A DNA stretch of 48,505 nt from Deltaproteobacteria bacterium (GTDB taxonomy: Bacteria; Desulfobacterota; DSM-4660; Desulfatiglandales; Desulfatiglandaceae): NCBI GenBank assembly GCA_019307945.1, contig JAFDIS010000017.1:1-48505 (forward strand), in the 5' to 3' direction. Of this stretch, positions 1-48,505 are shown in pieces (the stretch's first letter is position 1; each line of letters starts with the position of its first letter). Made by a program: the position numbers and the translations under genes. A model generated the notes under the pieces. The model saw nothing but the letters and a program-made list of their open reading frames with translations. It was not told the origin of the DNA and searched no databases.

Positions 1-560
1 GTGATGATTTCGAAGATTTCCGACACCAGAAGGGGCGCCAGGCCCATGGAGGGCTCGTCCAGGAGCATGAGCTTCGGGGATGCCATGAGCCCACGGCCGA
101 TAACCAGCATCTGCTGCTCACCGCCGCTGATGTATCCTGCCAGGATGCGGCTTCTGTCCCTGAGCCTGGGGAAGTAGCCGTAGACCATCTCCATGTCGTC
201 CTTCATCCGCCGCCGGTTCCTGCCGGTGTGCCCGCCTGCCACCAGGTTTTCCTCCACAGTCAGTTCATCGAAGACCCGCCGGCCTTCCATAACCTGGAAG
301 ATGCCCATGCGGACGATCTCCTCAGGATACTTGCGGTCGATGCGTCGGCCCTGAAAGCGGATCTGTCCGTCCGTGACCTCGCCGTCTTCCGATTTCAGGA
401 GCCCTGAGATGGCCTTGAGAGTAGTGGTCTTGCCGGCCCCGTTGTTGCCCAGGACCGCCACGATCTGCCCCTCGCGGACCTGCAGGGACATGCCCTTGAG
501 TACCAGGATGACGTTGTGGTAGATGACCTCGATGTTGTTGACCAGGAGTAATGGTTCCAT
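1..560 (-). CDS. livF: Branched-chain amino acid-type ABC transporter ATP-binding protein LivF (C-terminus cut by window edge)
   Basis: This is one of the two ATPases of a liv-type (HAAT family) importer, expected on the cytoplasmic face of LivH/LivM. Read directly from the minus strand, the visible 186 residues contain Walker A GNNGAGKTT, signature YISGGEQQ and Walker B LLLDEPSMGLAP, spaced as in LivF. The ATG at 558-560 follows AAGGA. The reading frame is still open at base 1, so about 45-50 C-terminal residues lie outside the window. It is the last visible gene of the liv operon and is separated from livG by an unusually long 265-base spacer holding a GC-rich palindrome. The LivF rather than LivG assignment rests on the short motif spacing and the position next to livG. 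The substrate cannot be read from the ATPase. Confidence 0.93.
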   Translation of the reverse strand, partial: MEPLLLVNNIEVIYHNVILVLKGMSLQVREGQIVAVLGNNGAGKTTTLKAISGLLKSEDGEVTDGQIRFQGRRIDRKYPEEIVRMGIFQVMEGRRVFDELTVEENLVAGGHTGRNRRRMKDDMEMVYGYFPRLRDRSRILAGYISGGEQQMLVIGRGLMASPKLMLLDEPSMGLAPLLVSEIFEII

Positions 561-681
561 GGTGTCCTTCGCCTAAACTGACCGTTTCAAATTTTGATGA
601 GATGTTGTTGGTCTACAAGTCACCAAGTCACATCTTTATTGCCGATAACGCGTCATCACATGTAAGGCATCCGAAGCCGGG

Positions 682-705
682 GACCCGCCCCGGAGGGGCG
701 GGGTC
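682..705. repeat. GC-rich palindrome in the livG-livF spacer
   Basis: Bases 682-691 (GACCCGCCCC) and 695-705 are inverted copies with one bulged G, separated by GGA. The following stretch (about 706-735) has a GAGC-GAAGC-GACGG pattern like dispersed palindromic repeats of related genomes (from memory). It could be a REP-like repeat or an intra-operon RNA hairpin. No tract of T follows on the minus strand, so it is not a typical terminator. Confidence 0.45.
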
Positions 706-825
706 TGAGCCGGAGCGAAGCGACGGCAAAGAAATCCCGTGGAATGAGGCGTACTTTTGATCGTATGCCGCAGTGACGCGGGATGAGGATAACGCAAAAT
801 AGGGGCGGTTTCCGGCAGCCTCCCT

Positions 826-1641
826 TCAGGCGCCCAGGCGGGAGTATGCCAGGTCCTCCTCACCCAGATAGGCCTTGATCACCTGTTCGTTGTGCCGGAT
901 CTCCCGGGGCTTGCCCTCGGCGATCTTCTGGCCGAAATCCAGGACGCAGACCCGGTCCGATATGTCCATGACCACCCCCATGTCGTGCTCGATGAGGACG
1001 ATGGTGACCCCCCACTCCTCGTTGATGTCCAGGATGAAACGGGCCATGTCCTCCGTCTCTTCAAGGTTCATGCCCGTGGCCGGCTCGTCCAGGAGCAGTA
1101 TCTTGGGCTTCATGGCCAGGGCCCTGGCCAGTTCCACGCGCTTCTGGAGGCCGTAGGGAAGGGTGTGGACCGTTTTTTTGCGGATTTGCTCGATCTCCAG
1201 CAGGTCGATGATCCGCTCTTCGATGTGCCGCCGGAATGCCATCTCCTCGTTGCGGGCCTTTCCAAAATAGATGCCGCCCGCGATGCTCCCCGACTTGAGG
1301 TGCACATGCCCGCCCAAACGGATATTGTCCAGCACGGTCATGTGTCCGAAAAGTTCCACGTTCTGGAAGGTCCGCGCGACGCCTAAGGCGGCGATTTTGT
1401 GGACCTTGAGACGGGAGATGTCTCTCCCCTCAAACATGATCCTCCCTTTTTCCGGTCGATAGAATCGGTTGATGCAATTGAGAAGACAGGTCTTTCCTGC
1501 GCCGTTGGGACCGATGATGGAAAAAATTTCCCCCCTTTTCACGCCCGTGCTCACTCCGTTGAGGGCCTTCAGGCCTCCAAAGGAGAGGTGAACGTCGCGG
1601 ACCTCGAGCTGGTATGCCTCCTGTTCTTTGTGATCCTTCAT
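826..1641 (-). CDS. livG: Branched-chain amino acid-type ABC transporter ATP-binding protein LivG
   Basis: This is the second ATPase of the liv-type importer, 271 residues, the usual LivG length. Visible motifs are Walker A GPNGAGKT near residue 45, signature LPYGLQKRVELARAL, Walker B ILLLDEPATGMN and a switch histidine in IEHDMGVVM. The motif spacing is longer than in LivF because of the LivG-specific insertion. Two ATGs are possible: the one ending at 1650 has AAAGG directly abutting it, so the ATG ending at 1641 (MKDHKEQEAYQ), nine bases after AAGG, is preferred. It follows the acyl-CoA ligase gene by 45 bases in the same operon. Confidence 0.93.
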   Translation of the reverse strand: MKDHKEQEAYQLEVRDVHLSFGGLKALNGVSTGVKRGEIFSIIGPNGAGKTCLLNCINRFYRPEKGRIMFEGRDISRLKVHKIAALGVARTFQNVELFGHMTVLDNIRLGGHVHLKSGSIAGGIYFGKARNEEMAFRRHIEERIIDLLEIEQIRKKTVHTLPYGLQKRVELARALAMKPKILLLDEPATGMNLEETEDMARFILDINEEWGVTIVLIEHDMGVVMDISDRVCVLDFGQKIAEGKPREIRHNEQVIKAYLGEEDLAYSRLGA

Positions 1642-1686
1642 GAACCGCATCCTTTGCCGCGCAAGATGTGCAGGTCCCTCTCGGGG

Positions 1687-3627
1687 TCAGGCCGGTTCCG
1701 TCGGCTCGACCTGCTTCACGTACACGGTGGTCTTCATCCGGAAGGCCTTTCCGTCCTGATACCGGATGTCCGCTTCCACCTCCACCCGCTCCCGGTCCCC
1801 GTAAAGAGCGGAAATGAGATCCTTGTATCTTTCCGCCACGAACTTTCGCCGGACTTTCCTCGTGCGGGTCAGCTCTTCGTCGTCCGGGTCCAGTTCCTTG
1901 TACAAGAGAACGAACCGCTTGACACGGGCCACCTTGGGCAAGCTTTCGTTCGTCTTGGTCACCTCTCCCGCAATGAGGTCATAGACCGCCTCCTTCTGGG
2001 AGAGGTCTGTAAAGGTGGTGTAAGGGATCTGGTTATCCTCGGCCCATTTTCCCACGTTGCTCATGTCGATGGCCACCATGGCGGCGAGGAACGGCTTGCC
2101 CTGTCCCACCACCACGGCGTCGAGGATGTAAGGACTGAATTTGAGCTTGTTTTCGATGAGCTGGGGAGAAAACTTGCTCCCGTCCGTGAGTTGCATAACG
2201 TCCGCCATCCGGTCGATGATAATGACATGCCCGTCATCGTCGATCAGGGCCGCGTCCCCCGAGTGGAACCATCCGTCTCTGAGGGCCTCTTTCGTGGCCT
2301 CGGGGTTTTTGTAGTAGCCCTTGAAGATCGTGTCCCCACGTGAGAGGAGTTCTCCGGTATCCGAGACTCGAAATTCCAGGCCCGGAAGGGGCACTCCCAC
2401 CGTGTCCAGCCGGATGTCGTCCGTACGGTGGGTGATGGAGGCCGCCGTCTGTTCCGTCATGCCGTAGGCCTGTTTGATGTTCACCCCCAGGGCCTGAAAC
2501 ATGTTGAAGATCTCGGGGCCCAGCGGGGCGCCGCCGGTGTAGACGTGGCGCAGGCGTGTGAGCCCGAAATAGTTGTTGAGTGAACGAAAGAGAATGTAAT
2601 AGGCGATCCGGTTAAGGAGCCTCCAGCCCAATGACGGGTCCTCTTTTCGGAGCTTGAATTCCGCCATCCGGTAGCCCACCGACAGGAAGAGGTCATAGGC
2701 CTTGCGCTTGATCCAGGCCGAATCCTTGATCTTGACCTGGATCTCAGAGCACATCTTTTCCCAAATCCTGGGCGGGGCGAGCATGATGTGGGGACCGATT
2801 TCCCGAATGTTCTCCTGAACGGTCTCCACTTTTTCCGGAAAGTTTACGGCAAAGGCCTTGTACAGGGGCCAGTATACACCGAACATCTGCTCCCCTATCC
2901 AGGGCAGCGGCAGAAAGGAGACATACTCGAAGGTGTGGGCCGCCGCGTCCACCGCGTCTTGGGCCTGCGCCACGCTCACCATGTTTCTCTGGGTTATCAT
3001 GCTGCCCTTGGGGAGGCCCGTGGTGCCGGAGGTGTAATTGAGCATGCCCACGTCGTCAGGGGTCACTTCCGCGATCAATCGATCGAAAAGGCCGGGGTCC
3101 TTTTCCGCTTCCTCCCGGCCCATGGCCTGGACATCCTTGAAAAAGGTCAGCAAGGGGTCATCGTAGTGGCGCATCCCCTTCGGGTCATCGACGATCACCC
3201 GGCGGACGCCGGGGCAACGGTCCTTGATCTCCAGGATCTTGTCCGCCTGCTCCTGGTCGCCCGCCACCACGAAGATGGAGTCAGAGTGGTTGACCACGTA
3301 TTCCACCTGGTCCACGTGGCTGTCCGGATAGATGCCCACGATGGCCCCCCGCAGGCTCTGCACGGCCAGCTCGGAGTAAAGCCCTTCGGGGCGGTTGTCG
3401 CCCATGTAAGAGAGTTTGTCGTCCCGGCCGAAGCCCAGATTGCGAAGGCCCAGGGCAAAATTCCGGACGTTTTCGTAGTAGCCTTTCCAGGTGACCGCCT
3501 GCCAGATCCCGAACTCCTTCTCCCGGATCGCCACCCGCCGGTCGCCGTAAAGATCCGCGTTCCGCTTGAGCAGGGCCGGCATGGTCAGGGCCGGTTCGTT
3601 TTGTTGAATCGTCTGATTCATCGCCAT
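1687..3627 (-). CDS. AMP-binding acyl-CoA ligase (long-chain fatty acid/aromatic acid type)
   Basis: This ANL-superfamily ligase activates a carboxylic acid to its CoA thioester through an acyl-adenylate, in the cytoplasm. The ATP-binding motif YTSGTTGLPKG lies near residue 200, the second core motif YGMTEQTA near 390, and the hinge region GWFHSGDAA then DRMADVMQL near 455-480. The length (646 residues) and the inserted C-terminal region fit FadD15/long-chain ligases. The open frame extends upstream to 3717 into the binding-protein gene; ATGs ending at 3627 or 3621 after a purine-rich AAGAAACG are more plausible. The gene sits inside the liv operon between the binding protein and livG, suggesting that the imported substrate is an acid that is activated at once. 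The actual substrate (fatty, aromatic or dicarboxylic acid) is not readable. Confidence 0.9.
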   Translation of the reverse strand: MAMNQTIQQNEPALTMPALLKRNADLYGDRRVAIREKEFGIWQAVTWKGYYENVRNFALGLRNLGFGRDDKLSYMGDNRPEGLYSELAVQSLRGAIVGIYPDSHVDQVEYVVNHSDSIFVVAGDQEQADKILEIKDRCPGVRRVIVDDPKGMRHYDDPLLTFFKDVQAMGREEAEKDPGLFDRLIAEVTPDDVGMLNYTSGTTGLPKGSMITQRNMVSVAQAQDAVDAAAHTFEYVSFLPLPWIGEQMFGVYWPLYKAFAVNFPEKVETVQENIREIGPHIMLAPPRIWEKMCSEIQVKIKDSAWIKRKAYDLFLSVGYRMAEFKLRKEDPSLGWRLLNRIAYYILFRSLNNYFGLTRLRHVYTGGAPLGPEIFNMFQALGVNIKQAYGMTEQTAASITHRTDDIRLDTVGVPLPGLEFRVSDTGELLSRGDTIFKGYYKNPEATKEALRDGWFHSGDAALIDDDGHVIIIDRMADVMQLTDGSKFSPQLIENKLKFSPYILDAVVVGQGKPFLAAMVAIDMSNVGKWAEDNQIPYTTFTDLSQKEAVYDLIAGEVTKTNESLPKVARVKRFVLLYKELDPDDEELTRTRKVRRKFVAERYKDLISALYGDRERVEVEADIRYQDGKAFRMKTTVYVKQVEPTEPA

Positions 3628-3698
3628 GCGCGTTTCTTGATAAGGATTCCAGGGGTACCGGGCAAGGGGCGGACCGCCCCCCGCCGGCGGCCCTCGGA

Positions 3699-4877
3699 TT
3701 ATTCCGTTCGAATCCACCCCGAGATGGGCTCGAAGATCTTCTTGCTCACGTTGGCCTTGTAGACTCTCCCCATGGGAATCTTGTTGTTGACCACCGTGAT
3801 GGGCGCCATGAGGCCTCCCACGTCCAGGTTCTTGATGGACCGGAGTGCCTTGACCAGGCCGTCACCGTTGAGTTCGCCCGCCTCGTCCGCACGCTTGAGA
3901 CATTCCACGAATATGAGCCCTGTCAGGAATCCCTGCATGTAGGAGGCGGGTCGGTACTTGACGTTGGGATGGTGCTTTTTGTTCCAGGCCTTGATCTTGC
4001 GGATCATTGGGATTTCATCCTGCCAGTAAAAGGCGTAGGGCATGACGCCCAGGTAGTCCCGGGCCAAAGAACCCAGTTTGTCCAGGAGCATCTTGTGTGT
4101 CCCCCAATGGGTGCCCATGAATTTGGCCTTGAGTCCATAGTCACGGGCCTGCTTGATCACCGCCGGGACCGGCGAGAGGACGAAACCCTGGAAAATCACG
4201 TAGTCGGCTTTCTTACGCTTCATGTCCAGGACCTGGGACGCCACGTCGACGCCCCCCACCTTGGCCACTTCCGTGGCCACCAGGTTGAGCCCCAGCTTCT
4301 TGCAGACCTGTCGGCCGTAGGGAATGGGGTCTTTTCCGAACTCCGTGTCGCTGTGGAAAAAGGCCACGTTGGCACCAGGTTTCGCCTTGGCCACATACTG
4401 GAGCAGGATTCCCAACTGGTCGCTGTAGGTGGGGCCTGAGACGAACATGTAGGGGTTTTTCCGGGCGTCGGCCAGTTCACTTGAAAAGGAGGTGGACCCG
4501 TAAAGGACCTTATACCGGTCCTTGATCTCCGGGGCCATGGCCTTGCCGAGGGCCGTGCTCTCCCCGTACATGATGATCGGTTTGTCCCGGGCCATAATCC
4601 GCTTGAAGGCGGCCACCGCCACGTCCACCTTGTAGGTGCCGTCCTCCATGATGTACTTGATCTTCTTGCCGTGAATGCCTCCTTCGGCGTTGGCCATCAT
4701 CAGGGCATCCTCGAGTCCCTCGTTGATGTGGACCCCCGCGAATGCGAAACGGCCCGTGACCGGCATTACCGCCCCGACCTTGATTTCTTGTGCGCTCAAC
4801 GCGGGGGACACGAAGAGAGCAAGGGAAAGGGCCAGGACGCCTAACATCAAGGGTAACACGTCTCTTTTTCTTTTCAT
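3699..4877 (-). CDS. Periplasmic substrate-binding protein of liv-type ABC transporter
   Basis: This is a periplasmic receptor of the LivJ/LivK (Peripla_BP_6) family, 392 residues. A basic N-terminus (MKRKRD), a hydrophobic stretch and ALSA-QE form a signal peptide with cleavage near residue 28. The mature protein begins EIKVGAVMPVTGRFAFAG, the typical opening strand of this family, and ends without membrane segments. The ATG ending at 4877 is chosen because AAAAGGAG lies 7-8 bases upstream; the longer frame to 4952 has no such signal. It lies between livM (138 bases away) and the acyl-CoA ligase. The sequence is closer to the broad receptors found beside CoA ligases than to classical leucine-binding proteins, which is an inference from context. 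Confidence 0.9.
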   Translation of the reverse strand: MKRKRDVLPLMLGVLALSLALFVSPALSAQEIKVGAVMPVTGRFAFAGVHINEGLEDALMMANAEGGIHGKKIKYIMEDGTYKVDVAVAAFKRIMARDKPIIMYGESTALGKAMAPEIKDRYKVLYGSTSFSSELADARKNPYMFVSGPTYSDQLGILLQYVAKAKPGANVAFFHSDTEFGKDPIPYGRQVCKKLGLNLVATEVAKVGGVDVASQVLDMKRKKADYVIFQGFVLSPVPAVIKQARDYGLKAKFMGTHWGTHKMLLDKLGSLARDYLGVMPYAFYWQDEIPMIRKIKAWNKKHHPNVKYRPASYMQGFLTGLIFVECLKRADEAGELNGDGLVKALRSIKNLDVGGLMAPITVVNNKIPMGRVYKANVSKKIFEPISGWIRTE

Positions 4878-5015
4878 CGCAACGCTCCTTTTGGTTTGCG
4901 CCACCAAGCTGGTGGGAGACCGGTTTGCATTTCCTGAAGGACTCCGTGTCAAAACCGAAAAACCCGAAAAGCCGATATCACCCCCTCGAAAACAGGTTCG
5001 CTCCTCACAAAAGGC

Positions 5016-6059
5016 CTAGTAAGAGAACGGCCACAGCAAGAAGAAGGCCTTAACCCTCCGCCAGATCTCCGCAAGTCCCAAGGGTTCGAATATGAGAAAA
5101 ACTACGATCAAGGAACCAAACACCACCTCCTTGAGCGGAATGAAGACCTGGGACGAGAGTTTGAACGATTCCACAAGGGCGCCCGAGAGGACATTGAGAA
5201 TTTCCGGGACCAGCGTCATAAAGATCGCACCGAACACGGACCCAAGCACGCTGCCAAGGCCCCCGACGATGACCATGGCCAGGTACTGGATCGACAGATG
5301 AAACGGGAAGTGCTCCGGTGTTACGATTCGGATGAAGCTTACCCAAAGAGCGCCTGCCACGCCCGCGTAAAAGGAAGAGATGGCAAAAGAGGTCAGCTTG
5401 TAGCGAAACAGGTTGATCCCGATGATTTCCGCTGCGAGGTCCCGGTCCCTGATTGCCACGAAGGCTCTGCCCACCCTGGTGCGGACCAGGTTCCGGGCGT
5501 AACCCACCGCCAGGATGACCATGAACAGGGTCAGGAAGTAGAATCGTTTTTCCGTGTTCAGCAGGAATGAGCCGATGCGGGGCGGGGGCACGTTGATTCC
5601 CCTGACGCCATGGGTGATACTCTCCCAGTGGATGAAGATGAATTCGAAGATGAATTGGGCCGCCAGCGTGGCGATGCATAGATAAAGGCCCTTGACCCTG
5701 AGAGAGGGAATACCGATGACGAGTCCCGCAAGGGCCGCCACGACGCCCGCGCAAGGCAGGGCCAGCCAGAAGGAAAAATCGAACCGGGTGATCAGTACGG
5801 CCGCGGTGTAACCTCCGACGCCGGCAAAGGCGGCATGCCCCAGGGAAATTTGTCCTGTAAAGCCCGTGAGGAGATTAAGGCCCACGGCTGCGATTACAGC
5901 GAAACCGATCATGTTGGACACATAAAGGGCATACGGATTGGCGATGAAGGGAAAGATCAGGAGAAAGGCCAGGAAAAGACCCAGCCAGAACTTCACGAAA
6001 AGGGACTGAAAGATCTCTTCATCCTTGATGTAGTTCTCTTTGAAGTCTCCGCAACGCAC
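5016..6059 (-). CDS. livM: Branched-chain amino acid-type ABC transporter permease LivM
   Basis: Inner-membrane permease of the liv importer, 347 residues, with about eight to ten hydrophobic segments. The family signature GLNLLTGFTGQISLGHAAF is near residue 60 and the ATPase-contact loop RTRVGRAFVAIRDRDLAAE near 200. The longest frame starts with GTG at 6104, but that codon lies inside a perfect 11-bp hairpin arm. The GTG ending at 6059 is preferred because GGGGAGA precedes it by seven bases. It is the second gene of the operon, after livH. The length is normal for LivM and no defect is seen. Confidence 0.92.
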   Translation of the reverse strand: MRCGDFKENYIKDEEIFQSLFVKFWLGLFLAFLLIFPFIANPYALYVSNMIGFAVIAAVGLNLLTGFTGQISLGHAAFAGVGGYTAAVLITRFDFSFWLALPCAGVVAALAGLVIGIPSLRVKGLYLCIATLAAQFIFEFIFIHWESITHGVRGINVPPPRIGSFLLNTEKRFYFLTLFMVILAVGYARNLVRTRVGRAFVAIRDRDLAAEIIGINLFRYKLTSFAISSFYAGVAGALWVSFIRIVTPEHFPFHLSIQYLAMVIVGGLGSVLGSVFGAIFMTLVPEILNVLSGALVESFKLSSQVFIPLKEVVFGSLIVVFLIFEPLGLAEIWRRVKAFFLLWPFSY

Positions 6060-6093
6060 GACCCATCTCCCCAGGTTCCGGGTTTCGGGTGAA

Positions 6094-6129
6094 GGCCCGG
6101 GCACCCAAAAAAAGCACTGTGCCCGGGCC
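6094..6129 (-). promoter_or_regulatory. Perfect 11-bp hairpin between livH and livM
   Basis: Arms at 6094-6104 (GGCCCGGGCAC) and 6119-6129 are exact inverse complements around a 14-base loop containing seven A. On the minus transcript it lies after the livH stop and before the livM ribosome-binding site. No U-tract follows the stem, so transcript processing, 3' end protection of the livH message or partial attenuation is more likely than full termination. That role is inferred. Confidence 0.6.
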
Positions 6130-6143
6130 GGGAGGGGCGTTCT

Positions 6144-7028
6144 CTACACGCGTTCGATGATCTCTTTGCCGAAAAGCCCGTAAGGCCGCACCATGATGAC
6201 CAGCACGAGAATGAAAAAGGGCGCCACGCCCTTGGCCCCACCTCCTACCAGCGGGTCGATATAGATACCGGCCAGGTTTTCAAGGATGCCGATGATGAAG
6301 CCGCCCAGGATGGCCCCCCCGATGCTGTCCAGTCCGCCCAGGATGATCACCGCGAGTACCTTGAGGCCGATGTCTCCCAAGTAGATGCTGATGCCGCTGA
6401 TGTTCCCGATGACCACGCCCCCGATCACGGCCGCGATGGCACCGAAGCACCAGGAGAGGGCAAATATGCGCCGGACGCTGATACCCATGGAAAGGGCCGC
6501 CTGCTGGTCGTTGGCCGTGGCCCTCATGGCGACCCCGGTGCGTGAAAACTTGAAGATGAGAATAAAAATGAAAGTCCCGATGAGCGCAAAGATAAAACCC
6601 CACAGCAGACCTGAAGGGACCACCGCGAACCCCAGATCCAGCGGTTCTGGCGGGAAGATTTCCGGGAAAGAACGGTAGTCCGGAGACCAGATCATGTGGG
6701 CAAGGCCCTGAAGAATGAAGGCAAGCCCTATGGTCACCATGATGACGGAGATGATGGGCTCGCCTATGAGTTGACGGAGGATGACCCGCTCGATAACGAG
6801 ACCCAGCACTACGGCGAAGACCAAGGTGGCGAGAAGGGCCGCCCAAAACGGCGCCCCCGCCCCGGTCATCACCGAGAGGCAGACAAATGCCCCGAGGGTC
6901 ATGAAGGCGCCGGTGGCCAGGTTCAGGATGCTGGTGGCCTTGTAGATCAGGACGAACCCCAGAGCGATGAGGCCGTAGACGCCGCCCGTAGCGATGCCGG
7001 TGACCAAGACCTGAAGCAGGATATCCAT
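6144..7028 (-). CDS. livH: Branched-chain amino acid-type ABC transporter permease LivH
   Basis: Inner-membrane permease partner of LivM, 294 residues, with about eight hydrophobic segments. It opens with MDILLQVLVTGIATGGVYGL, typical of LivH. The conserved region RTGVAMRATANDQQAA around residue 190 is the loop that contacts the ATPases. The ATG ending at 7028 is preceded by GGAGA ten bases upstream; the longer frame to 7088 has no support. It is the first gene of the liv operon and has a candidate promoter about 75-100 bases upstream. Length and composition are ordinary. Confidence 0.93.
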   Translation of the reverse strand: MDILLQVLVTGIATGGVYGLIALGFVLIYKATSILNLATGAFMTLGAFVCLSVMTGAGAPFWAALLATLVFAVVLGLVIERVILRQLIGEPIISVIMVTIGLAFILQGLAHMIWSPDYRSFPEIFPPEPLDLGFAVVPSGLLWGFIFALIGTFIFILIFKFSRTGVAMRATANDQQAALSMGISVRRIFALSWCFGAIAAVIGGVVIGNISGISIYLGDIGLKVLAVIILGGLDSIGGAILGGFIIGILENLAGIYIDPLVGGGAKGVAPFFILVLVIMVRPYGLFGKEIIERV

Positions 7029-7101
7029 GGGGGATCGTTCTCCAATCCGATGAGGGAAGATTTGCCAAGGATTCAAAGACCGCCGCAAATCGGATTCGCC
7101 C

Positions 7102-7130
7102 TATATCTCAAATCAATCGGGGCGTGTCAA
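7102..7130 (-). promoter_or_regulatory. Candidate promoter for the liv operon
   Basis: On the minus strand, TTGACA (7130-7125) and GATATA (7107-7102) are separated by 17 bases. They stand about 75 bases before the livH start in the divergent gap with the RdgC-like genes. The -35 is a perfect consensus and the -10 is moderate. Confidence 0.55.
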
Positions 7131-7212
7131 GGAAAACCCGCCCGCCTCGGGTGGGCGATGGGCCTTGATGCAAGAGGGCAAGGAAAGTGGACCCGGTGCC
7201 CCCACCCTTTCG

Positions 7213-7241
7213 TTGACAAATTCCTCCGTCGGCTACAATAT
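7213..7241 (+). promoter_or_regulatory. Candidate promoter for the RdgC-like gene pair
   Basis: TTGACA at 7213-7218 is followed either by TACAAT after 15 bases or by CAATAT after 17 bases. It stands about 90 bases before the GTG start at 7330. Confidence 0.45.
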
Positions 7242-7329
7242 GGGGCCTTCATCGAGCAATGAGCAACGTCTCAGCGTCATTCGCCGTCGGGAAAATAGAA
7301 GCGCCTGTGGCGGGCCGTGGGGAGGAGCC

Positions 7330-7950
7330 GTGGGACTCATATTCGGATCAGCAAACTTCACTCGATTCAGGGCGGCGGGATCCCTGCCGGATGGCGATCC
7401 CGAGGATCTGCACCGCCGCATCCTGAGGTACGCCTTCAGGGACATGGAGGAGGATTCGGACCAGGAGCGAGTCATGGGCTGGGTCGACATCCTGGACCCG
7501 CTGGAAAGCCGATTCGCAGCCAGGGAGTACCTCAAAGAGCCCTGTCTCGCATTGTCATGGCGGGTGGACGAGCGCAAAGTTCCCCCGCAGGCCCTCAAGC
7601 GGTTCTGCCGGGAGGCCGAGGAGCGAATTAAGGCCGAGGAGGGCCTCGAATATCTGGCCAGGCAGCGGCGGAGGGATATCAAGGAGGCGGTGAGGTTGAA
7701 ACTCCTGCGCCGGGTCATCCCTTCCACCCGCGTCTATGACGTGATCTGGGACCTTCGCTCGGGAGCGGTCCTTTTCGGGGCCGTCAGCGCGAGGCTCTGC
7801 GATGAATTTGCAGAGTTTTTCCTGGGCTGTTTCGGCATCCACCTGGAGCCGGTCTTTCCCTTTGCCACGGCCCGGAAGGTGCTGGAAAAGGCGGGCCGCG
7901 ACCCTAGCCTCCTGGAAGGTCTGTCTCCCGCCGGGATTACGGAGGTGTAA
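7330..7950 (+). CDS. RdgC-like protein, N-terminal half
   Basis: The 206-residue product resembles the first half of RdgC, a ring-forming DNA-binding protein that affects RecA-dependent recombination. From memory of E. coli RdgC, matching blocks are the opening strand, an MGWVDILDP block corresponding to KMGWVPPMG, a VPPQALKRF helix followed by a charged helix, KLLRRVIPSTRVYDVIWDL corresponding to the HSLLPRAFSRFSQTMMWID region, and a final strand near HLEPVFPF. The GTG at 7330, with GGAGG just upstream, gives a start (GLIFGS) like other family members; the longer frame from 7165 looks non-coding. The partner gene starts five bases after the stop. Assignment is by remembered similarity and moderately secure. 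Confidence 0.62.
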   Translation: MGLIFGSANFTRFRAAGSLPDGDPEDLHRRILRYAFRDMEEDSDQERVMGWVDILDPLESRFAAREYLKEPCLALSWRVDERKVPPQALKRFCREAEERIKAEEGLEYLARQRRRDIKEAVRLKLLRRVIPSTRVYDVIWDLRSGAVLFGAVSARLCDEFAEFFLGCFGIHLEPVFPFATARKVLEKAGRDPSLLEGLSPAGITEV

Positions 7951-7955
7951 CTGGC

Positions 7956-8480
7956 ATGCAGGTAATGGAAAGGATCCGAAAGACCGAGTTCCTGGGCAGG
8001 GAGTTTCTTCTGTGGCTCTGGTGGCGCAGCGAGACCCGGGAGGGACGCTTCGATCTGGGCGAGGCGGGTACCGTGGAGGCCTGGGTGGACCGAAAAATCG
8101 TGCTTGAGGGCGTGGGGGAAGGGGGGGCCGAAAAAGTCACCTGCACCGGGGACAATCCCACCCTGAGGGAGGCGCGCTTCGCGCTGAGCCGGGGCAAGGA
8201 AGTCACAGAGGCCATGATCCGCCTCGTTTCGGGTGAGGAGGAATGGTCCTTTGTCCTGGACGCCCGGTGGCTCAATTTCAGGTCCTTCAAAACACCACCG
8301 GTAGCCCGCGACTTGTCGGAGGATCCGGAGGGAGTGTTCTACGAAAAATTCTTTCTCACCGAAAAGGCCGTCGCCGCCGTGGACGAACTGTTCGGCGAAT
8401 TCATCAAGATCCGGGTCTCCCCGCGCTGGGAAGCGGAGGAATGGCCCGCCCTGCTCCGCTGGATTAGGGAGGAGGAATAG
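7956..8480 (+). CDS. RdgC-like protein, C-terminal half
   Basis: The 174-residue product matches the layout of the second half of RdgC. A strand-helix opening (FLGREFLLWLWW) parallels the LTLTEWVRSG region, then come EAWVDRKIVLEG, an EARFALSRGKEVTEAMI block parallel to the ITNHIEAGKVVTKLAL block, and EEWSFVLDARWLNFRSFK parallel to the late strands, with a helical end. GGAGGTG overlaps the upstream stop and sits about ten bases before the ATG, so translation of the two halves is tightly coupled. Neither half shows signal peptides or membrane segments. An alternative is an unrelated conserved pair, since the identity to RdgC is low. Confidence 0.58.
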   Translation: MQVMERIRKTEFLGREFLLWLWWRSETREGRFDLGEAGTVEAWVDRKIVLEGVGEGGAEKVTCTGDNPTLREARFALSRGKEVTEAMIRLVSGEEEWSFVLDARWLNFRSFKTPPVARDLSEDPEGVFYEKFFLTEKAVAAVDELFGEFIKIRVSPRWEAEEWPALLRWIREEE

Positions 8481-8596
8481 TCGGAGCGGGGCCGGGGGAT
8501 CTTTCAGGCCTTCGTCCGAGAACCACGCGTCAAGATCCGGGCCTTGGGCCGTCCCACAGACGACCCATGCATCCCGGGGCATCCCGGGCAGCGGTG

Positions 8597-8854
8597 TCAG
8601 GACGCGGGGCTTTTCAACTCGTCGTTATGGCACTTGAGACAGCCGCTCAATCCCGGGTGGGGAGTGGGGGGACCGGCAGGATTCCGGTCCGGATGGTGGC
8701 AGTCCAGACACTCCCGGTCCCGGGTTACGCCTTCGTGGATCTGCGCATAGCGCTTGATGGAAGGCGCGTGCAGGCCCAGGTAGTACATGTAGGCGCACCC
8801 TGGAGCCCCCAGGAGCAGGCCCATAATGAGCATGAAACAAAGAGTTCTTTTCAC
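8597..8854 (-). CDS. Small dihaem c-type cytochrome lipoprotein
   Basis: An 85-residue exported protein. The N-terminus (MKRTLCFMLIMGLLLG) ends in APGC, a plausible lipobox with lipidation at Cys20. The mature part carries two haem-attachment motifs, CLDCH and CLKCH, separated by about 20 residues rich in Pro and His, so two haems c are expected. Extra histidines (HH, HPG, HEG) could be axial ligands. The start is GTG ending at 8854 with only weak ribosome-binding signal. It lies 116 bases downstream of the SurA-like gene on the same strand. It may carry electrons at the periplasmic face of a membrane; its partner is not visible here. Confidence 0.72.
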   Translation of the reverse strand: MKRTLCFMLIMGLLLGAPGCAYMYYLGLHAPSIKRYAQIHEGVTRDRECLDCHHPDRNPAGPPTPHPGLSGCLKCHNDELKSPAS

Positions 8855-8970
8855 TGCTACGCCCAGGTGATTTTTTCCTCGTTCATACGATCAACCCGAA
8901 GGAGGGCTCATCCCGTCTCCCGCCGGTTCGGGACGCGAAGCCACCGGCGGCATCCGACAGGGTACGGTCC

Positions 8971-9984
8971 CTACTTCGGCCCTTTTTTCTCGTTCCCGGT
9001 CTTGAGGAATCGGCTGATTTGGGCCTCCTTCTTCAACTGGGCCACGTAATCCTTGAGGAGGCCGGCCAATTTTTTCTGCCGCAGGAAATCCACTAGCTTA
9101 TCTTTGACCTCGGCGAACGGGACCGTTCCGCCGGGCCTGCGACCCGTCACCTTGATCAGATGATACCCGAAGCGCGTCTCCACCAGATCGCTCACCTGGC
9201 CCGGCTTCATGGCGAAGGCCGCCGTCTCGAAGGGCTTGGCCATCCGGCCGCGGGAAAAATACCCCAGATCTCCGCCTTTACTACTGGAAGGTCCCTGGGA
9301 GTAACGCTTCGCGAGGGCGGCGAAATCCTCACCCTGATCCAGTTTCTTACGGACCTCCTCGATCCTTTTCCGGGCCGCGGTCTTTTCAGTGTCCGGGGCG
9401 CCCGGGGCCACCTTGGCCAGGATGTGGCTGGCCCTGACCTCTTCGGGTCGCTTGAAGGATTCCGCGTGAGCCTTGTAGTAAGCCTCCGCCTCCTTGCCGG
9501 TCACCGTCATGCGGTCCGCGAACTCCTTCTCCACGAGCTTCTTTATGGTCAGACCCCTGCGGATCTGGTCCTTGAGATCGCTCTCGGTAAGCCCCGCCCG
9601 GGCCAGGGCCCTGCGGAAGTCCTCCGCCTTGGGAAAACGCTTCTTGAGCCCTTTCATGGCCTTTGCCAGGTCTCCGTCATTCACGTGGATCCCTTTTTTT
9701 CCGGCCTGCTGGAAGAGAAGCTCCCGGTCGATCAGATTTTCCAGTACCTTTCCTTCCAATTCCCTTACGCGCGAGGGATCCAGGGCCCTGCCCAGGCGCC
9801 GCATCCCCTGGACCACGCGACCCATCTCACGTTCCAGTTCGGCCCGCGTGATGGCGGTCCCGTTGACCAGGGCCGCCTTCTCAGATGGGGCCTGCGCGGC
9901 CCGGGCGTTGGGTAGGCCCGTAACACAGAACAGGGTCATGCCCGCCAAAAGGGCTCCTAGAGCCAAGATTCCTATCCTTCTCAT
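8971..9984 (-). CDS. Periplasmic SurA/PpiC-type peptidyl-prolyl isomerase
   Basis: A periplasmic folding factor of 337 residues. A signal peptide (MRRIGILALGALLAG... ending ARA-AQ) spans about residues 1-30. A SurA_N-like helical region opens with AALVNGTAITRAELE, and a parvulin domain follows at about residues 180-285 with RASHILAKV, SQGPSSSKGGDLGYFSRG and FGYHLIKVTG, the normal parvulin blocks. AGGAGA lies six bases before the ATG. A slyD-type PPIase lies upstream on the same strand, 57 bases away with a UUCG hairpin between them, so the two may be co-transcribed. It probably assists outer-membrane or secreted protein folding. Only one parvulin domain is present, unlike E. coli SurA. Confidence 0.9.
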   Translation of the reverse strand: MRRIGILALGALLAGMTLFCVTGLPNARAAQAPSEKAALVNGTAITRAELEREMGRVVQGMRRLGRALDPSRVRELEGKVLENLIDRELLFQQAGKKGIHVNDGDLAKAMKGLKKRFPKAEDFRRALARAGLTESDLKDQIRRGLTIKKLVEKEFADRMTVTGKEAEAYYKAHAESFKRPEEVRASHILAKVAPGAPDTEKTAARKRIEEVRKKLDQGEDFAALAKRYSQGPSSSKGGDLGYFSRGRMAKPFETAAFAMKPGQVSDLVETRFGYHLIKVTGRRPGGTVPFAEVKDKLVDFLRQKKLAGLLKDYVAQLKKEAQISRFLKTGNEKKGPK

Positions 9985-10012
9985 CGATCGTCTCCTGCAA
10001 AATGAAGATTTT

Positions 10013-10026
10013 CGGCCCGAAGGCCG
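10013..10026 (-). promoter_or_regulatory. UUCG tetraloop hairpin between the two PPIase genes
   Basis: On the minus strand CGGCC-TTCG-GGCCG forms a five-pair stem closed by the very stable C(UUCG)G loop. It lies between the FKBP gene stop and the SurA-like start. The T-rich stretch after it is interrupted, so it may only attenuate or protect the transcript. Confidence 0.45.
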
Positions 10027-10041
10027 CCGGTGCCGAGGGCA

Positions 10042-10470
10042 TTAGCTGATCTGAAGCATTTCTACGTCGAAAAAGAGCGTGGCACCGGCCAGGGGATGAT
10101 TGGCGTCCAAGGTCACGGTTTCCTCCCCCACTTCCGTGATCACCACCGTGATGGGTTGGGCGCCCGGCTGCTGCATCTGGAGCTGCTGACCCACCGCCGG
10201 GATGATGTCCTGGGGCAGCCTGCTCTTTTCCACTTCCACCACCAGTTCTTCCCGCCTTGGGCCGTAGGCATCCTCGGATTCGATTCGGATGGTCCTGGTT
10301 TGACCCTCCTCCATGCCCAGGACGCCGTTTTCAAAACCAGGAATCAGGCTTCCTTCTCCGATCTTGAACTCAAGGGGCTGGCGTTCTTTGGAGCTATCGA
10401 AGACCTCCCCGTTTTCCAGCTTTCCAGTGTAATGTACTTTTACCGTGTGTCCCTCTCTTGCTTGGGTCAT
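10042..10470 (-). CDS. SlyD-like FKBP-type peptidyl-prolyl isomerase
   Basis: A cytoplasmic isomerase/chaperone of 142 residues. The FKBP core KVHYTGKLENGEVFDSS is followed by the IF (insert-in-flap) chaperone domain with RIESEDAYGPRREELVVEV, and the protein ends in FDVEML. The His-rich metal-binding tail of E. coli SlyD is absent, as in short SlyD proteins. The ATG ending at 10470 (MTQAREG) has GGAGG five bases upstream and is preferred over the one ending at 10482. The SurA/PpiC gene follows on the same strand. Confidence 0.92.
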   Translation of the reverse strand: MTQAREGHTVKVHYTGKLENGEVFDSSKERQPLEFKIGEGSLIPGFENGVLGMEEGQTRTIRIESEDAYGPRREELVVEVEKSRLPQDIIPAVGQQLQMQQPGAQPITVVITEVGEETVTLDANHPLAGATLFFDVEMLQIS

Positions 10471-11111
10471 TCGGACCTCCATTCTTGCTTTTTGGGTTGA
10501 TGGTTGCGCGGGATCGCTCTTTCCTCGATGCCGCGTGACTATACCAGCGTCCGACGGGCAACGGGTTCCATCCCGGTGCCGAGGGCGTTTCGGAGCAATG
10601 GAATGGGCATTTCAGAAGACGACATCAAAACAGAGGGTCTTTGGAAGGCCGGTGCGATGATGGGGCAGTTTCCCTCCCAGGCTGGTGCCTTGCGGGAAGG
10701 GTCGTCTGAAAGGCGGTCGGGGCCTGTCGGGGTGCCATGAACCGGAGTCTTTCGGCCCGGTCCCATATGGAAAGAACAAGCGTTAAAACCAAACTTAATT
10801 TAATATACTACCATTTCATAGATCAAGGATCAAGCCAATTCGTTCCCCTTGACCCCGGCGCATCCCGGTGAGCTGCGAATCCGGAATGCCGGTCGGGGGC
10901 CCCGCATGGGAGAGCATTCAGCGGACCCCTGATATTTTCGTGAGGCAGGATAAGATTCTCCGGGTCTTCCAGGCACCCTTCGTGATCCACGAACAATGAG
11001 ATATTCCGGGGCTCGGTTCGTCGATCAGCGCAGCCGGGGGGCCTCGTGATCACCGATACTCCGGCACGCTGTCGAAAAGGTGCAGCGCTCGCTACGTTTT
11101 TCAACGCCCTG
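10471..11111. other. Long gene-poor region between the PPIase and kinase genes
   Basis: About 640 bases with no convincing gene. There is an AT-rich patch at about 10783-10815 and a repeat-like hairpin at 11071-11115. Short frames on either strand (for example the 93-residue minus frame at 10823-11104) have no recognisable sequence and lack good ribosome-binding sites. The GGGTTCCATCCC stretch near 10563 resembles a tRNA T-arm superficially but has no surrounding cloverleaf. A promoter for the slyD-type gene presumably lies at the left end. Confidence 0.4.
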
Positions 11112-11115
11112 CTAA
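11071..11115 (-). repeat. Short inverted-repeat element at the kinase stop codon
   Basis: GTCGAAAA (11071-11078) and TTTTCAAC (11098-11105) form a 7/8 inverted repeat around GCAGCGCTCGC. On the minus strand the outer part (11096-11115) matches 17 of 20 bases of the left end of the element at 29519-29538, both carrying GTTGAAAAAC. The TAG stop of the hybrid kinase (11112-11114) lies inside it, so the repeat abuts or may have trimmed the gene's end. Confidence 0.5.
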
Positions 11116-13808
11116 GGGCCCAATCCCGACCAGACGGCGCGGGCGATGCCCTCCAGGCTGTAAGGCTTTTTCAGGTAGGCCCGGGCGCCCAACCGCCTGG
11201 CCTCCTTGACGCGATCCGTTTCCGAAAATCCGCTGGCAATGATGGCCCTTTGTTCTGGGTTTGACTTGAGGATCCGCCGCAAGGTTTCAAGCCCGTCCAT
11301 GCCCGGTTCCATGATCATGTCAAGGATCACTAGATCCACGGTCCGACTTTCCAAATATGAAAGGGCCTTTTCCCCGCTGGCAACCGCGTTGACTGAATAG
11401 CCTAGTCGCTCGAGCATGGCCGAGGCGATCTCGCGCTGCTCAGGGACGTCGTCCACCACCAGGATGCACTGGCCCCGTCCTCGATATCTGTCTAGAGAAA
11501 ACACCTTTTCCGCTTCCGCGGCCCGGGTCGGGGAAGCTGGAAAGTAGAGGTGGAATGTGGTTCCTTCTCCCGGGATGCTGGTTACGTCGATATAGCCACC
11601 GTGGTCTTCCACCGTGCCCCAGACTACCGTCATTCCCAGGCCCGTGCCGCTTCGGCCCATCTTTTTCTTCGTGTAGAAGGGCTCGAAGATCTTGTCCAGG
11701 TCATCCGGTAAAATGCCTGAGCCGTTGTCTGAAACCGAAAGGACCACGTATTCCCCCGGTTTGACCTCGTCATAGCCGCGGACTGGCCGGTCCAGAGTGC
11801 AGGCTTCCAGGTCTATGTTGATTTCGCCTCCCTGCGGCATGGCCTCGGCACCGTTGGACACCAGGTTCATCAGGGCCTTGGATAGGTGCACGGGGGAACC
11901 CAGGATCGGCGGCAGCCCCGGCCGCGACCGTCGGGATACGCGCACCCCGGGGTGATACCGGAGCAGTTTCTTGAATTCCGGGCTCCTTAGATAGTCGGAG
12001 ACCACGGTTTCGAGGCGCACCTCCTCCTTTACCTGCACACCGCGCCGCGCCAGGGTGAGTAGATCTTGTACTATGGCCGCGGCCTTCTTTCCCGATTGAT
12101 GGATGGTGGTCAAGGGGCCGCGGAGCGGGCTGTCCCCGGGAAGGTCCATAAGCAAAAGCTCGGGATAGCTGAGGATGCCCGAAAGGATGTTGTTCAGGTC
12201 GTGGGCGACCCCCCCCGCCAGGGTTCCCAGGGCCTCCATTTTCTTTGCCCGCTGGAGTCGTTTTTCGATTTCCAGGCGTTCCTTTTCCGCGCGGACCCTT
12301 TCTTCCATCTCTTCCCTGAGGCGCAGATTGGCGTTCCTGAGTTGAGCGGTCTTTTCCAGGACGAGGGCGGAGAGGTTGTCCCGATGTCGTTCCAGTTCCT
12401 CCTCCGCGCGCTTGGCCTCTGTTACGTCACGCATAACGCCCACCAGCACGTCCTGCCCCGTCTCCGGGTCCTGAAAGAGCTTCTTTTTTGTGGAGATGAG
12501 ACGCTCGTCCCCTGCCTTGCGAATGATCGTGTCCTCGCTTGTGTCCTCCTGGCCGCTTTCAAGGAGGACGTCGTTTCGCTTTAGGAAGACTCGCGCTGTA
12601 TCCTCCGGAAAGAGGTCCGCAGCCGACTTGCCCGCCACATGGTCCTTTTCCAGGTGGAAAAAGTTGCAAAACGCATCGTTGATCAGGAGGAATCGATTCT
12701 CCCGGTCCATGACGTAGACCGGGTCCGCCACCGTATTCAGGATGCCGTGGAGGAAGCGATGGGCTTCCTCTTTCTTTCTCCTGGAGTCCAGGAGGCCCTT
12801 CAGGACCGTGTTAAAGGCCCTGGCAAGCTTCCTGAACTCCGCGTAGCGGATGGATTCTTCGTCCAGATAGGAGTGCGTGGGGCTCGTTGAGATCCCCAGA
12901 GCCTGCTCCGCCATGGACGCGAGGGGCTCGCTCATTCTCTTCGCGATCACGAAGGAGATGGCCAGTGTCAGCATGAAGACCACAGCGCAAAGACCGGAAA
13001 GCCTCAGAAGGAGGTTTTTTTTCGCCTCGCCCAGGGAGTGGGAACCGACTGCGTACACAAGGCCGGGAAAGTCCTTGAGAGGGACGAAGTAGGTTCCCCC
13101 GGAATAGAGGGTCTCCGACAGTTCCAGGGTGGGGCCGTAGCCCGCCCTGGGTTTGAAGGGGAGCGGTGAGCGTTTCAGTGTCTTGAGGTCGATCAAGTAG
13201 TTCGGGGTTTGAAGGAGCAGGCTTCCGCCCCAAGCCTCTTGGAATCGATCCCAGAAGTAGCGGTCCCGGGAAAGATCGTAGAGGGTGAAAACCGTGCCCA
13301 GCCGTTCGTCCTTTCTCAAGATGGGGGCCGAAAAGAGTGTGAGGGGCTCGCCGGCTTGGCCTTTACGGAAGACAAAACGCTGAAATCCCCTGCGCCGTGA
13401 AAGATTATGGAGAAACGGCTCCAGTGGGCGGTAGCGGGCAGGAAGTGGCGGGGTGATTTTGGAATCGGTCCGATCCTGGATAAAGAGGTAGGCGCCTTTC
13501 ACGGCAGGTTGAAGGGCTTGGGCCCGCTCCGCCACTTGGTTTTTCACGCCCAGCATGAGATTTACCCGCAGGGCATTGCTCAGGCTCACCTCTTTGGTCC
13601 TGCTCTCCAGGAGATTAAGCCGGTTCCTCAGGGCGAGGTTGATCTCCGCCTGCCTGGCTTTCTGCTCGTTTTCGTACTCCCGGCTCATGGTCCGGCTCAG
13701 GAACCCGTAAAGCGAACCCAGGATCAGGCTCAGGGATACACCCACCAGGCCCAGGAGCACGGCCGTGAGAAACCAGGAAAACTTCTTTTGTGAAGCAAAC
13801 TTCACCAT
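11112..13808 (-). CDS. Hybrid sensor histidine kinase/response regulator
   Basis: An 898-residue membrane kinase. Order: a first membrane segment at about 12-35, an extracytoplasmic region, a second membrane segment near 272-295 followed by a HAMP-like linker, a PAS domain at about 350-465 (DPVYVMDRENRFLLINDAF), a coiled coil, a HisKA domain with H-box AHDLNN (His near 533), a HATPase with LMNLVSNGAEAM, VSDNGSGI and GTGLGMTVVWG, and a C-terminal receiver with VVDD and VILDMIMEPGMDG as phosphoacceptor and KKPYS as the conserved lysine. No DNA-binding output domain is present, so phosphate is passed on or the receiver is regulatory. It lies 49 bases downstream of the ABC_sub_bind protein gene, the probable periplasmic input. 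The start has a weak ribosome-binding site. Confidence 0.9.
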   Translation of the reverse strand: MVKFASQKKFSWFLTAVLLGLVGVSLSLILGSLYGFLSRTMSREYENEQKARQAEINLALRNRLNLLESRTKEVSLSNALRVNLMLGVKNQVAERAQALQPAVKGAYLFIQDRTDSKITPPLPARYRPLEPFLHNLSRRRGFQRFVFRKGQAGEPLTLFSAPILRKDERLGTVFTLYDLSRDRYFWDRFQEAWGGSLLLQTPNYLIDLKTLKRSPLPFKPRAGYGPTLELSETLYSGGTYFVPLKDFPGLVYAVGSHSLGEAKKNLLLRLSGLCAVVFMLTLAISFVIAKRMSEPLASMAEQALGISTSPTHSYLDEESIRYAEFRKLARAFNTVLKGLLDSRRKKEEAHRFLHGILNTVADPVYVMDRENRFLLINDAFCNFFHLEKDHVAGKSAADLFPEDTARVFLKRNDVLLESGQEDTSEDTIIRKAGDERLISTKKKLFQDPETGQDVLVGVMRDVTEAKRAEEELERHRDNLSALVLEKTAQLRNANLRLREEMEERVRAEKERLEIEKRLQRAKKMEALGTLAGGVAHDLNNILSGILSYPELLLMDLPGDSPLRGPLTTIHQSGKKAAAIVQDLLTLARRGVQVKEEVRLETVVSDYLRSPEFKKLLRYHPGVRVSRRSRPGLPPILGSPVHLSKALMNLVSNGAEAMPQGGEINIDLEACTLDRPVRGYDEVKPGEYVVLSVSDNGSGILPDDLDKIFEPFYTKKKMGRSGTGLGMTVVWGTVEDHGGYIDVTSIPGEGTTFHLYFPASPTRAAEAEKVFSLDRYRGRGQCILVVDDVPEQREIASAMLERLGYSVNAVASGEKALSYLESRTVDLVILDMIMEPGMDGLETLRRILKSNPEQRAIIASGFSETDRVKEARRLGARAYLKKPYSLEGIARAVWSGLGP

Positions 13809-13857
13809 GGCTTTTTATCCGGGAGTCCTGATAGGGTTGCAGGACGGGTTCGGGATC

Positions 13858-14916
13858 CTAGCGGATGACTTCATCTGCTGCAAGGAGAATTTCTGTGGGA
13901 ATGGTGATTCCCAGTTGCCGGGCCCTTTTCAAGTTGAAGGTCAGGGCGAAACGGCGGGCTTCCTCGATGGGAATGTCCCCTGGCGGGCGGCCCCGCAGGA
14001 TGTTGACGACCATATCACCCGCTTGTCTTCCCATGGCGTGGAAATCCACGGCGGCGCCGCCGAAAAGACCCAGCCTCGTAAAGGCATAGTTTACGGCGAT
14101 TTCAGGCTTTCTGGACACCCGGGTGGTCCAGGAGAAAATCTCGGGCGCCGTGTATGTCCTGCCGTTTCGGTCCCTCAAGAGAAGGGCCACGGGGTAGATG
14201 GCCCCGATACGGCGGTCTTGATTCGCTCCGCGAATCAAATCCTGGTATTTCTCCCATGATGATGCGTTTCTGAGTTCCCAGTCCACCGGGACCTCTTCAT
14301 TATTGAGTTCCTCGAAGACCTGTCGTTTTATCGCCAGGCCCGTGGGGGATGGGTCGGTCAGGAATAATACTTTCTTGGTCCCGGGAAACATCCTCGCATG
14401 CACCCTGAGGGCGTCGGCCACATGAAGCTTTTCGTACACGCCGGTAATATTGTGAGAAGGCCTAGACCGTGTTTCCATGAAGGGAGTTTGTCGGTCGTAA
14501 TCCTCGGGTCGGCCGTTGAGGCCGCTGAAGATGATGGACACGGATCGGTCCACGAGCTTCAAGGCCACATGTTTGAAGGCGTTGTCGTCCAGGGTCACCA
14601 GGATGCGGGGTCGGTACTCGTCGATTTGTCGGAGGGCCAGGGATGCCTGACGCCTGATGAGTTGCGGTGTGTTGTTCTTGCGCTTCGTGTCCATGTAGAA
14701 TACCCGCAGATCCAGGTTTCTGTCAGGGACAAATCCTGCCTCCTTCAGGGAGGTCAGCAGGCCGTCGTGCTGGGGTTGCCCGCACACGTGGCCCTTTTCG
14801 TAACTATGAACAACGAAGATCTTCTGAAGGCGCTCGCCGGCCCGGGCCCCCTGAGTAAGTGTCAGGGTCAAGAGCAGAAGCGCAACCAGCGCCGGACCTC
14901 TAGCGGGATGTCTCAT
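13858..14916 (-). CDS. Periplasmic ABC_sub_bind (PF04392-like) substrate-binding protein
   Basis: An exported binding protein of 352 residues with a signal peptide ending GARA-GE near residue 27. The mature part opens KIFVVHSYEKGHVCGQ and shows the two-lobed pattern of the ABC_sub_bind family (TLDDNAFKH, SIIFSGLNGRP, KVLFLTDPSP, GLFGGAAVDFHAMGRQAGD). No permease or ATPase gene accompanies it; instead the hybrid kinase gene follows 49 bases downstream. It therefore probably acts as a sensor receptor. The degenerate kinase at 29757-31792 carries a homologous domain (shared YMDTKR and DDNAF motifs). AAGGAAGG lies about eight bases before the ATG. The ligand is unknown. Confidence 0.83.
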   Translation of the reverse strand: MRHPARGPALVALLLLTLTLTQGARAGERLQKIFVVHSYEKGHVCGQPQHDGLLTSLKEAGFVPDRNLDLRVFYMDTKRKNNTPQLIRRQASLALRQIDEYRPRILVTLDDNAFKHVALKLVDRSVSIIFSGLNGRPEDYDRQTPFMETRSRPSHNITGVYEKLHVADALRVHARMFPGTKKVLFLTDPSPTGLAIKRQVFEELNNEEVPVDWELRNASSWEKYQDLIRGANQDRRIGAIYPVALLLRDRNGRTYTAPEIFSWTTRVSRKPEIAVNYAFTRLGLFGGAAVDFHAMGRQAGDMVVNILRGRPPGDIPIEEARRFALTFNLKRARQLGITIPTEILLAADEVIR

Positions 14917-15241
14917 GGACCGGCCTTCCTTTTTCCCTGTGGTGGACCCCGTTGCCTTGAGCGCTCAAGCGGGGTATGCAAGGAGTTCCGCCTGCCGTCC
15001 CTCGTCGCTCCCGAGGTAACGGGATGTCGTTGCTGACTGAAATGATATTCGGCGGAGATCTCTTGAACCTTGAGAAAAAAGCGATCAGCCCTTCGCGCGG
15101 GGTCCTCCTTCCGGCCCGGGAGTTGACATTTTTCCATCAGGGTGTAGGGTTTCGGCACGGGATCGGCGCGGGAAAGGAAACAGGGTCAGGGACCTGGACG
15201 CCGGCGGCGCCCGGGAACCGGGCCGAGGAGATTGCACGGAG
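14917..15241. other. Divergent intergenic region
   Basis: A 325-base gap between the binding-protein gene (minus) and the radical SAM gene (plus). TTGACA at 15123-15128 followed after 16 bases by TAGGGT is a weak plus-strand promoter candidate. An 81-codon minus frame (14913-15158) overlaps the neighbouring gene and has no recognisable features. Nothing else was seen. Confidence 0.4.
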
Positions 15242-16174
15242 ATGGAAACGGGGTTTGAAAGCTGTCGTCTTTGTCCCCGGGCCTGCGGGGTGGATCGAAG
15301 GGCCGGGCCGGGCCGATGCGGAGAAACCCATCGGCTCCGGGTAGCCTATGTGGGTCCTCACTTCGGGGAAGAACCCCCCATCACCGGGGATCGGGGCTCC
15401 GGCACGGTCTTTTTCAGCGGGTGCGGCCTGCGTTGCCTGTTCTGTCAGAACCATCAGATCTCCCGCGGGGGCCTTGGGCGATACGTGGGACTTGGGGACC
15501 TGCAGCGGCTCATCCGTGGAATGCTCCTGCGCTACGGGGTGCACAACATCAACTTCGTGACCCCGGATCACTTCGCACCCCACGTATTCCGTTTGATTTC
15601 GGGCCTGAGATCAAGAGGAGCGGTCCCCCCAGTGGTCTTCAACGTCTCGGGTTACCAATCCATTGCCATGCTGAAGGCCGCCGAACCCTACGTGGACATT
15701 TATCTGGCCGATTACAAGTACGCACGAGAATCCCTGGCCCGGACCCTTTCCGCAGCACCGGACTACCCCGGCGTGGCCCTTGAGGCCATCGCGGAGATGG
15801 TCCGCCAGAAGGGTTTCCTGTCGCCGGCCCGGGGGGCGGCCCGACGCGGGGTGATCGTAAGGCACCTGGTTCTTCCCGGTCACGTGGAGAACTCGATTCA
15901 CGCCCTCACCTCGCTATATGTTGAGTTCGGATCCGAGCTCCCCCTGAGTCTCATGTCCCAATACCATCCCGTTGACGGGGCGGGATCTGAAGCCCCGCGT
16001 CGTTTCGTGGAGAAGAAGGAATTCGAACGGGTCCTGGCCCATGCCCGGGAACTGGGGTTCGAGACTCTCTTCGTACAGTTTCCGGAAAAGGAGCGCATGG
16101 GGATTCCGCGGTTTTTTCCCGATTTCCGGAGCCCGGAACCCTTCGGGAACCAGGCCCGGCGCTCCCGGCCGTGA
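15242..16174 (+). CDS. Radical SAM protein, PflA/PflX-related family
   Basis: A 310-residue cytoplasmic radical SAM protein of the group annotated as pyruvate formate-lyase activating enzyme-related. The N-terminus has a cysteine motif CRLCPRACGVDR and GRCGE, probably binding a metal or a second cluster. The radical SAM motif CGLRCLFCQNHQIS (CX3CX2C) lies near residue 60. Downstream blocks INFVTPDHF, IYLADYKY and VRHLVLPGH are typical of the PflX-like family. Its true substrate is unknown and no glycyl-radical enzyme is nearby. The ATG at 15242 follows GCACGGAG. The HdrD-like gene follows after 91 bases. Confidence 0.85.
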   Translation: METGFESCRLCPRACGVDRRAGPGRCGETHRLRVAYVGPHFGEEPPITGDRGSGTVFFSGCGLRCLFCQNHQISRGGLGRYVGLGDLQRLIRGMLLRYGVHNINFVTPDHFAPHVFRLISGLRSRGAVPPVVFNVSGYQSIAMLKAAEPYVDIYLADYKYARESLARTLSAAPDYPGVALEAIAEMVRQKGFLSPARGAARRGVIVRHLVLPGHVENSIHALTSLYVEFGSELPLSLMSQYHPVDGAGSEAPRRFVEKKEFERVLAHARELGFETLFVQFPEKERMGIPRFFPDFRSPEPFGNQARRSRP

Positions 16175-16191
16175 GACCTGTTTCTACGCTG

Positions 16192-16220
16192 TTGACATTA
16201 AAAAGGGCTTTTGTTAAAAA
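16192..16220 (+). promoter_or_regulatory. Candidate promoter for the HdrD-like gene
   Basis: TTGACA (16192-16197), 17-base spacer, TAAAAA (16215-16220), in an AT-rich gap after the radical SAM stop. It suggests that the HdrD-like gene can be transcribed separately. Confidence 0.5.
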
Positions 16221-16265
16221 AATCACAATTTTTTGTCCTCCTCCAGAAACCTCTGGTGAGATCTC

Positions 16266-17441
16266 GTGAAGGAAAGGAGCATCGATATTCCCATGACAGC
16301 ATTGACCCCGTTTTACGAAGTAAATGAGGCGCTCGTGGCTATGGGCGCGGAAAAGCTAAACCTCTGCATGCAGTGCGGGATGTGCGCGGGCTCCTGCCCG
16401 TGGCGGATCGTGGACGGCCCCTTCAACGTGAGGCGCCTGATCCGTATGGCCCAGATGGGCGTGGAAGGCTACGAGTCGGACGACATCCTGTACGGGTGCA
16501 CCACCTGCAATAAGTGTGTGCTCAAGTGTCCGCGCGGGGTGACCATCATCGACGTGGTCAGGGCTATGCGTACCATGATAGCGGAGACGGGCGCCATCCC
16601 CGCGGTTCTCAAGACCGTGACGGGAAGCGTTCACAGCAGACGAAATCCCTGGTCGGAACCGGAAGAGAAACGCACGGAATGGATGGAAGGCCTGGACGTC
16701 CCCCTGTTTGACGGAGACAAGGAGTATTTCCTGTTTGTCTGTTGTACGTCGGCCTATGACGTACGAAGTCGCAAGATCGCCAAGGCCATGACCCAGGTGC
16801 TCAAGGCCGCCGGCGTGAGTTTCGGTGTGATCGGCCAGGAGGAAAGCTGTTGTGCTGAATCGGTTCGTAAGATCGGCGACGAGGAGCTCTTCATGACCAC
16901 CGCCGAGAAGAACATCAAGCTTTACCAGGAAAAGGGCGTCAAGAAGGTGATCACCACCTCTCCACACTGTTATTACACCTTCACCCGGGAATACCCCGAG
17001 TTGGGCGCGGATTTCGAGGCGATACACTATACTCAGCTCCTGGCCCGGTTGATCGAAAGCGGGCAATTGAAACTCTCCAAGACCCTGGATACCAAGGTGA
17101 CCTACCATGATCCGTGCTATTTGGGCAGGCACAGCGAGGTCTACGATGAACCCCGCGCCCTGATCAATGCGGCCACGGGCGGCAACTTGGTGGAGATGGG
17201 TCGCATCCGCAAGGAGAGCCTCTGTTGCGGGGCGGGGGGCGGAAGGCTCTGGATGGAGACTCCGCCGGAATGGCGCTTTTCAGATCTCAGAATCCACGAA
17301 GCCTGTGAGACGGGCGCAGCGATCCTGGCCACGGCCTGTCCCTATTGCGTCTCCATGCTGGAGGACAGTCGAAAGACGGTGAACAAGGAAGAAGAGATCC
17401 AGATTCGGGACATATCCGAACTGCTTGCAGAGGCCCTGTAA
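16266..17441 (+). CDS. HdrD-like Fe-S oxidoreductase with two CCG domains
   Basis: A soluble 391-residue protein of the heterodisulfide reductase D/GlpC family. Two ferredoxin-type motifs, CMQCGMCAGSCP and CTTCNKCVLKCP, lie at about residues 34-85. Two cysteine-rich CCG domains follow (CCTSAYD with EESCCAES; HDPCYLGRH with CCGAGGGRLWME), which in HdrB/D bind an active-site non-cubane [4Fe-4S] pair. No membrane segments or flavin motif are visible, so it must pair with another electron carrier, for example an electron-transfer flavoprotein or membrane partner encoded elsewhere. The longest frame begins with GTG at 16266; an ATG at 16293 after AAGGAG is an alternative start. A terminator follows. 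Confidence 0.85.
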   Translation: MKERSIDIPMTALTPFYEVNEALVAMGAEKLNLCMQCGMCAGSCPWRIVDGPFNVRRLIRMAQMGVEGYESDDILYGCTTCNKCVLKCPRGVTIIDVVRAMRTMIAETGAIPAVLKTVTGSVHSRRNPWSEPEEKRTEWMEGLDVPLFDGDKEYFLFVCCTSAYDVRSRKIAKAMTQVLKAAGVSFGVIGQEESCCAESVRKIGDEELFMTTAEKNIKLYQEKGVKKVITTSPHCYYTFTREYPELGADFEAIHYTQLLARLIESGQLKLSKTLDTKVTYHDPCYLGRHSEVYDEPRALINAATGGNLVEMGRIRKESLCCGAGGGRLWMETPPEWRFSDLRIHEACETGAAILATACPYCVSMLEDSRKTVNKEEEIQIRDISELLAEAL

Positions 17442-17464
17442 GCGGGAACGCGAAGGCCCACGGT

Positions 17465-17496
17465 AAGCCCTGCCCCCTTTCAGGCGGGGCTTTTTT
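17465..17496 (+). terminator. Intrinsic terminator after the HdrD-like gene
   Basis: Arms 17465-17474 and 17483-17492 form a ten-pair stem with one G-T pair and an eight-base loop, followed by six T (17491-17496). It ends transcription between the HdrD-like gene and larC. Confidence 0.85.
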
Positions 17497-17533
17497 GGGT
17501 GAGGGGTCTGACGCCGATCAGGGGGAAAGTCCC

Positions 17534-18706
17534 ATGAACACAGCCTTTCTGGATTGTTTTTCAGGCGTGAGCGGAGACATGCTCCTGGGTGCCCTCCTGG
17601 ACGCCGGGCTCCCCTTCGATGACCTGAAAGATGCCCTATCCTCCCTCCCTGTCGAGGGATACAGGCTGCGGTGGGCCCGGGAGGAACGTCACAGGATCTA
17701 CGGGGTGCGCTTCGAGGTGCAGGTGGACCCGCACGGGCCCCGGGAGCACAGGGGCCTGCGTGAGGTTCAGGCGGTAGTGGAAGGCTCCGACCTGTCGGCG
17801 GCGGTGAAGGAAAAGAGTCTGCACGTCTTTCGGCGCCTGGCCGAAGTAGAGGGTGGGATTCACGGAGTACCCCCGGAGAAGGTCCATTTTCACGAGGTGG
17901 GGGCCGTGGATTCCATAGTGGACATCGTGGGGGCGGTCTATGGGCTGGAACGCCTCGAGATAGGCGCACTCCATGTCTCCGAGCTGCCCCTGGGCTCCGG
18001 GTTCGTGAAGGCGGCTCACGGAACGATTCCTATCCCGGCTCCCGCCACCGCGGCCCTTTTGCGGGGCGTGCCCGTGTATGAAGCGGGGGTCAAGGCGGAA
18101 ATGGTGACACCCACGGGCGCGGCCCTGGTGACGTGCCTGGGGCGGTCCTTTGGTACCATGCCGCCCATGGTGGTGGATCGTGTGGGTTACGGTGTGGGCC
18201 GAAGGCGGCTGGAGGATCGGCCCAACCTGTTACGGATCTTCGTGGGCTCCGGCAGGGCTGGGGAGGGGACGGAAACGGTCCTGATCCTTGAAACCAACGT
18301 GGACGATGCGAGCCCGGAACTGTTAGGGCACCTGATGACCCGATTGATGGACAGGGGTGCGCTGGATGTGACCTTCCTGCCCGCAACCATGAAAAAGAAC
18401 CGTCCGGGTGTTCAGATCCAGGTGGTGGCGCATCCGGATCTCCGGGAATCCCTCATGAAGATTCTTTTCGAGGAGTCGGGAACCCTGGGCGTACGCTTCC
18501 GTCTTTGCATGAGAAAGACACTGAAACGCGCGGTCTCGGAGGTGGAAAGCCCCTGGGGACCGCTGCGGGTCAAGAAGATCGAGCAGCCGGACGGGACCGT
18601 GATCCTGGCGCCGGAGTACGAGGCATGCAAGGAGAAGGCCGAATGTTATGGAAGACCGCTGCGGGAGATCTACGCATGGGTGACGGCCCAAAACCGGAAG
18701 GCCTGA
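17534..18706 (+). CDS. larC: Nickel-pincer cofactor biosynthesis protein LarC
   Basis: LarC (DUF111/TIGR00299) inserts nickel into the pyridinium bis-thiocarboxylate mononucleotide of lactate-racemase-type enzymes. The 390-residue protein opens FLDCFSGVSGDMLLGALLDA and carries VHFHEVGAVDSIVDIVGA near residue 120, both hallmarks of the family. It is a single uninterrupted frame, unlike the frame-shifted larC1/C2 of lactobacilli. The start at 17534 is chosen over the long upstream frame, which overlaps the HdrD-like gene and the terminator. No larA, larB or larE is present in the window, so the target enzyme is unknown. pgpA follows after 100 bases. Confidence 0.92.
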   Translation: MNTAFLDCFSGVSGDMLLGALLDAGLPFDDLKDALSSLPVEGYRLRWAREERHRIYGVRFEVQVDPHGPREHRGLREVQAVVEGSDLSAAVKEKSLHVFRRLAEVEGGIHGVPPEKVHFHEVGAVDSIVDIVGAVYGLERLEIGALHVSELPLGSGFVKAAHGTIPIPAPATAALLRGVPVYEAGVKAEMVTPTGAALVTCLGRSFGTMPPMVVDRVGYGVGRRRLEDRPNLLRIFVGSGRAGEGTETVLILETNVDDASPELLGHLMTRLMDRGALDVTFLPATMKKNRPGVQIQVVAHPDLRESLMKILFEESGTLGVRFRLCMRKTLKRAVSEVESPWGPLRVKKIEQPDGTVILAPEYEACKEKAECYGRPLREIYAWVTAQNRKA

Positions 18707-18806
18707 GTTGCTCCGCGCATCGGCCGGGATACACTGAGGTCATGGTCCTTTCCACCTCCCCGCGGGCCGGTGCGGGTGGTCCTCCAATGGGGGGGATGGA
18801 GGCCTG

Positions 18807-19319
18807 ATGTCCTCCGGAGCTCCGGAAGAGAAGACTTGTGGGAAGATTCTGCGGGAATCTCCGCTCAAGGATCGGTTGGCCCTGCTTCTTTCAACGGTCA
18901 TGGGCGTGGGATTTCTGCCGCGTGCTCCGGGGACCTTCGGGACCCTGGCGGCCTGCCCTTTCCCCTGGTTCATGGCAGGCGGTTCCGTGTTTCTGCGGGC
19001 CGGGGTTCTGTGTGTGCTGGCCGCGGTCGCCGTATGGGCAGGCGGACGGTACAGCGGGCTTGTGGGGCGGGAAGACCCCCCGGAGGTCGTTCTGGACGAG
19101 GTGGTCGGTTTCCTGGCGGCCGCCCTGTGGGTGCCTTTGACCTGGTGGGGGATCTCTGTTTGCTTCTTTCTTTTTAGAATTTTTGATATCCTGAAGCCCT
19201 TTCCCATCAAGTCCATGGAGCGAACACTGCCGGGCGGCTGGGGCATCGTGGCCGATGACGTGGCCGCGGGACTCTACGCGCTGGCCGCCACGAGATTGGT
19301 CCTGCTTCTTGCAAGGTGA
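18807..19319 (+). CDS. pgpA: Phosphatidylglycerophosphatase A
   Basis: A 170-residue inner-membrane phosphatase that dephosphorylates phosphatidylglycerophosphate in phospholipid synthesis. The family pattern is clear: GFLPRAPGTFGTL near residue 40, VVLDEVVGFLAA near 90, FRIFDILKPFPI near 125 and VADDVAAGLYA near 150, with hydrophobic segments between. The acidic residues in DE and DD are the probable metal ligands. GGAGG stands four bases before the ATG. It is followed immediately by cinA, whose longest frame overlaps its stop by four bases. Confidence 0.93.
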   Translation: MSSGAPEEKTCGKILRESPLKDRLALLLSTVMGVGFLPRAPGTFGTLAACPFPWFMAGGSVFLRAGVLCVLAAVAVWAGGRYSGLVGREDPPEVVLDEVVGFLAAALWVPLTWWGISVCFFLFRIFDILKPFPIKSMERTLPGGWGIVADDVAAGLYALAATRLVLLLAR

Positions 19320-19354
19320 GGGACCGCTTAGGAAAACACGGATCCCGGGAGAGG

Positions 19355-20611
19355 ATGGAAGGCGAAATCATCACCATCGGCAGCGAGTTGATCTCGGGAA
19401 GGACCCTGGATTTCAACGCCTGGTACGCCGCAGGGAGGCTGACGGCCTCGGGACTTCGGGTCACGCGGATCACTTCCGTGGGAGACGACTTTGATGCGGT
19501 CTCCGAGGCCCTGACCAGGGCACTTGCGGCATCTCGCTTCGTCATCGTGACGGGAGGACTAGGCGCCACCGAAGACGACATGACCAGCGAGATCGTGGCG
19601 CGTGCCCTGGATAGGCCGCTTTGCCTGGACAAGGAGATGTTCTCTCTGCTCAAGTCCTATACCGAGGACCGGGGGATTCGTATGACCCCCAGCCTTGAAA
19701 AGATGGCGTGGATGCCTGACGGATCCAGGATGTTGAACCCGGAGGGCAGGGCCTGCGGCTTCGCCCTCACCCAGGAGGGGGTGAGACTCTACTTCCTGCC
19801 GGGAGTCCCGGACCAGATGCGCTATTTGATGGACAAGTACGTGATTCCGGAACTCTTGGACGTCTACAGCACACTCCCGGTGATTCGGCAGCGGGTCCTG
19901 AAGGTCTTCGGTCTCAACGAGCCCGGCATAGCCGAGCTTTTCAGGGGATTGAAAGGCGAGATCGGGGACGTGGTCCTGGGTTTCTACCCCCGGTTTCCTG
20001 AAAACCATGTGACCCTCAGCCTGCGGGGAGCCGATGAGGACTCGGTAAGTGCTGAGCTTGACAGGGTGGAGAAGAATATCCGCGCCCTCTTGGGAGCCCA
20101 TGTGTTCGGCTCTGAGAACGATACCATGGCGGGAGTGGTGGGCGAGGCCCTATTGGAAAAGGGCTTCACCCTGGGCCTGGCCGAGTCTTGCACGGGGGGG
20201 CTCATCGGGCACCTGGTGACTGAGACCGCCGGCAGTTCCCGTTACTACCGGGGTGGGGTCATGGCCTACAGCGACGAGGTGAAGGCAACACTTCTGGGGG
20301 TCAGCAGGACCACCCTGGAGCGGGACGGTGCGGTAAGCGAAGCAACGATCAAGGAAATGGCCCAAGGCGTGCGCAGGCTCCTGGACGTGGACCTGGCCGT
20401 CGCGGTCTCCGGCATCGCGGGCCCGGGGGGAGGAACCGAGGCCAAACCGGTGGGCACGGTCCACCTGGGGCTCAGCGTCGCGGGGGAGACTCTTGCAGGG
20501 AGATACCGGTTCTGGGGGACCCGGGAGCAGGTGAAACGGCAGACGGCTTACATGGCCTTGGACTGGGTGAGAAGATATCTTCATGGCGATCCGTTCCTTC
20601 CTGGCTCTTGA
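19355..20611 (+). CDS. cinA: CinA family protein (molybdopterin-binding-like domain plus NMN amidohydrolase domain)
   Basis: A 418-residue two-domain protein. The N-terminal domain (about 1-170) has the MoaB/MogA-like fold signature ITIGSELISGRT and TGGLGATEDDMTSEI. The C-terminal PncC domain (about 255-415) has AESCTGGLIGHLVTETAGSS, YRGGVMAYS and VSGIAGPGGGTEAKPVGT, matching nicotinamide-nucleotide amidases involved in NAD recycling. The ATG at 19355 after GGGAGAGG is preferred; a GTG at 19316 overlapping the pgpA stop is the alternative. The 3' end overlaps thpR by 29 bases, and recA follows, the order common in many bacteria. Confidence 0.93.
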   Translation: MEGEIITIGSELISGRTLDFNAWYAAGRLTASGLRVTRITSVGDDFDAVSEALTRALAASRFVIVTGGLGATEDDMTSEIVARALDRPLCLDKEMFSLLKSYTEDRGIRMTPSLEKMAWMPDGSRMLNPEGRACGFALTQEGVRLYFLPGVPDQMRYLMDKYVIPELLDVYSTLPVIRQRVLKVFGLNEPGIAELFRGLKGEIGDVVLGFYPRFPENHVTLSLRGADEDSVSAELDRVEKNIRALLGAHVFGSENDTMAGVVGEALLEKGFTLGLAESCTGGLIGHLVTETAGSSRYYRGGVMAYSDEVKATLLGVSRTTLERDGAVSEATIKEMAQGVRRLLDVDLAVAVSGIAGPGGGTEAKPVGTVHLGLSVAGETLAGRYRFWGTREQVKRQTAYMALDWVRRYLHGDPFLPGS

Positions 20612-21173
20612 GCTTCCCCCGGAAGTGCAGGAAGCGCTCTCAGGTGTCTGGGGCAAGATGAGACAAACCCCTCTCGACGTGCGTTGGGTGAAGCCCTCCA
20701 ATATTCACCTGACGGTGGTCTTTTTGGGAGATGTCTCACCGGAGGGCCTGGCCAGGGTCAAGGAGGTAAGCGAGGCCGTCTGTGCCCGGTTCGGCCCGTT
20801 CCAGGTATCGGTGAGCGGTGTGGGGGTGTTTCCTGGAAAGAGAAGCCCCCGGGTCCTCTGGCTGGGACTCGAGGGGGACTTGAAGGGCATGTCGCGTTTC
20901 CGGGAAGACCTCCAGGATCGGCTGGAACCCCTGGGGATCCGGAAGGAGCATCGGCCCTTCAGGCCTCATTTGACCCTGGCCAGGTTCCGGAAAAGGGCAT
21001 CAGGGGCGGATCCCCACCTGCGGGAGGTTCTGGCCCGCTACGAGACCTACCGGGGTCCGGCCTGCGCCCTGAAGGAACTGAGCCTCTACCGCAGTGATCT
21101 GGGGCCCGCCGGGGCTCGTTACACGCGGCTGGCCGGATGGCGCCTTTCGGCCGGGGACGGGGAGCCGGCTTAA
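20583..21173 (+). CDS. thpR: RNA 2',3'-cyclic phosphodiesterase (LigT/ThpR)
   Basis: A 196-residue member of the 2H phosphoesterase family, which opens 2',3'-cyclic phosphate ends of RNA. Two HxTx motifs are visible: HLTVVFLGD near residue 42 and HLTLARF near 130. The opening MAIRSFLALELPPEVQEAL is typical. The start lies inside the cinA 3' end, so translation is probably coupled. The physiological role of this family is still uncertain. recA follows after 24 bases. Confidence 0.92.
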   Translation: MAIRSFLALELPPEVQEALSGVWGKMRQTPLDVRWVKPSNIHLTVVFLGDVSPEGLARVKEVSEAVCARFGPFQVSVSGVGVFPGKRSPRVLWLGLEGDLKGMSRFREDLQDRLEPLGIRKEHRPFRPHLTLARFRKRASGADPHLREVLARYETYRGPACALKELSLYRSDLGPAGARYTRLAGWRLSAGDGEPA

Positions 21174-21197
21174 ACATCGAGCAAGGGGGACAATCGA

Positions 21198-22232
21198 ATG
21201 GACAGGGAACGCGCTGTAGAGCAGGCCATATCGCAAATCGAAAAACAATTCGGCCGAGGGTCCATCATGAAGATGGGCGAGGAAAAGGTCATCGACGTGC
21301 CGGCCATCTCCACAGGATCCCTCTCTCTGGATCTGGCCCTGGGAGTGGGCGGTGTGCCCAGGGGCAGGGTGGTGGAGATCTTCGGCCCCGAGTCATCTGG
21401 AAAGACCACGCTGGCCCTGCACGTGGTGGCCGAGGCGCAGGCCAAAGGCGGCATGGTTGCCTTCATCGACGCGGAGCACGCCCTGGACGTGGGTTATGCG
21501 AGAAAGCTCGGGGTGGACGTGGACAGCCTCCTGGTATCCCAGCCTGACACGGGGGAGCAAGCCCTCGATATCGCCGAGATCCTGGTGCGAAGCGGCGCCA
21601 TCGACGTGCTGGTGATCGACTCGGTGGCGGCCCTGGTGCCGAGGGCCGAGATCGAGGGGGAGATGGGTGACGCCCACGTGGGTCTTCAGGCGCGACTCAT
21701 GTCCCAGGCCCTGAGAAAACTGACGGCCACCATAAGCAAGTCGCTGACCTGCGTGATCTTCATCAACCAGATACGTATGAAAATCGGGGTCATGTTCGGC
21801 AACCCGGAGACCACCACCGGCGGTAACGCCTTGAAATTCTACGCCAGCCAGCGACTGGACATCCGGAGGATAGGGGCCATCAAGGACGGCGAGGAGGTCG
21901 TGGGCAACCGCACCAGGGTCAAGGTGGTCAAGAACAAGGTGGCGCCCCCCTTCAGACAGGCGGAATTCGATATCATCTACGGCCGGGGGATATCCAAGGA
22001 GGGAGACATCCTGGACCTGGGGGTGTCAATGGATATCGTGGACAAGAGCGGTGCCTGGTATTCCTTCGGTGACGAGCGGATCGGGCAGGGGCGTGAGAAT
22101 GCCAAGCGGTTCCTTGCCGAACACACGGATATCCGGGATCGCATAGCGGACCTGATCCTCGAAAAGACCGGACTCAAACAGGCGAAGGAGGTTTCCGAGC
22201 CCGAGCCGAAGGAGACGGAAAAAGGGACCTGA
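21198..22232 (+). CDS. recA: Recombinase RecA
   Basis: RecA forms filaments on single-stranded DNA, catalyses strand exchange and promotes LexA self-cleavage. The 344-residue protein shows the full family pattern: [14 protein letters not shown] near the start, Walker [10 protein letters not shown] near residue 70, [20 protein letters not shown] for loop L2 and a variable acidic tail. AAGGGGGA lies about seven bases before the ATG. It is followed directly by alaS with no recX between. No clear LexA box was recognised in the short gap upstream, so it may be read from an upstream promoter. Confidence 0.98.
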
Positions 22233-22266
22233 GGGGCGGGGATCGGACAAAAGACCATCACAAGCA

Positions 22267-24933
22267 ATGGATGACCGGATGGAATTCAGAGAAATCAGGA
22301 AAAAGTTTCTAGACTACTTTAAGGATCGGGCACACGAGATCGTGCCAAGTTCCTCGCTGGTGCCGAGGGACGATCCCACGTTGCTCTTCACCAACGCGGG
22401 AATGGTTCAGTTCAAGCGGGCCTTTCTCGGGGAGGAGAAAAGGGGCTACACGAGGGCGGCCTCCTCGCAGAAGTGCGTGCGGGCGGGCGGCAAGCACAAC
22501 GACCTGGACAACGTGGGTTACACCCCGCGCCATCACACCTTCTTCGAGATGCTGGGCAATTTCTCCTTCGGCGATTATTTCAAGGAGGAGGCCATCGTCT
22601 GGGCCTGGGAACTGCTTACCGAAGGTTACGGGCTCGATCCGGGAAGGCTCCGCGTTTCGGTGTACCGCGAGGACGATGAGGCCCACCGCATCTGGGAGGA
22701 TAAGATAGGCGTTCCCGGGGCCCATATCGTCCGACTGGGTGAAAAGGACAACTTTTGGGCCATGGGCGAGACAGGCCCTTGCGGTCCCTGTTCGGAGATC
22801 CATATCGACCAGGGGGATGCCGTTGGGTGCGGCAAGCCCGGCTGCGCCCCGGGGTGTGATTGCGATCGCTATCTGGAGATCTGGAATCTCGTCTTCACCC
22901 AGTTCGACAGGCTGCCGGACGGCACACTGGAGCCCCTTCCCAAGCCCAATATCGATACGGGCATGGGCCTGGAGCGGATAAGCGCGGTGGTCCAGGGCGT
23001 TACTTCCAACTACGATACGGACCTGTTCCGGGAGATCATCGCGCGGACGGAAGACTTGGCGGGAAAGGGCTATGGAGGCGGCCGGAAGCAGGACGTGGCA
23101 TTCCGGGTGATCGCCGATCATGCACGTTCGGTGGCCTTCCTGATCGGAGACGGAGTCATGCCCTCCAACGAGGGGAGGGGTTATGTGTTACGCAGGATCA
23201 TCCGTCGTGCCATTCGCTTCGGGCAGGTCCTAGGGATCGATGATGCCTTCCTGCACCGGGTTTGCAGCACTGTGATCGATGTCATGGGGCCGGATTACGA
23301 AGAACTGATCCGTTCCCGGAGTTTCATCGAAGGCGTGGTCCGCAATGAAGAGAAACGCTTTTCCGACACCCTGCACTACGGGATGCGGGTCCTGTCCGAG
23401 GAGATCGAGGGGCTCAAGGCCGCCGGGGCGGACACGATTCCCGGCCGGGTGGCTTTCAAGCTCTACGATACCTACGGCCTGTCGCCGGATATCGTCCAGG
23501 ATGTGGCCAGGGAGGAAGGCCTGAAAGTGGATATGGAGGGCTATGAAGAAGCCATGGCCCGGCAGCGGGCCCAGTCCCAACGATCCTGGAAAGGAAGCGG
23601 CGAGGAGGAGATCCCCGATTGCTACCGCAAGATCCTGGCCCGTGGAGTCTCCTCCCGTTTCAGTTATGATGAGACCAGGATTTCAGGTGCGAGGATACTG
23701 GCCCTTGTGGTGGACGGGGCCGAGACGACCGAGGCCGGCACCGGCACCGTGGCCCGGGTGATCCTGGACCGAACCCCCTTTTACGGCAGAGCGGGGGGCC
23801 AGGTGGGGGACACGGGGTGGCTCCATGCCCCGGGGGGACGCTTCCGCGTGGAGGAAACGGTCAAGATCGGCCAGGACCTCATCGTGCACGAGGGCGTGGT
23901 GGAATCGGGCGTCCTGACCTCGGGCTCCGAGGTCTTGGCGGAGATCGACGAGGAAAGACGGCGTGCCGTGGCATGCAATCATTCGGCCACGCACCTGCTT
24001 CATGCCGCCCTACGCGAAGTGCTGGGGGACCATGTGAAACAGGCGGGCTCCCTGGTCACGCCTGACCGGCTTCGTTTCGACTTCAGCCATTTCACCCGGG
24101 TTTCAGCGGAAAATCTGCGGGAAGTGGAGACTCTGGTCAACCGGCATATCCGAGAAAACCTCCCCATCACCGTGCAGGAGATGTCCAGGGAAGATGCCAT
24201 GAAGACCGGGGCCATGGCCATCTTCGAGGAGCGCTATGGCGACAGGGTACGTCTCGTTACGGCGGGAGAGGACGTGAGCAGGGAGCTGTGCGGAGGTACC
24301 CACACGAATCGGACGGGCAACATCGGCCTGTTCCGGATCGTGGGAGAGACGGCGGTTGCGGCCAATGTGCGCCGGATCGAGGCCCTCACGGGGGAAACGG
24401 CCCTGTTATACGACCAGGAGCAGGAACAGCGGCTCCGACGCCTGAGCGCCCTGCTCAAGACCCCCCCCGAGCAGGCGGCGGACCGTCTGGAACGACTTCT
24501 TAAGGATTATCGGGACAAAGAGCGGGAGGTTGAGTCTCTCAAGGCGAAACTTCTCACGCGCCGTTCCGAGGACCTCTTGGCCGGGATCCGCGAGATCGGC
24601 GGGGTCAAGGTCCTGGCCCGGGAGTTCGAGGCGGATTCGCCGGCGGCCCTGAGGGAGTCGGCCGACCGGATCCGCGACAAGCTGGGGTCCGGGATCGCCC
24701 TTTTGGGGGCCAAGGCAGAGGGCAAGGCCATGCTTGTCTGCGTGGTGACCAAGGATCTCACGGCCCGTTTCAGGGCGGGGGAAATTATTCGGGAACTGGC
24801 GCCTCTGGTGGGCGGCAAGGGAGGTGGAAGACCCGATATGGCCCAAGGGGGCGGAACCCGGCCCGAGGGCCTCCCGGATGCGCTGGAGGGGCTTTACGGA
24901 ATCGTTGAAAAGGGTGCGGCTTCTTCCGCTTGA
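22267..24933 (+). CDS. alaS: Alanyl-tRNA synthetase
   Basis: Class II synthetase, 888 residues, the normal length. The catalytic domain has motif-2 region HHTFFEMLGNFSFGDYFK, and the editing domain has the zinc-type motifs HSATHLLHAAL and CGGTHTNRTG. The C-terminal oligomerisation (C-Ala) domain contains GGKGGGRPDMAQGGG. ATGs at 22267 and 22279 are both possible and neither has a strong ribosome-binding site. Its TGA directly abuts the bamD stop on the other strand, the two sharing the palindrome TGATCA. Confidence 0.98.
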   Translation: MDDRMEFREIRKKFLDYFKDRAHEIVPSSSLVPRDDPTLLFTNAGMVQFKRAFLGEEKRGYTRAASSQKCVRAGGKHNDLDNVGYTPRHHTFFEMLGNFSFGDYFKEEAIVWAWELLTEGYGLDPGRLRVSVYREDDEAHRIWEDKIGVPGAHIVRLGEKDNFWAMGETGPCGPCSEIHIDQGDAVGCGKPGCAPGCDCDRYLEIWNLVFTQFDRLPDGTLEPLPKPNIDTGMGLERISAVVQGVTSNYDTDLFREIIARTEDLAGKGYGGGRKQDVAFRVIADHARSVAFLIGDGVMPSNEGRGYVLRRIIRRAIRFGQVLGIDDAFLHRVCSTVIDVMGPDYEELIRSRSFIEGVVRNEEKRFSDTLHYGMRVLSEEIEGLKAAGADTIPGRVAFKLYDTYGLSPDIVQDVAREEGLKVDMEGYEEAMARQRAQSQRSWKGSGEEEIPDCYRKILARGVSSRFSYDETRISGARILALVVDGAETTEAGTGTVARVILDRTPFYGRAGGQVGDTGWLHAPGGRFRVEETVKIGQDLIVHEGVVESGVLTSGSEVLAEIDEERRRAVACNHSATHLLHAALREVLGDHVKQAGSLVTPDRLRFDFSHFTRVSAENLREVETLVNRHIRENLPITVQEMSREDAMKTGAMAIFEERYGDRVRLVTAGEDVSRELCGGTHTNRTGNIGLFRIVGETAVAANVRRIEALTGETALLYDQEQEQRLRRLSALLKTPPEQAADRLERLLKDYRDKEREVESLKAKLLTRRSEDLLAGIREIGGVKVLAREFEADSPAALRESADRIRDKLGSGIALLGAKAEGKAMLVCVVTKDLTARFRAGEIIRELAPLVGGKGGGRPDMAQGGGTRPEGLPDALEGLYGIVEKGAASSA

Positions 24934-25623
24934 TCAGGATTTTTCCTGTGCCTCGGCGAGCTTGCGCAGGCATACCCCCATGGACTTCAGGGCTTCTCGA
25001 TACTGGCCCAGGTCGGGGTATGTTTCCAGGAGGTGCCGAAAACGGCCCACGGCCGCCCGGAAATGGCCGCTTTTCATGTAGAAACGGGCCACGTAGAGCT
25101 CGTATTCTGCCAGGTTGATGATGCACTGCCTGATCTTGAGGCGGGCCTTGCGGGCGTGAAGATCGCGGGGGAACCTCTTGACGAGACGCTCGAACTCCTC
25201 CCTTGCAAGCCGACTGTGGGTCTGGTCGCGATCCACGGTGGAGACCTGGAGAAAGTGGCACATGCCCTTCTGAAAGATCACGTAAGGGATGTGCCGATTC
25301 TTGGGATGGAGGCGCTCGAACTCGGCGTAGTCATCCAGCGCCTCCGGATAGAGTTCCTGGCGAAACAGGGCGTCGGCCGTCTTGAGTTCGGCTTCCACGG
25401 CGAACTTGCTGTAAGGATAGCGGTCCTTGACCTTCCGAAAAGCCTCGGCGGCGGCCTCGTAGCGGCCTTTTTCCATGTGCTCCACGGCCTCGGTCATGAG
25501 CTGCTCCGGCGTTTTTTCCTCCTCTTCCCCGAACCACCGGCTCATTGCCGCGCATCCTCCCAGCAGGAAGACTAGAGCGCAGGTCAACAGGACCGTCTTG
25601 AGATAGGGACAGGTCTTCCTCAT
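24934..25623 (-). CDS. bamD: Outer-membrane assembly lipoprotein BamD
   Basis: BamD is a lipid-anchored TPR protein of the BAM complex that inserts beta-barrel proteins into the outer membrane. The 229-residue product has a signal peptide ending in the lipobox LLGGC (Cys24). It contains five TPR-like helix pairs, including a YEAAAEAFRKVKDRYPYSKFA block and a LVKRFPRDLHARKARLKI block, as in BamD/ComL. It begins seven bases after the trxB stop on the same strand, so trxA-trxB-bamD is a likely transcription unit. It converges with alaS without any gap. Confidence 0.92.
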   Translation of the reverse strand: MRKTCPYLKTVLLTCALVFLLGGCAAMSRWFGEEEEKTPEQLMTEAVEHMEKGRYEAAAEAFRKVKDRYPYSKFAVEAELKTADALFRQELYPEALDDYAEFERLHPKNRHIPYVIFQKGMCHFLQVSTVDRDQTHSRLAREEFERLVKRFPRDLHARKARLKIRQCIINLAEYELYVARFYMKSGHFRAAVGRFRHLLETYPDLGQYREALKSMGVCLRKLAEAQEKS

Positions 25624-25630
25624 CGGTTCG

Positions 25631-26551
25631 TCAACGCCCTTTCAAATTCTCGATATACTTTTCCGCTGAAAAGGCGGCGGCCGCCCCTTCTCCCACGGCG
25701 GTGGACACCTGCCTGAGTGCCTTGGAGCGGATGTCTCCGGCTGCAAAGACGCCGGGCACGGAAGTCTCCATCCCCTCGTCCGTCACCACGAAGCCACCCT
25801 GGTCCAGTTCGAGGAGGCCTTTGACGAGGTCCGTGGTGGGAGTATAGCCGATGAACACGAAGACACCCGAGACGGGCAGAAGGGACTCTTCCCCGGTTTT
25901 CACGTTCTTCAAGCGGACCCCCTCCACTCCGTTCCGGCCCTCAATCTTCAGGGGAACCGTGTCCCAGATGAATGAGATTTTCTCCTCGGCACGTGCCCGT
26001 TCTTCGAGAAGTCTCACGGCCCGCAGTCGATCGCGGCGGTGGATCAGGTGGACTTTACTGGCAAAACGGGTGAGGAAAATCGCCTCTTCCACGGCCGTGT
26101 CCCCGCCGCCGATTACCGCTACTTCCTGGTCCCTGAAAAAGAAGCCGTCACAGGTGGCGCAGTAGGAAACGCCCTTGCCCGTGAGGAGGGATTCACCCTC
26201 GATGCCCAGCTTGCGGGGTACGGCGCCGCAGGCAAGGATGAGGGCCTTTGTTTCCTCCGGCCCTTGGTCCGTCACCACCACCTTTTTCTCCGGGGACAGT
26301 TCCAGTTCTACCACTTCGCGGCTCTCGATGAGCAGCCCGAAATTTTCGGCCTGGCGTTTCATCCGGTCGATGAGTTCAAAGCCCGTGATACCTTCCGGGA
26401 ATCCGGGGTAGTTCTCCACCCGGTCCGTGTTGAGCACCTGTCCTCCGGGTGCTAGTCGCTCAAAGGCCACCGCCTCCAGGCGGGCCCTGGCCGCGTAAAG
26501 GCCCGCCGTCAAACCGGCGGGACCTGCTCCTATGATAATGAGATCCTTCAT
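25631..26551 (-). CDS. trxB: Thioredoxin reductase
   Basis: A flavoprotein that transfers electrons from NAD(P)H to thioredoxin. The 306-residue protein has the FAD motif IIGAGPAGLTAGLYAAR, the redox-active CATC within SYCATCDGFFF, the nucleotide motif VIGGGDTAVEEA and a C-terminal FAD-binding FAAGDIRSKALRQV. The second nucleotide region reads HRRDRLRA, suggesting NADPH use. The ATG ending at 26551 (MKDLIIIGAG) fits the family; one at 26566 is also possible. It lies between trxA, with a hairpin in the gap, and bamD. Confidence 0.96.
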   Translation of the reverse strand: MKDLIIIGAGPAGLTAGLYAARARLEAVAFERLAPGGQVLNTDRVENYPGFPEGITGFELIDRMKRQAENFGLLIESREVVELELSPEKKVVVTDQGPEETKALILACGAVPRKLGIEGESLLTGKGVSYCATCDGFFFRDQEVAVIGGGDTAVEEAIFLTRFASKVHLIHRRDRLRAVRLLEERARAEEKISFIWDTVPLKIEGRNGVEGVRLKNVKTGEESLLPVSGVFVFIGYTPTTDLVKGLLELDQGGFVVTDEGMETSVPGVFAAGDIRSKALRQVSTAVGEGAAAAFSAEKYIENLKGR

Positions 26552-26582
26552 GGTACAAGATTCCATTCAGGCACAAAGCAAA

Positions 26583-26612
26583 GCCCCACCCATTTTCCCT
26601 GCAAGGCGGGGC
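26583..26612 (-). terminator. Weak hairpin terminator or attenuator between trxA and trxB
   Basis: Arms 26583-26590 and 26605-26612 pair at seven of eight positions (GCCCCGCC with GGTGGGGC on the minus strand), followed by an interrupted T stretch (TTTGCTTTG). It may set the ratio of trxA to trxB transcripts. Confidence 0.55.
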
Positions 26613-26643
26613 CCGAAGATTGACCGGCTCCTATCCGGGGGGC

Positions 26644-26967
26644 TCAAAGCAGCTTCTTGAGCTCTTCTTCGATATGGCTTTTCGGGTAGGCGCCCACGAT
26701 GGTCTGGGCCACCTCTCCCCCCTTGAACAGGATCATGGTGGGGATGTTCCGAATTCCGAACTTGGCCGGCGTCTGCCGGTTTTCGTCCACGTTCATCTTG
26801 GCGATCCGGATCTTGCCTTCATATTCCTTGGCCAGTTCGGCCACAACGGGTCCCACCATTTTGCAGGGGCCGCACCATTCCGCCCAAAAATCAACCATGG
26901 CCGGCAGGTCGCTCTTAACGATCTGTTCCTCGAAGGTTTCGTCCGTTACTTCCAGTACGTCAGACAT
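26644..26967 (-). CDS. trxA: Thioredoxin
   Basis: A 107-residue cytoplasmic thioredoxin with the classical active site WCGPC in FWAEWCGPCKMVGPVVAEL and the cis-proline loop RNIPTMILF. No signal peptide. GGAGAA lies eight to nine bases before the ATG. It is the first gene of the trxA-trxB-bamD group and has a candidate promoter at 27012-27040. The electron donor is presumably the adjacent TrxB. Confidence 0.97.
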   Translation of the reverse strand: MSDVLEVTDETFEEQIVKSDLPAMVDFWAEWCGPCKMVGPVVAELAKEYEGKIRIAKMNVDENRQTPAKFGIRNIPTMILFKGGEVAQTIVGAYPKSHIEEELKKLL

Positions 26968-27011
26968 GGGTCCGTTCTCCTTTCCGATCCGCTAACAGGC
27001 ATTCGAAATAG

Positions 27012-27040
27012 CAATTATCACGAGGACCTCTTGTTGTCAA
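27012..27040 (-). promoter_or_regulatory. Candidate promoter for trxA
   Basis: On the minus strand TTGACA (27040-27035), 17 bases, TAATTG (27017-27012), about 45 bases before the trxA start. Confidence 0.5.
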
Positions 27041-27081
27041 CCGAAACGGTGTTCGCCCAACGAGCCCTCCTGCCGGCAGCC

Positions 27082-27109
27082 AAAAAAAGGGCCTGCCCAA
27101 GGCAGGCCC
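27082..27109 (-). terminator. Strong intrinsic terminator after the 60-residue protein gene
   Basis: Perfect nine-pair stem (27089-27097 with 27101-27109) with a three-base loop, followed on the minus strand by seven T. It insulates the rhodanese unit from trxA. The A-rich strand also gives a partial T tract on the plus side. Confidence 0.9.
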
Positions 27110-27161
27110 CTTTGTACGGACAGCGGTATTTTGCGGACGGGAGCGCCCCCCGGGCGGACCC

Positions 27162-27344
27162 TTATTCTTCCCCTGACTCGAGGATCTTCTTGAGGCCGTT
27201 TATGATGGTGACGGGTACCGGGCCGGAGGAAGCATAGAGCTTCAATAGATCATGCTTGATCTTCAATTCCTCTTCCACCTTTTCCCAGGGAACCCCCTTT
27301 TCCTCCACGCTTTTCATGAGCTGGACGAGCTCTTCTGAATCCAT
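27162..27344 (-). CDS. Conserved-looking 60-residue protein of unknown function
   Basis: A short gene with AGGAGGAGG seven bases before the ATG, one of the best ribosome-binding sites in the window, and a strong terminator behind it. The product (start MDSEELVQLMKSVEEKG) is highly charged and mostly helical by composition, with no cysteine, signal peptide or membrane segment. It starts 13 bases after the stop of the periplasmic rhodanese gene, so the two are one operon. I do not recognise the family. A cytoplasmic adaptor or regulator is possible but unproven. Confidence 0.7.
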   Translation of the reverse strand: MDSEELVQLMKSVEEKGVPWEKVEEELKIKHDLLKLYASSGPVPVTIINGLKKILESGEE

Positions 27345-27357
27345 ATAAAACCTCCTC

Positions 27358-27990
27358 CTATTTTTTCGCGGGCGCCAGGTCGGGGGGGTACACATACTTG
27401 GGGTTGATCTCGTAAGACCAGGGCAGCCCCCACCACTGCCACCCGTAGCGTCTCCTCTTGTTAAAACCGTAAACCTTGTTTCGCTTGGCGAGTTGCCGGT
27501 AGAACTTGTGCCTGTTGCTGTCCTGGAAGTTCGGAAAGGGCGGCCCTTCGAATCCGTCCACCACGTCATAGACGTTCTTGAAACCCGCCTCAATGAGTTC
27601 CTTGGCGGCCAGGGCGCTCCGCCTGCCGTCACGGCAGATAAGCAGCAGGTTGTCCGTCTTCTTGAAAACCTTTGAGATCTCTGCCACAAAATCCTTGTTT
27701 TTGCCGCTCAAAAGATAGGCGTGGGCCTCCCCGGCCTTCCCGAATCGCCGGGTGAAAAATTGGTATGGAAAAAGATGGGCACCGATGGGGTGGCCTACGA
27801 ACTGATACTCGGCCCGGGTCCTGACGTCGATGAGATAGGTCTCCGGTACGGTGTTCAGCATATCGTAGGCCTCGATGCTCAGGATATGTTTCGCCTCCTG
27901 CGCATGCACGGGTCCCGCGGCCCACAAACCGCAACAAGAAAGCCCCAAGAATACGGCAAGGCCGAAAATGAGAAAAGGTCTGTTTGTCAT
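27358..27990 (-). CDS. Exported rhodanese-domain protein
   Basis: A 210-residue protein with a signal peptide (hydrophobic residues 7-25, cleavage after VHA near 30). The single rhodanese domain runs from about 35 to 165 with YLIDVRTRAEYQFVGHPIGA and the active-site loop CRDGRRS, whose cysteine would carry a persulfide. The C-terminal tail is Lys, Arg, Trp and Tyr rich (FNKRRRYGWQWWGLPWSYE) and is unusual. It probably handles sulfur or a bound anion in the periplasm. The 60-residue gene follows; a TTGACA promoter precedes it. The start has little ribosome-binding signal. Confidence 0.83.
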   Translation of the reverse strand: MTNRPFLIFGLAVFLGLSCCGLWAAGPVHAQEAKHILSIEAYDMLNTVPETYLIDVRTRAEYQFVGHPIGAHLFPYQFFTRRFGKAGEAHAYLLSGKNKDFVAEISKVFKKTDNLLLICRDGRRSALAAKELIEAGFKNVYDVVDGFEGPPFPNFQDSNRHKFYRQLAKRNKVYGFNKRRRYGWQWWGLPWSYEINPKYVYPPDLAPAKK

Positions 27991-28088
27991 GGCAACTCGA
28001 TGGCTTCGGCCTTTTCGAGGGTCCTGCTCGCCCTAGACCTGTCCTCCGGAAAAGGCCGTTTAATCAATGCCTAAACTTCACTCATGTC

Positions 28089-28117
28089 TATTAATCCAAG
28101 TTCTTTTTGTTTGTCAA
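28089..28117 (-). promoter_or_regulatory. Candidate promoter for the rhodanese operon
   Basis: On the minus strand TTGACA (28117-28112), 17 bases, TTAATA (28094-28089), about 100 bases before the rhodanese start in an AT-rich stretch. Confidence 0.5.
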
Positions 28118-28214
28118 CGAAAAACAGGTCCAGGGCGCTGTCACCTTGACACGAGGTGATGGTTCATTTCATAGTGGGGACCGAATCAGCAGGCAGACAG
28201 GGGGAGGAGAAAGG

Positions 28215-29327
28215 ATGCAGGCGAGCACCGTGTACTTTTGCGATCTGCGCACGTCCGTCAAGGAGAATCTTCCGGCCAAGCTCGAAAGGCTTATGACCAC
28301 GGCGGGCTTCGACGAGGTGGTCCCCGAACGGGGCCTGGTGGCCATAAAACTTCACTTCGGCGAGCGGGGAAATACCGCGTTCGTACGCCCCGTCCTTGTG
28401 CGCCGCATCGCGGATAGGATCAAGGCTCTGGGGGGAAGGCCCTTTCTCACGGATTCCAATACCCTTTATGCCGGCACACGCGGCAACAGCGTCTCGCACC
28501 TTGAGACCGCCATCGAAAACGGCTTTGCTTATTCCGTTACAAGGGTCCCCCTCATCATTGCAGACGGTCTGCGGGGCGCCTCCTTTACCAGGGTCCGCAT
28601 CGACCGGGAGACCATCCAGACCGCCTATGTGGGCAGAGAGATCGCCGAGGCCGACGCCCTGGTGAGCGTGGCGCATTTCAAGGGCCACGAACTGGCCGGT
28701 TTCGGGGGTGCCCTCAAAAACGTGGGGATGGGCTGCGCGTCCCGGAAAGGAAAACTGGCGCAGCATTCGGATCTCTCTCCAAAGGTCAAGAAAAAGAAAT
28801 GCAAGGCCTGCGGAGCGTGCGCCGCCCACTGCGCCCAGTCGGCCATTCTACAGGAAGGAGATGAAAAGGCACGGATCCTGGCCGAGCGTTGCGTGGGATG
28901 CGGAGAATGCATCCTCATCTGCCCCAACGGGGCCATCGATGTACAGTGGGACGCGGACGTGCCCCGTTTTCAGAAAAAGATGGCCGAATATACCCTGGCG
29001 GTGCTTAAAGGGAAGGAAGGCCGTTCCTTTTTCCTGAATTTCCTCACGGCCATCTCCCCTGCGTGCGACTGCTACGGGCACGCGGACGCCCCCATCGTCC
29101 CGGACGTGGGCGTGTTGGCGGGCAGGGACCCGGTTGCAGTGGACCAGGCCTCGGCGGACCTGGTCAACGGACAGCCGGCCACGGAGGGGTCGGCCCTCAC
29201 AAAGGGCAAGGGCCCGGGAGAGGACAAATTCCGCGCTCTCTACCCGCGGGTGGACTGGACGGTCCAACTGGCTCACGGCGAAAAGATCGGCCTGGGGACC
29301 CGCCGCTACGAACTGGTGAGGATCTGA
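28215..29327 (+). CDS. DUF362 family protein with two [4Fe-4S] ferredoxin motifs
   Basis: A 370-residue protein. An N-terminal DUF362 domain (AIKLHFGERGNTAFVRP, FLTDSNTLYAGTRGNS, VSVAHFKGHELAGFGGALK) is followed at about 200-240 by two cluster motifs, CKACGACAAHC and CVGCGECILICP, and then the rest of the domain. Its function is unknown; members are common in anaerobes and probably have a redox role. GGAGGAGAAAGG immediately precedes the ATG at 28215, which rules out the longer frame from 28107. It stands alone between a minus-strand operon and a repeat region. Confidence 0.87.
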   Translation: MQASTVYFCDLRTSVKENLPAKLERLMTTAGFDEVVPERGLVAIKLHFGERGNTAFVRPVLVRRIADRIKALGGRPFLTDSNTLYAGTRGNSVSHLETAIENGFAYSVTRVPLIIADGLRGASFTRVRIDRETIQTAYVGREIAEADALVSVAHFKGHELAGFGGALKNVGMGCASRKGKLAQHSDLSPKVKKKKCKACGACAAHCAQSAILQEGDEKARILAERCVGCGECILICPNGAIDVQWDADVPRFQKKMAEYTLAVLKGKEGRSFFLNFLTAISPACDCYGHADAPIVPDVGVLAGRDPVAVDQASADLVNGQPATEGSALTKGKGPGEDKFRALYPRVDWTVQLAHGEKIGLGTRRYELVRI

Positions 29328-29756
29328 AGGAAGCACCCAGGGGGGCAACTCAGACTCCCCACGCGTCCCCCACCCGCGCGTCGGCTGCGGACCCCTATCC
29401 GCGATCTCCGGCATCACTTGAACTCCTCCACTCCCCGATGAGGAGTCCTCGCTCATATTTCTCCCATGAGATCCTGAGTTTCCGCTTGAGCAAGGGAAGA
29501 ATCCTGCCGAAGTGTTTTTTAACAGGCTGTTGAAAAACTACTGCGCTTGTCGATGCTGCGTCCGAATTCGGACAAAAACACTCGTTGTGCTGTTAGGTAA
29601 ACAGCGTTCCTCGCCTCATCTGCCTTGTCTGCTCTTCACTCGCTGGGTTTTTCAACAAGCTGTCAGGGTCTGGCCTGTTCGTTCATTCGCCGATAAGATC
29701 AGGGGGGGCGAGGGGGGCGGCGGCAGGCGGACGGGGTCAACACAGAGAGACGGAAC
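29328..29756. other. Intergenic region holding a repeat element
   Basis: A 429-base gap before the degenerate kinase. Its core (29521-29664) is an inverted-repeat element described separately. The rest shows only low-complexity G-rich sequence (29700-29720) and no gene. Confidence 0.5.
29521..29664. repeat. MITE/REP-like element with terminal inverted repeats
   Basis: AACAGGCTGTTGAAAAAC (29521-29538) and GTTTTTCAACAAGCTGTC (29647-29664) are inverted copies with three mismatches in about 18 bases. The 144-base unit includes a 14-base palindrome GTCCGAATTCGGAC (29560-29573). Similar ends occur at 11096-11115. Such GTTGAAAAAC-ended repeats recur, from memory, in related genomes. No transposase frame is inside, so it would be non-autonomous. 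Confidence 0.62.
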
Positions 29757-31792
29757 ATGATGCATCTCAAAAACCACACCGTGCCCGGGGCTTCAATCCT
29801 CATGTTCCTCCTTCATGCCTTGTTGCTCTCTTCTCCATGCATGGCAGACCCCGATATCTTGATGATCAACTCCTACCACAAGGGCTACCCCTGGACCGAT
29901 GATCTGGTCAAGACCACGGTCGGTTTCATGAAAACGCGATTCAGTGACTGCGAGATCCATGTTGAATACATGGATACTAAGCGAATAAAGACCCCCCGAT
30001 ACTTGAGGCTTTTTCAAAAAATAATAGAGGAAAAATACCACGGGCATAAACCGGACATCGTGATCGTTTCGGATGACAATGCATTTCGGTTCATCCTTAC
30101 ATGTCACAAGAGGCTGTTTCCCGGCACACCCGTCTTGTTCCTGGGTGTAAACCACTTTGACCCGGCCATGATAGACGGTCACCCTGAAGTGACGGGAATC
30201 GTACAAAACGTGTATATTGCAGATACCGTCCGGATTGCGTTGAAGCTGACCCCCGGATTCAGGCGAGTGGCCGTCATCTACGATGACACGCTAACGGGAA
30301 GGGGTTACCGTGAGCAGGTGTTTGAAGCCAGGAAAGGTTTCGAGGGTTTGGAGTTCACGCTCCTGGACGGGGCTCAGTTGACCACGGAAGAAATGCTTGA
30401 CCGGGTCGAGGCATTGCCTTCGGACAGCATCTCGCTTCTCTGTATCTGGGTGCGTGACAAGACCGGCATTTATGTCCCCTGGGATAAGACCTACCCGGAA
30501 CTGACGAGGAGATCACCCGTTCCTGTGTACGGTGTTCTAGACCGCATGCTTGATTTCGGGGTGGTGGGAGGAATGGTGCAGTCCGCACACTACCATGCCC
30601 TTGAAGCTGCCGGAATTGCGGAAAAGATCCTGAAGGGTGTGTCTCCCGCCGATATACCCGTTCATTTGAAAAGCCGAAATGTGCCCATGTTCGACTATAA
30701 GGCCATGGAACGGTGGAACATAGATGAGAAAAGGCTTCCCGGGCCGGATCTTGGAAGGTTGTGGGAGATAGAAAAGGCGGCCAAGAAGGCAGGTGAGTTG
30801 ACCCGGCAGCTCTTGACTTTCAGCCGAAGGGTGGAAAGCCGGCTCAGACCGGTGGATCTCAATCGGGAAGTGCTCGAAGTGCAAAAGCTTCTAGAGAGGA
30901 CCATACCTAAGATGATCGACATAGAGCTCCACCTCCAGGAAGGGCTCAAGGTCATCAACGCGGACCCGGCGCAGATGGAACAAGTCATGCTGAACCTGGC
31001 CGTGAACGCCAGAGACGCCATGCCGGAGGGCGGCAAGCTGGTGATTGAAACGGAAAACGTCGTCCTCGATGAGGCGTACTGCAAGACCCACTTGGGCGCG
31101 GTAAAGGGTGAATACGTACTCCTGTGCCTGTCGGATACCGGCCATGGCATGGACAAGGAGACCCTGGCGCATATTTTCGAGCCTTTTTACACCACCAAGG
31201 AGACCGGTAAGGGCACCGGTCTGGGCCTTGCGATGGTTTACGGGATCGTGAAGAGCCACGGGGGCTACATCATGTGTTACAGTGAGCCCGGCGAGGGGAC
31301 CACCTTCAAGATCTATTTTCCGGCCGTCGAATCGCAGGGTGTGGCCCACCGACCACGCCGCGAAGAGGAAACGGCGTTTCCGGGCGGCAACGAGACCATC
31401 CTGCTGGTGGATGATGAAGACACCTTGCGGGACCTTGGCAAGGAGATGCTCGAGAGATTCGGCTACACCGTGCTCCAGGCCGAAAACGGAGAGAGCGCCT
31501 TGAGAGTATACGAGAGGAACCAAAGGGAGATTTCCCTGGTGATCCTGGACCTCATCATGCCCGGGATGGGGGGCAGGAAGTGCCTTGAAGAGCTGATGAG
31601 GATAAATCCTCAGGTAAACGTGGTGGTCGCCAGCGGTTATTCGGCAAATAGAATAGCCAAGGTCGAAAAGCAACGGAAGCGGGTGCCCGGGGGTTCATCG
31701 CAAAGCCCTACGACGTGGGCCGGATGCTCAGGTCCCTCCGGGAGGCCCTGGATACGGGGGGTGATTTCCGGGGGGACTTCCTCGAAGAATGA
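29757..31792 (+). pseudogene. Degenerate sensor kinase: ABC_sub_bind domain fused to kinase and receiver, with internal loss and frameshift
   Basis: After a signal peptide (about 1-31) residues 32-320 form an ABC_sub_bind-type receptor (INSYHKGYPW, EYMDTKRIKTPRY, IVSDDNAFR) homologous to the protein at 13858-14916. It then passes at about 30735-30760 straight into the second HisKA helix (KAAKKAGELTRQLLTFSRR). The expected membrane segment and the H-box histidine are missing. The HATPase (VMLNLAVNARDAM, GTGLGLAMVYG) and a receiver (LLVDDED, VILDLIMPGM) follow. At about 31655-31680 the frame is lost after GYSAN; the receiver end (EAGARGFIAKPYDVGRML) continues in the -1 frame to a TGA at 31790-31792. 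The original frame stays open to 32591 only because it runs antisense through dctM. Probably a non-functional kinase. Confidence 0.8.
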
Positions 31793-31958
31793 GGAGCGGG
31801 GGGGCGGGAAGGGTGTTGACGGGGCAGGGCACGGTAGGGGCTCGATGGAAAACCAGGAAAGGGCGTCCACGGGAAGTCTGCAATGGGCCCGCGCGCCCGC
31901 CTTGCAAAGCTTCTTCCATGAACGGCCCTATCCCTCTTTCGTTTTTCCTCGCCATCCC

Positions 31959-33272
31959 TCAACCGAAAATGACATTCGGCAGCCAGATGGCGATCTGGGG
32001 GAAAATCATGACCAGGGCCAGCCCCGTGCCCTCTACAATGGTGAAAGGAACGACGGATCGGTAGATGTCTGCCATGCTGATGGAGGGCGGAACAATTCCT
32101 TTCATATAAAAGAGATTGAAGCCGAAAGGCGGCGTCATATAACCGATTTCCATGTTGATGGTAAAGAGGATGCCGAACCAGACCGGGTCAAAGCCGTAAG
32201 CCTTTACCACGGGGAGGAAAATGGGCACGCAGATCATCATGATACCCGCCGGGTCCAGGACCATGGCCAGGAGAAAGATGACGATCTGGATAAAGATGAT
32301 GGTCCCCCAGGGTCCGCCGGGGATGTATTTCATGATGTCTTCGATCAAATGGGATGCTCCCATGCCGTGATACGCGGCACTGAAGCAATAGGCCCCGAAA
32401 AGAATCCACATGATCATGCCCGTGAGGCGGAAGGTTCGCATGGCCGCTTCCACGATGAGGCTCCAACTCATCTGCCGGTAGACAAAAGCGGATATGAGCG
32501 CTCCCAGGACGCCCATTCCGGCCGCTTCGGTTGGGGTGGCGATTCCGCCTATGATGGAACCCAGGACCATGAGCACGATGATGATGGGTAGGATTACGGC
32601 CTTGAGCGTTTTGATCTTTCTGGGCCAATCGCCTCGCTCCTCTTTCGGGAGCGGTGGGCCGAGATGGGGCTGGATCAGGCAACGAATCGCGATGTAGCTC
32701 GCGACAAGAACAAGGAGCAGCAGGCCGGGAAAGACGCCTCCCGCGAAAAGTTTGCCCACGGATTCGCCTGAAATGAGGGCATAGAGAATCATGATGACAC
32801 TGGGGGGGATGAGGATGCCCCAGCCTCCTCCGGAGTTGATGCAGCCCACGGCGATGAGCTTGTCGTAATCGCGTTTCAGCATGGAAGGCAGTGCAATGGT
32901 GCCCATACTCACCACCGCCGCCCCCGAGATGCCGCACATGGCCGAAAAGATCGCGCAGATCACCACCGTACCGATGGCAAGGCCTCCGGGGACAGGCCCG
33001 AACCACAGATACATCATCTCATAGAGATCGTTGGCCGTTCCAGACCGTTCCAAGATCATGGCCATGAAGATAAAGAGGGGAATCGCCACGAGGGTAAACT
33101 TGTTCATGGCTCCCCAGGACTGGGCGGCGACCATGTAGAATGCTTCCGGACCCCAGGTAAAGTAGAGGAATAGGACCGAGACCCCTCCGAGGACAAAGGC
33201 AAGAGGCAGGCCAAGCAACAGGAATACCAGGAGGGAAAAGAAGAAGAGGAATGTCAACCATTCGATACTCAT
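31959..33272 (-). CDS. dctM: TRAP transporter large permease (DctM)
   Basis: Inner-membrane transport subunit of a sodium- or proton-driven TRAP carboxylate importer, 437 residues with about 12 hydrophobic segments. Family blocks are LLLGLPLAFVLGGVSVLFL near the start, SAMCGISGAAVVSMGTIALP near residue 115 and INSGGGWGILIPPS near 150. AAGGAAACGCT precedes the ATG, which overlaps the dctQ stop by four bases (ATGA). It is the last gene of the dehydrogenase-dctP-dctQ-dctM group. No clear terminator was seen after it. Confidence 0.94.
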   Translation of the reverse strand: MSIEWLTFLFFFSLLVFLLLGLPLAFVLGGVSVLFLYFTWGPEAFYMVAAQSWGAMNKFTLVAIPLFIFMAMILERSGTANDLYEMMYLWFGPVPGGLAIGTVVICAIFSAMCGISGAAVVSMGTIALPSMLKRDYDKLIAVGCINSGGGWGILIPPSVIMILYALISGESVGKLFAGGVFPGLLLLVLVASYIAIRCLIQPHLGPPLPKEERGDWPRKIKTLKAVILPIIIVLMVLGSIIGGIATPTEAAGMGVLGALISAFVYRQMSWSLIVEAAMRTFRLTGMIMWILFGAYCFSAAYHGMGASHLIEDIMKYIPGGPWGTIIFIQIVIFLLAMVLDPAGIMMICVPIFLPVVKAYGFDPVWFGILFTINMEIGYMTPPFGFNLFYMKGIVPPSISMADIYRSVVPFTIVEGTGLALVMIFPQIAIWLPNVIFG

Positions 33273-33811
33273 AGCGTTTCCTTTTCTCTGATATCATCGG
33301 ATGCTTCCTGCGCTCCGCCGACGACGGTAAGGATGTCGCGAATCAATTTCGCGAATCCCTGCAGGAGTAGGAGGAAGGCGCCGATCGGGACCATCATTTT
33401 CACCGGATAAATCGGCGGGTTCCAAGCGGACTCCGAATGCTCCCAGATGGAGAGGGATTCCCAGGCGAGGGACCCGCCGTAGAGGAGCATCATTCCGCTG
33501 AAAAGAAAGAAGAGAAAACAGGTGCAAATGTCCAAGACGGCCTGTTTCCGCGGGCCCAAACGGCCGAAAACAATGTCCACATTCACGTGGCCGCCCCATC
33601 GGAGAATGTGCCCCCCTGAGAGGATCACATAGATTCCAAAGAGGAATTGGGTCAACTCATTGGCCCACACCGTGGGATCATTCAGTACATAGCGTCGGAA
33701 GACCTCAATCAAGACCAGGAGGAACATGGGGAGGATTCCGAAACACAGGACGCGGCCGACCCAGTCGTTCAAACTGTCCACAAATGCAAGCACGGCGGTC
33801 AAGTTGCGCAT
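33269..33811 (-). CDS. dctQ: TRAP transporter small permease (DctQ)
   Basis: The four-segment small membrane subunit of the TRAP transporter, 180 residues. It shows EVFRRYVLNDPTVWANELTQ at about 40-60 and HILRWGGHVNVDIVF at about 85-100, both typical of DctQ. The ATG ending at 33811, with GGGAG eight bases upstream, is preferred over the GTG ending at 33817. It lies 145 bases after dctP, with a hairpin in the gap, and is coupled to dctM by an ATGA overlap. Confidence 0.92.
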   Translation of the reverse strand: MRNLTAVLAFVDSLNDWVGRVLCFGILPMFLLVLIEVFRRYVLNDPTVWANELTQFLFGIYVILSGGHILRWGGHVNVDIVFGRLGPRKQAVLDICTCFLFFLFSGMMLLYGGSLAWESLSIWEHSESAWNPPIYPVKMMVPIGAFLLLLQGFAKLIRDILTVVGGAQEASDDIREKETL

Positions 33812-33906
33812 GTCCACACTCCCGGAGGGCCTTCCGCCCCGACGCGGGACGGGACGTGATGCTCCCCCGTCTTCGGTCGAGGCGGACCGCCCGAAAACAT
33901 TTTGCC

Positions 33907-33947
33907 GCCGGAGGCAATTCCCGCTTTGCTCGGGTAGGCTCTCCGGC
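33907..33947 (-). promoter_or_regulatory. Nested hairpin between dctP and dctQ
   Basis: Outer arms 33907-33913 and 33941-33947 (GCCGGAG/CTCCGGC) enclose a second stem (CCCG/CGGG at 33920-33923 and 33931-33934). No T tract follows. Such a structure after a binding-protein gene could stabilise dctP mRNA relative to the permease genes; this is inferred. Confidence 0.5.
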
Positions 33948-33955
33948 GCAGCGCC

Positions 33956-34999
33956 CTATTTGATTCGGCCCATTTCTCTGTTGAAATCTTTGAGCATTTG
34001 GACCGCCTTGGAACAGGCGGCGTCCTTTTCCGCCACCTCATCCCAGATCTCCAGGGCACGGGCCTGCATCTTCGCGTATTCCTGGGGGGGCAGCGTGATG
34101 AGTTCCACTCCCATTTCCCTCTGGATCTTGCTCAGGGCCTTGTTCTCCAGGTAGATATATTGATTCGTGCGCAGCCAAAATTGCTCCTCCAGGGTCCTGA
34201 CGAGGATTTCCTGGAGGTCTTTGGGAAGCTTTCGAAAGGCCTTCTGATTCACCAACCAGATATCCGTTCCCGCCACGTTCAACGCCGGGCGCAGATGATA
34301 CTTGCTGATATCATAAAACTTCATGCTCAGACTGCCCTGCACCGCGCCCCAATGGGCACCGTCGATCACTCCCGAAGCCAGCGCTGCATAGATCTCGCTT
34401 CCAGGAAGGTAGGAGGCGGCAGCGCCGATGGAGGACAGGAACTTCTGCAAAATCCCTGAAGACCGCAGTTTGAGCCCCTGGAAATCTTCGAAGCTGCGTA
34501 CCGGTTTCTTGATGGAGAGTTCGGTGGGATAAACCTTGTCGGTGAAGTATAGCATGCCATGTTTGGCCACCTCAGTCTGGAGCATCTCTTCAAATCCGAG
34601 CCACTTGTAAAAGTAGGCGGCCTCCCAGACCTCCCCGAAGTTCAGCGGAAGACCTGAAGCCACATTCATCAACGGGACCTGCGCACGAGGATAGGCGGAG
34701 GACGTGACACCGATGGGCACCATTCCTCTCTTCACGGCGTTAAAGATCTCCTTGGCCGGGACGAGGGCACCGGCCGGGTAGGGTTCGATGACCAGTTTTC
34801 CTTGGGTTCGTTTCTTGAGCCGTTCAATGACCACCAGCAAGCTGTCCTTGTACGACGAACTCGCCATGGGCCAGTGAACAGGGCATTTCCAGGTGATCTG
34901 ATCGGATGCATTCACGCGGCTTGTGGCCGCCACAAAAAAAACAAGGGAGAAGCTCAAGAGAGGCAGGATAACGAACGTGATCATTTTCTTCTTTCTCAT
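33956..34999 (-). CDS. dctP: TRAP transporter substrate-binding protein (DctP)
   Basis: Periplasmic receptor of the TRAP system, 347 residues, with a signal peptide ending RVNA-SD near residue 31. Family features are KKRTQGKLVIEPYPAGALVP, the selectivity-helix region KLRSSGILQKFLSSIGA and ALASGVIDGAHWG, including the arginine (KLRSSG) that binds a carboxylate in most members. The ATG ending at 34999 has GGAGG eight bases upstream. The upstream 3-hydroxyacyl-CoA dehydrogenase gene suggests that the ligand is an organic acid metabolised as a hydroxyacyl or hydroxy acid intermediate, which is inferred from context. Confidence 0.92.
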   Translation of the reverse strand: MRKKKMITFVILPLLSFSLVFFVAATSRVNASDQITWKCPVHWPMASSSYKDSLLVVIERLKKRTQGKLVIEPYPAGALVPAKEIFNAVKRGMVPIGVTSSAYPRAQVPLMNVASGLPLNFGEVWEAAYFYKWLGFEEMLQTEVAKHGMLYFTDKVYPTELSIKKPVRSFEDFQGLKLRSSGILQKFLSSIGAAASYLPGSEIYAALASGVIDGAHWGAVQGSLSMKFYDISKYHLRPALNVAGTDIWLVNQKAFRKLPKDLQEILVRTLEEQFWLRTNQYIYLENKALSKIQREMGVELITLPPQEYAKMQARALEIWDEVAEKDAACSKAVQMLKDFNREMGRIK

Positions 35000-35126
35000 G
35001 ACAAGGTCCTCCACGTGTTAAGGGTTAGCAGGCCAAGTTCCTCTGCATGTATGACGATCCGCACCTCCTTTCTTCGGGCCCTTTGGGCCGCAGAGTTCGA
35101 TTTCATTCCTTTGATGTCCTGTGGGT

Positions 35127-36092
35127 TTACACGAGCCTTCCCTTTTCAAGGCAGAATTGCACCCCGTCCATCACCTTCAGCAAGTGGCGATCCCGTTTTT
35201 TCAGGATCTCCGTTATATCAAGTCCGCTGTAGTCGTAAAACCCTCGGCCGGTCTTCACTCCCAGGTCTCCTTTCTTGATCTTCGAATGAAGCGCATTGGG
35301 ATGGTTGTCAATGGGGGGGTCGAAGAAGCTTTCGTCGGCCAGGTTGCTGGCGCTGAGATCCAACCCCGTAAAGTCGTAGCGCTGCACGAGGCCGAGGACC
35401 ATCATGCGCGGGGCGATGCTCGCCTTGACGGCCAGATCCAACGCCTCCGCCCCGATGTAACCATTGTCCAGCAGAAAGAAGATCTCACGGCCCAGGAGGC
35501 GTTGAATCCTGTTGATGACAAACCCCGGGAGGTACTTTTTCAGGACGATGGGGACCTTGCGCAGCTTCTTGAGAATGTCCACGGTGGTTTGTACTGTCTC
35601 GGAGGAGACTCCGGATTCCCTCACCACCTCCACCAGCGGGATGATGTGGGGGGGTGCAAACCAGTGTGCAATTATCGCATGCCCCAACCGATGCGGAGGG
35701 ACCAGATCAAAGATATTCAGGGTAGAGGTGTTGCTCCAAAGCAAGCTTCCTTCAGGTGCGCTATCATCAATCTGTCTGTAGAGTTCTCGTTTCGCATCCC
35801 TGTTCTCAGGGATCGCCTCGATGATGATGTGCGCGTCTTGAACCGCCTGGCCCAGGGAACCGGCGTAAGCAATGTTGTCAAGGCTCGCCCTTTCTTCTGA
35901 CGGTGAAATTCGGCCGAACTCCTTCAGGATTTCCACGATTCCCGAAATCACCTTTTTACAGGTCTCGGCCGCCCGCGGATTCACGTCGTATCCCGTGACG
36001 TAGTATCCGGCTTGCGCAAAGGCCTGCGCAATTCCCGGGCCCATGGTACCCAAACCAATGACGGCGATCGTTTTCACCTCATCCGCAAGCAT
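35127..36092 (-). CDS. 3-hydroxyacyl-CoA dehydrogenase family protein
   Basis: An NAD-dependent dehydrogenase of 321 residues. The Rossmann motif AVIGLGTMGPGIAQAFAQAG opens the protein. The catalytic region has LLWSNTSTLNIF and AHWFAPPHIIPLVEVV, where the histidine corresponds to the catalytic base of the family. The C-terminal helical domain begins LPGFVINRIQ. The APPHIIPLVEVV variant differs from the FNPVPVMKLVEV of fatty-acid enzymes, so a short hydroxy acid or branched substrate is possible. The ATG ending at 36092 with GGGGGA upstream is chosen; the frame to 36203 is non-coding. It heads the dctP-Q-M group and has a LacI-type operator 140 bases upstream. Confidence 0.86.
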   Translation of the reverse strand: MLADEVKTIAVIGLGTMGPGIAQAFAQAGYYVTGYDVNPRAAETCKKVISGIVEILKEFGRISPSEERASLDNIAYAGSLGQAVQDAHIIIEAIPENRDAKRELYRQIDDSAPEGSLLWSNTSTLNIFDLVPPHRLGHAIIAHWFAPPHIIPLVEVVRESGVSSETVQTTVDILKKLRKVPIVLKKYLPGFVINRIQRLLGREIFFLLDNGYIGAEALDLAVKASIAPRMMVLGLVQRYDFTGLDLSASNLADESFFDPPIDNHPNALHSKIKKGDLGVKTGRGFYDYSGLDITEILKKRDRHLLKVMDGVQFCLEKGRLV

Positions 36093-36232
36093 TCTCGTCC
36101 CCCTTCTTGCTCGATTGCAGCCCGGATCCGCGGGACAATCTCCTGGAAGATCTTCACGCCGGAGGCGATTTCCCCATTCTTGTCTCTCGCGTGGACATGG
36201 CAATGGCTGCGCTGTGACGGCAACGGATCCCG

Positions 36233-36248
36233 GCGTAAACGGTTGCGC
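36233..36248. promoter_or_regulatory. LacI-family operator candidate upstream of the dehydrogenase/TRAP operon
   Basis: GCGTAAACGGTTGCGC matches 14 of 16 bases of the perfect palindrome at 37438-37453 upstream of the interrupted lacI-family gene. It keeps the central AAACG-GTT core typical of LacI/PurR-type sites. It lies between the repressor gene end and the dehydrogenase start, in a position to control the whole operon. Confidence 0.68.
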
Positions 36249-36297
36249 TTCGTCCTACAGAAAACCGTCCTACCCTGATAAGGCGGATTTTTGCCAC

Positions 36298-37399
36298 CTA
36301 CTGCCGACAGGGGCCAGTTGACTCCCGGATGATGAATTCCGATGGGATGACGACGTGCTCTTCCGAGCGCCGTCCCGTCTCTACCTGCCGGAGCAGCAGT
36401 TGGGCGGCGGTTCGTCCAATCTCCGCGACAGGAATCCTGACCACCGTCAGGGGAGGATGGAAGAAATCGATGATATCGGAACCGCCGATGCCCACCACCG
36501 AGATATCATCCGGAACGACCAAACCGCGACTGTTGATCTGGTGCAGGGCACCCGAGGTCACCCCGTCATTGATGCAGATCACGGCCGTCGAGGGTTCCCC
36601 AAGGTTTATACACAACGTCTATTTTAAATGCGAACCCTACATCTCAAAATCGTGATGCGCACACGTTTATGGCAATTGAATGCGCAATTATTTACGACGC
36701 TATGTATAGAAGCTCACCCATCAGACGATAGCCATCGGTTTTCGAGAAGTCGCTTTCAACCACGTACCCGGGGTTCGGGCTGAGCCCATGTTTTTCGAAG
36801 GCATCCAGAAAGGCCGCCAGCCATTCCAGGGAGTATTTCGAGGTCATCTGCCCCAGAATGAAGGCGACTCTTCTGTGGCCGAGGCCGATCAGGTGTCCTA
36901 CGGCCTGTTGCACACTCTTGAAGTTTTCGGAGTTTACACTGGGAATGCGATGGGTTGTTTCCTCTGGAAACCCGGGCATCACGACGGCGGGGATCTCCTT
37001 TTCTTCGAGTTCGATGGTGTTCTGATCATCGATGCGGTTACCAACGACGATCAGCCCGTCCACCAGTCGTCGGTAATAGAGGGTTGCGTAGCTCTCGGTC
37101 TCGTGGATGCCCAGCATCAGGTGGTATCCGTGCTGCCTTGCGTACGTGCTCACTCCCATCAGGATATGATTGTAAAAGGGGCTTTGGAAGGCAAATTCAC
37201 CGGTCCGTGGAATCACGACGCCGATCACCCCGATGCGATTTTGAACCAGGGCCCTGGCGGAAGAGTGGGGAAAGTAGCTCAGTTCCTCGGCCAGTTGGAC
37301 AATCTCCTTCCGCATTGCGCGGCTGACCCCCTTCTTGTTGTTCAGGGCCCGCGAAACGGTGGAGTAAGACACGCCCGTGATTTCCTTTATGGTCAACAA
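36298..37399 (-). pseudogene. LacI-family transcriptional repressor interrupted by a miniature element
   Basis: The N-terminal part (36692-37399) has the helix-turn-helix VSYSTVSRALNNKKGVS and the first lobe of the effector domain, ending YRLMGELL and then running into a stop. The C-terminal part (36298-36606) resumes NLGEPSTAVICINDG and ends with the usual VVIPSEFIIRES. Removing the 98-base element plus one TA copy joins GELL to NLGEPSTAV in frame and gives 333 residues, the normal family length. Two other oddities are present. The only start codons are TTG with poor ribosome-binding signal, and TIKEI-TGVSYSTVS lacks about three residues of the first DNA-binding helix. The likely target is the adjacent dehydrogenase/TRAP operon and its own promoter. 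Confidence 0.85.
36609..36706. mobile_element. 98-bp MITE-like insertion with TA target duplication
   Basis: The element begins TACACAACGTC (plus strand) and, read from the other end, TACATAGCGTC; the ends match at 16 of 24 positions. It is flanked by TA on both sides (36607-36608 and 36707-36708), as expected for IS630/Tc1-mariner-type insertion. It is AT-rich compared with its host gene and has no coding capacity. Precise removal restores the lacI-family frame. The parent transposon is not in the window. Confidence 0.83.
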
Positions 37400-37431
37400 G
37401 GCTGTACGCTCAGATGTGGAAGCTTGCGTTC

Positions 37432-37460
37432 GGGTTAGCGCAAACGTTTGCGCAAGTCAA
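37432..37460 (-). promoter_or_regulatory. Promoter of the lacI-family gene
   Basis: On the minus strand TTGACT (37460-37455) and TAACCC (37437-37432) are 17 bases apart. The spacer contains the complete 16-base operator palindrome, an arrangement that would give tight autorepression. The -10 is weak. Confidence 0.55.
37438..37453. promoter_or_regulatory. Perfect LacI-family operator palindrome
   Basis: GCGCAAACGTTTGCGC is an exact 16-base palindrome with the central CG of LacI/PurR-type operators. It lies 39 bases before the repressor start and inside its promoter spacer. A 14/16 copy is at 36233-36248. Confidence 0.82.
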
Positions 37461-37679
37461 GCTTTTTTGTCCCCGGGCGCAAAGGGAATCTCCTTGCTAC
37501 GTTGAAGCGCAGCTGTCCGGCAAGGGAAGATCCGAGGAAGGCTTCGGGCCTTTCGGGGGAGGGAGCATTCCTGCAGGAGAGCGCCTTGCAAGAGGGCGTG
37601 GCGTGCCATTCCTCGCCGCGACGCCCCTCGTCCCGGACATTGCTTTTCCCTACGGAAAAAATGAGGGCGGCCAAAGAGA

Positions 37680-37700
37680 CCCGGCACGCGGGATGCCGGG
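37680..37700 (-). terminator. Probable terminator of the aldehyde oxidoreductase unit
   Basis: Arms CCCGGCA (37680-37686) and TGCCGGG (37694-37700) with a seven-base loop, followed on the minus strand by TCTCTTT and, further on, six T. It stands just behind the MoaD-like stop. Confidence 0.55.
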
Positions 37701-37711
37701 CGCAAGTCTCA

Positions 37712-37957
37712 TCAACCCCCCCCGATGTGCGGTAAGAAGGCCACCTTGTCGTTGGCGCGCAGGGTCTGATTCAGTCGGCCCGCTTTGTTGTTCACCGTTA
37801 TGCTGACGTCCGATTCGCTCAGGGGCAGGAGGGGAAAGCTCGATTTGATGAAGTTCATGACGTCCAGGACGCTGGCTTGACCCTCCAGCGGAATCTCCAG
37901 TTCCGCGGTCCTGGTCATGGCCCTTTGTACGCCGAAAAACTGAACTGAAACCACCAT
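37712..37957 (-). CDS. MoaD/ThiS-family sulfur carrier protein
   Basis: An 81-residue ubiquitin-like protein that ends in IGGG, close to the C-terminal Gly-Gly that is thiocarboxylated in MoaD and ThiS. The body has the beta-grasp pattern VVSVQFFGVQR, SVLDVMNFIKSSFPLL and VTVNNKAGRLNQTLRANDKVAFLP (the last shortened here to its core NDKVAFLP). It starts 58 bases after the aldehyde oxidoreductase stop on the same strand, so it probably supplies dithiolene sulfur for the tungsten-pterin cofactor. The terminal extra Gly after the Gly-Gly pair is unusual and might need trimming. AAGG lies five bases before the ATG; the longer frame to 38179 is spurious. Confidence 0.82.
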   Translation of the reverse strand: MVVSVQFFGVQRAMTRTAELEIPLEGQASVLDVMNFIKSSFPLLPLSESDVSITVNNKAGRLNQTLRANDKVAFLPHIGGG

Positions 37958-38015
37958 GATGCCTTGTTCTCCGGATAGCGTGAATTGCGATAAGGCCCGT
38001 ACCCTCCCCTCGGCG

Positions 38016-40205
38016 TCAGTTGGAAAGGGCACGCTCTCGGGCGACCGTGAGCCCCTTGCTTTCCAGCAATTCCAGGGCCTTGGCGTCCAGGAGCCCGAAA
38101 GCCTCGAGGGTCTCGGGGAGGGGAAGACCCTCGTCCGTATAGCCCTTTTCGCGGTAGACCACGTCACAGAGCCTCTCATAGGCCTCCCGGCGCAACCTCA
38201 GGAGCAGGGCGTGGCGCTCCTCCATGCTGCCCGGGAGTTGTTCGTCTCCGACCCGCTCTTTCAACCATTCGTCGTAATAGGCGGCGCGGGCCTGGTATTC
38301 GTTGAGAAAAGCGGGTCCCATTGCTCGGTCGGGGATCCTGTCGCTTTCCCTGGACCCTTTACCGTGCCGGACGTTGATCATTTTCTGGAGCAATTGGAGT
38401 CGTTCACTGTCGTCCAGCACGTCCTGGAGCGTTTTTCGGGTCCCCAAAGTGGCGTTCAGGTATTTCACGTAATAGTCGAGAGAAGGCAGGTTCCGGGCCG
38501 GGTTCTCCGTCCGGGCCGCCTCGGGGTTTCGAACGTCGATCCAGGGCAGCTTGCACAGGCCCACTGCATTGAACCAGGTGCGGACCAGGGGAAACCACTT
38601 TAACGCTTGGGCCTTCATCTCAAATGTGGGGAGTTCCTGGTGGACCTGGTCGATGAAGATGAGCCATGCCTCGTCGTGCTGGGGGCCTTTGAGGGCGAAA
38701 CCGTACCCTCCCTGCTGGGCGAGGGATTCCTTTGTTATGTACATGGAAAACTCCAACCCCTTCATTTCCATGCCGAACCGTTCCAGTTGGGCCAGGATCT
38801 CCCGGCGCGGCCTGCCGGTCCTGCGGGCATGAAGGTCCGCCACCACCGCCTTGGCCCTGTGCACGCCCTGCCCGCACACTTTTCCAAAGCCCTCACCCCT
38901 GGCGGTTTCGTGAAGCAGCCGGCCTGCGGCCCGGGTGTCGCCCCAGGCCAGGGGATATCCCACATCCTCCTGGGCGAGGAATCCCCTCTGGACGCATTCC
39001 ATGAGGAAGGATGCGGTCACGCCCATGGAGATGGTGTCCAGGCCGTATTCGTCACAGTACCAGTTGTATTCCATGATGAACTGGGGGTCGAAGATCCCCA
39101 TGCAGGTCACGGCGGCGGCGGTTTCATATTCGGGACCGTCAATGCCTACGCGGCGACCGGCCCTGGGTCCCTGCTCCAGCGTGACCTCCTCGGCGCCCTT
39201 GGCGCAGGCCAGGTTGCAACCCCGGTAACAGCCGTCGGGGAATTTCCGGGTGAGATAGCGCTCCAGGAACACGTCGGCAAAGACCGCCTTCGCCTCGGGG
39301 TGGCGGCCGTACTGGTAGTTCATGACCGGCAGGATGTGATACTTGTCCATGTATTCGACGAGTACCGGGGTGCCCCAGCTGGCGAGGCGCAGCTGCTGGG
39401 GATCGGCCAGGCTCACCACCTTCTTGAGAAGGGCTCCGGCCTCTTTGACGCCCTGCTCGTCCGCGGGCCGGTTGGCGTTGACCTTGGCAAGGGTGGAGCG
39501 GACGATCACGGCCCGCACTCCTTTGGTCCGCATCACGGTCCCGGTGCCGCCCCTGCCCGCCTGCTTGGAGCGAATTCGTTTCCTCCTGGGATCGTAGAAG
39601 AGGCTGTTGATGATACCGAAACGGGCATGAAGGGAGCCCTCACCGTTGACCACGGCCGCCACGTTTTCGTCCGGTTCGCCTCCGTTGTACCATCGAAGCA
39701 AGGCCTCCCCGTAGGTGAGTGCGCCCCAGTCCTCTTCAGGGTTGAAAGCCGGCGCCTCGAGGATTTCGATCACACCACGGTCCCCGTCCACACACAGGAT
39801 TACCTCCCTGTCGGCCAGGCCCGTGAGCACCAGGGCATCGAAGCCGCACTGCTTGAGGAGAGGCGCGAAGTGTCCTCCAATGTTGGAGTCCACAAAGGTG
39901 TCCGTCAGGGGCGAGATCGTCCCCACGATGAATTTTCCCGTGCCCGGGAAACGGGGCTCGTTGCATAGCGGGCCTCCCGCCATCACCAGGAGGTTTTCGG
40001 GGCTGTCGTAACGGGTCCGGGCGGTGGTTTCATCCCAGATCAGCTTCAGGGCGTATCCGCGTCCGCCCACGTATTTTTCCTTGAATTCAGGGGGCAGGGT
40101 GCGGTCCGCAATCCGCCCGGCGGTGAGATCCACCCACAGGATATGATCCGTGTATCCCCTTTTCACAGGGTGAGGTTCGTATTCAAGACAAAGACGCGTT
40201 TCCAT
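38016..40205 (-). CDS. aor: Tungsten-dependent aldehyde:ferredoxin oxidoreductase family protein
   Basis: A 729-residue AOR-family enzyme, longer than the usual 600-650. The N-terminal domain opens ILWVDLTAGRI with VGGRGYALKLIWDE, the tungstopterin-binding start of the family. A cluster-binding CYRGCNLACAKG (CX3CX3C, against the classical CX2CX3C) lies near residue 330, with a distal cysteine in VGLCKLPW near 560. About 70-90 extra C-terminal residues follow. It oxidises an aldehyde to an acid or, in reverse or in BamB-like relatives, reduces a CoA-bound ring; the substrate cannot be chosen from sequence alone. It has a strong promoter and is followed by a MoaD-like gene. Confidence 0.88.
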   Translation of the reverse strand: METRLCLEYEPHPVKRGYTDHILWVDLTAGRIADRTLPPEFKEKYVGGRGYALKLIWDETTARTRYDSPENLLVMAGGPLCNEPRFPGTGKFIVGTISPLTDTFVDSNIGGHFAPLLKQCGFDALVLTGLADREVILCVDGDRGVIEILEAPAFNPEEDWGALTYGEALLRWYNGGEPDENVAAVVNGEGSLHARFGIINSLFYDPRRKRIRSKQAGRGGTGTVMRTKGVRAVIVRSTLAKVNANRPADEQGVKEAGALLKKVVSLADPQQLRLASWGTPVLVEYMDKYHILPVMNYQYGRHPEAKAVFADVFLERYLTRKFPDGCYRGCNLACAKGAEEVTLEQGPRAGRRVGIDGPEYETAAAVTCMGIFDPQFIMEYNWYCDEYGLDTISMGVTASFLMECVQRGFLAQEDVGYPLAWGDTRAAGRLLHETARGEGFGKVCGQGVHRAKAVVADLHARRTGRPRREILAQLERFGMEMKGLEFSMYITKESLAQQGGYGFALKGPQHDEAWLIFIDQVHQELPTFEMKAQALKWFPLVRTWFNAVGLCKLPWIDVRNPEAARTENPARNLPSLDYYVKYLNATLGTRKTLQDVLDDSERLQLLQKMINVRHGKGSRESDRIPDRAMGPAFLNEYQARAAYYDEWLKERVGDEQLPGSMEERHALLLRLRREAYERLCDVVYREKGYTDEGLPLPETLEAFGLLDAKALELLESKGLTVARERALSN

Positions 40206-40289
40206 CTGCTTCGTGATCCTTTCGGGTCCCGGCGGCCTGGGGGTAGGTCAAAGCGAGCCGGGACGCAAACAAAAAAAATAAAATCAACT

Positions 40290-40317
40290 TTTATAAATGA
40301 TTTCCTCAAGATGTCAA
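40290..40317 (-). promoter_or_regulatory. Strong candidate promoter for aor
   Basis: On the minus strand TTGACA (40317-40312), 16 bases, TATAAA (40295-40290), in a very AT-rich stretch. It predicts a leader of about 75-80 bases before the aor start at 40205. This is the best sigma-70-type match in the window together with the one at 42683. Confidence 0.7.
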
Positions 40318-40502
40318 GCGAATTATCCGTCCCCAGAGGGCGGGGCGCCTGCGGAAAAACCCGGCTTCGGCTACCGGTCCGTATTTTCTCCTGGGAGATC
40401 TTCCATACAAAGGGCATGGCGTACCGGTTGTTTTCACCGGGATTTTGTGCTAGACAGTACCGCATTCTGCGAAATAGACCCCGTCGTTTGAAGGAGAAAG
40501 CC

Positions 40503-41576
40503 ATGGAAATCAAAATCACGCAAGCCGCAGCCGATCAACTCAAACCCAAACCCAGCGATGACTCCAGTCTGGCCTTCGGAAACATCTTTTCAGATCATAT
40601 GTTCCTCATGGATTTCGAGCGGGCCCGGGGCTGGATAAATCCCCGGATCATCCCCTATGGACCCCTGGCTGTGGACCCTGCGGCCATGGCTCTCCATTAC
40701 GGTCAGGAGATCTTCGAGGGCCTGAAAGCCTATCGCCGCACGGACGGGGGCATCTGTCTGTTTCGCGCGGAAGAGAACTTCAAACGCATGAACCGTTCCG
40801 CGAAGAGGCTTTGCATGCCGGAGCTGGATATACCCTTCGTAATGGAGGCTATGAAGGAGCTGATCCGGATCGACCGGGAATGGGTCCCCCATTCGCACGG
40901 GACCTCCCTCTACATCCGGCCCACCATGTTGGCCACCGAACCTCACCTGGGGGTCCGGGTGGCGGACGAATACCTCTTCTTCATCATCATCGGACCGGTG
41001 GGGGCTTATTACAAGGAGGGCCTCAACCCGGTAAAGATCTACGTGGAGGACAACTACATACGGGCGGCTCAGGGGGGCGTGGGAGAGGCCAAGACGGCCG
41101 CCAACTATGCTGCAAGTCTTTTGGCAGGAGAAGAGGCCAAGAAAAAGGGGTTCAGTCAGGTCCTCTGGTTGGACGCCAAGGAAAGGCGTTATGTGGAAGA
41201 GGTGGGCACCATGAACATGTTCTTCGTGATCGAGGACGAGGTGATCACCGCGCCCCTGACCGGCACCATCCTCCCCGGTATCACGCGGGACTCAGTGCTT
41301 CGGATCGTGAAAGACTGGGGCCTGAAGGTCTCGGAGCGGTCCCTGACCATCGACGAGGTGATCCAGGCGGCCCAGGACGGCCGGCTCAAGGAAGCCTTCG
41401 GGACCGGCACAGCGGCGGTCATATCACCCGTGGGGCAGATCACTTACCAGGGGGAGGATCACATCGTCGCGGGCGGTAAGATGGGGGAGCTTTCCCAGCG
41501 GCTCTATGATTTCATCGTGGGGATCCAGTACGGTGACCGGGAGGACCCCTACGGCTGGGTGGAGCGCATCGATTGA
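40503..41576 (+). CDS. ilvE: Branched-chain amino acid aminotransferase
   Basis: A pyridoxal-phosphate class IV aminotransferase of 357 residues acting on leucine, isoleucine and valine or their keto acids. Visible blocks are LHYGQEIFEGLKAYR near residue 60, LYIRPTMLAT near 140, the PLP-lysine region QVLWLDAKERRYVEEVGTMN near 220 and LPGITRDSVL near 255. AAGGAG lies six bases before the ATG at 40503; the longer frame from 40143 runs antisense to aor. mtnA follows after 41 bases. The liv-type transporter at the left end of the window is far away and not obviously linked. Confidence 0.95.
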   Translation: MEIKITQAAADQLKPKPSDDSSLAFGNIFSDHMFLMDFERARGWINPRIIPYGPLAVDPAAMALHYGQEIFEGLKAYRRTDGGICLFRAEENFKRMNRSAKRLCMPELDIPFVMEAMKELIRIDREWVPHSHGTSLYIRPTMLATEPHLGVRVADEYLFFIIIGPVGAYYKEGLNPVKIYVEDNYIRAAQGGVGEAKTAANYAASLLAGEEAKKKGFSQVLWLDAKERRYVEEVGTMNMFFVIEDEVITAPLTGTILPGITRDSVLRIVKDWGLKVSERSLTIDEVIQAAQDGRLKEAFGTGTAAVISPVGQITYQGEDHIVAGGKMGELSQRLYDFIVGIQYGDREDPYGWVERID

Positions 41577-41617
41577 TGGATTCGAACACCCCACCGCCGC
41601 GGGCAGGAGGCTGACCC

Positions 41618-42655
41618 ATGATCCCCACCATCGAGTGGCACGGCGACGTGGTTCGGATGATCGACCAGCGGAAGCTGCCCGGCCGGATCGAGTGGTTTGT
41701 CTGCCGCGGCTACCGGGATGTAATTCGAGGGATTCGAGGAATGGTCATCCGGGGGGCGCCGGCCATCGGCGTTGCAGCGGGCATGGGTCTCGCCCTGGCC
41801 GGCAGGGGCATCAGGGCGCGGTCCTATAAGGCATTCAAGAAGCGGTTCGGAGAGATCGCGGATCGTATGCTGGAAGCGCGACCCACGGCGGTGAACCTTC
41901 GTTGGGCGGTGGAACGGATGCTGCGGCTTGTGGAGGAAATGGCCGGAAGGCCCGTGGCGGAGATCCGTGAGGCATTGCGGCGGGAATCGGAGAAGATCCT
42001 GGCCGAAGACATCGCAGTAAACCGGAAGATGGGCCGATTCGGCTCCAAACTGGTGCCGGACCGATCCACGGTGCTCACCCACTGCAATGCAGGCTCTCTG
42101 GCCACCGGCGGGTACGGGACGGCCCTGGGCGTGATCCGGGCGGCGTGTGAAGCCGGGAAGCGGGTGCAGGTGATCGCCGACGAGACCCGGCCATGGCTCC
42201 AGGGACTGCGGCTCACGGCCTTTGAACTCATGCAGGACCACATCCCCGTCACGGTGATCGCGGACAACGCGGCCGGATCCCTCATGCGGGCAGGCCGGAT
42301 TGATCTCGTGATAACCGGGGCCGACCGGATCGCCGCCAACGGGGACGTGGCCAACAAGATCGGGACCTACCAGGTGGCCCTTCTGGCCAAGGCACACAAG
42401 ATTCCTTTTTACGTGGCCGCTCCCGTCTCAACCATTGATCCGCGCCTCTCAACGGGTGATGAGATCCCGGTGGAAGAGCGAAGCGGCCGTGAAATCTCAC
42501 GCGTGGGAAACCGGGAAATGGGCCCTCCGGGGGTTCGGGCGCATAATCCCGTCTTCGACGTGACCCCTGCGAAGTATGTTGCGGCCATCATCACGGAGAA
42601 AGGTATCGTTAGGCCGCCATACCGGCGGGCGATTCGGGTTCTCCTGAAAGACTGA
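41618..42655 (+). CDS. mtnA: S-methyl-5-thioribose-1-phosphate isomerase
   Basis: MtnA isomerises methylthioribose-1-phosphate to methylthioribulose-1-phosphate in methionine salvage. The 345-residue protein shows MVIRGAPAIGVAAGMGLAL near residue 42, the catalytic cysteine in LTHCNAGSLATGGYGTALG near 150 and the catalytic aspartate in ITGADRIAANGDVANKIGTY near 230. AGGAGG lies eight bases before the ATG. It sits between ilvE and the S-adenosylmethionine decarboxylase gene; the decarboxylase pathway produces methylthioadenosine, so the neighbours fit functionally. Confidence 0.95.
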   Translation: MIPTIEWHGDVVRMIDQRKLPGRIEWFVCRGYRDVIRGIRGMVIRGAPAIGVAAGMGLALAGRGIRARSYKAFKKRFGEIADRMLEARPTAVNLRWAVERMLRLVEEMAGRPVAEIREALRRESEKILAEDIAVNRKMGRFGSKLVPDRSTVLTHCNAGSLATGGYGTALGVIRAACEAGKRVQVIADETRPWLQGLRLTAFELMQDHIPVTVIADNAAGSLMRAGRIDLVITGADRIAANGDVANKIGTYQVALLAKAHKIPFYVAAPVSTIDPRLSTGDEIPVEERSGREISRVGNREMGPPGVRAHNPVFDVTPAKYVAAIITEKGIVRPPYRRAIRVLLKD

Positions 42656-42682
42656 TATGCGGGATCGGTCGTTCATTCTTCC

Positions 42683-42711
42683 TTGACCTTCAATATTATC
42701 TAGAATATATT
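42683..42711 (+). promoter_or_regulatory. Strong candidate promoter for the AdoMet decarboxylase gene
   Basis: TTGACC (42683-42688), 17 bases, TATATT (42706-42711). It predicts a leader of about 120 bases before the TTG start at 42840, long enough to hold regulatory structure. The leader contains AAAGGAG at 42783-42789 followed by a very short TTG-started frame. Confidence 0.68.
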
Positions 42712-42839
42712 TTGGCGTTTTGCAAAGCGGGGCACGCTGGGGCCTTCAGGGGTCCCTGGCCCGGGCACCGCAAAATCCCCGGAAAGGAGTTGGGAAGTTC
42801 GACAACGTAATCTGAAGAAGCAGAAAGTGAGACTGGGCA

Positions 42840-43229
42840 TTGGACGCACTATTGGACCTCGTGCTGATCGACCTCTACGAGTGCGATCACGACAGGCTCT
42901 TGGATGCGGACAGGATCAGGAAGGACATGGTCAAGGCGGCCGAACTCATGGGAGCGGAGGTGATCAACGCCTCTTTCCACACCTTCGAACCCTGGGGTGT
43001 GAGCGGTACGGTCACCATTGCCGAGTCCCATTTGGCGGTTCATACCTGGCCGGAGTACAATTTCGCGGCCATCACTTTCGAGACCTGCGGCCGGGGGATG
43101 GACCACAAGAAGGCCTGGGATCACCTGATCCGGTTCTTCCGAGCCAGACGACCCAAAATTATCCACCAGAAGAGAGGCTTTATGGATCTGGGAAGCGACG
43201 AGATCGTCTACAAGCAGGAAGTCGGCTGA
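42840..43229 (+). CDS. speH: S-adenosylmethionine decarboxylase proenzyme
   Basis: A 129-residue pyruvoyl enzyme that makes decarboxylated AdoMet for polyamine synthesis. The self-cleavage site is in IAESHLAVHTWPEYNF, where the serine becomes the pyruvoyl group, and the conserved cysteine is in FETCGRG. The opening LVLIDLYECD fits the bacterial SpeH class. The start is TTG at 42840; an in-frame stop lies 12 bases upstream and no ATG is available before the conserved region. Ribosome-binding signal is weak. The length is normal. No spermidine synthase is adjacent. Confidence 0.92.
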   Translation: MDALLDLVLIDLYECDHDRLLDADRIRKDMVKAAELMGAEVINASFHTFEPWGVSGTVTIAESHLAVHTWPEYNFAAITFETCGRGMDHKKAWDHLIRFFRARRPKIIHQKRGFMDLGSDEIVYKQEVG

Positions 43230-43603
43230 CTTACCGTGCATGGCGACCGCGGCGATCCGGTTAGCATCCATCCCTTCCCTTCAGGTTACGAGACCCGGAC
43301 CCTGGCCGGGGACGGATACCTATGCCCTTAGTTCCCCCCTCGGGGATCACGCATCTGCTTGAGACCTTTGAAGAACGAGCCCTTTTTCCCGATTTCTACG
43401 CCCCCCCAAAGTGGTATTTGTCAATCCGCTTCTGATCTTAATCCTCGAAATATCTAAAAATATACGGATGCCTCTCAAGCCTGTTATGCGAAGAGAGGCG
43501 GTTGAGATCTTGCCGTTCCCCTGCTCGGGGTCGGGGATCTCCGACTTGAATTTGGACAAAATTGAACCTTTTTAAGAGGGTTCTCCTTGCCGCTCGGGCG
43601 CCG
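43230..43603. other. Convergent intergenic region, speH / tilS
   Basis: 374 bases without a gene. An inverted repeat GCCTCTC (43470-43476) / GAGAGGC (43493-43499) and an AT-rich patch (43436-43466) are the only structure noted. Neither stem is followed by a clean T tract. Short frames on the minus strand are not convincing. Confidence 0.4.
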
Positions 43604-45010
43604 TCACGGGGCGCCGCTCTTGCCCAACGGCTCCATTGTGATCTTGACCACCCTTCTTGTTTCATCCGTCAACTTGTATCGCTCGTCGATACGCACACCG
43701 CAGACCCACACAATCCGATCTCCATGTGTCAACAGGGGTGTTTTTCGGCGTTTCTCCGCGGGCATCTTGAGATCCACGAAAAGGTCCTTGACCTTTTTCG
43801 TGCCCTTCATACCGAGAGGCCTGAAGCGGTCGCCCGGTCGGAAACTGCGGACAGTCAACGGATACCCCAGCCGGTCCGCATCGAGGTAGGCCACCCGGGA
43901 AGAGGCCTCCAGCGTGCGGGGAATGCCTCCACTGCGTTCCTCCACGATGATCCGGACCCCCGGCGGATCCAGGTCGTAACTGCCCGGTTCCGGGATCGGG
44001 TACTCGAACCCGGGCTCCCCTCTTCTGGTCTCGGGCCGGGAGAAGAACAGGTCCCCGTAACTCCTTCTGACCACCAACCCCCGGGGCAGGTCCAGGGTAG
44101 CCTGGGGCCTCGCGCCCCCAGCCAGTGCCGCCACCGCCTCCACGTGATTCAAGCCCACTGCCCGCAGGTCTCCCTGTACCCGACGGACGGCCCTCCGGAT
44201 AACTGTCGCCCTGAGGGCCTGGGGCAGAGCGTTTAGATGCTGCACCGGACAATGGAACCCTCCGCCCGAGAGTTCTTTGCCGTGCTCCCCGAGCCAGCGT
44301 TCGGCCCAGGCCTCGAGGCATTCTTCCTGAATTCTCATGATCTCCGCGGTCTTTCCGAGGATTCGGGTGATTCTGGGTTGAATCGACTCCAGCCGGGGGA
44401 GGATCTCCATCCGAATCCGGTTCCGTAGAAAACGGGAATCCAGGTTGGAGGAATCCTCCACATGATCCAGGCCGTGCCGATCCAGGTAGCGCAGAATCTC
44501 CCGCCGTGTCACCTCGAGCAGCGGACGGATGACCCCATCCTCCCTCAAGGGTCGGATTCCGGATAGCCCGGAAACCCCGCTCCCCCGCAGGAGTCTCATG
44601 AGAACGGTTTCGGCTTGGTCGTCAAGGTGATGGGCGGTGGCGATCCGCCGGGCCCCCACCTGGTTGCGGACCCGGTCCAGGAATTCATACCTGGCCTGGC
44701 GCGCCTGTTCCTCCAGGGACCCCGACCCCTGCAAGGCACCGGGAACGGCCTTGCCCACGTGAATAGGGACACCGAGGTCCCGGGCCAGCCGGACTACGAA
44801 TCGGGTCTCTGCGGGGTCTTCCGCGGGTCGCAGACCGTGGTCGAAATGGGCGGCCACCACCTCCACCCCCAGGCGTTCTCGCAAGGCGTGGAGCACATGG
44901 AGGAGACACACGGAATCGGCCCCCCCCGACACGGCCGCCACGGCTCGATCACCGTGCTCCAAAAGGCCGTACTTTCGGATGGTTTTCAGGCTCTTTTCTT
45001 TAAGGTCCAT
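43604..45010 (-). CDS. tilS: tRNA(Ile)-lysidine synthase
   Basis: TilS converts the wobble cytidine of tRNA-Ile(CAU) to lysidine, using ATP and lysine; essential in most bacteria. The 468-residue protein has the PP-loop VSGGADSVCLLHVLHAL near residue 30, HHLDDQAETVLMRLLRGSG near 120, and the C-terminal TilS_C substrate domain with SFRPGDRFRPLGMKGTKKVK near 395. The ATG ending at 45010 (MDLKEKSLKTIRKYG) is preferred; the frame to 45151 is non-coding. It stands alone, divergent from the acyl-CoA synthetase gene. Confidence 0.95.
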   Translation of the reverse strand: MDLKEKSLKTIRKYGLLEHGDRAVAAVSGGADSVCLLHVLHALRERLGVEVVAAHFDHGLRPAEDPAETRFVVRLARDLGVPIHVGKAVPGALQGSGSLEEQARQARYEFLDRVRNQVGARRIATAHHLDDQAETVLMRLLRGSGVSGLSGIRPLREDGVIRPLLEVTRREILRYLDRHGLDHVEDSSNLDSRFLRNRIRMEILPRLESIQPRITRILGKTAEIMRIQEECLEAWAERWLGEHGKELSGGGFHCPVQHLNALPQALRATVIRRAVRRVQGDLRAVGLNHVEAVAALAGGARPQATLDLPRGLVVRRSYGDLFFSRPETRRGEPGFEYPIPEPGSYDLDPPGVRIIVEERSGGIPRTLEASSRVAYLDADRLGYPLTVRSFRPGDRFRPLGMKGTKKVKDLFVDLKMPAEKRRKTPLLTHGDRIVWVCGVRIDERYKLTDETRRVVKITMEPLGKSGAP

Positions 45011-45321
45011 ATGAGAAGCCCCCCGCGGCCTCCGTGTGTATCCCATGGCATGGGGAGGTAAGTGAGTCCAAGTCCGGCGGGACGTCCTGCTTCCGGGTCC
45101 TCCAGGCTGTGACCTGATGCAAAGGGTAACATGCCTCGGCCGGGAGCACAACCTGACCCATTCCTTGTGAATCGCTGTTTGGGTCGGGAAATTTCGCCTT
45201 GACGGATCATCGGCAGGGCCCCCATACTGCCCTGAAATTCGAGGGGCTCGTGCTCCCGCGACGGAGGCGCAAGCCGCGGGGGGAGACCATAGTTCCAGGT
45301 GTACTTCAATCGGAGGTCGGC
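45011..45321. other. Divergent intergenic region, tilS / acyl-CoA synthetase
   Basis: 311 bases with a candidate plus-strand promoter (45199-45228). No other feature was recognised; the tilS promoter is presumably in the left half. Confidence 0.4.
45199..45228 (+). promoter_or_regulatory. Candidate promoter for the acyl-CoA synthetase gene
   Basis: TTGACG (45199-45204), 18 bases, CATACT (45223-45228), about 95 bases before the ATG at 45322. Confidence 0.5.
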
Positions 45322-46740
45322 ATGGACGAGAAGAGACGGGACACGATCTTTTCGGATAATCTGCGGAGGCTTTTCGAACCCGCCTCCGTGGCCGTGGTGG
45401 GGGCCGGCGACGATCCTTCCAAGTTGGGGTTCCATGTGATGAAAAGCCTGGTGGAGGGGGGCTACGGGGGACGGATCGTGCCCGTCAACCCGGGTAGACG
45501 GGAGGTGGCGGGCCTCGCCTCGGTCCCTTCCGTGCGCGAGCATCCCGGGTCCCTGGACGCCGCAATCATCGTGGTGCCCGCGGGCCGGGTGGAGCGCGTG
45601 TTTGAGGAGTGCGCCGAGAAAGGAGTCCGGGGCATCGTTCTGATCACAGCGGGGTTCAAGGAGATCGAAGATCCGGAAGGCGCACTGCGCCAGGAAAGGC
45701 TGGCTGCCTCGGCGGAGCGGAGCCGGATCCCCGTGGTGGGTCCCAATACCTTCGGTATGGTAAACCGGCATGTGAATCTCAACGCCTCCTTCACCCCTGA
45801 ATTTTCCCTGCTCGATCCGGGAGGGATCTCCCTCGTAAGCCAGAGCGGCGGAATCAGTCACCTGCTGGCCTTCATGGCCATGGAGCAGGGGGTACGTATC
45901 GGCAAGGTCGTGGGGCTCGGAAACCGGCTCAACCTGGACTTCGCAACGCTGTTGCCCTACCTCATGGAAGACCCTCAAACCCGGGTCATCGCCCTTTACC
46001 TCGAGGGTCTGGACGCGCCGCGCAGGCTCCTGGAAGAAGCGCGCATGTGGCGCGGGAAAAAGCCCGTGCTGGCCTACAAGACAGGACGGGCCGGAACCGG
46101 GAACCTGGCCTCCATGTCACACACCGGATCCATGGCCGGGGACCACGCGGTCTGGGAAGGGGCTTTGAGTCAGGCGGGAATCTTGTGGACGCAGACAGCT
46201 CAGGACCTTCTGGACGCGGCCCGGGCCCTGGATGTCCTGGAGCCCCCACGTGGGCCGAGGGTGGCCGTTCTGTCGGGCCAAGCGGGGCCCGGGATGGCCG
46301 CCTGCGACGTGTGCGAAGAACAAGGAATGGAAATCGTGAGGTTTTCCCCCCGGACCCAGGAGGCCATCAACGGATTCCTTCCGCCGCTGGCCCTGCGGAG
46401 CAATCCTGTGGACATGGGCCCCGCCTGGTATGACGCGGAAGCCACCGAAGGGATCGTCCGTGCGGTATTGAAAGACGATAGGGTGGACGCCGTACTCCTC
46501 CTCATGATGTTCGCCTCCGCAAACAGGGAGGCGGTGCCGCGGCTTGCCCAAGGCCTGGCCCGGGGCGGGGTCCAAAAGCCCGTGGTGGCCTGCCTCAAGG
46601 CCCCTTCAGGGATCTGGGATCAGGCTGTGGAAAGGCTGGAAGGGGCGGGCGTGCTCGTCAACCTGGCGACGCCCGAACGGGCGGCGCACACCCTGGCTCT
46701 GATGTGGAAATACGGTTTGCTCACCGATCACAAGGCCTGA
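45322..46740 (+). CDS. NDP-forming acyl-CoA synthetase, alpha-subunit-like protein
   Basis: A 472-residue protein related to the alpha part of ADP-forming acetyl/acyl-CoA synthetases and succinyl-CoA ligases. A CoA-binding domain (VAVVGAGDDPSKLGF) is followed by two ligase domains with SLVSQSGGISHLLA and the likely phospho-histidine in ASMSHTGSMAGD near residue 265. The ATP-grasp beta part, usually fused or adjacent, is absent here, so a partner must be encoded elsewhere. In reverse such enzymes conserve energy from acyl-CoA. GGAGG lies six bases before the ATG; the longer frame from 45199 is not supported. Its 3' end overlaps the convergent lipoprotein gene by 20 bases. Confidence 0.85.
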   Translation: MDEKRRDTIFSDNLRRLFEPASVAVVGAGDDPSKLGFHVMKSLVEGGYGGRIVPVNPGRREVAGLASVPSVREHPGSLDAAIIVVPAGRVERVFEECAEKGVRGIVLITAGFKEIEDPEGALRQERLAASAERSRIPVVGPNTFGMVNRHVNLNASFTPEFSLLDPGGISLVSQSGGISHLLAFMAMEQGVRIGKVVGLGNRLNLDFATLLPYLMEDPQTRVIALYLEGLDAPRRLLEEARMWRGKKPVLAYKTGRAGTGNLASMSHTGSMAGDHAVWEGALSQAGILWTQTAQDLLDAARALDVLEPPRGPRVAVLSGQAGPGMAACDVCEEQGMEIVRFSPRTQEAINGFLPPLALRSNPVDMGPAWYDAEATEGIVRAVLKDDRVDAVLLLMMFASANREAVPRLAQGLARGGVQKPVVACLKAPSGIWDQAVERLEGAGVLVNLATPERAAHTLALMWKYGLLTDHKA

Positions 46741-47428
46741 TGAGATCCTGGAGGCGGGAAATGCGGCGCCGAATTGCCTGCTTTCGGGCCGCGTCCCGGC
46801 TCAATCCCTCGATGAGCCGCCAATCCTCCAGCAGAAATACCACCCAGCCCCTCTGGGCGTCCAGGTTGCGGGCCAACTCCGCAAAGCGCCCGGCCCATCG
46901 GTCCTCGCCTGATTCACCCGCCAGCAGGGCCGCCTTTCGAGCATAAACGGATGCGTAGAGCTGGTTTTTCTCTGATGAGAGTCGATCATAGAGACCGGGA
47001 AAATCCCTCTCTTCGAGCAATACCCGATAGGCCCGGTCATGGACTGGAAGGCCGCCTCCTCCTGCGGACCCCCGGGGCATGGCCGGCGCGGCCTCGGGAC
47101 AGTCGAGCCCCAGCTCCCGGAACTCGCGCGCCTTTTCCAGGTATCCGGGGGCATCCAGTCCCAGATACCCTTTCAGTTTCCAGAAGAGCTCGTAGTTGTA
47201 AGCGACGGCGCAGAAGTCGTCCTGGTGGAGATATTTTTCATTGCTTGCGTAAAACATGCTTTCCGCTTCGCACCACCGCCCCTGGAGAAAGGCCTTGACA
47301 AAGGCCTGACGCTGGGCGGCGGCCAGCCTGAGTCTTTCATCAGGGGGGTACGCCTGTTTCGGCCCGGAGGACACGCAGCCTCCAAGCAACAGGATCAAGG
47401 TCACTAGGATCAGGATGAGTTTTCTCAT
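46721..47428 (-). CDS. Predicted lipoprotein of the MCE/Mla gene cluster
   Basis: A 235-residue protein with a signal peptide ending in the lipobox LLGGC (Cys18). The rest is largely helical by composition, with clusters of Arg and Glu and no motif I recognise. A Gly-rich loop (GSAGGGG) lies near the middle. Its ATG overlaps the mlaD stop by four bases, so it is translationally coupled and probably works in the same phospholipid-trafficking system, perhaps at the outer membrane. It does not clearly resemble MlaA, MlaC or PqiC. Confidence 0.75.
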   Translation of the reverse strand: MRKLILILVTLILLLGGCVSSGPKQAYPPDERLRLAAAQRQAFVKAFLQGRWCEAESMFYASNEKYLHQDDFCAVAYNYELFWKLKGYLGLDAPGYLEKAREFRELGLDCPEAAPAMPRGSAGGGGLPVHDRAYRVLLEERDFPGLYDRLSSEKNQLYASVYARKAALLAGESGEDRWAGRFAELARNLDAQRGWVVFLLEDWRLIEGLSRDAARKQAIRRRISRLQDLIRPCDR

Positions 47429-48423
47429 GGCATCGGATGTTCCAGGGGCACGCGGGTCTCTTTCTCCGGTCCCAAGGGCCAGGTGCTTTGCAGGCGCTGG
47501 AGGAGCTCCGTGCTCAGACGCAGGGTGTACTCTCCTTCACGCCGGATTCGTTCCAGGTCCACCGTGGCGTCCCGGATGTTTTGCGTGATCTTGAGCACGT
47601 TCTCGATGGCGGGATTCAGTTGCTCCTTGACCCGGCTGAATTCCGCGACCAGGGCCCGGGCTTCTTTCAGCACCACCATGATTTCCTGCTGCACCGGGGG
47701 CAGCACCTCTTCCACCTTCGTGTTGGCATTCTCCAGGAGTCGGTCGAGGCTTTGGCCGATGTGGTCCGCGCGCTCCATGATCCGCCGCAGGCTCCGGACC
47801 GCATCCGGGTCCCCGCTGACATACTCCAGAAGGCCGTCCCGGGAGGCCAGCATGCGGCTGATGCGGTCCGTGTTGAGCAGGAGGCGCTGGATCGGTCCCC
47901 GGGGATCCACGAACTGGTCCGTGATCTTGCGAATATTGGCCACAGTGACCCGCAGATCGTCCATCACGGGGGCGGCCTCCTTCAGGATCCTGCGAACTTC
48001 TTCCTCCACCCCTCCTACTCGTTCCAGGGGGATTTTAGCGCCTTCGGGCAGGAGTTTGCTACCGCGCCCTCCGGGGATGAGCTTGACGAACGCGCTGCCG
48101 ATCACGCCTTCCCTTGACAAAAAAGTGCGACTGCCGCGGGTGAGCCATTTACGATATTTTTCCAGGATCTGAATTTCGATCCTGGCCTTTCCTGAAGGGT
48201 CAAGGGCCACGGCGCTCACCTGCCCTATCTTGATGCCAGTCAGCTTGACCGGGATCCCGGGCTGTATCTGCTCTCCCGTCTCGCACATCAGCAAATAGCT
48301 CACCCGGCGACTGAAAAGGTCCTGCCTGACGGCTGCATAAAAGACCAGAAAAAGGGCCGAGGCCAGGACAAGGAGGACGAAAACGCCAACCTTGAGTTCC
48401 AGATTTTCCTTCCGCCTGTTCAT
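47425..48423 (-). CDS. mlaD: MCE-domain protein MlaD
   Basis: A 332-residue periplasmic protein anchored by one N-terminal membrane segment (about 10-32, LKVGVFVLLVLASALFLVFY). A single MCE domain at about 40-120 contains GEQIQPGIPVKLTGIKIGQV, SREGVIGSAFVKLIPGG and similar strands. A long helical, coiled-coil-like tail follows. It is the substrate-binding part of an MCE-type ABC phospholipid transporter. The open frame of the upstream gene ends nine bases before its ATG, so it belongs to a larger operon leaving the window. Confidence 0.9.
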   Translation of the reverse strand: MNRRKENLELKVGVFVLLVLASALFLVFYAAVRQDLFSRRVSYLLMCETGEQIQPGIPVKLTGIKIGQVSAVALDPSGKARIEIQILEKYRKWLTRGSRTFLSREGVIGSAFVKLIPGGRGSKLLPEGAKIPLERVGGVEEEVRRILKEAAPVMDDLRVTVANIRKITDQFVDPRGPIQRLLLNTDRISRMLASRDGLLEYVSGDPDAVRSLRRIMERADHIGQSLDRLLENANTKVEEVLPPVQQEIMVVLKEARALVAEFSRVKEQLNPAIENVLKITQNIRDATVDLERIRREGEYTLRLSTELLQRLQSTWPLGPEKETRVPLEHPMP

Positions 48424-48432
48424 GGGTTTTGT

Positions 48433-48505
48433 TCAGGGAACGATATGGTCTCGAATCCCGTCTCCTCGTACCGGTTCCCTTCCTCCTTCGTACATATAAT
48501 CCATA
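48433..48505 (-). CDS. C-terminal end of the gene upstream of mlaD (partial)
   Basis: An open frame enters from the right edge and ends with TGA at 48435-48433; the visible tail reads YEGGREPVRGDGIRDHIVP. It stops nine bases before the mlaD ATG. By position it could be the MlaF-type ATPase of the transporter, which usually precedes mlaD, but the visible 24 codons contain no diagnostic motif. AGGAGGAAGG within it could also belong to another start. Confidence 0.4.
   Translation of the reverse strand, partial: MDYMYEGGREPVRGDGIRDHIVP

Follow-up and report, generated by a model that had tools for sequence, protein, structure and literature searches.

The closest known systems to the locus described here are hybrid histidine kinases with an ABC_sub_bind (PF04392) receptor, such as the one encoded by G021:C143, and histidine-less or pseudo-histidine kinases such as DivL. 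In the latter the DHp helix pair is complete and conservation extends across species; the absence of the phospho-accepting histidine is what they have in common with our locus. A literature search on the combination of an ABC_sub_bind receptor with a kinase found nothing.

We analyzed a stretch of 48,505 nucleotides from a Desulfatiglandaceae genome (GCA_019307945.1, contig JAFDIS010000017.1), referred to as the window, in which an earlier note had read positions 29757-31792 as a decaying receptor-kinase gene. Compared with a homologue that is intact, the gene carries disabling lesions, which makes decay the best supported reading. The locus very probably represents a membrane hybrid histidine kinase gene that recently became a pseudogene, through an internal deletion and a separate 5-bp tandem duplication.

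Domain content of the locus

The locus (29757-31792, plus strand) begins an open frame of 944 amino acids that extends to 32591. Pfam searches of this frame returned a weak ABC_sub_bind match (PF04392, residues 124-317, 26.1 bits against a cut-off of 25.9), a HATPase_c match (residues 403-523, E = 1.6e-22), and a truncated Response_reg match (residues 548-633, profile positions 1-84 of 111). Neither PAS nor HisKA was matched in the 944-residue frame. There is no H-box in the window gene, and its only hydrophobic segment is the signal peptide (residues 8-26), with no membrane segment between receptor and kinase. Pfam and hydrophobicity thus agree with the earlier claim that no transmembrane segment, PAS domain, or H-box lies between the two halves. 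Since homologues with an intact middle exist, what is absent here has truly been lost in comparison with kin and is not missing by chance.

The signal peptide and the ABC_sub_bind-type periplasmic receptor domain (residues 1-328) occupy 29757-30740, as supported by Pfam and by the alignment to G021:C143. They are followed at 30744-31325 by the second HisKA helix and HATPase_c (residues 330-523), whose motifs are intact. The N-terminal part of the receiver (31398-31646, from residue 548) is in the original frame and contains VDDED, LDLIMPG, and VASGYS. Past about 31,676 the long frame is no longer receiver sequence. The run at 31677-32591 is spurious and out of frame, and from 31,959 it is antisense to dctM, which lies on the minus strand at 31959-33272 (PF06808 DctM, E = 1e-86). 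The suspicion that the long frame to 32591 is an artefact was therefore well founded.

Internal deletion relative to an intact homologue

The nearest full-length homologue, G021:C143 (L038), comes from another genus of the same family and is an uninterrupted frame of 1,025 codons, 73% identical to the window gene over receptor residues 1-328 and 76% identical over kinase residues 330-631. It begins with a signal peptide and the receptor, continues with a transmembrane helix and a pair of PAS domains, and ends in HisKA, where the motif reads SHDFNN, HATPase_c, and a receiver that is complete. Five more homologues (G041, G018, G007, G036, and G028) retain the transmembrane segment, PAS, and HDFNN. 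The earlier note had proposed an alignment with intact ABC_sub_bind-kinase fusions. Aligned with L038, the DNA breaks at window 30739-30740 (L038 5876-5877) and restarts at 30744 (L038 6919), placing the join of receptor to kinase, previously put near 30,740, at 30740/30744 with three unaligned bases in between. The homologue has 1,041 bp between the breakpoints and the window 3 bp (30741-30743), a net loss of 1,038 bp in frame. From DNA and protein alignment and the domains of L038, the junction (30738-30746, plus strand) marks the loss of 346 codons, which comprise the transmembrane helix, both PAS domains, and the first HisKA helix, which bears the histidine (SHDFNN).

A junction of this kind could also come from the joining of a stand-alone receptor gene to a fragment of a kinase. 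Lone receptor genes next to separate kinases do exist, one such pair in this window. However, each half of the window gene is sister to one end of the single G021 gene, in the same order and frame, and we give such a fusion of unrelated genes practically no credence. Separate trees of the two halves paired the window with the G021 gene (98/91 for the kinase and 92/88 for the receptor), indicating one gene with an internal deletion rather than a new fusion. The flanks are not conserved in gene order between the window and G021, which leaves sequence and trees as the sole basis for orthology.

The hexamer CCTGAC is present at both breakpoints of the homologue. Recombination between short direct repeats was considered as the route, but a clean deletion between repeats would leave a junction two codons shorter than that of the window; a direct-repeat deletion at CCTGAC is thus suggestive only.

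Receiver frameshift

As the earlier note had stated, the conserved end of the receiver is found in the -1 frame, reading KATEAGARGFIAKPYDVGRML...LEE. This C-terminal part (GARGFIAKPYD...) spans 31657-31792 on the plus strand up to a TGA stop at 31790-31792, and is recovered both by translation and by tblastx (31652-31753 against L038 7822-7923). The conserved receiver lysine is consequently not in frame, its KPYD motif lying in the -1 frame. The break had been placed at about 31,655-31,680; the frameshift itself stands, and its position is refined to a tandem AATAG-AATAG at 31647-31656.

The linker from SGYS to the conserved F-I-x-K-P-Y is 15 residues long in 45 of 46 homologous receivers. The window linker has a net five bases too many, exactly where AATAG is doubled (AATAGAATAG, plus strand), and a single copy would restore the 15-residue linker. 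No other 5-bp tandem repeat occurs in 31601-31720. Such repeats occur at 1.5 per kb in the window, giving a chance coincidence of ~7% in a stretch of ~45 bases, and the agreement in length further strengthens the link between repeat and frameshift. The simplest cause is a tandem duplication. Programmed -1 frameshifting was also considered and rejected, as inspection revealed no convincing slippery site and the homologues need none.

Search for the same layout in other genomes

The fused histidine-less layout was not seen in any of the 85 genomes of the order or in about 395 genomes sampled from the phylum. With a junction-spanning query, every match in the 85 order genomes stopped at the junction or within a few residues of it. 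The phylum matches reaching past the junction that were examined all had a transmembrane segment, and those whose sequences were inspected in full were other kinase types. No same-genus genome was among the relatives found.

Several candidate sharers of the layout were inspected and discarded. The matches in L066 (query 168-635) and L045 (query 275-631), contiguous over the junction, are ordinary PAS kinases with AHDFNN and a chance alignment to the receptor. G312:C33 (L113) and G369:C3 (L115) have a transmembrane segment and read as other kinase types with histidine motifs of their own (THELNQPL and FHDDLAQRL). G354:C27 has a transmembrane segment and SHEIR, and G127:C5 also has a transmembrane segment.

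The earlier note had reasoned that orthologues in several species, histidine-less in the same way but with the receiver in one frame, would point to a functional protein; these were looked for and not found. A histidine-less regulator, its truncated product retained either as a receptor that is exported or as an adaptor made of ATPase and receiver, would be in keeping with the in-frame deletion, the intact receptor and HATPase motifs, and the lack of a significant rate acceleration. The receiver is frameshifted, though, no kin with the layout were found, the signal peptide has no stop-transfer segment to follow it, and the C-terminal extension is junk, partly antisense to dctM, all of which make a functional regulator highly improbable. 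Even less credible is a truncated gene that is still expressed, whose exported receptor, fused to a histidine-less ATPase, would act as a soluble decoy, a ligand sink, or an adaptor serving the genome's many related kinases.

State of the remaining sequence

Apart from the two lesions, the gene is in good condition. Of the conserved columns, all 52 in the kinase are unchanged and a single one of 25 in the receptor differs (V to L), and no stop codon occurs within the remaining 984 + 906 bases. Relative-rate counts against the G021 gene were close to even, at 19:20 for the receptor; for the kinase, three outgroups gave 22:21, 24:20, and 27:23 and another gave 26:18. None of these is significant. 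Since dS is near saturation, dN/dS tells little on the window branch alone. Remains with neither excess damage nor a rate excess imply either that the decay is recent or that the lesions are assembly errors. The unchanged columns and near-even rates may thus be read as compatible with recent loss; the preserved remains, together with a deletion that is in frame (chance 1 in 3), would agree as well with an error in the sequence or with function that has been retained.

The organism might therefore carry the full gene, the draft having dropped the internal segment and misplaced five bases. The assembly is a fragmented draft of 185 contigs, and nearly all other conserved residues are intact, as a living gene would be expected to show. 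On the other hand, two independent errors would be needed in one gene, and the 6 bp shared by the homologue breakpoints are too short to mislead an assembler. Moreover, the missing segment is nowhere else in this genome, which is 98.5% complete; the top match is a 57% paralogue inside its own gene. To our knowledge, a 5-bp tandem duplication is also atypical as a short-read error. Two independent errors with the missing piece untraced are less likely than two real mutations, and we regard an artefact of assembly or sequencing as unlikely.

Genome context

The genome contains 97 matches to the window protein, mostly to its kinase or receiver parts. Several other kinase matches have internal stop codons, including G000:C80:37253-38146 and G000:C11:712-1593, and may be further broken kinase genes or neighbouring frames. 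At 11112-14916 on the minus strand of the window, a lone ABC_sub_bind receptor gene (13858-14916) lies immediately upstream of a gene for a PAS-HisKA-HATPase-receiver kinase (11112-13808); the pair presents the fused receptor-kinase layout as two separate genes.

Just upstream of the gene at 29757, at positions 29519-29668, is a dispersed repeat of ~150 bp that ends in 17-nt imperfect terminal inverted repeats (ACAGGCTGTTGAAAAAC / GTTTTTCAACAAGCTGT). The genome has 23 full or partial copies of this MITE- or REP-like element, about 70-90% alike.

Proposed history and comparison with known systems

We propose an ancestor in which an ABC_sub_bind receptor, preceded by a signal peptide, was joined through a transmembrane helix and a pair of PAS domains to HisKA, HATPase, and a receiver. 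The gene would have lost about 1,038 bp from its interior, in frame, and with them the membrane segment, the PAS domains, and the histidine that accepts the phosphate; in a separate event, a tandem duplication of 5 bp would have shifted the last part of the receiver into another frame. With its signal peptide kept and its stop-transfer helix gone, the product would be exported whole, carrying its ATPase away from ATP. Without HisKA helix 1 it would form no four-helix dimer and have no phospho-acceptor, and a receiver deprived of the conserved lysine and last helix would support no phosphorelay. Taken together, export away from ATP, the missing histidine, and the incomplete receiver suggest that any product would be inactive.

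A pseudogene with no likely function, left by gene decay of an ordinary kind, is accordingly the best reading, and the most fitting annotation for the locus is pseudogene of an ABC_sub_bind-PAS hybrid histidine kinase. Beyond annotation the significance is small. Automatic calling would give a 944-residue "hybrid kinase" that cannot be a kinase, its last 300 residues being an out-of-frame, partly antisense artefact. The locus also provides a clean example of loss within a large paralogous sensor family.

Unlike kinases of the DivL type, the window gene is without the whole first helix, its receiver is broken, and no kin sharing its layout were found. In comparison with kinases of the G021:C143 type, the window copy lacks the transmembrane helix, both PAS domains, and the histidine of HisKA helix 1, and its receiver is frameshifted, whereas the receptor, HATPase, and receiver are shared with them in the same order at 73-76% identity.
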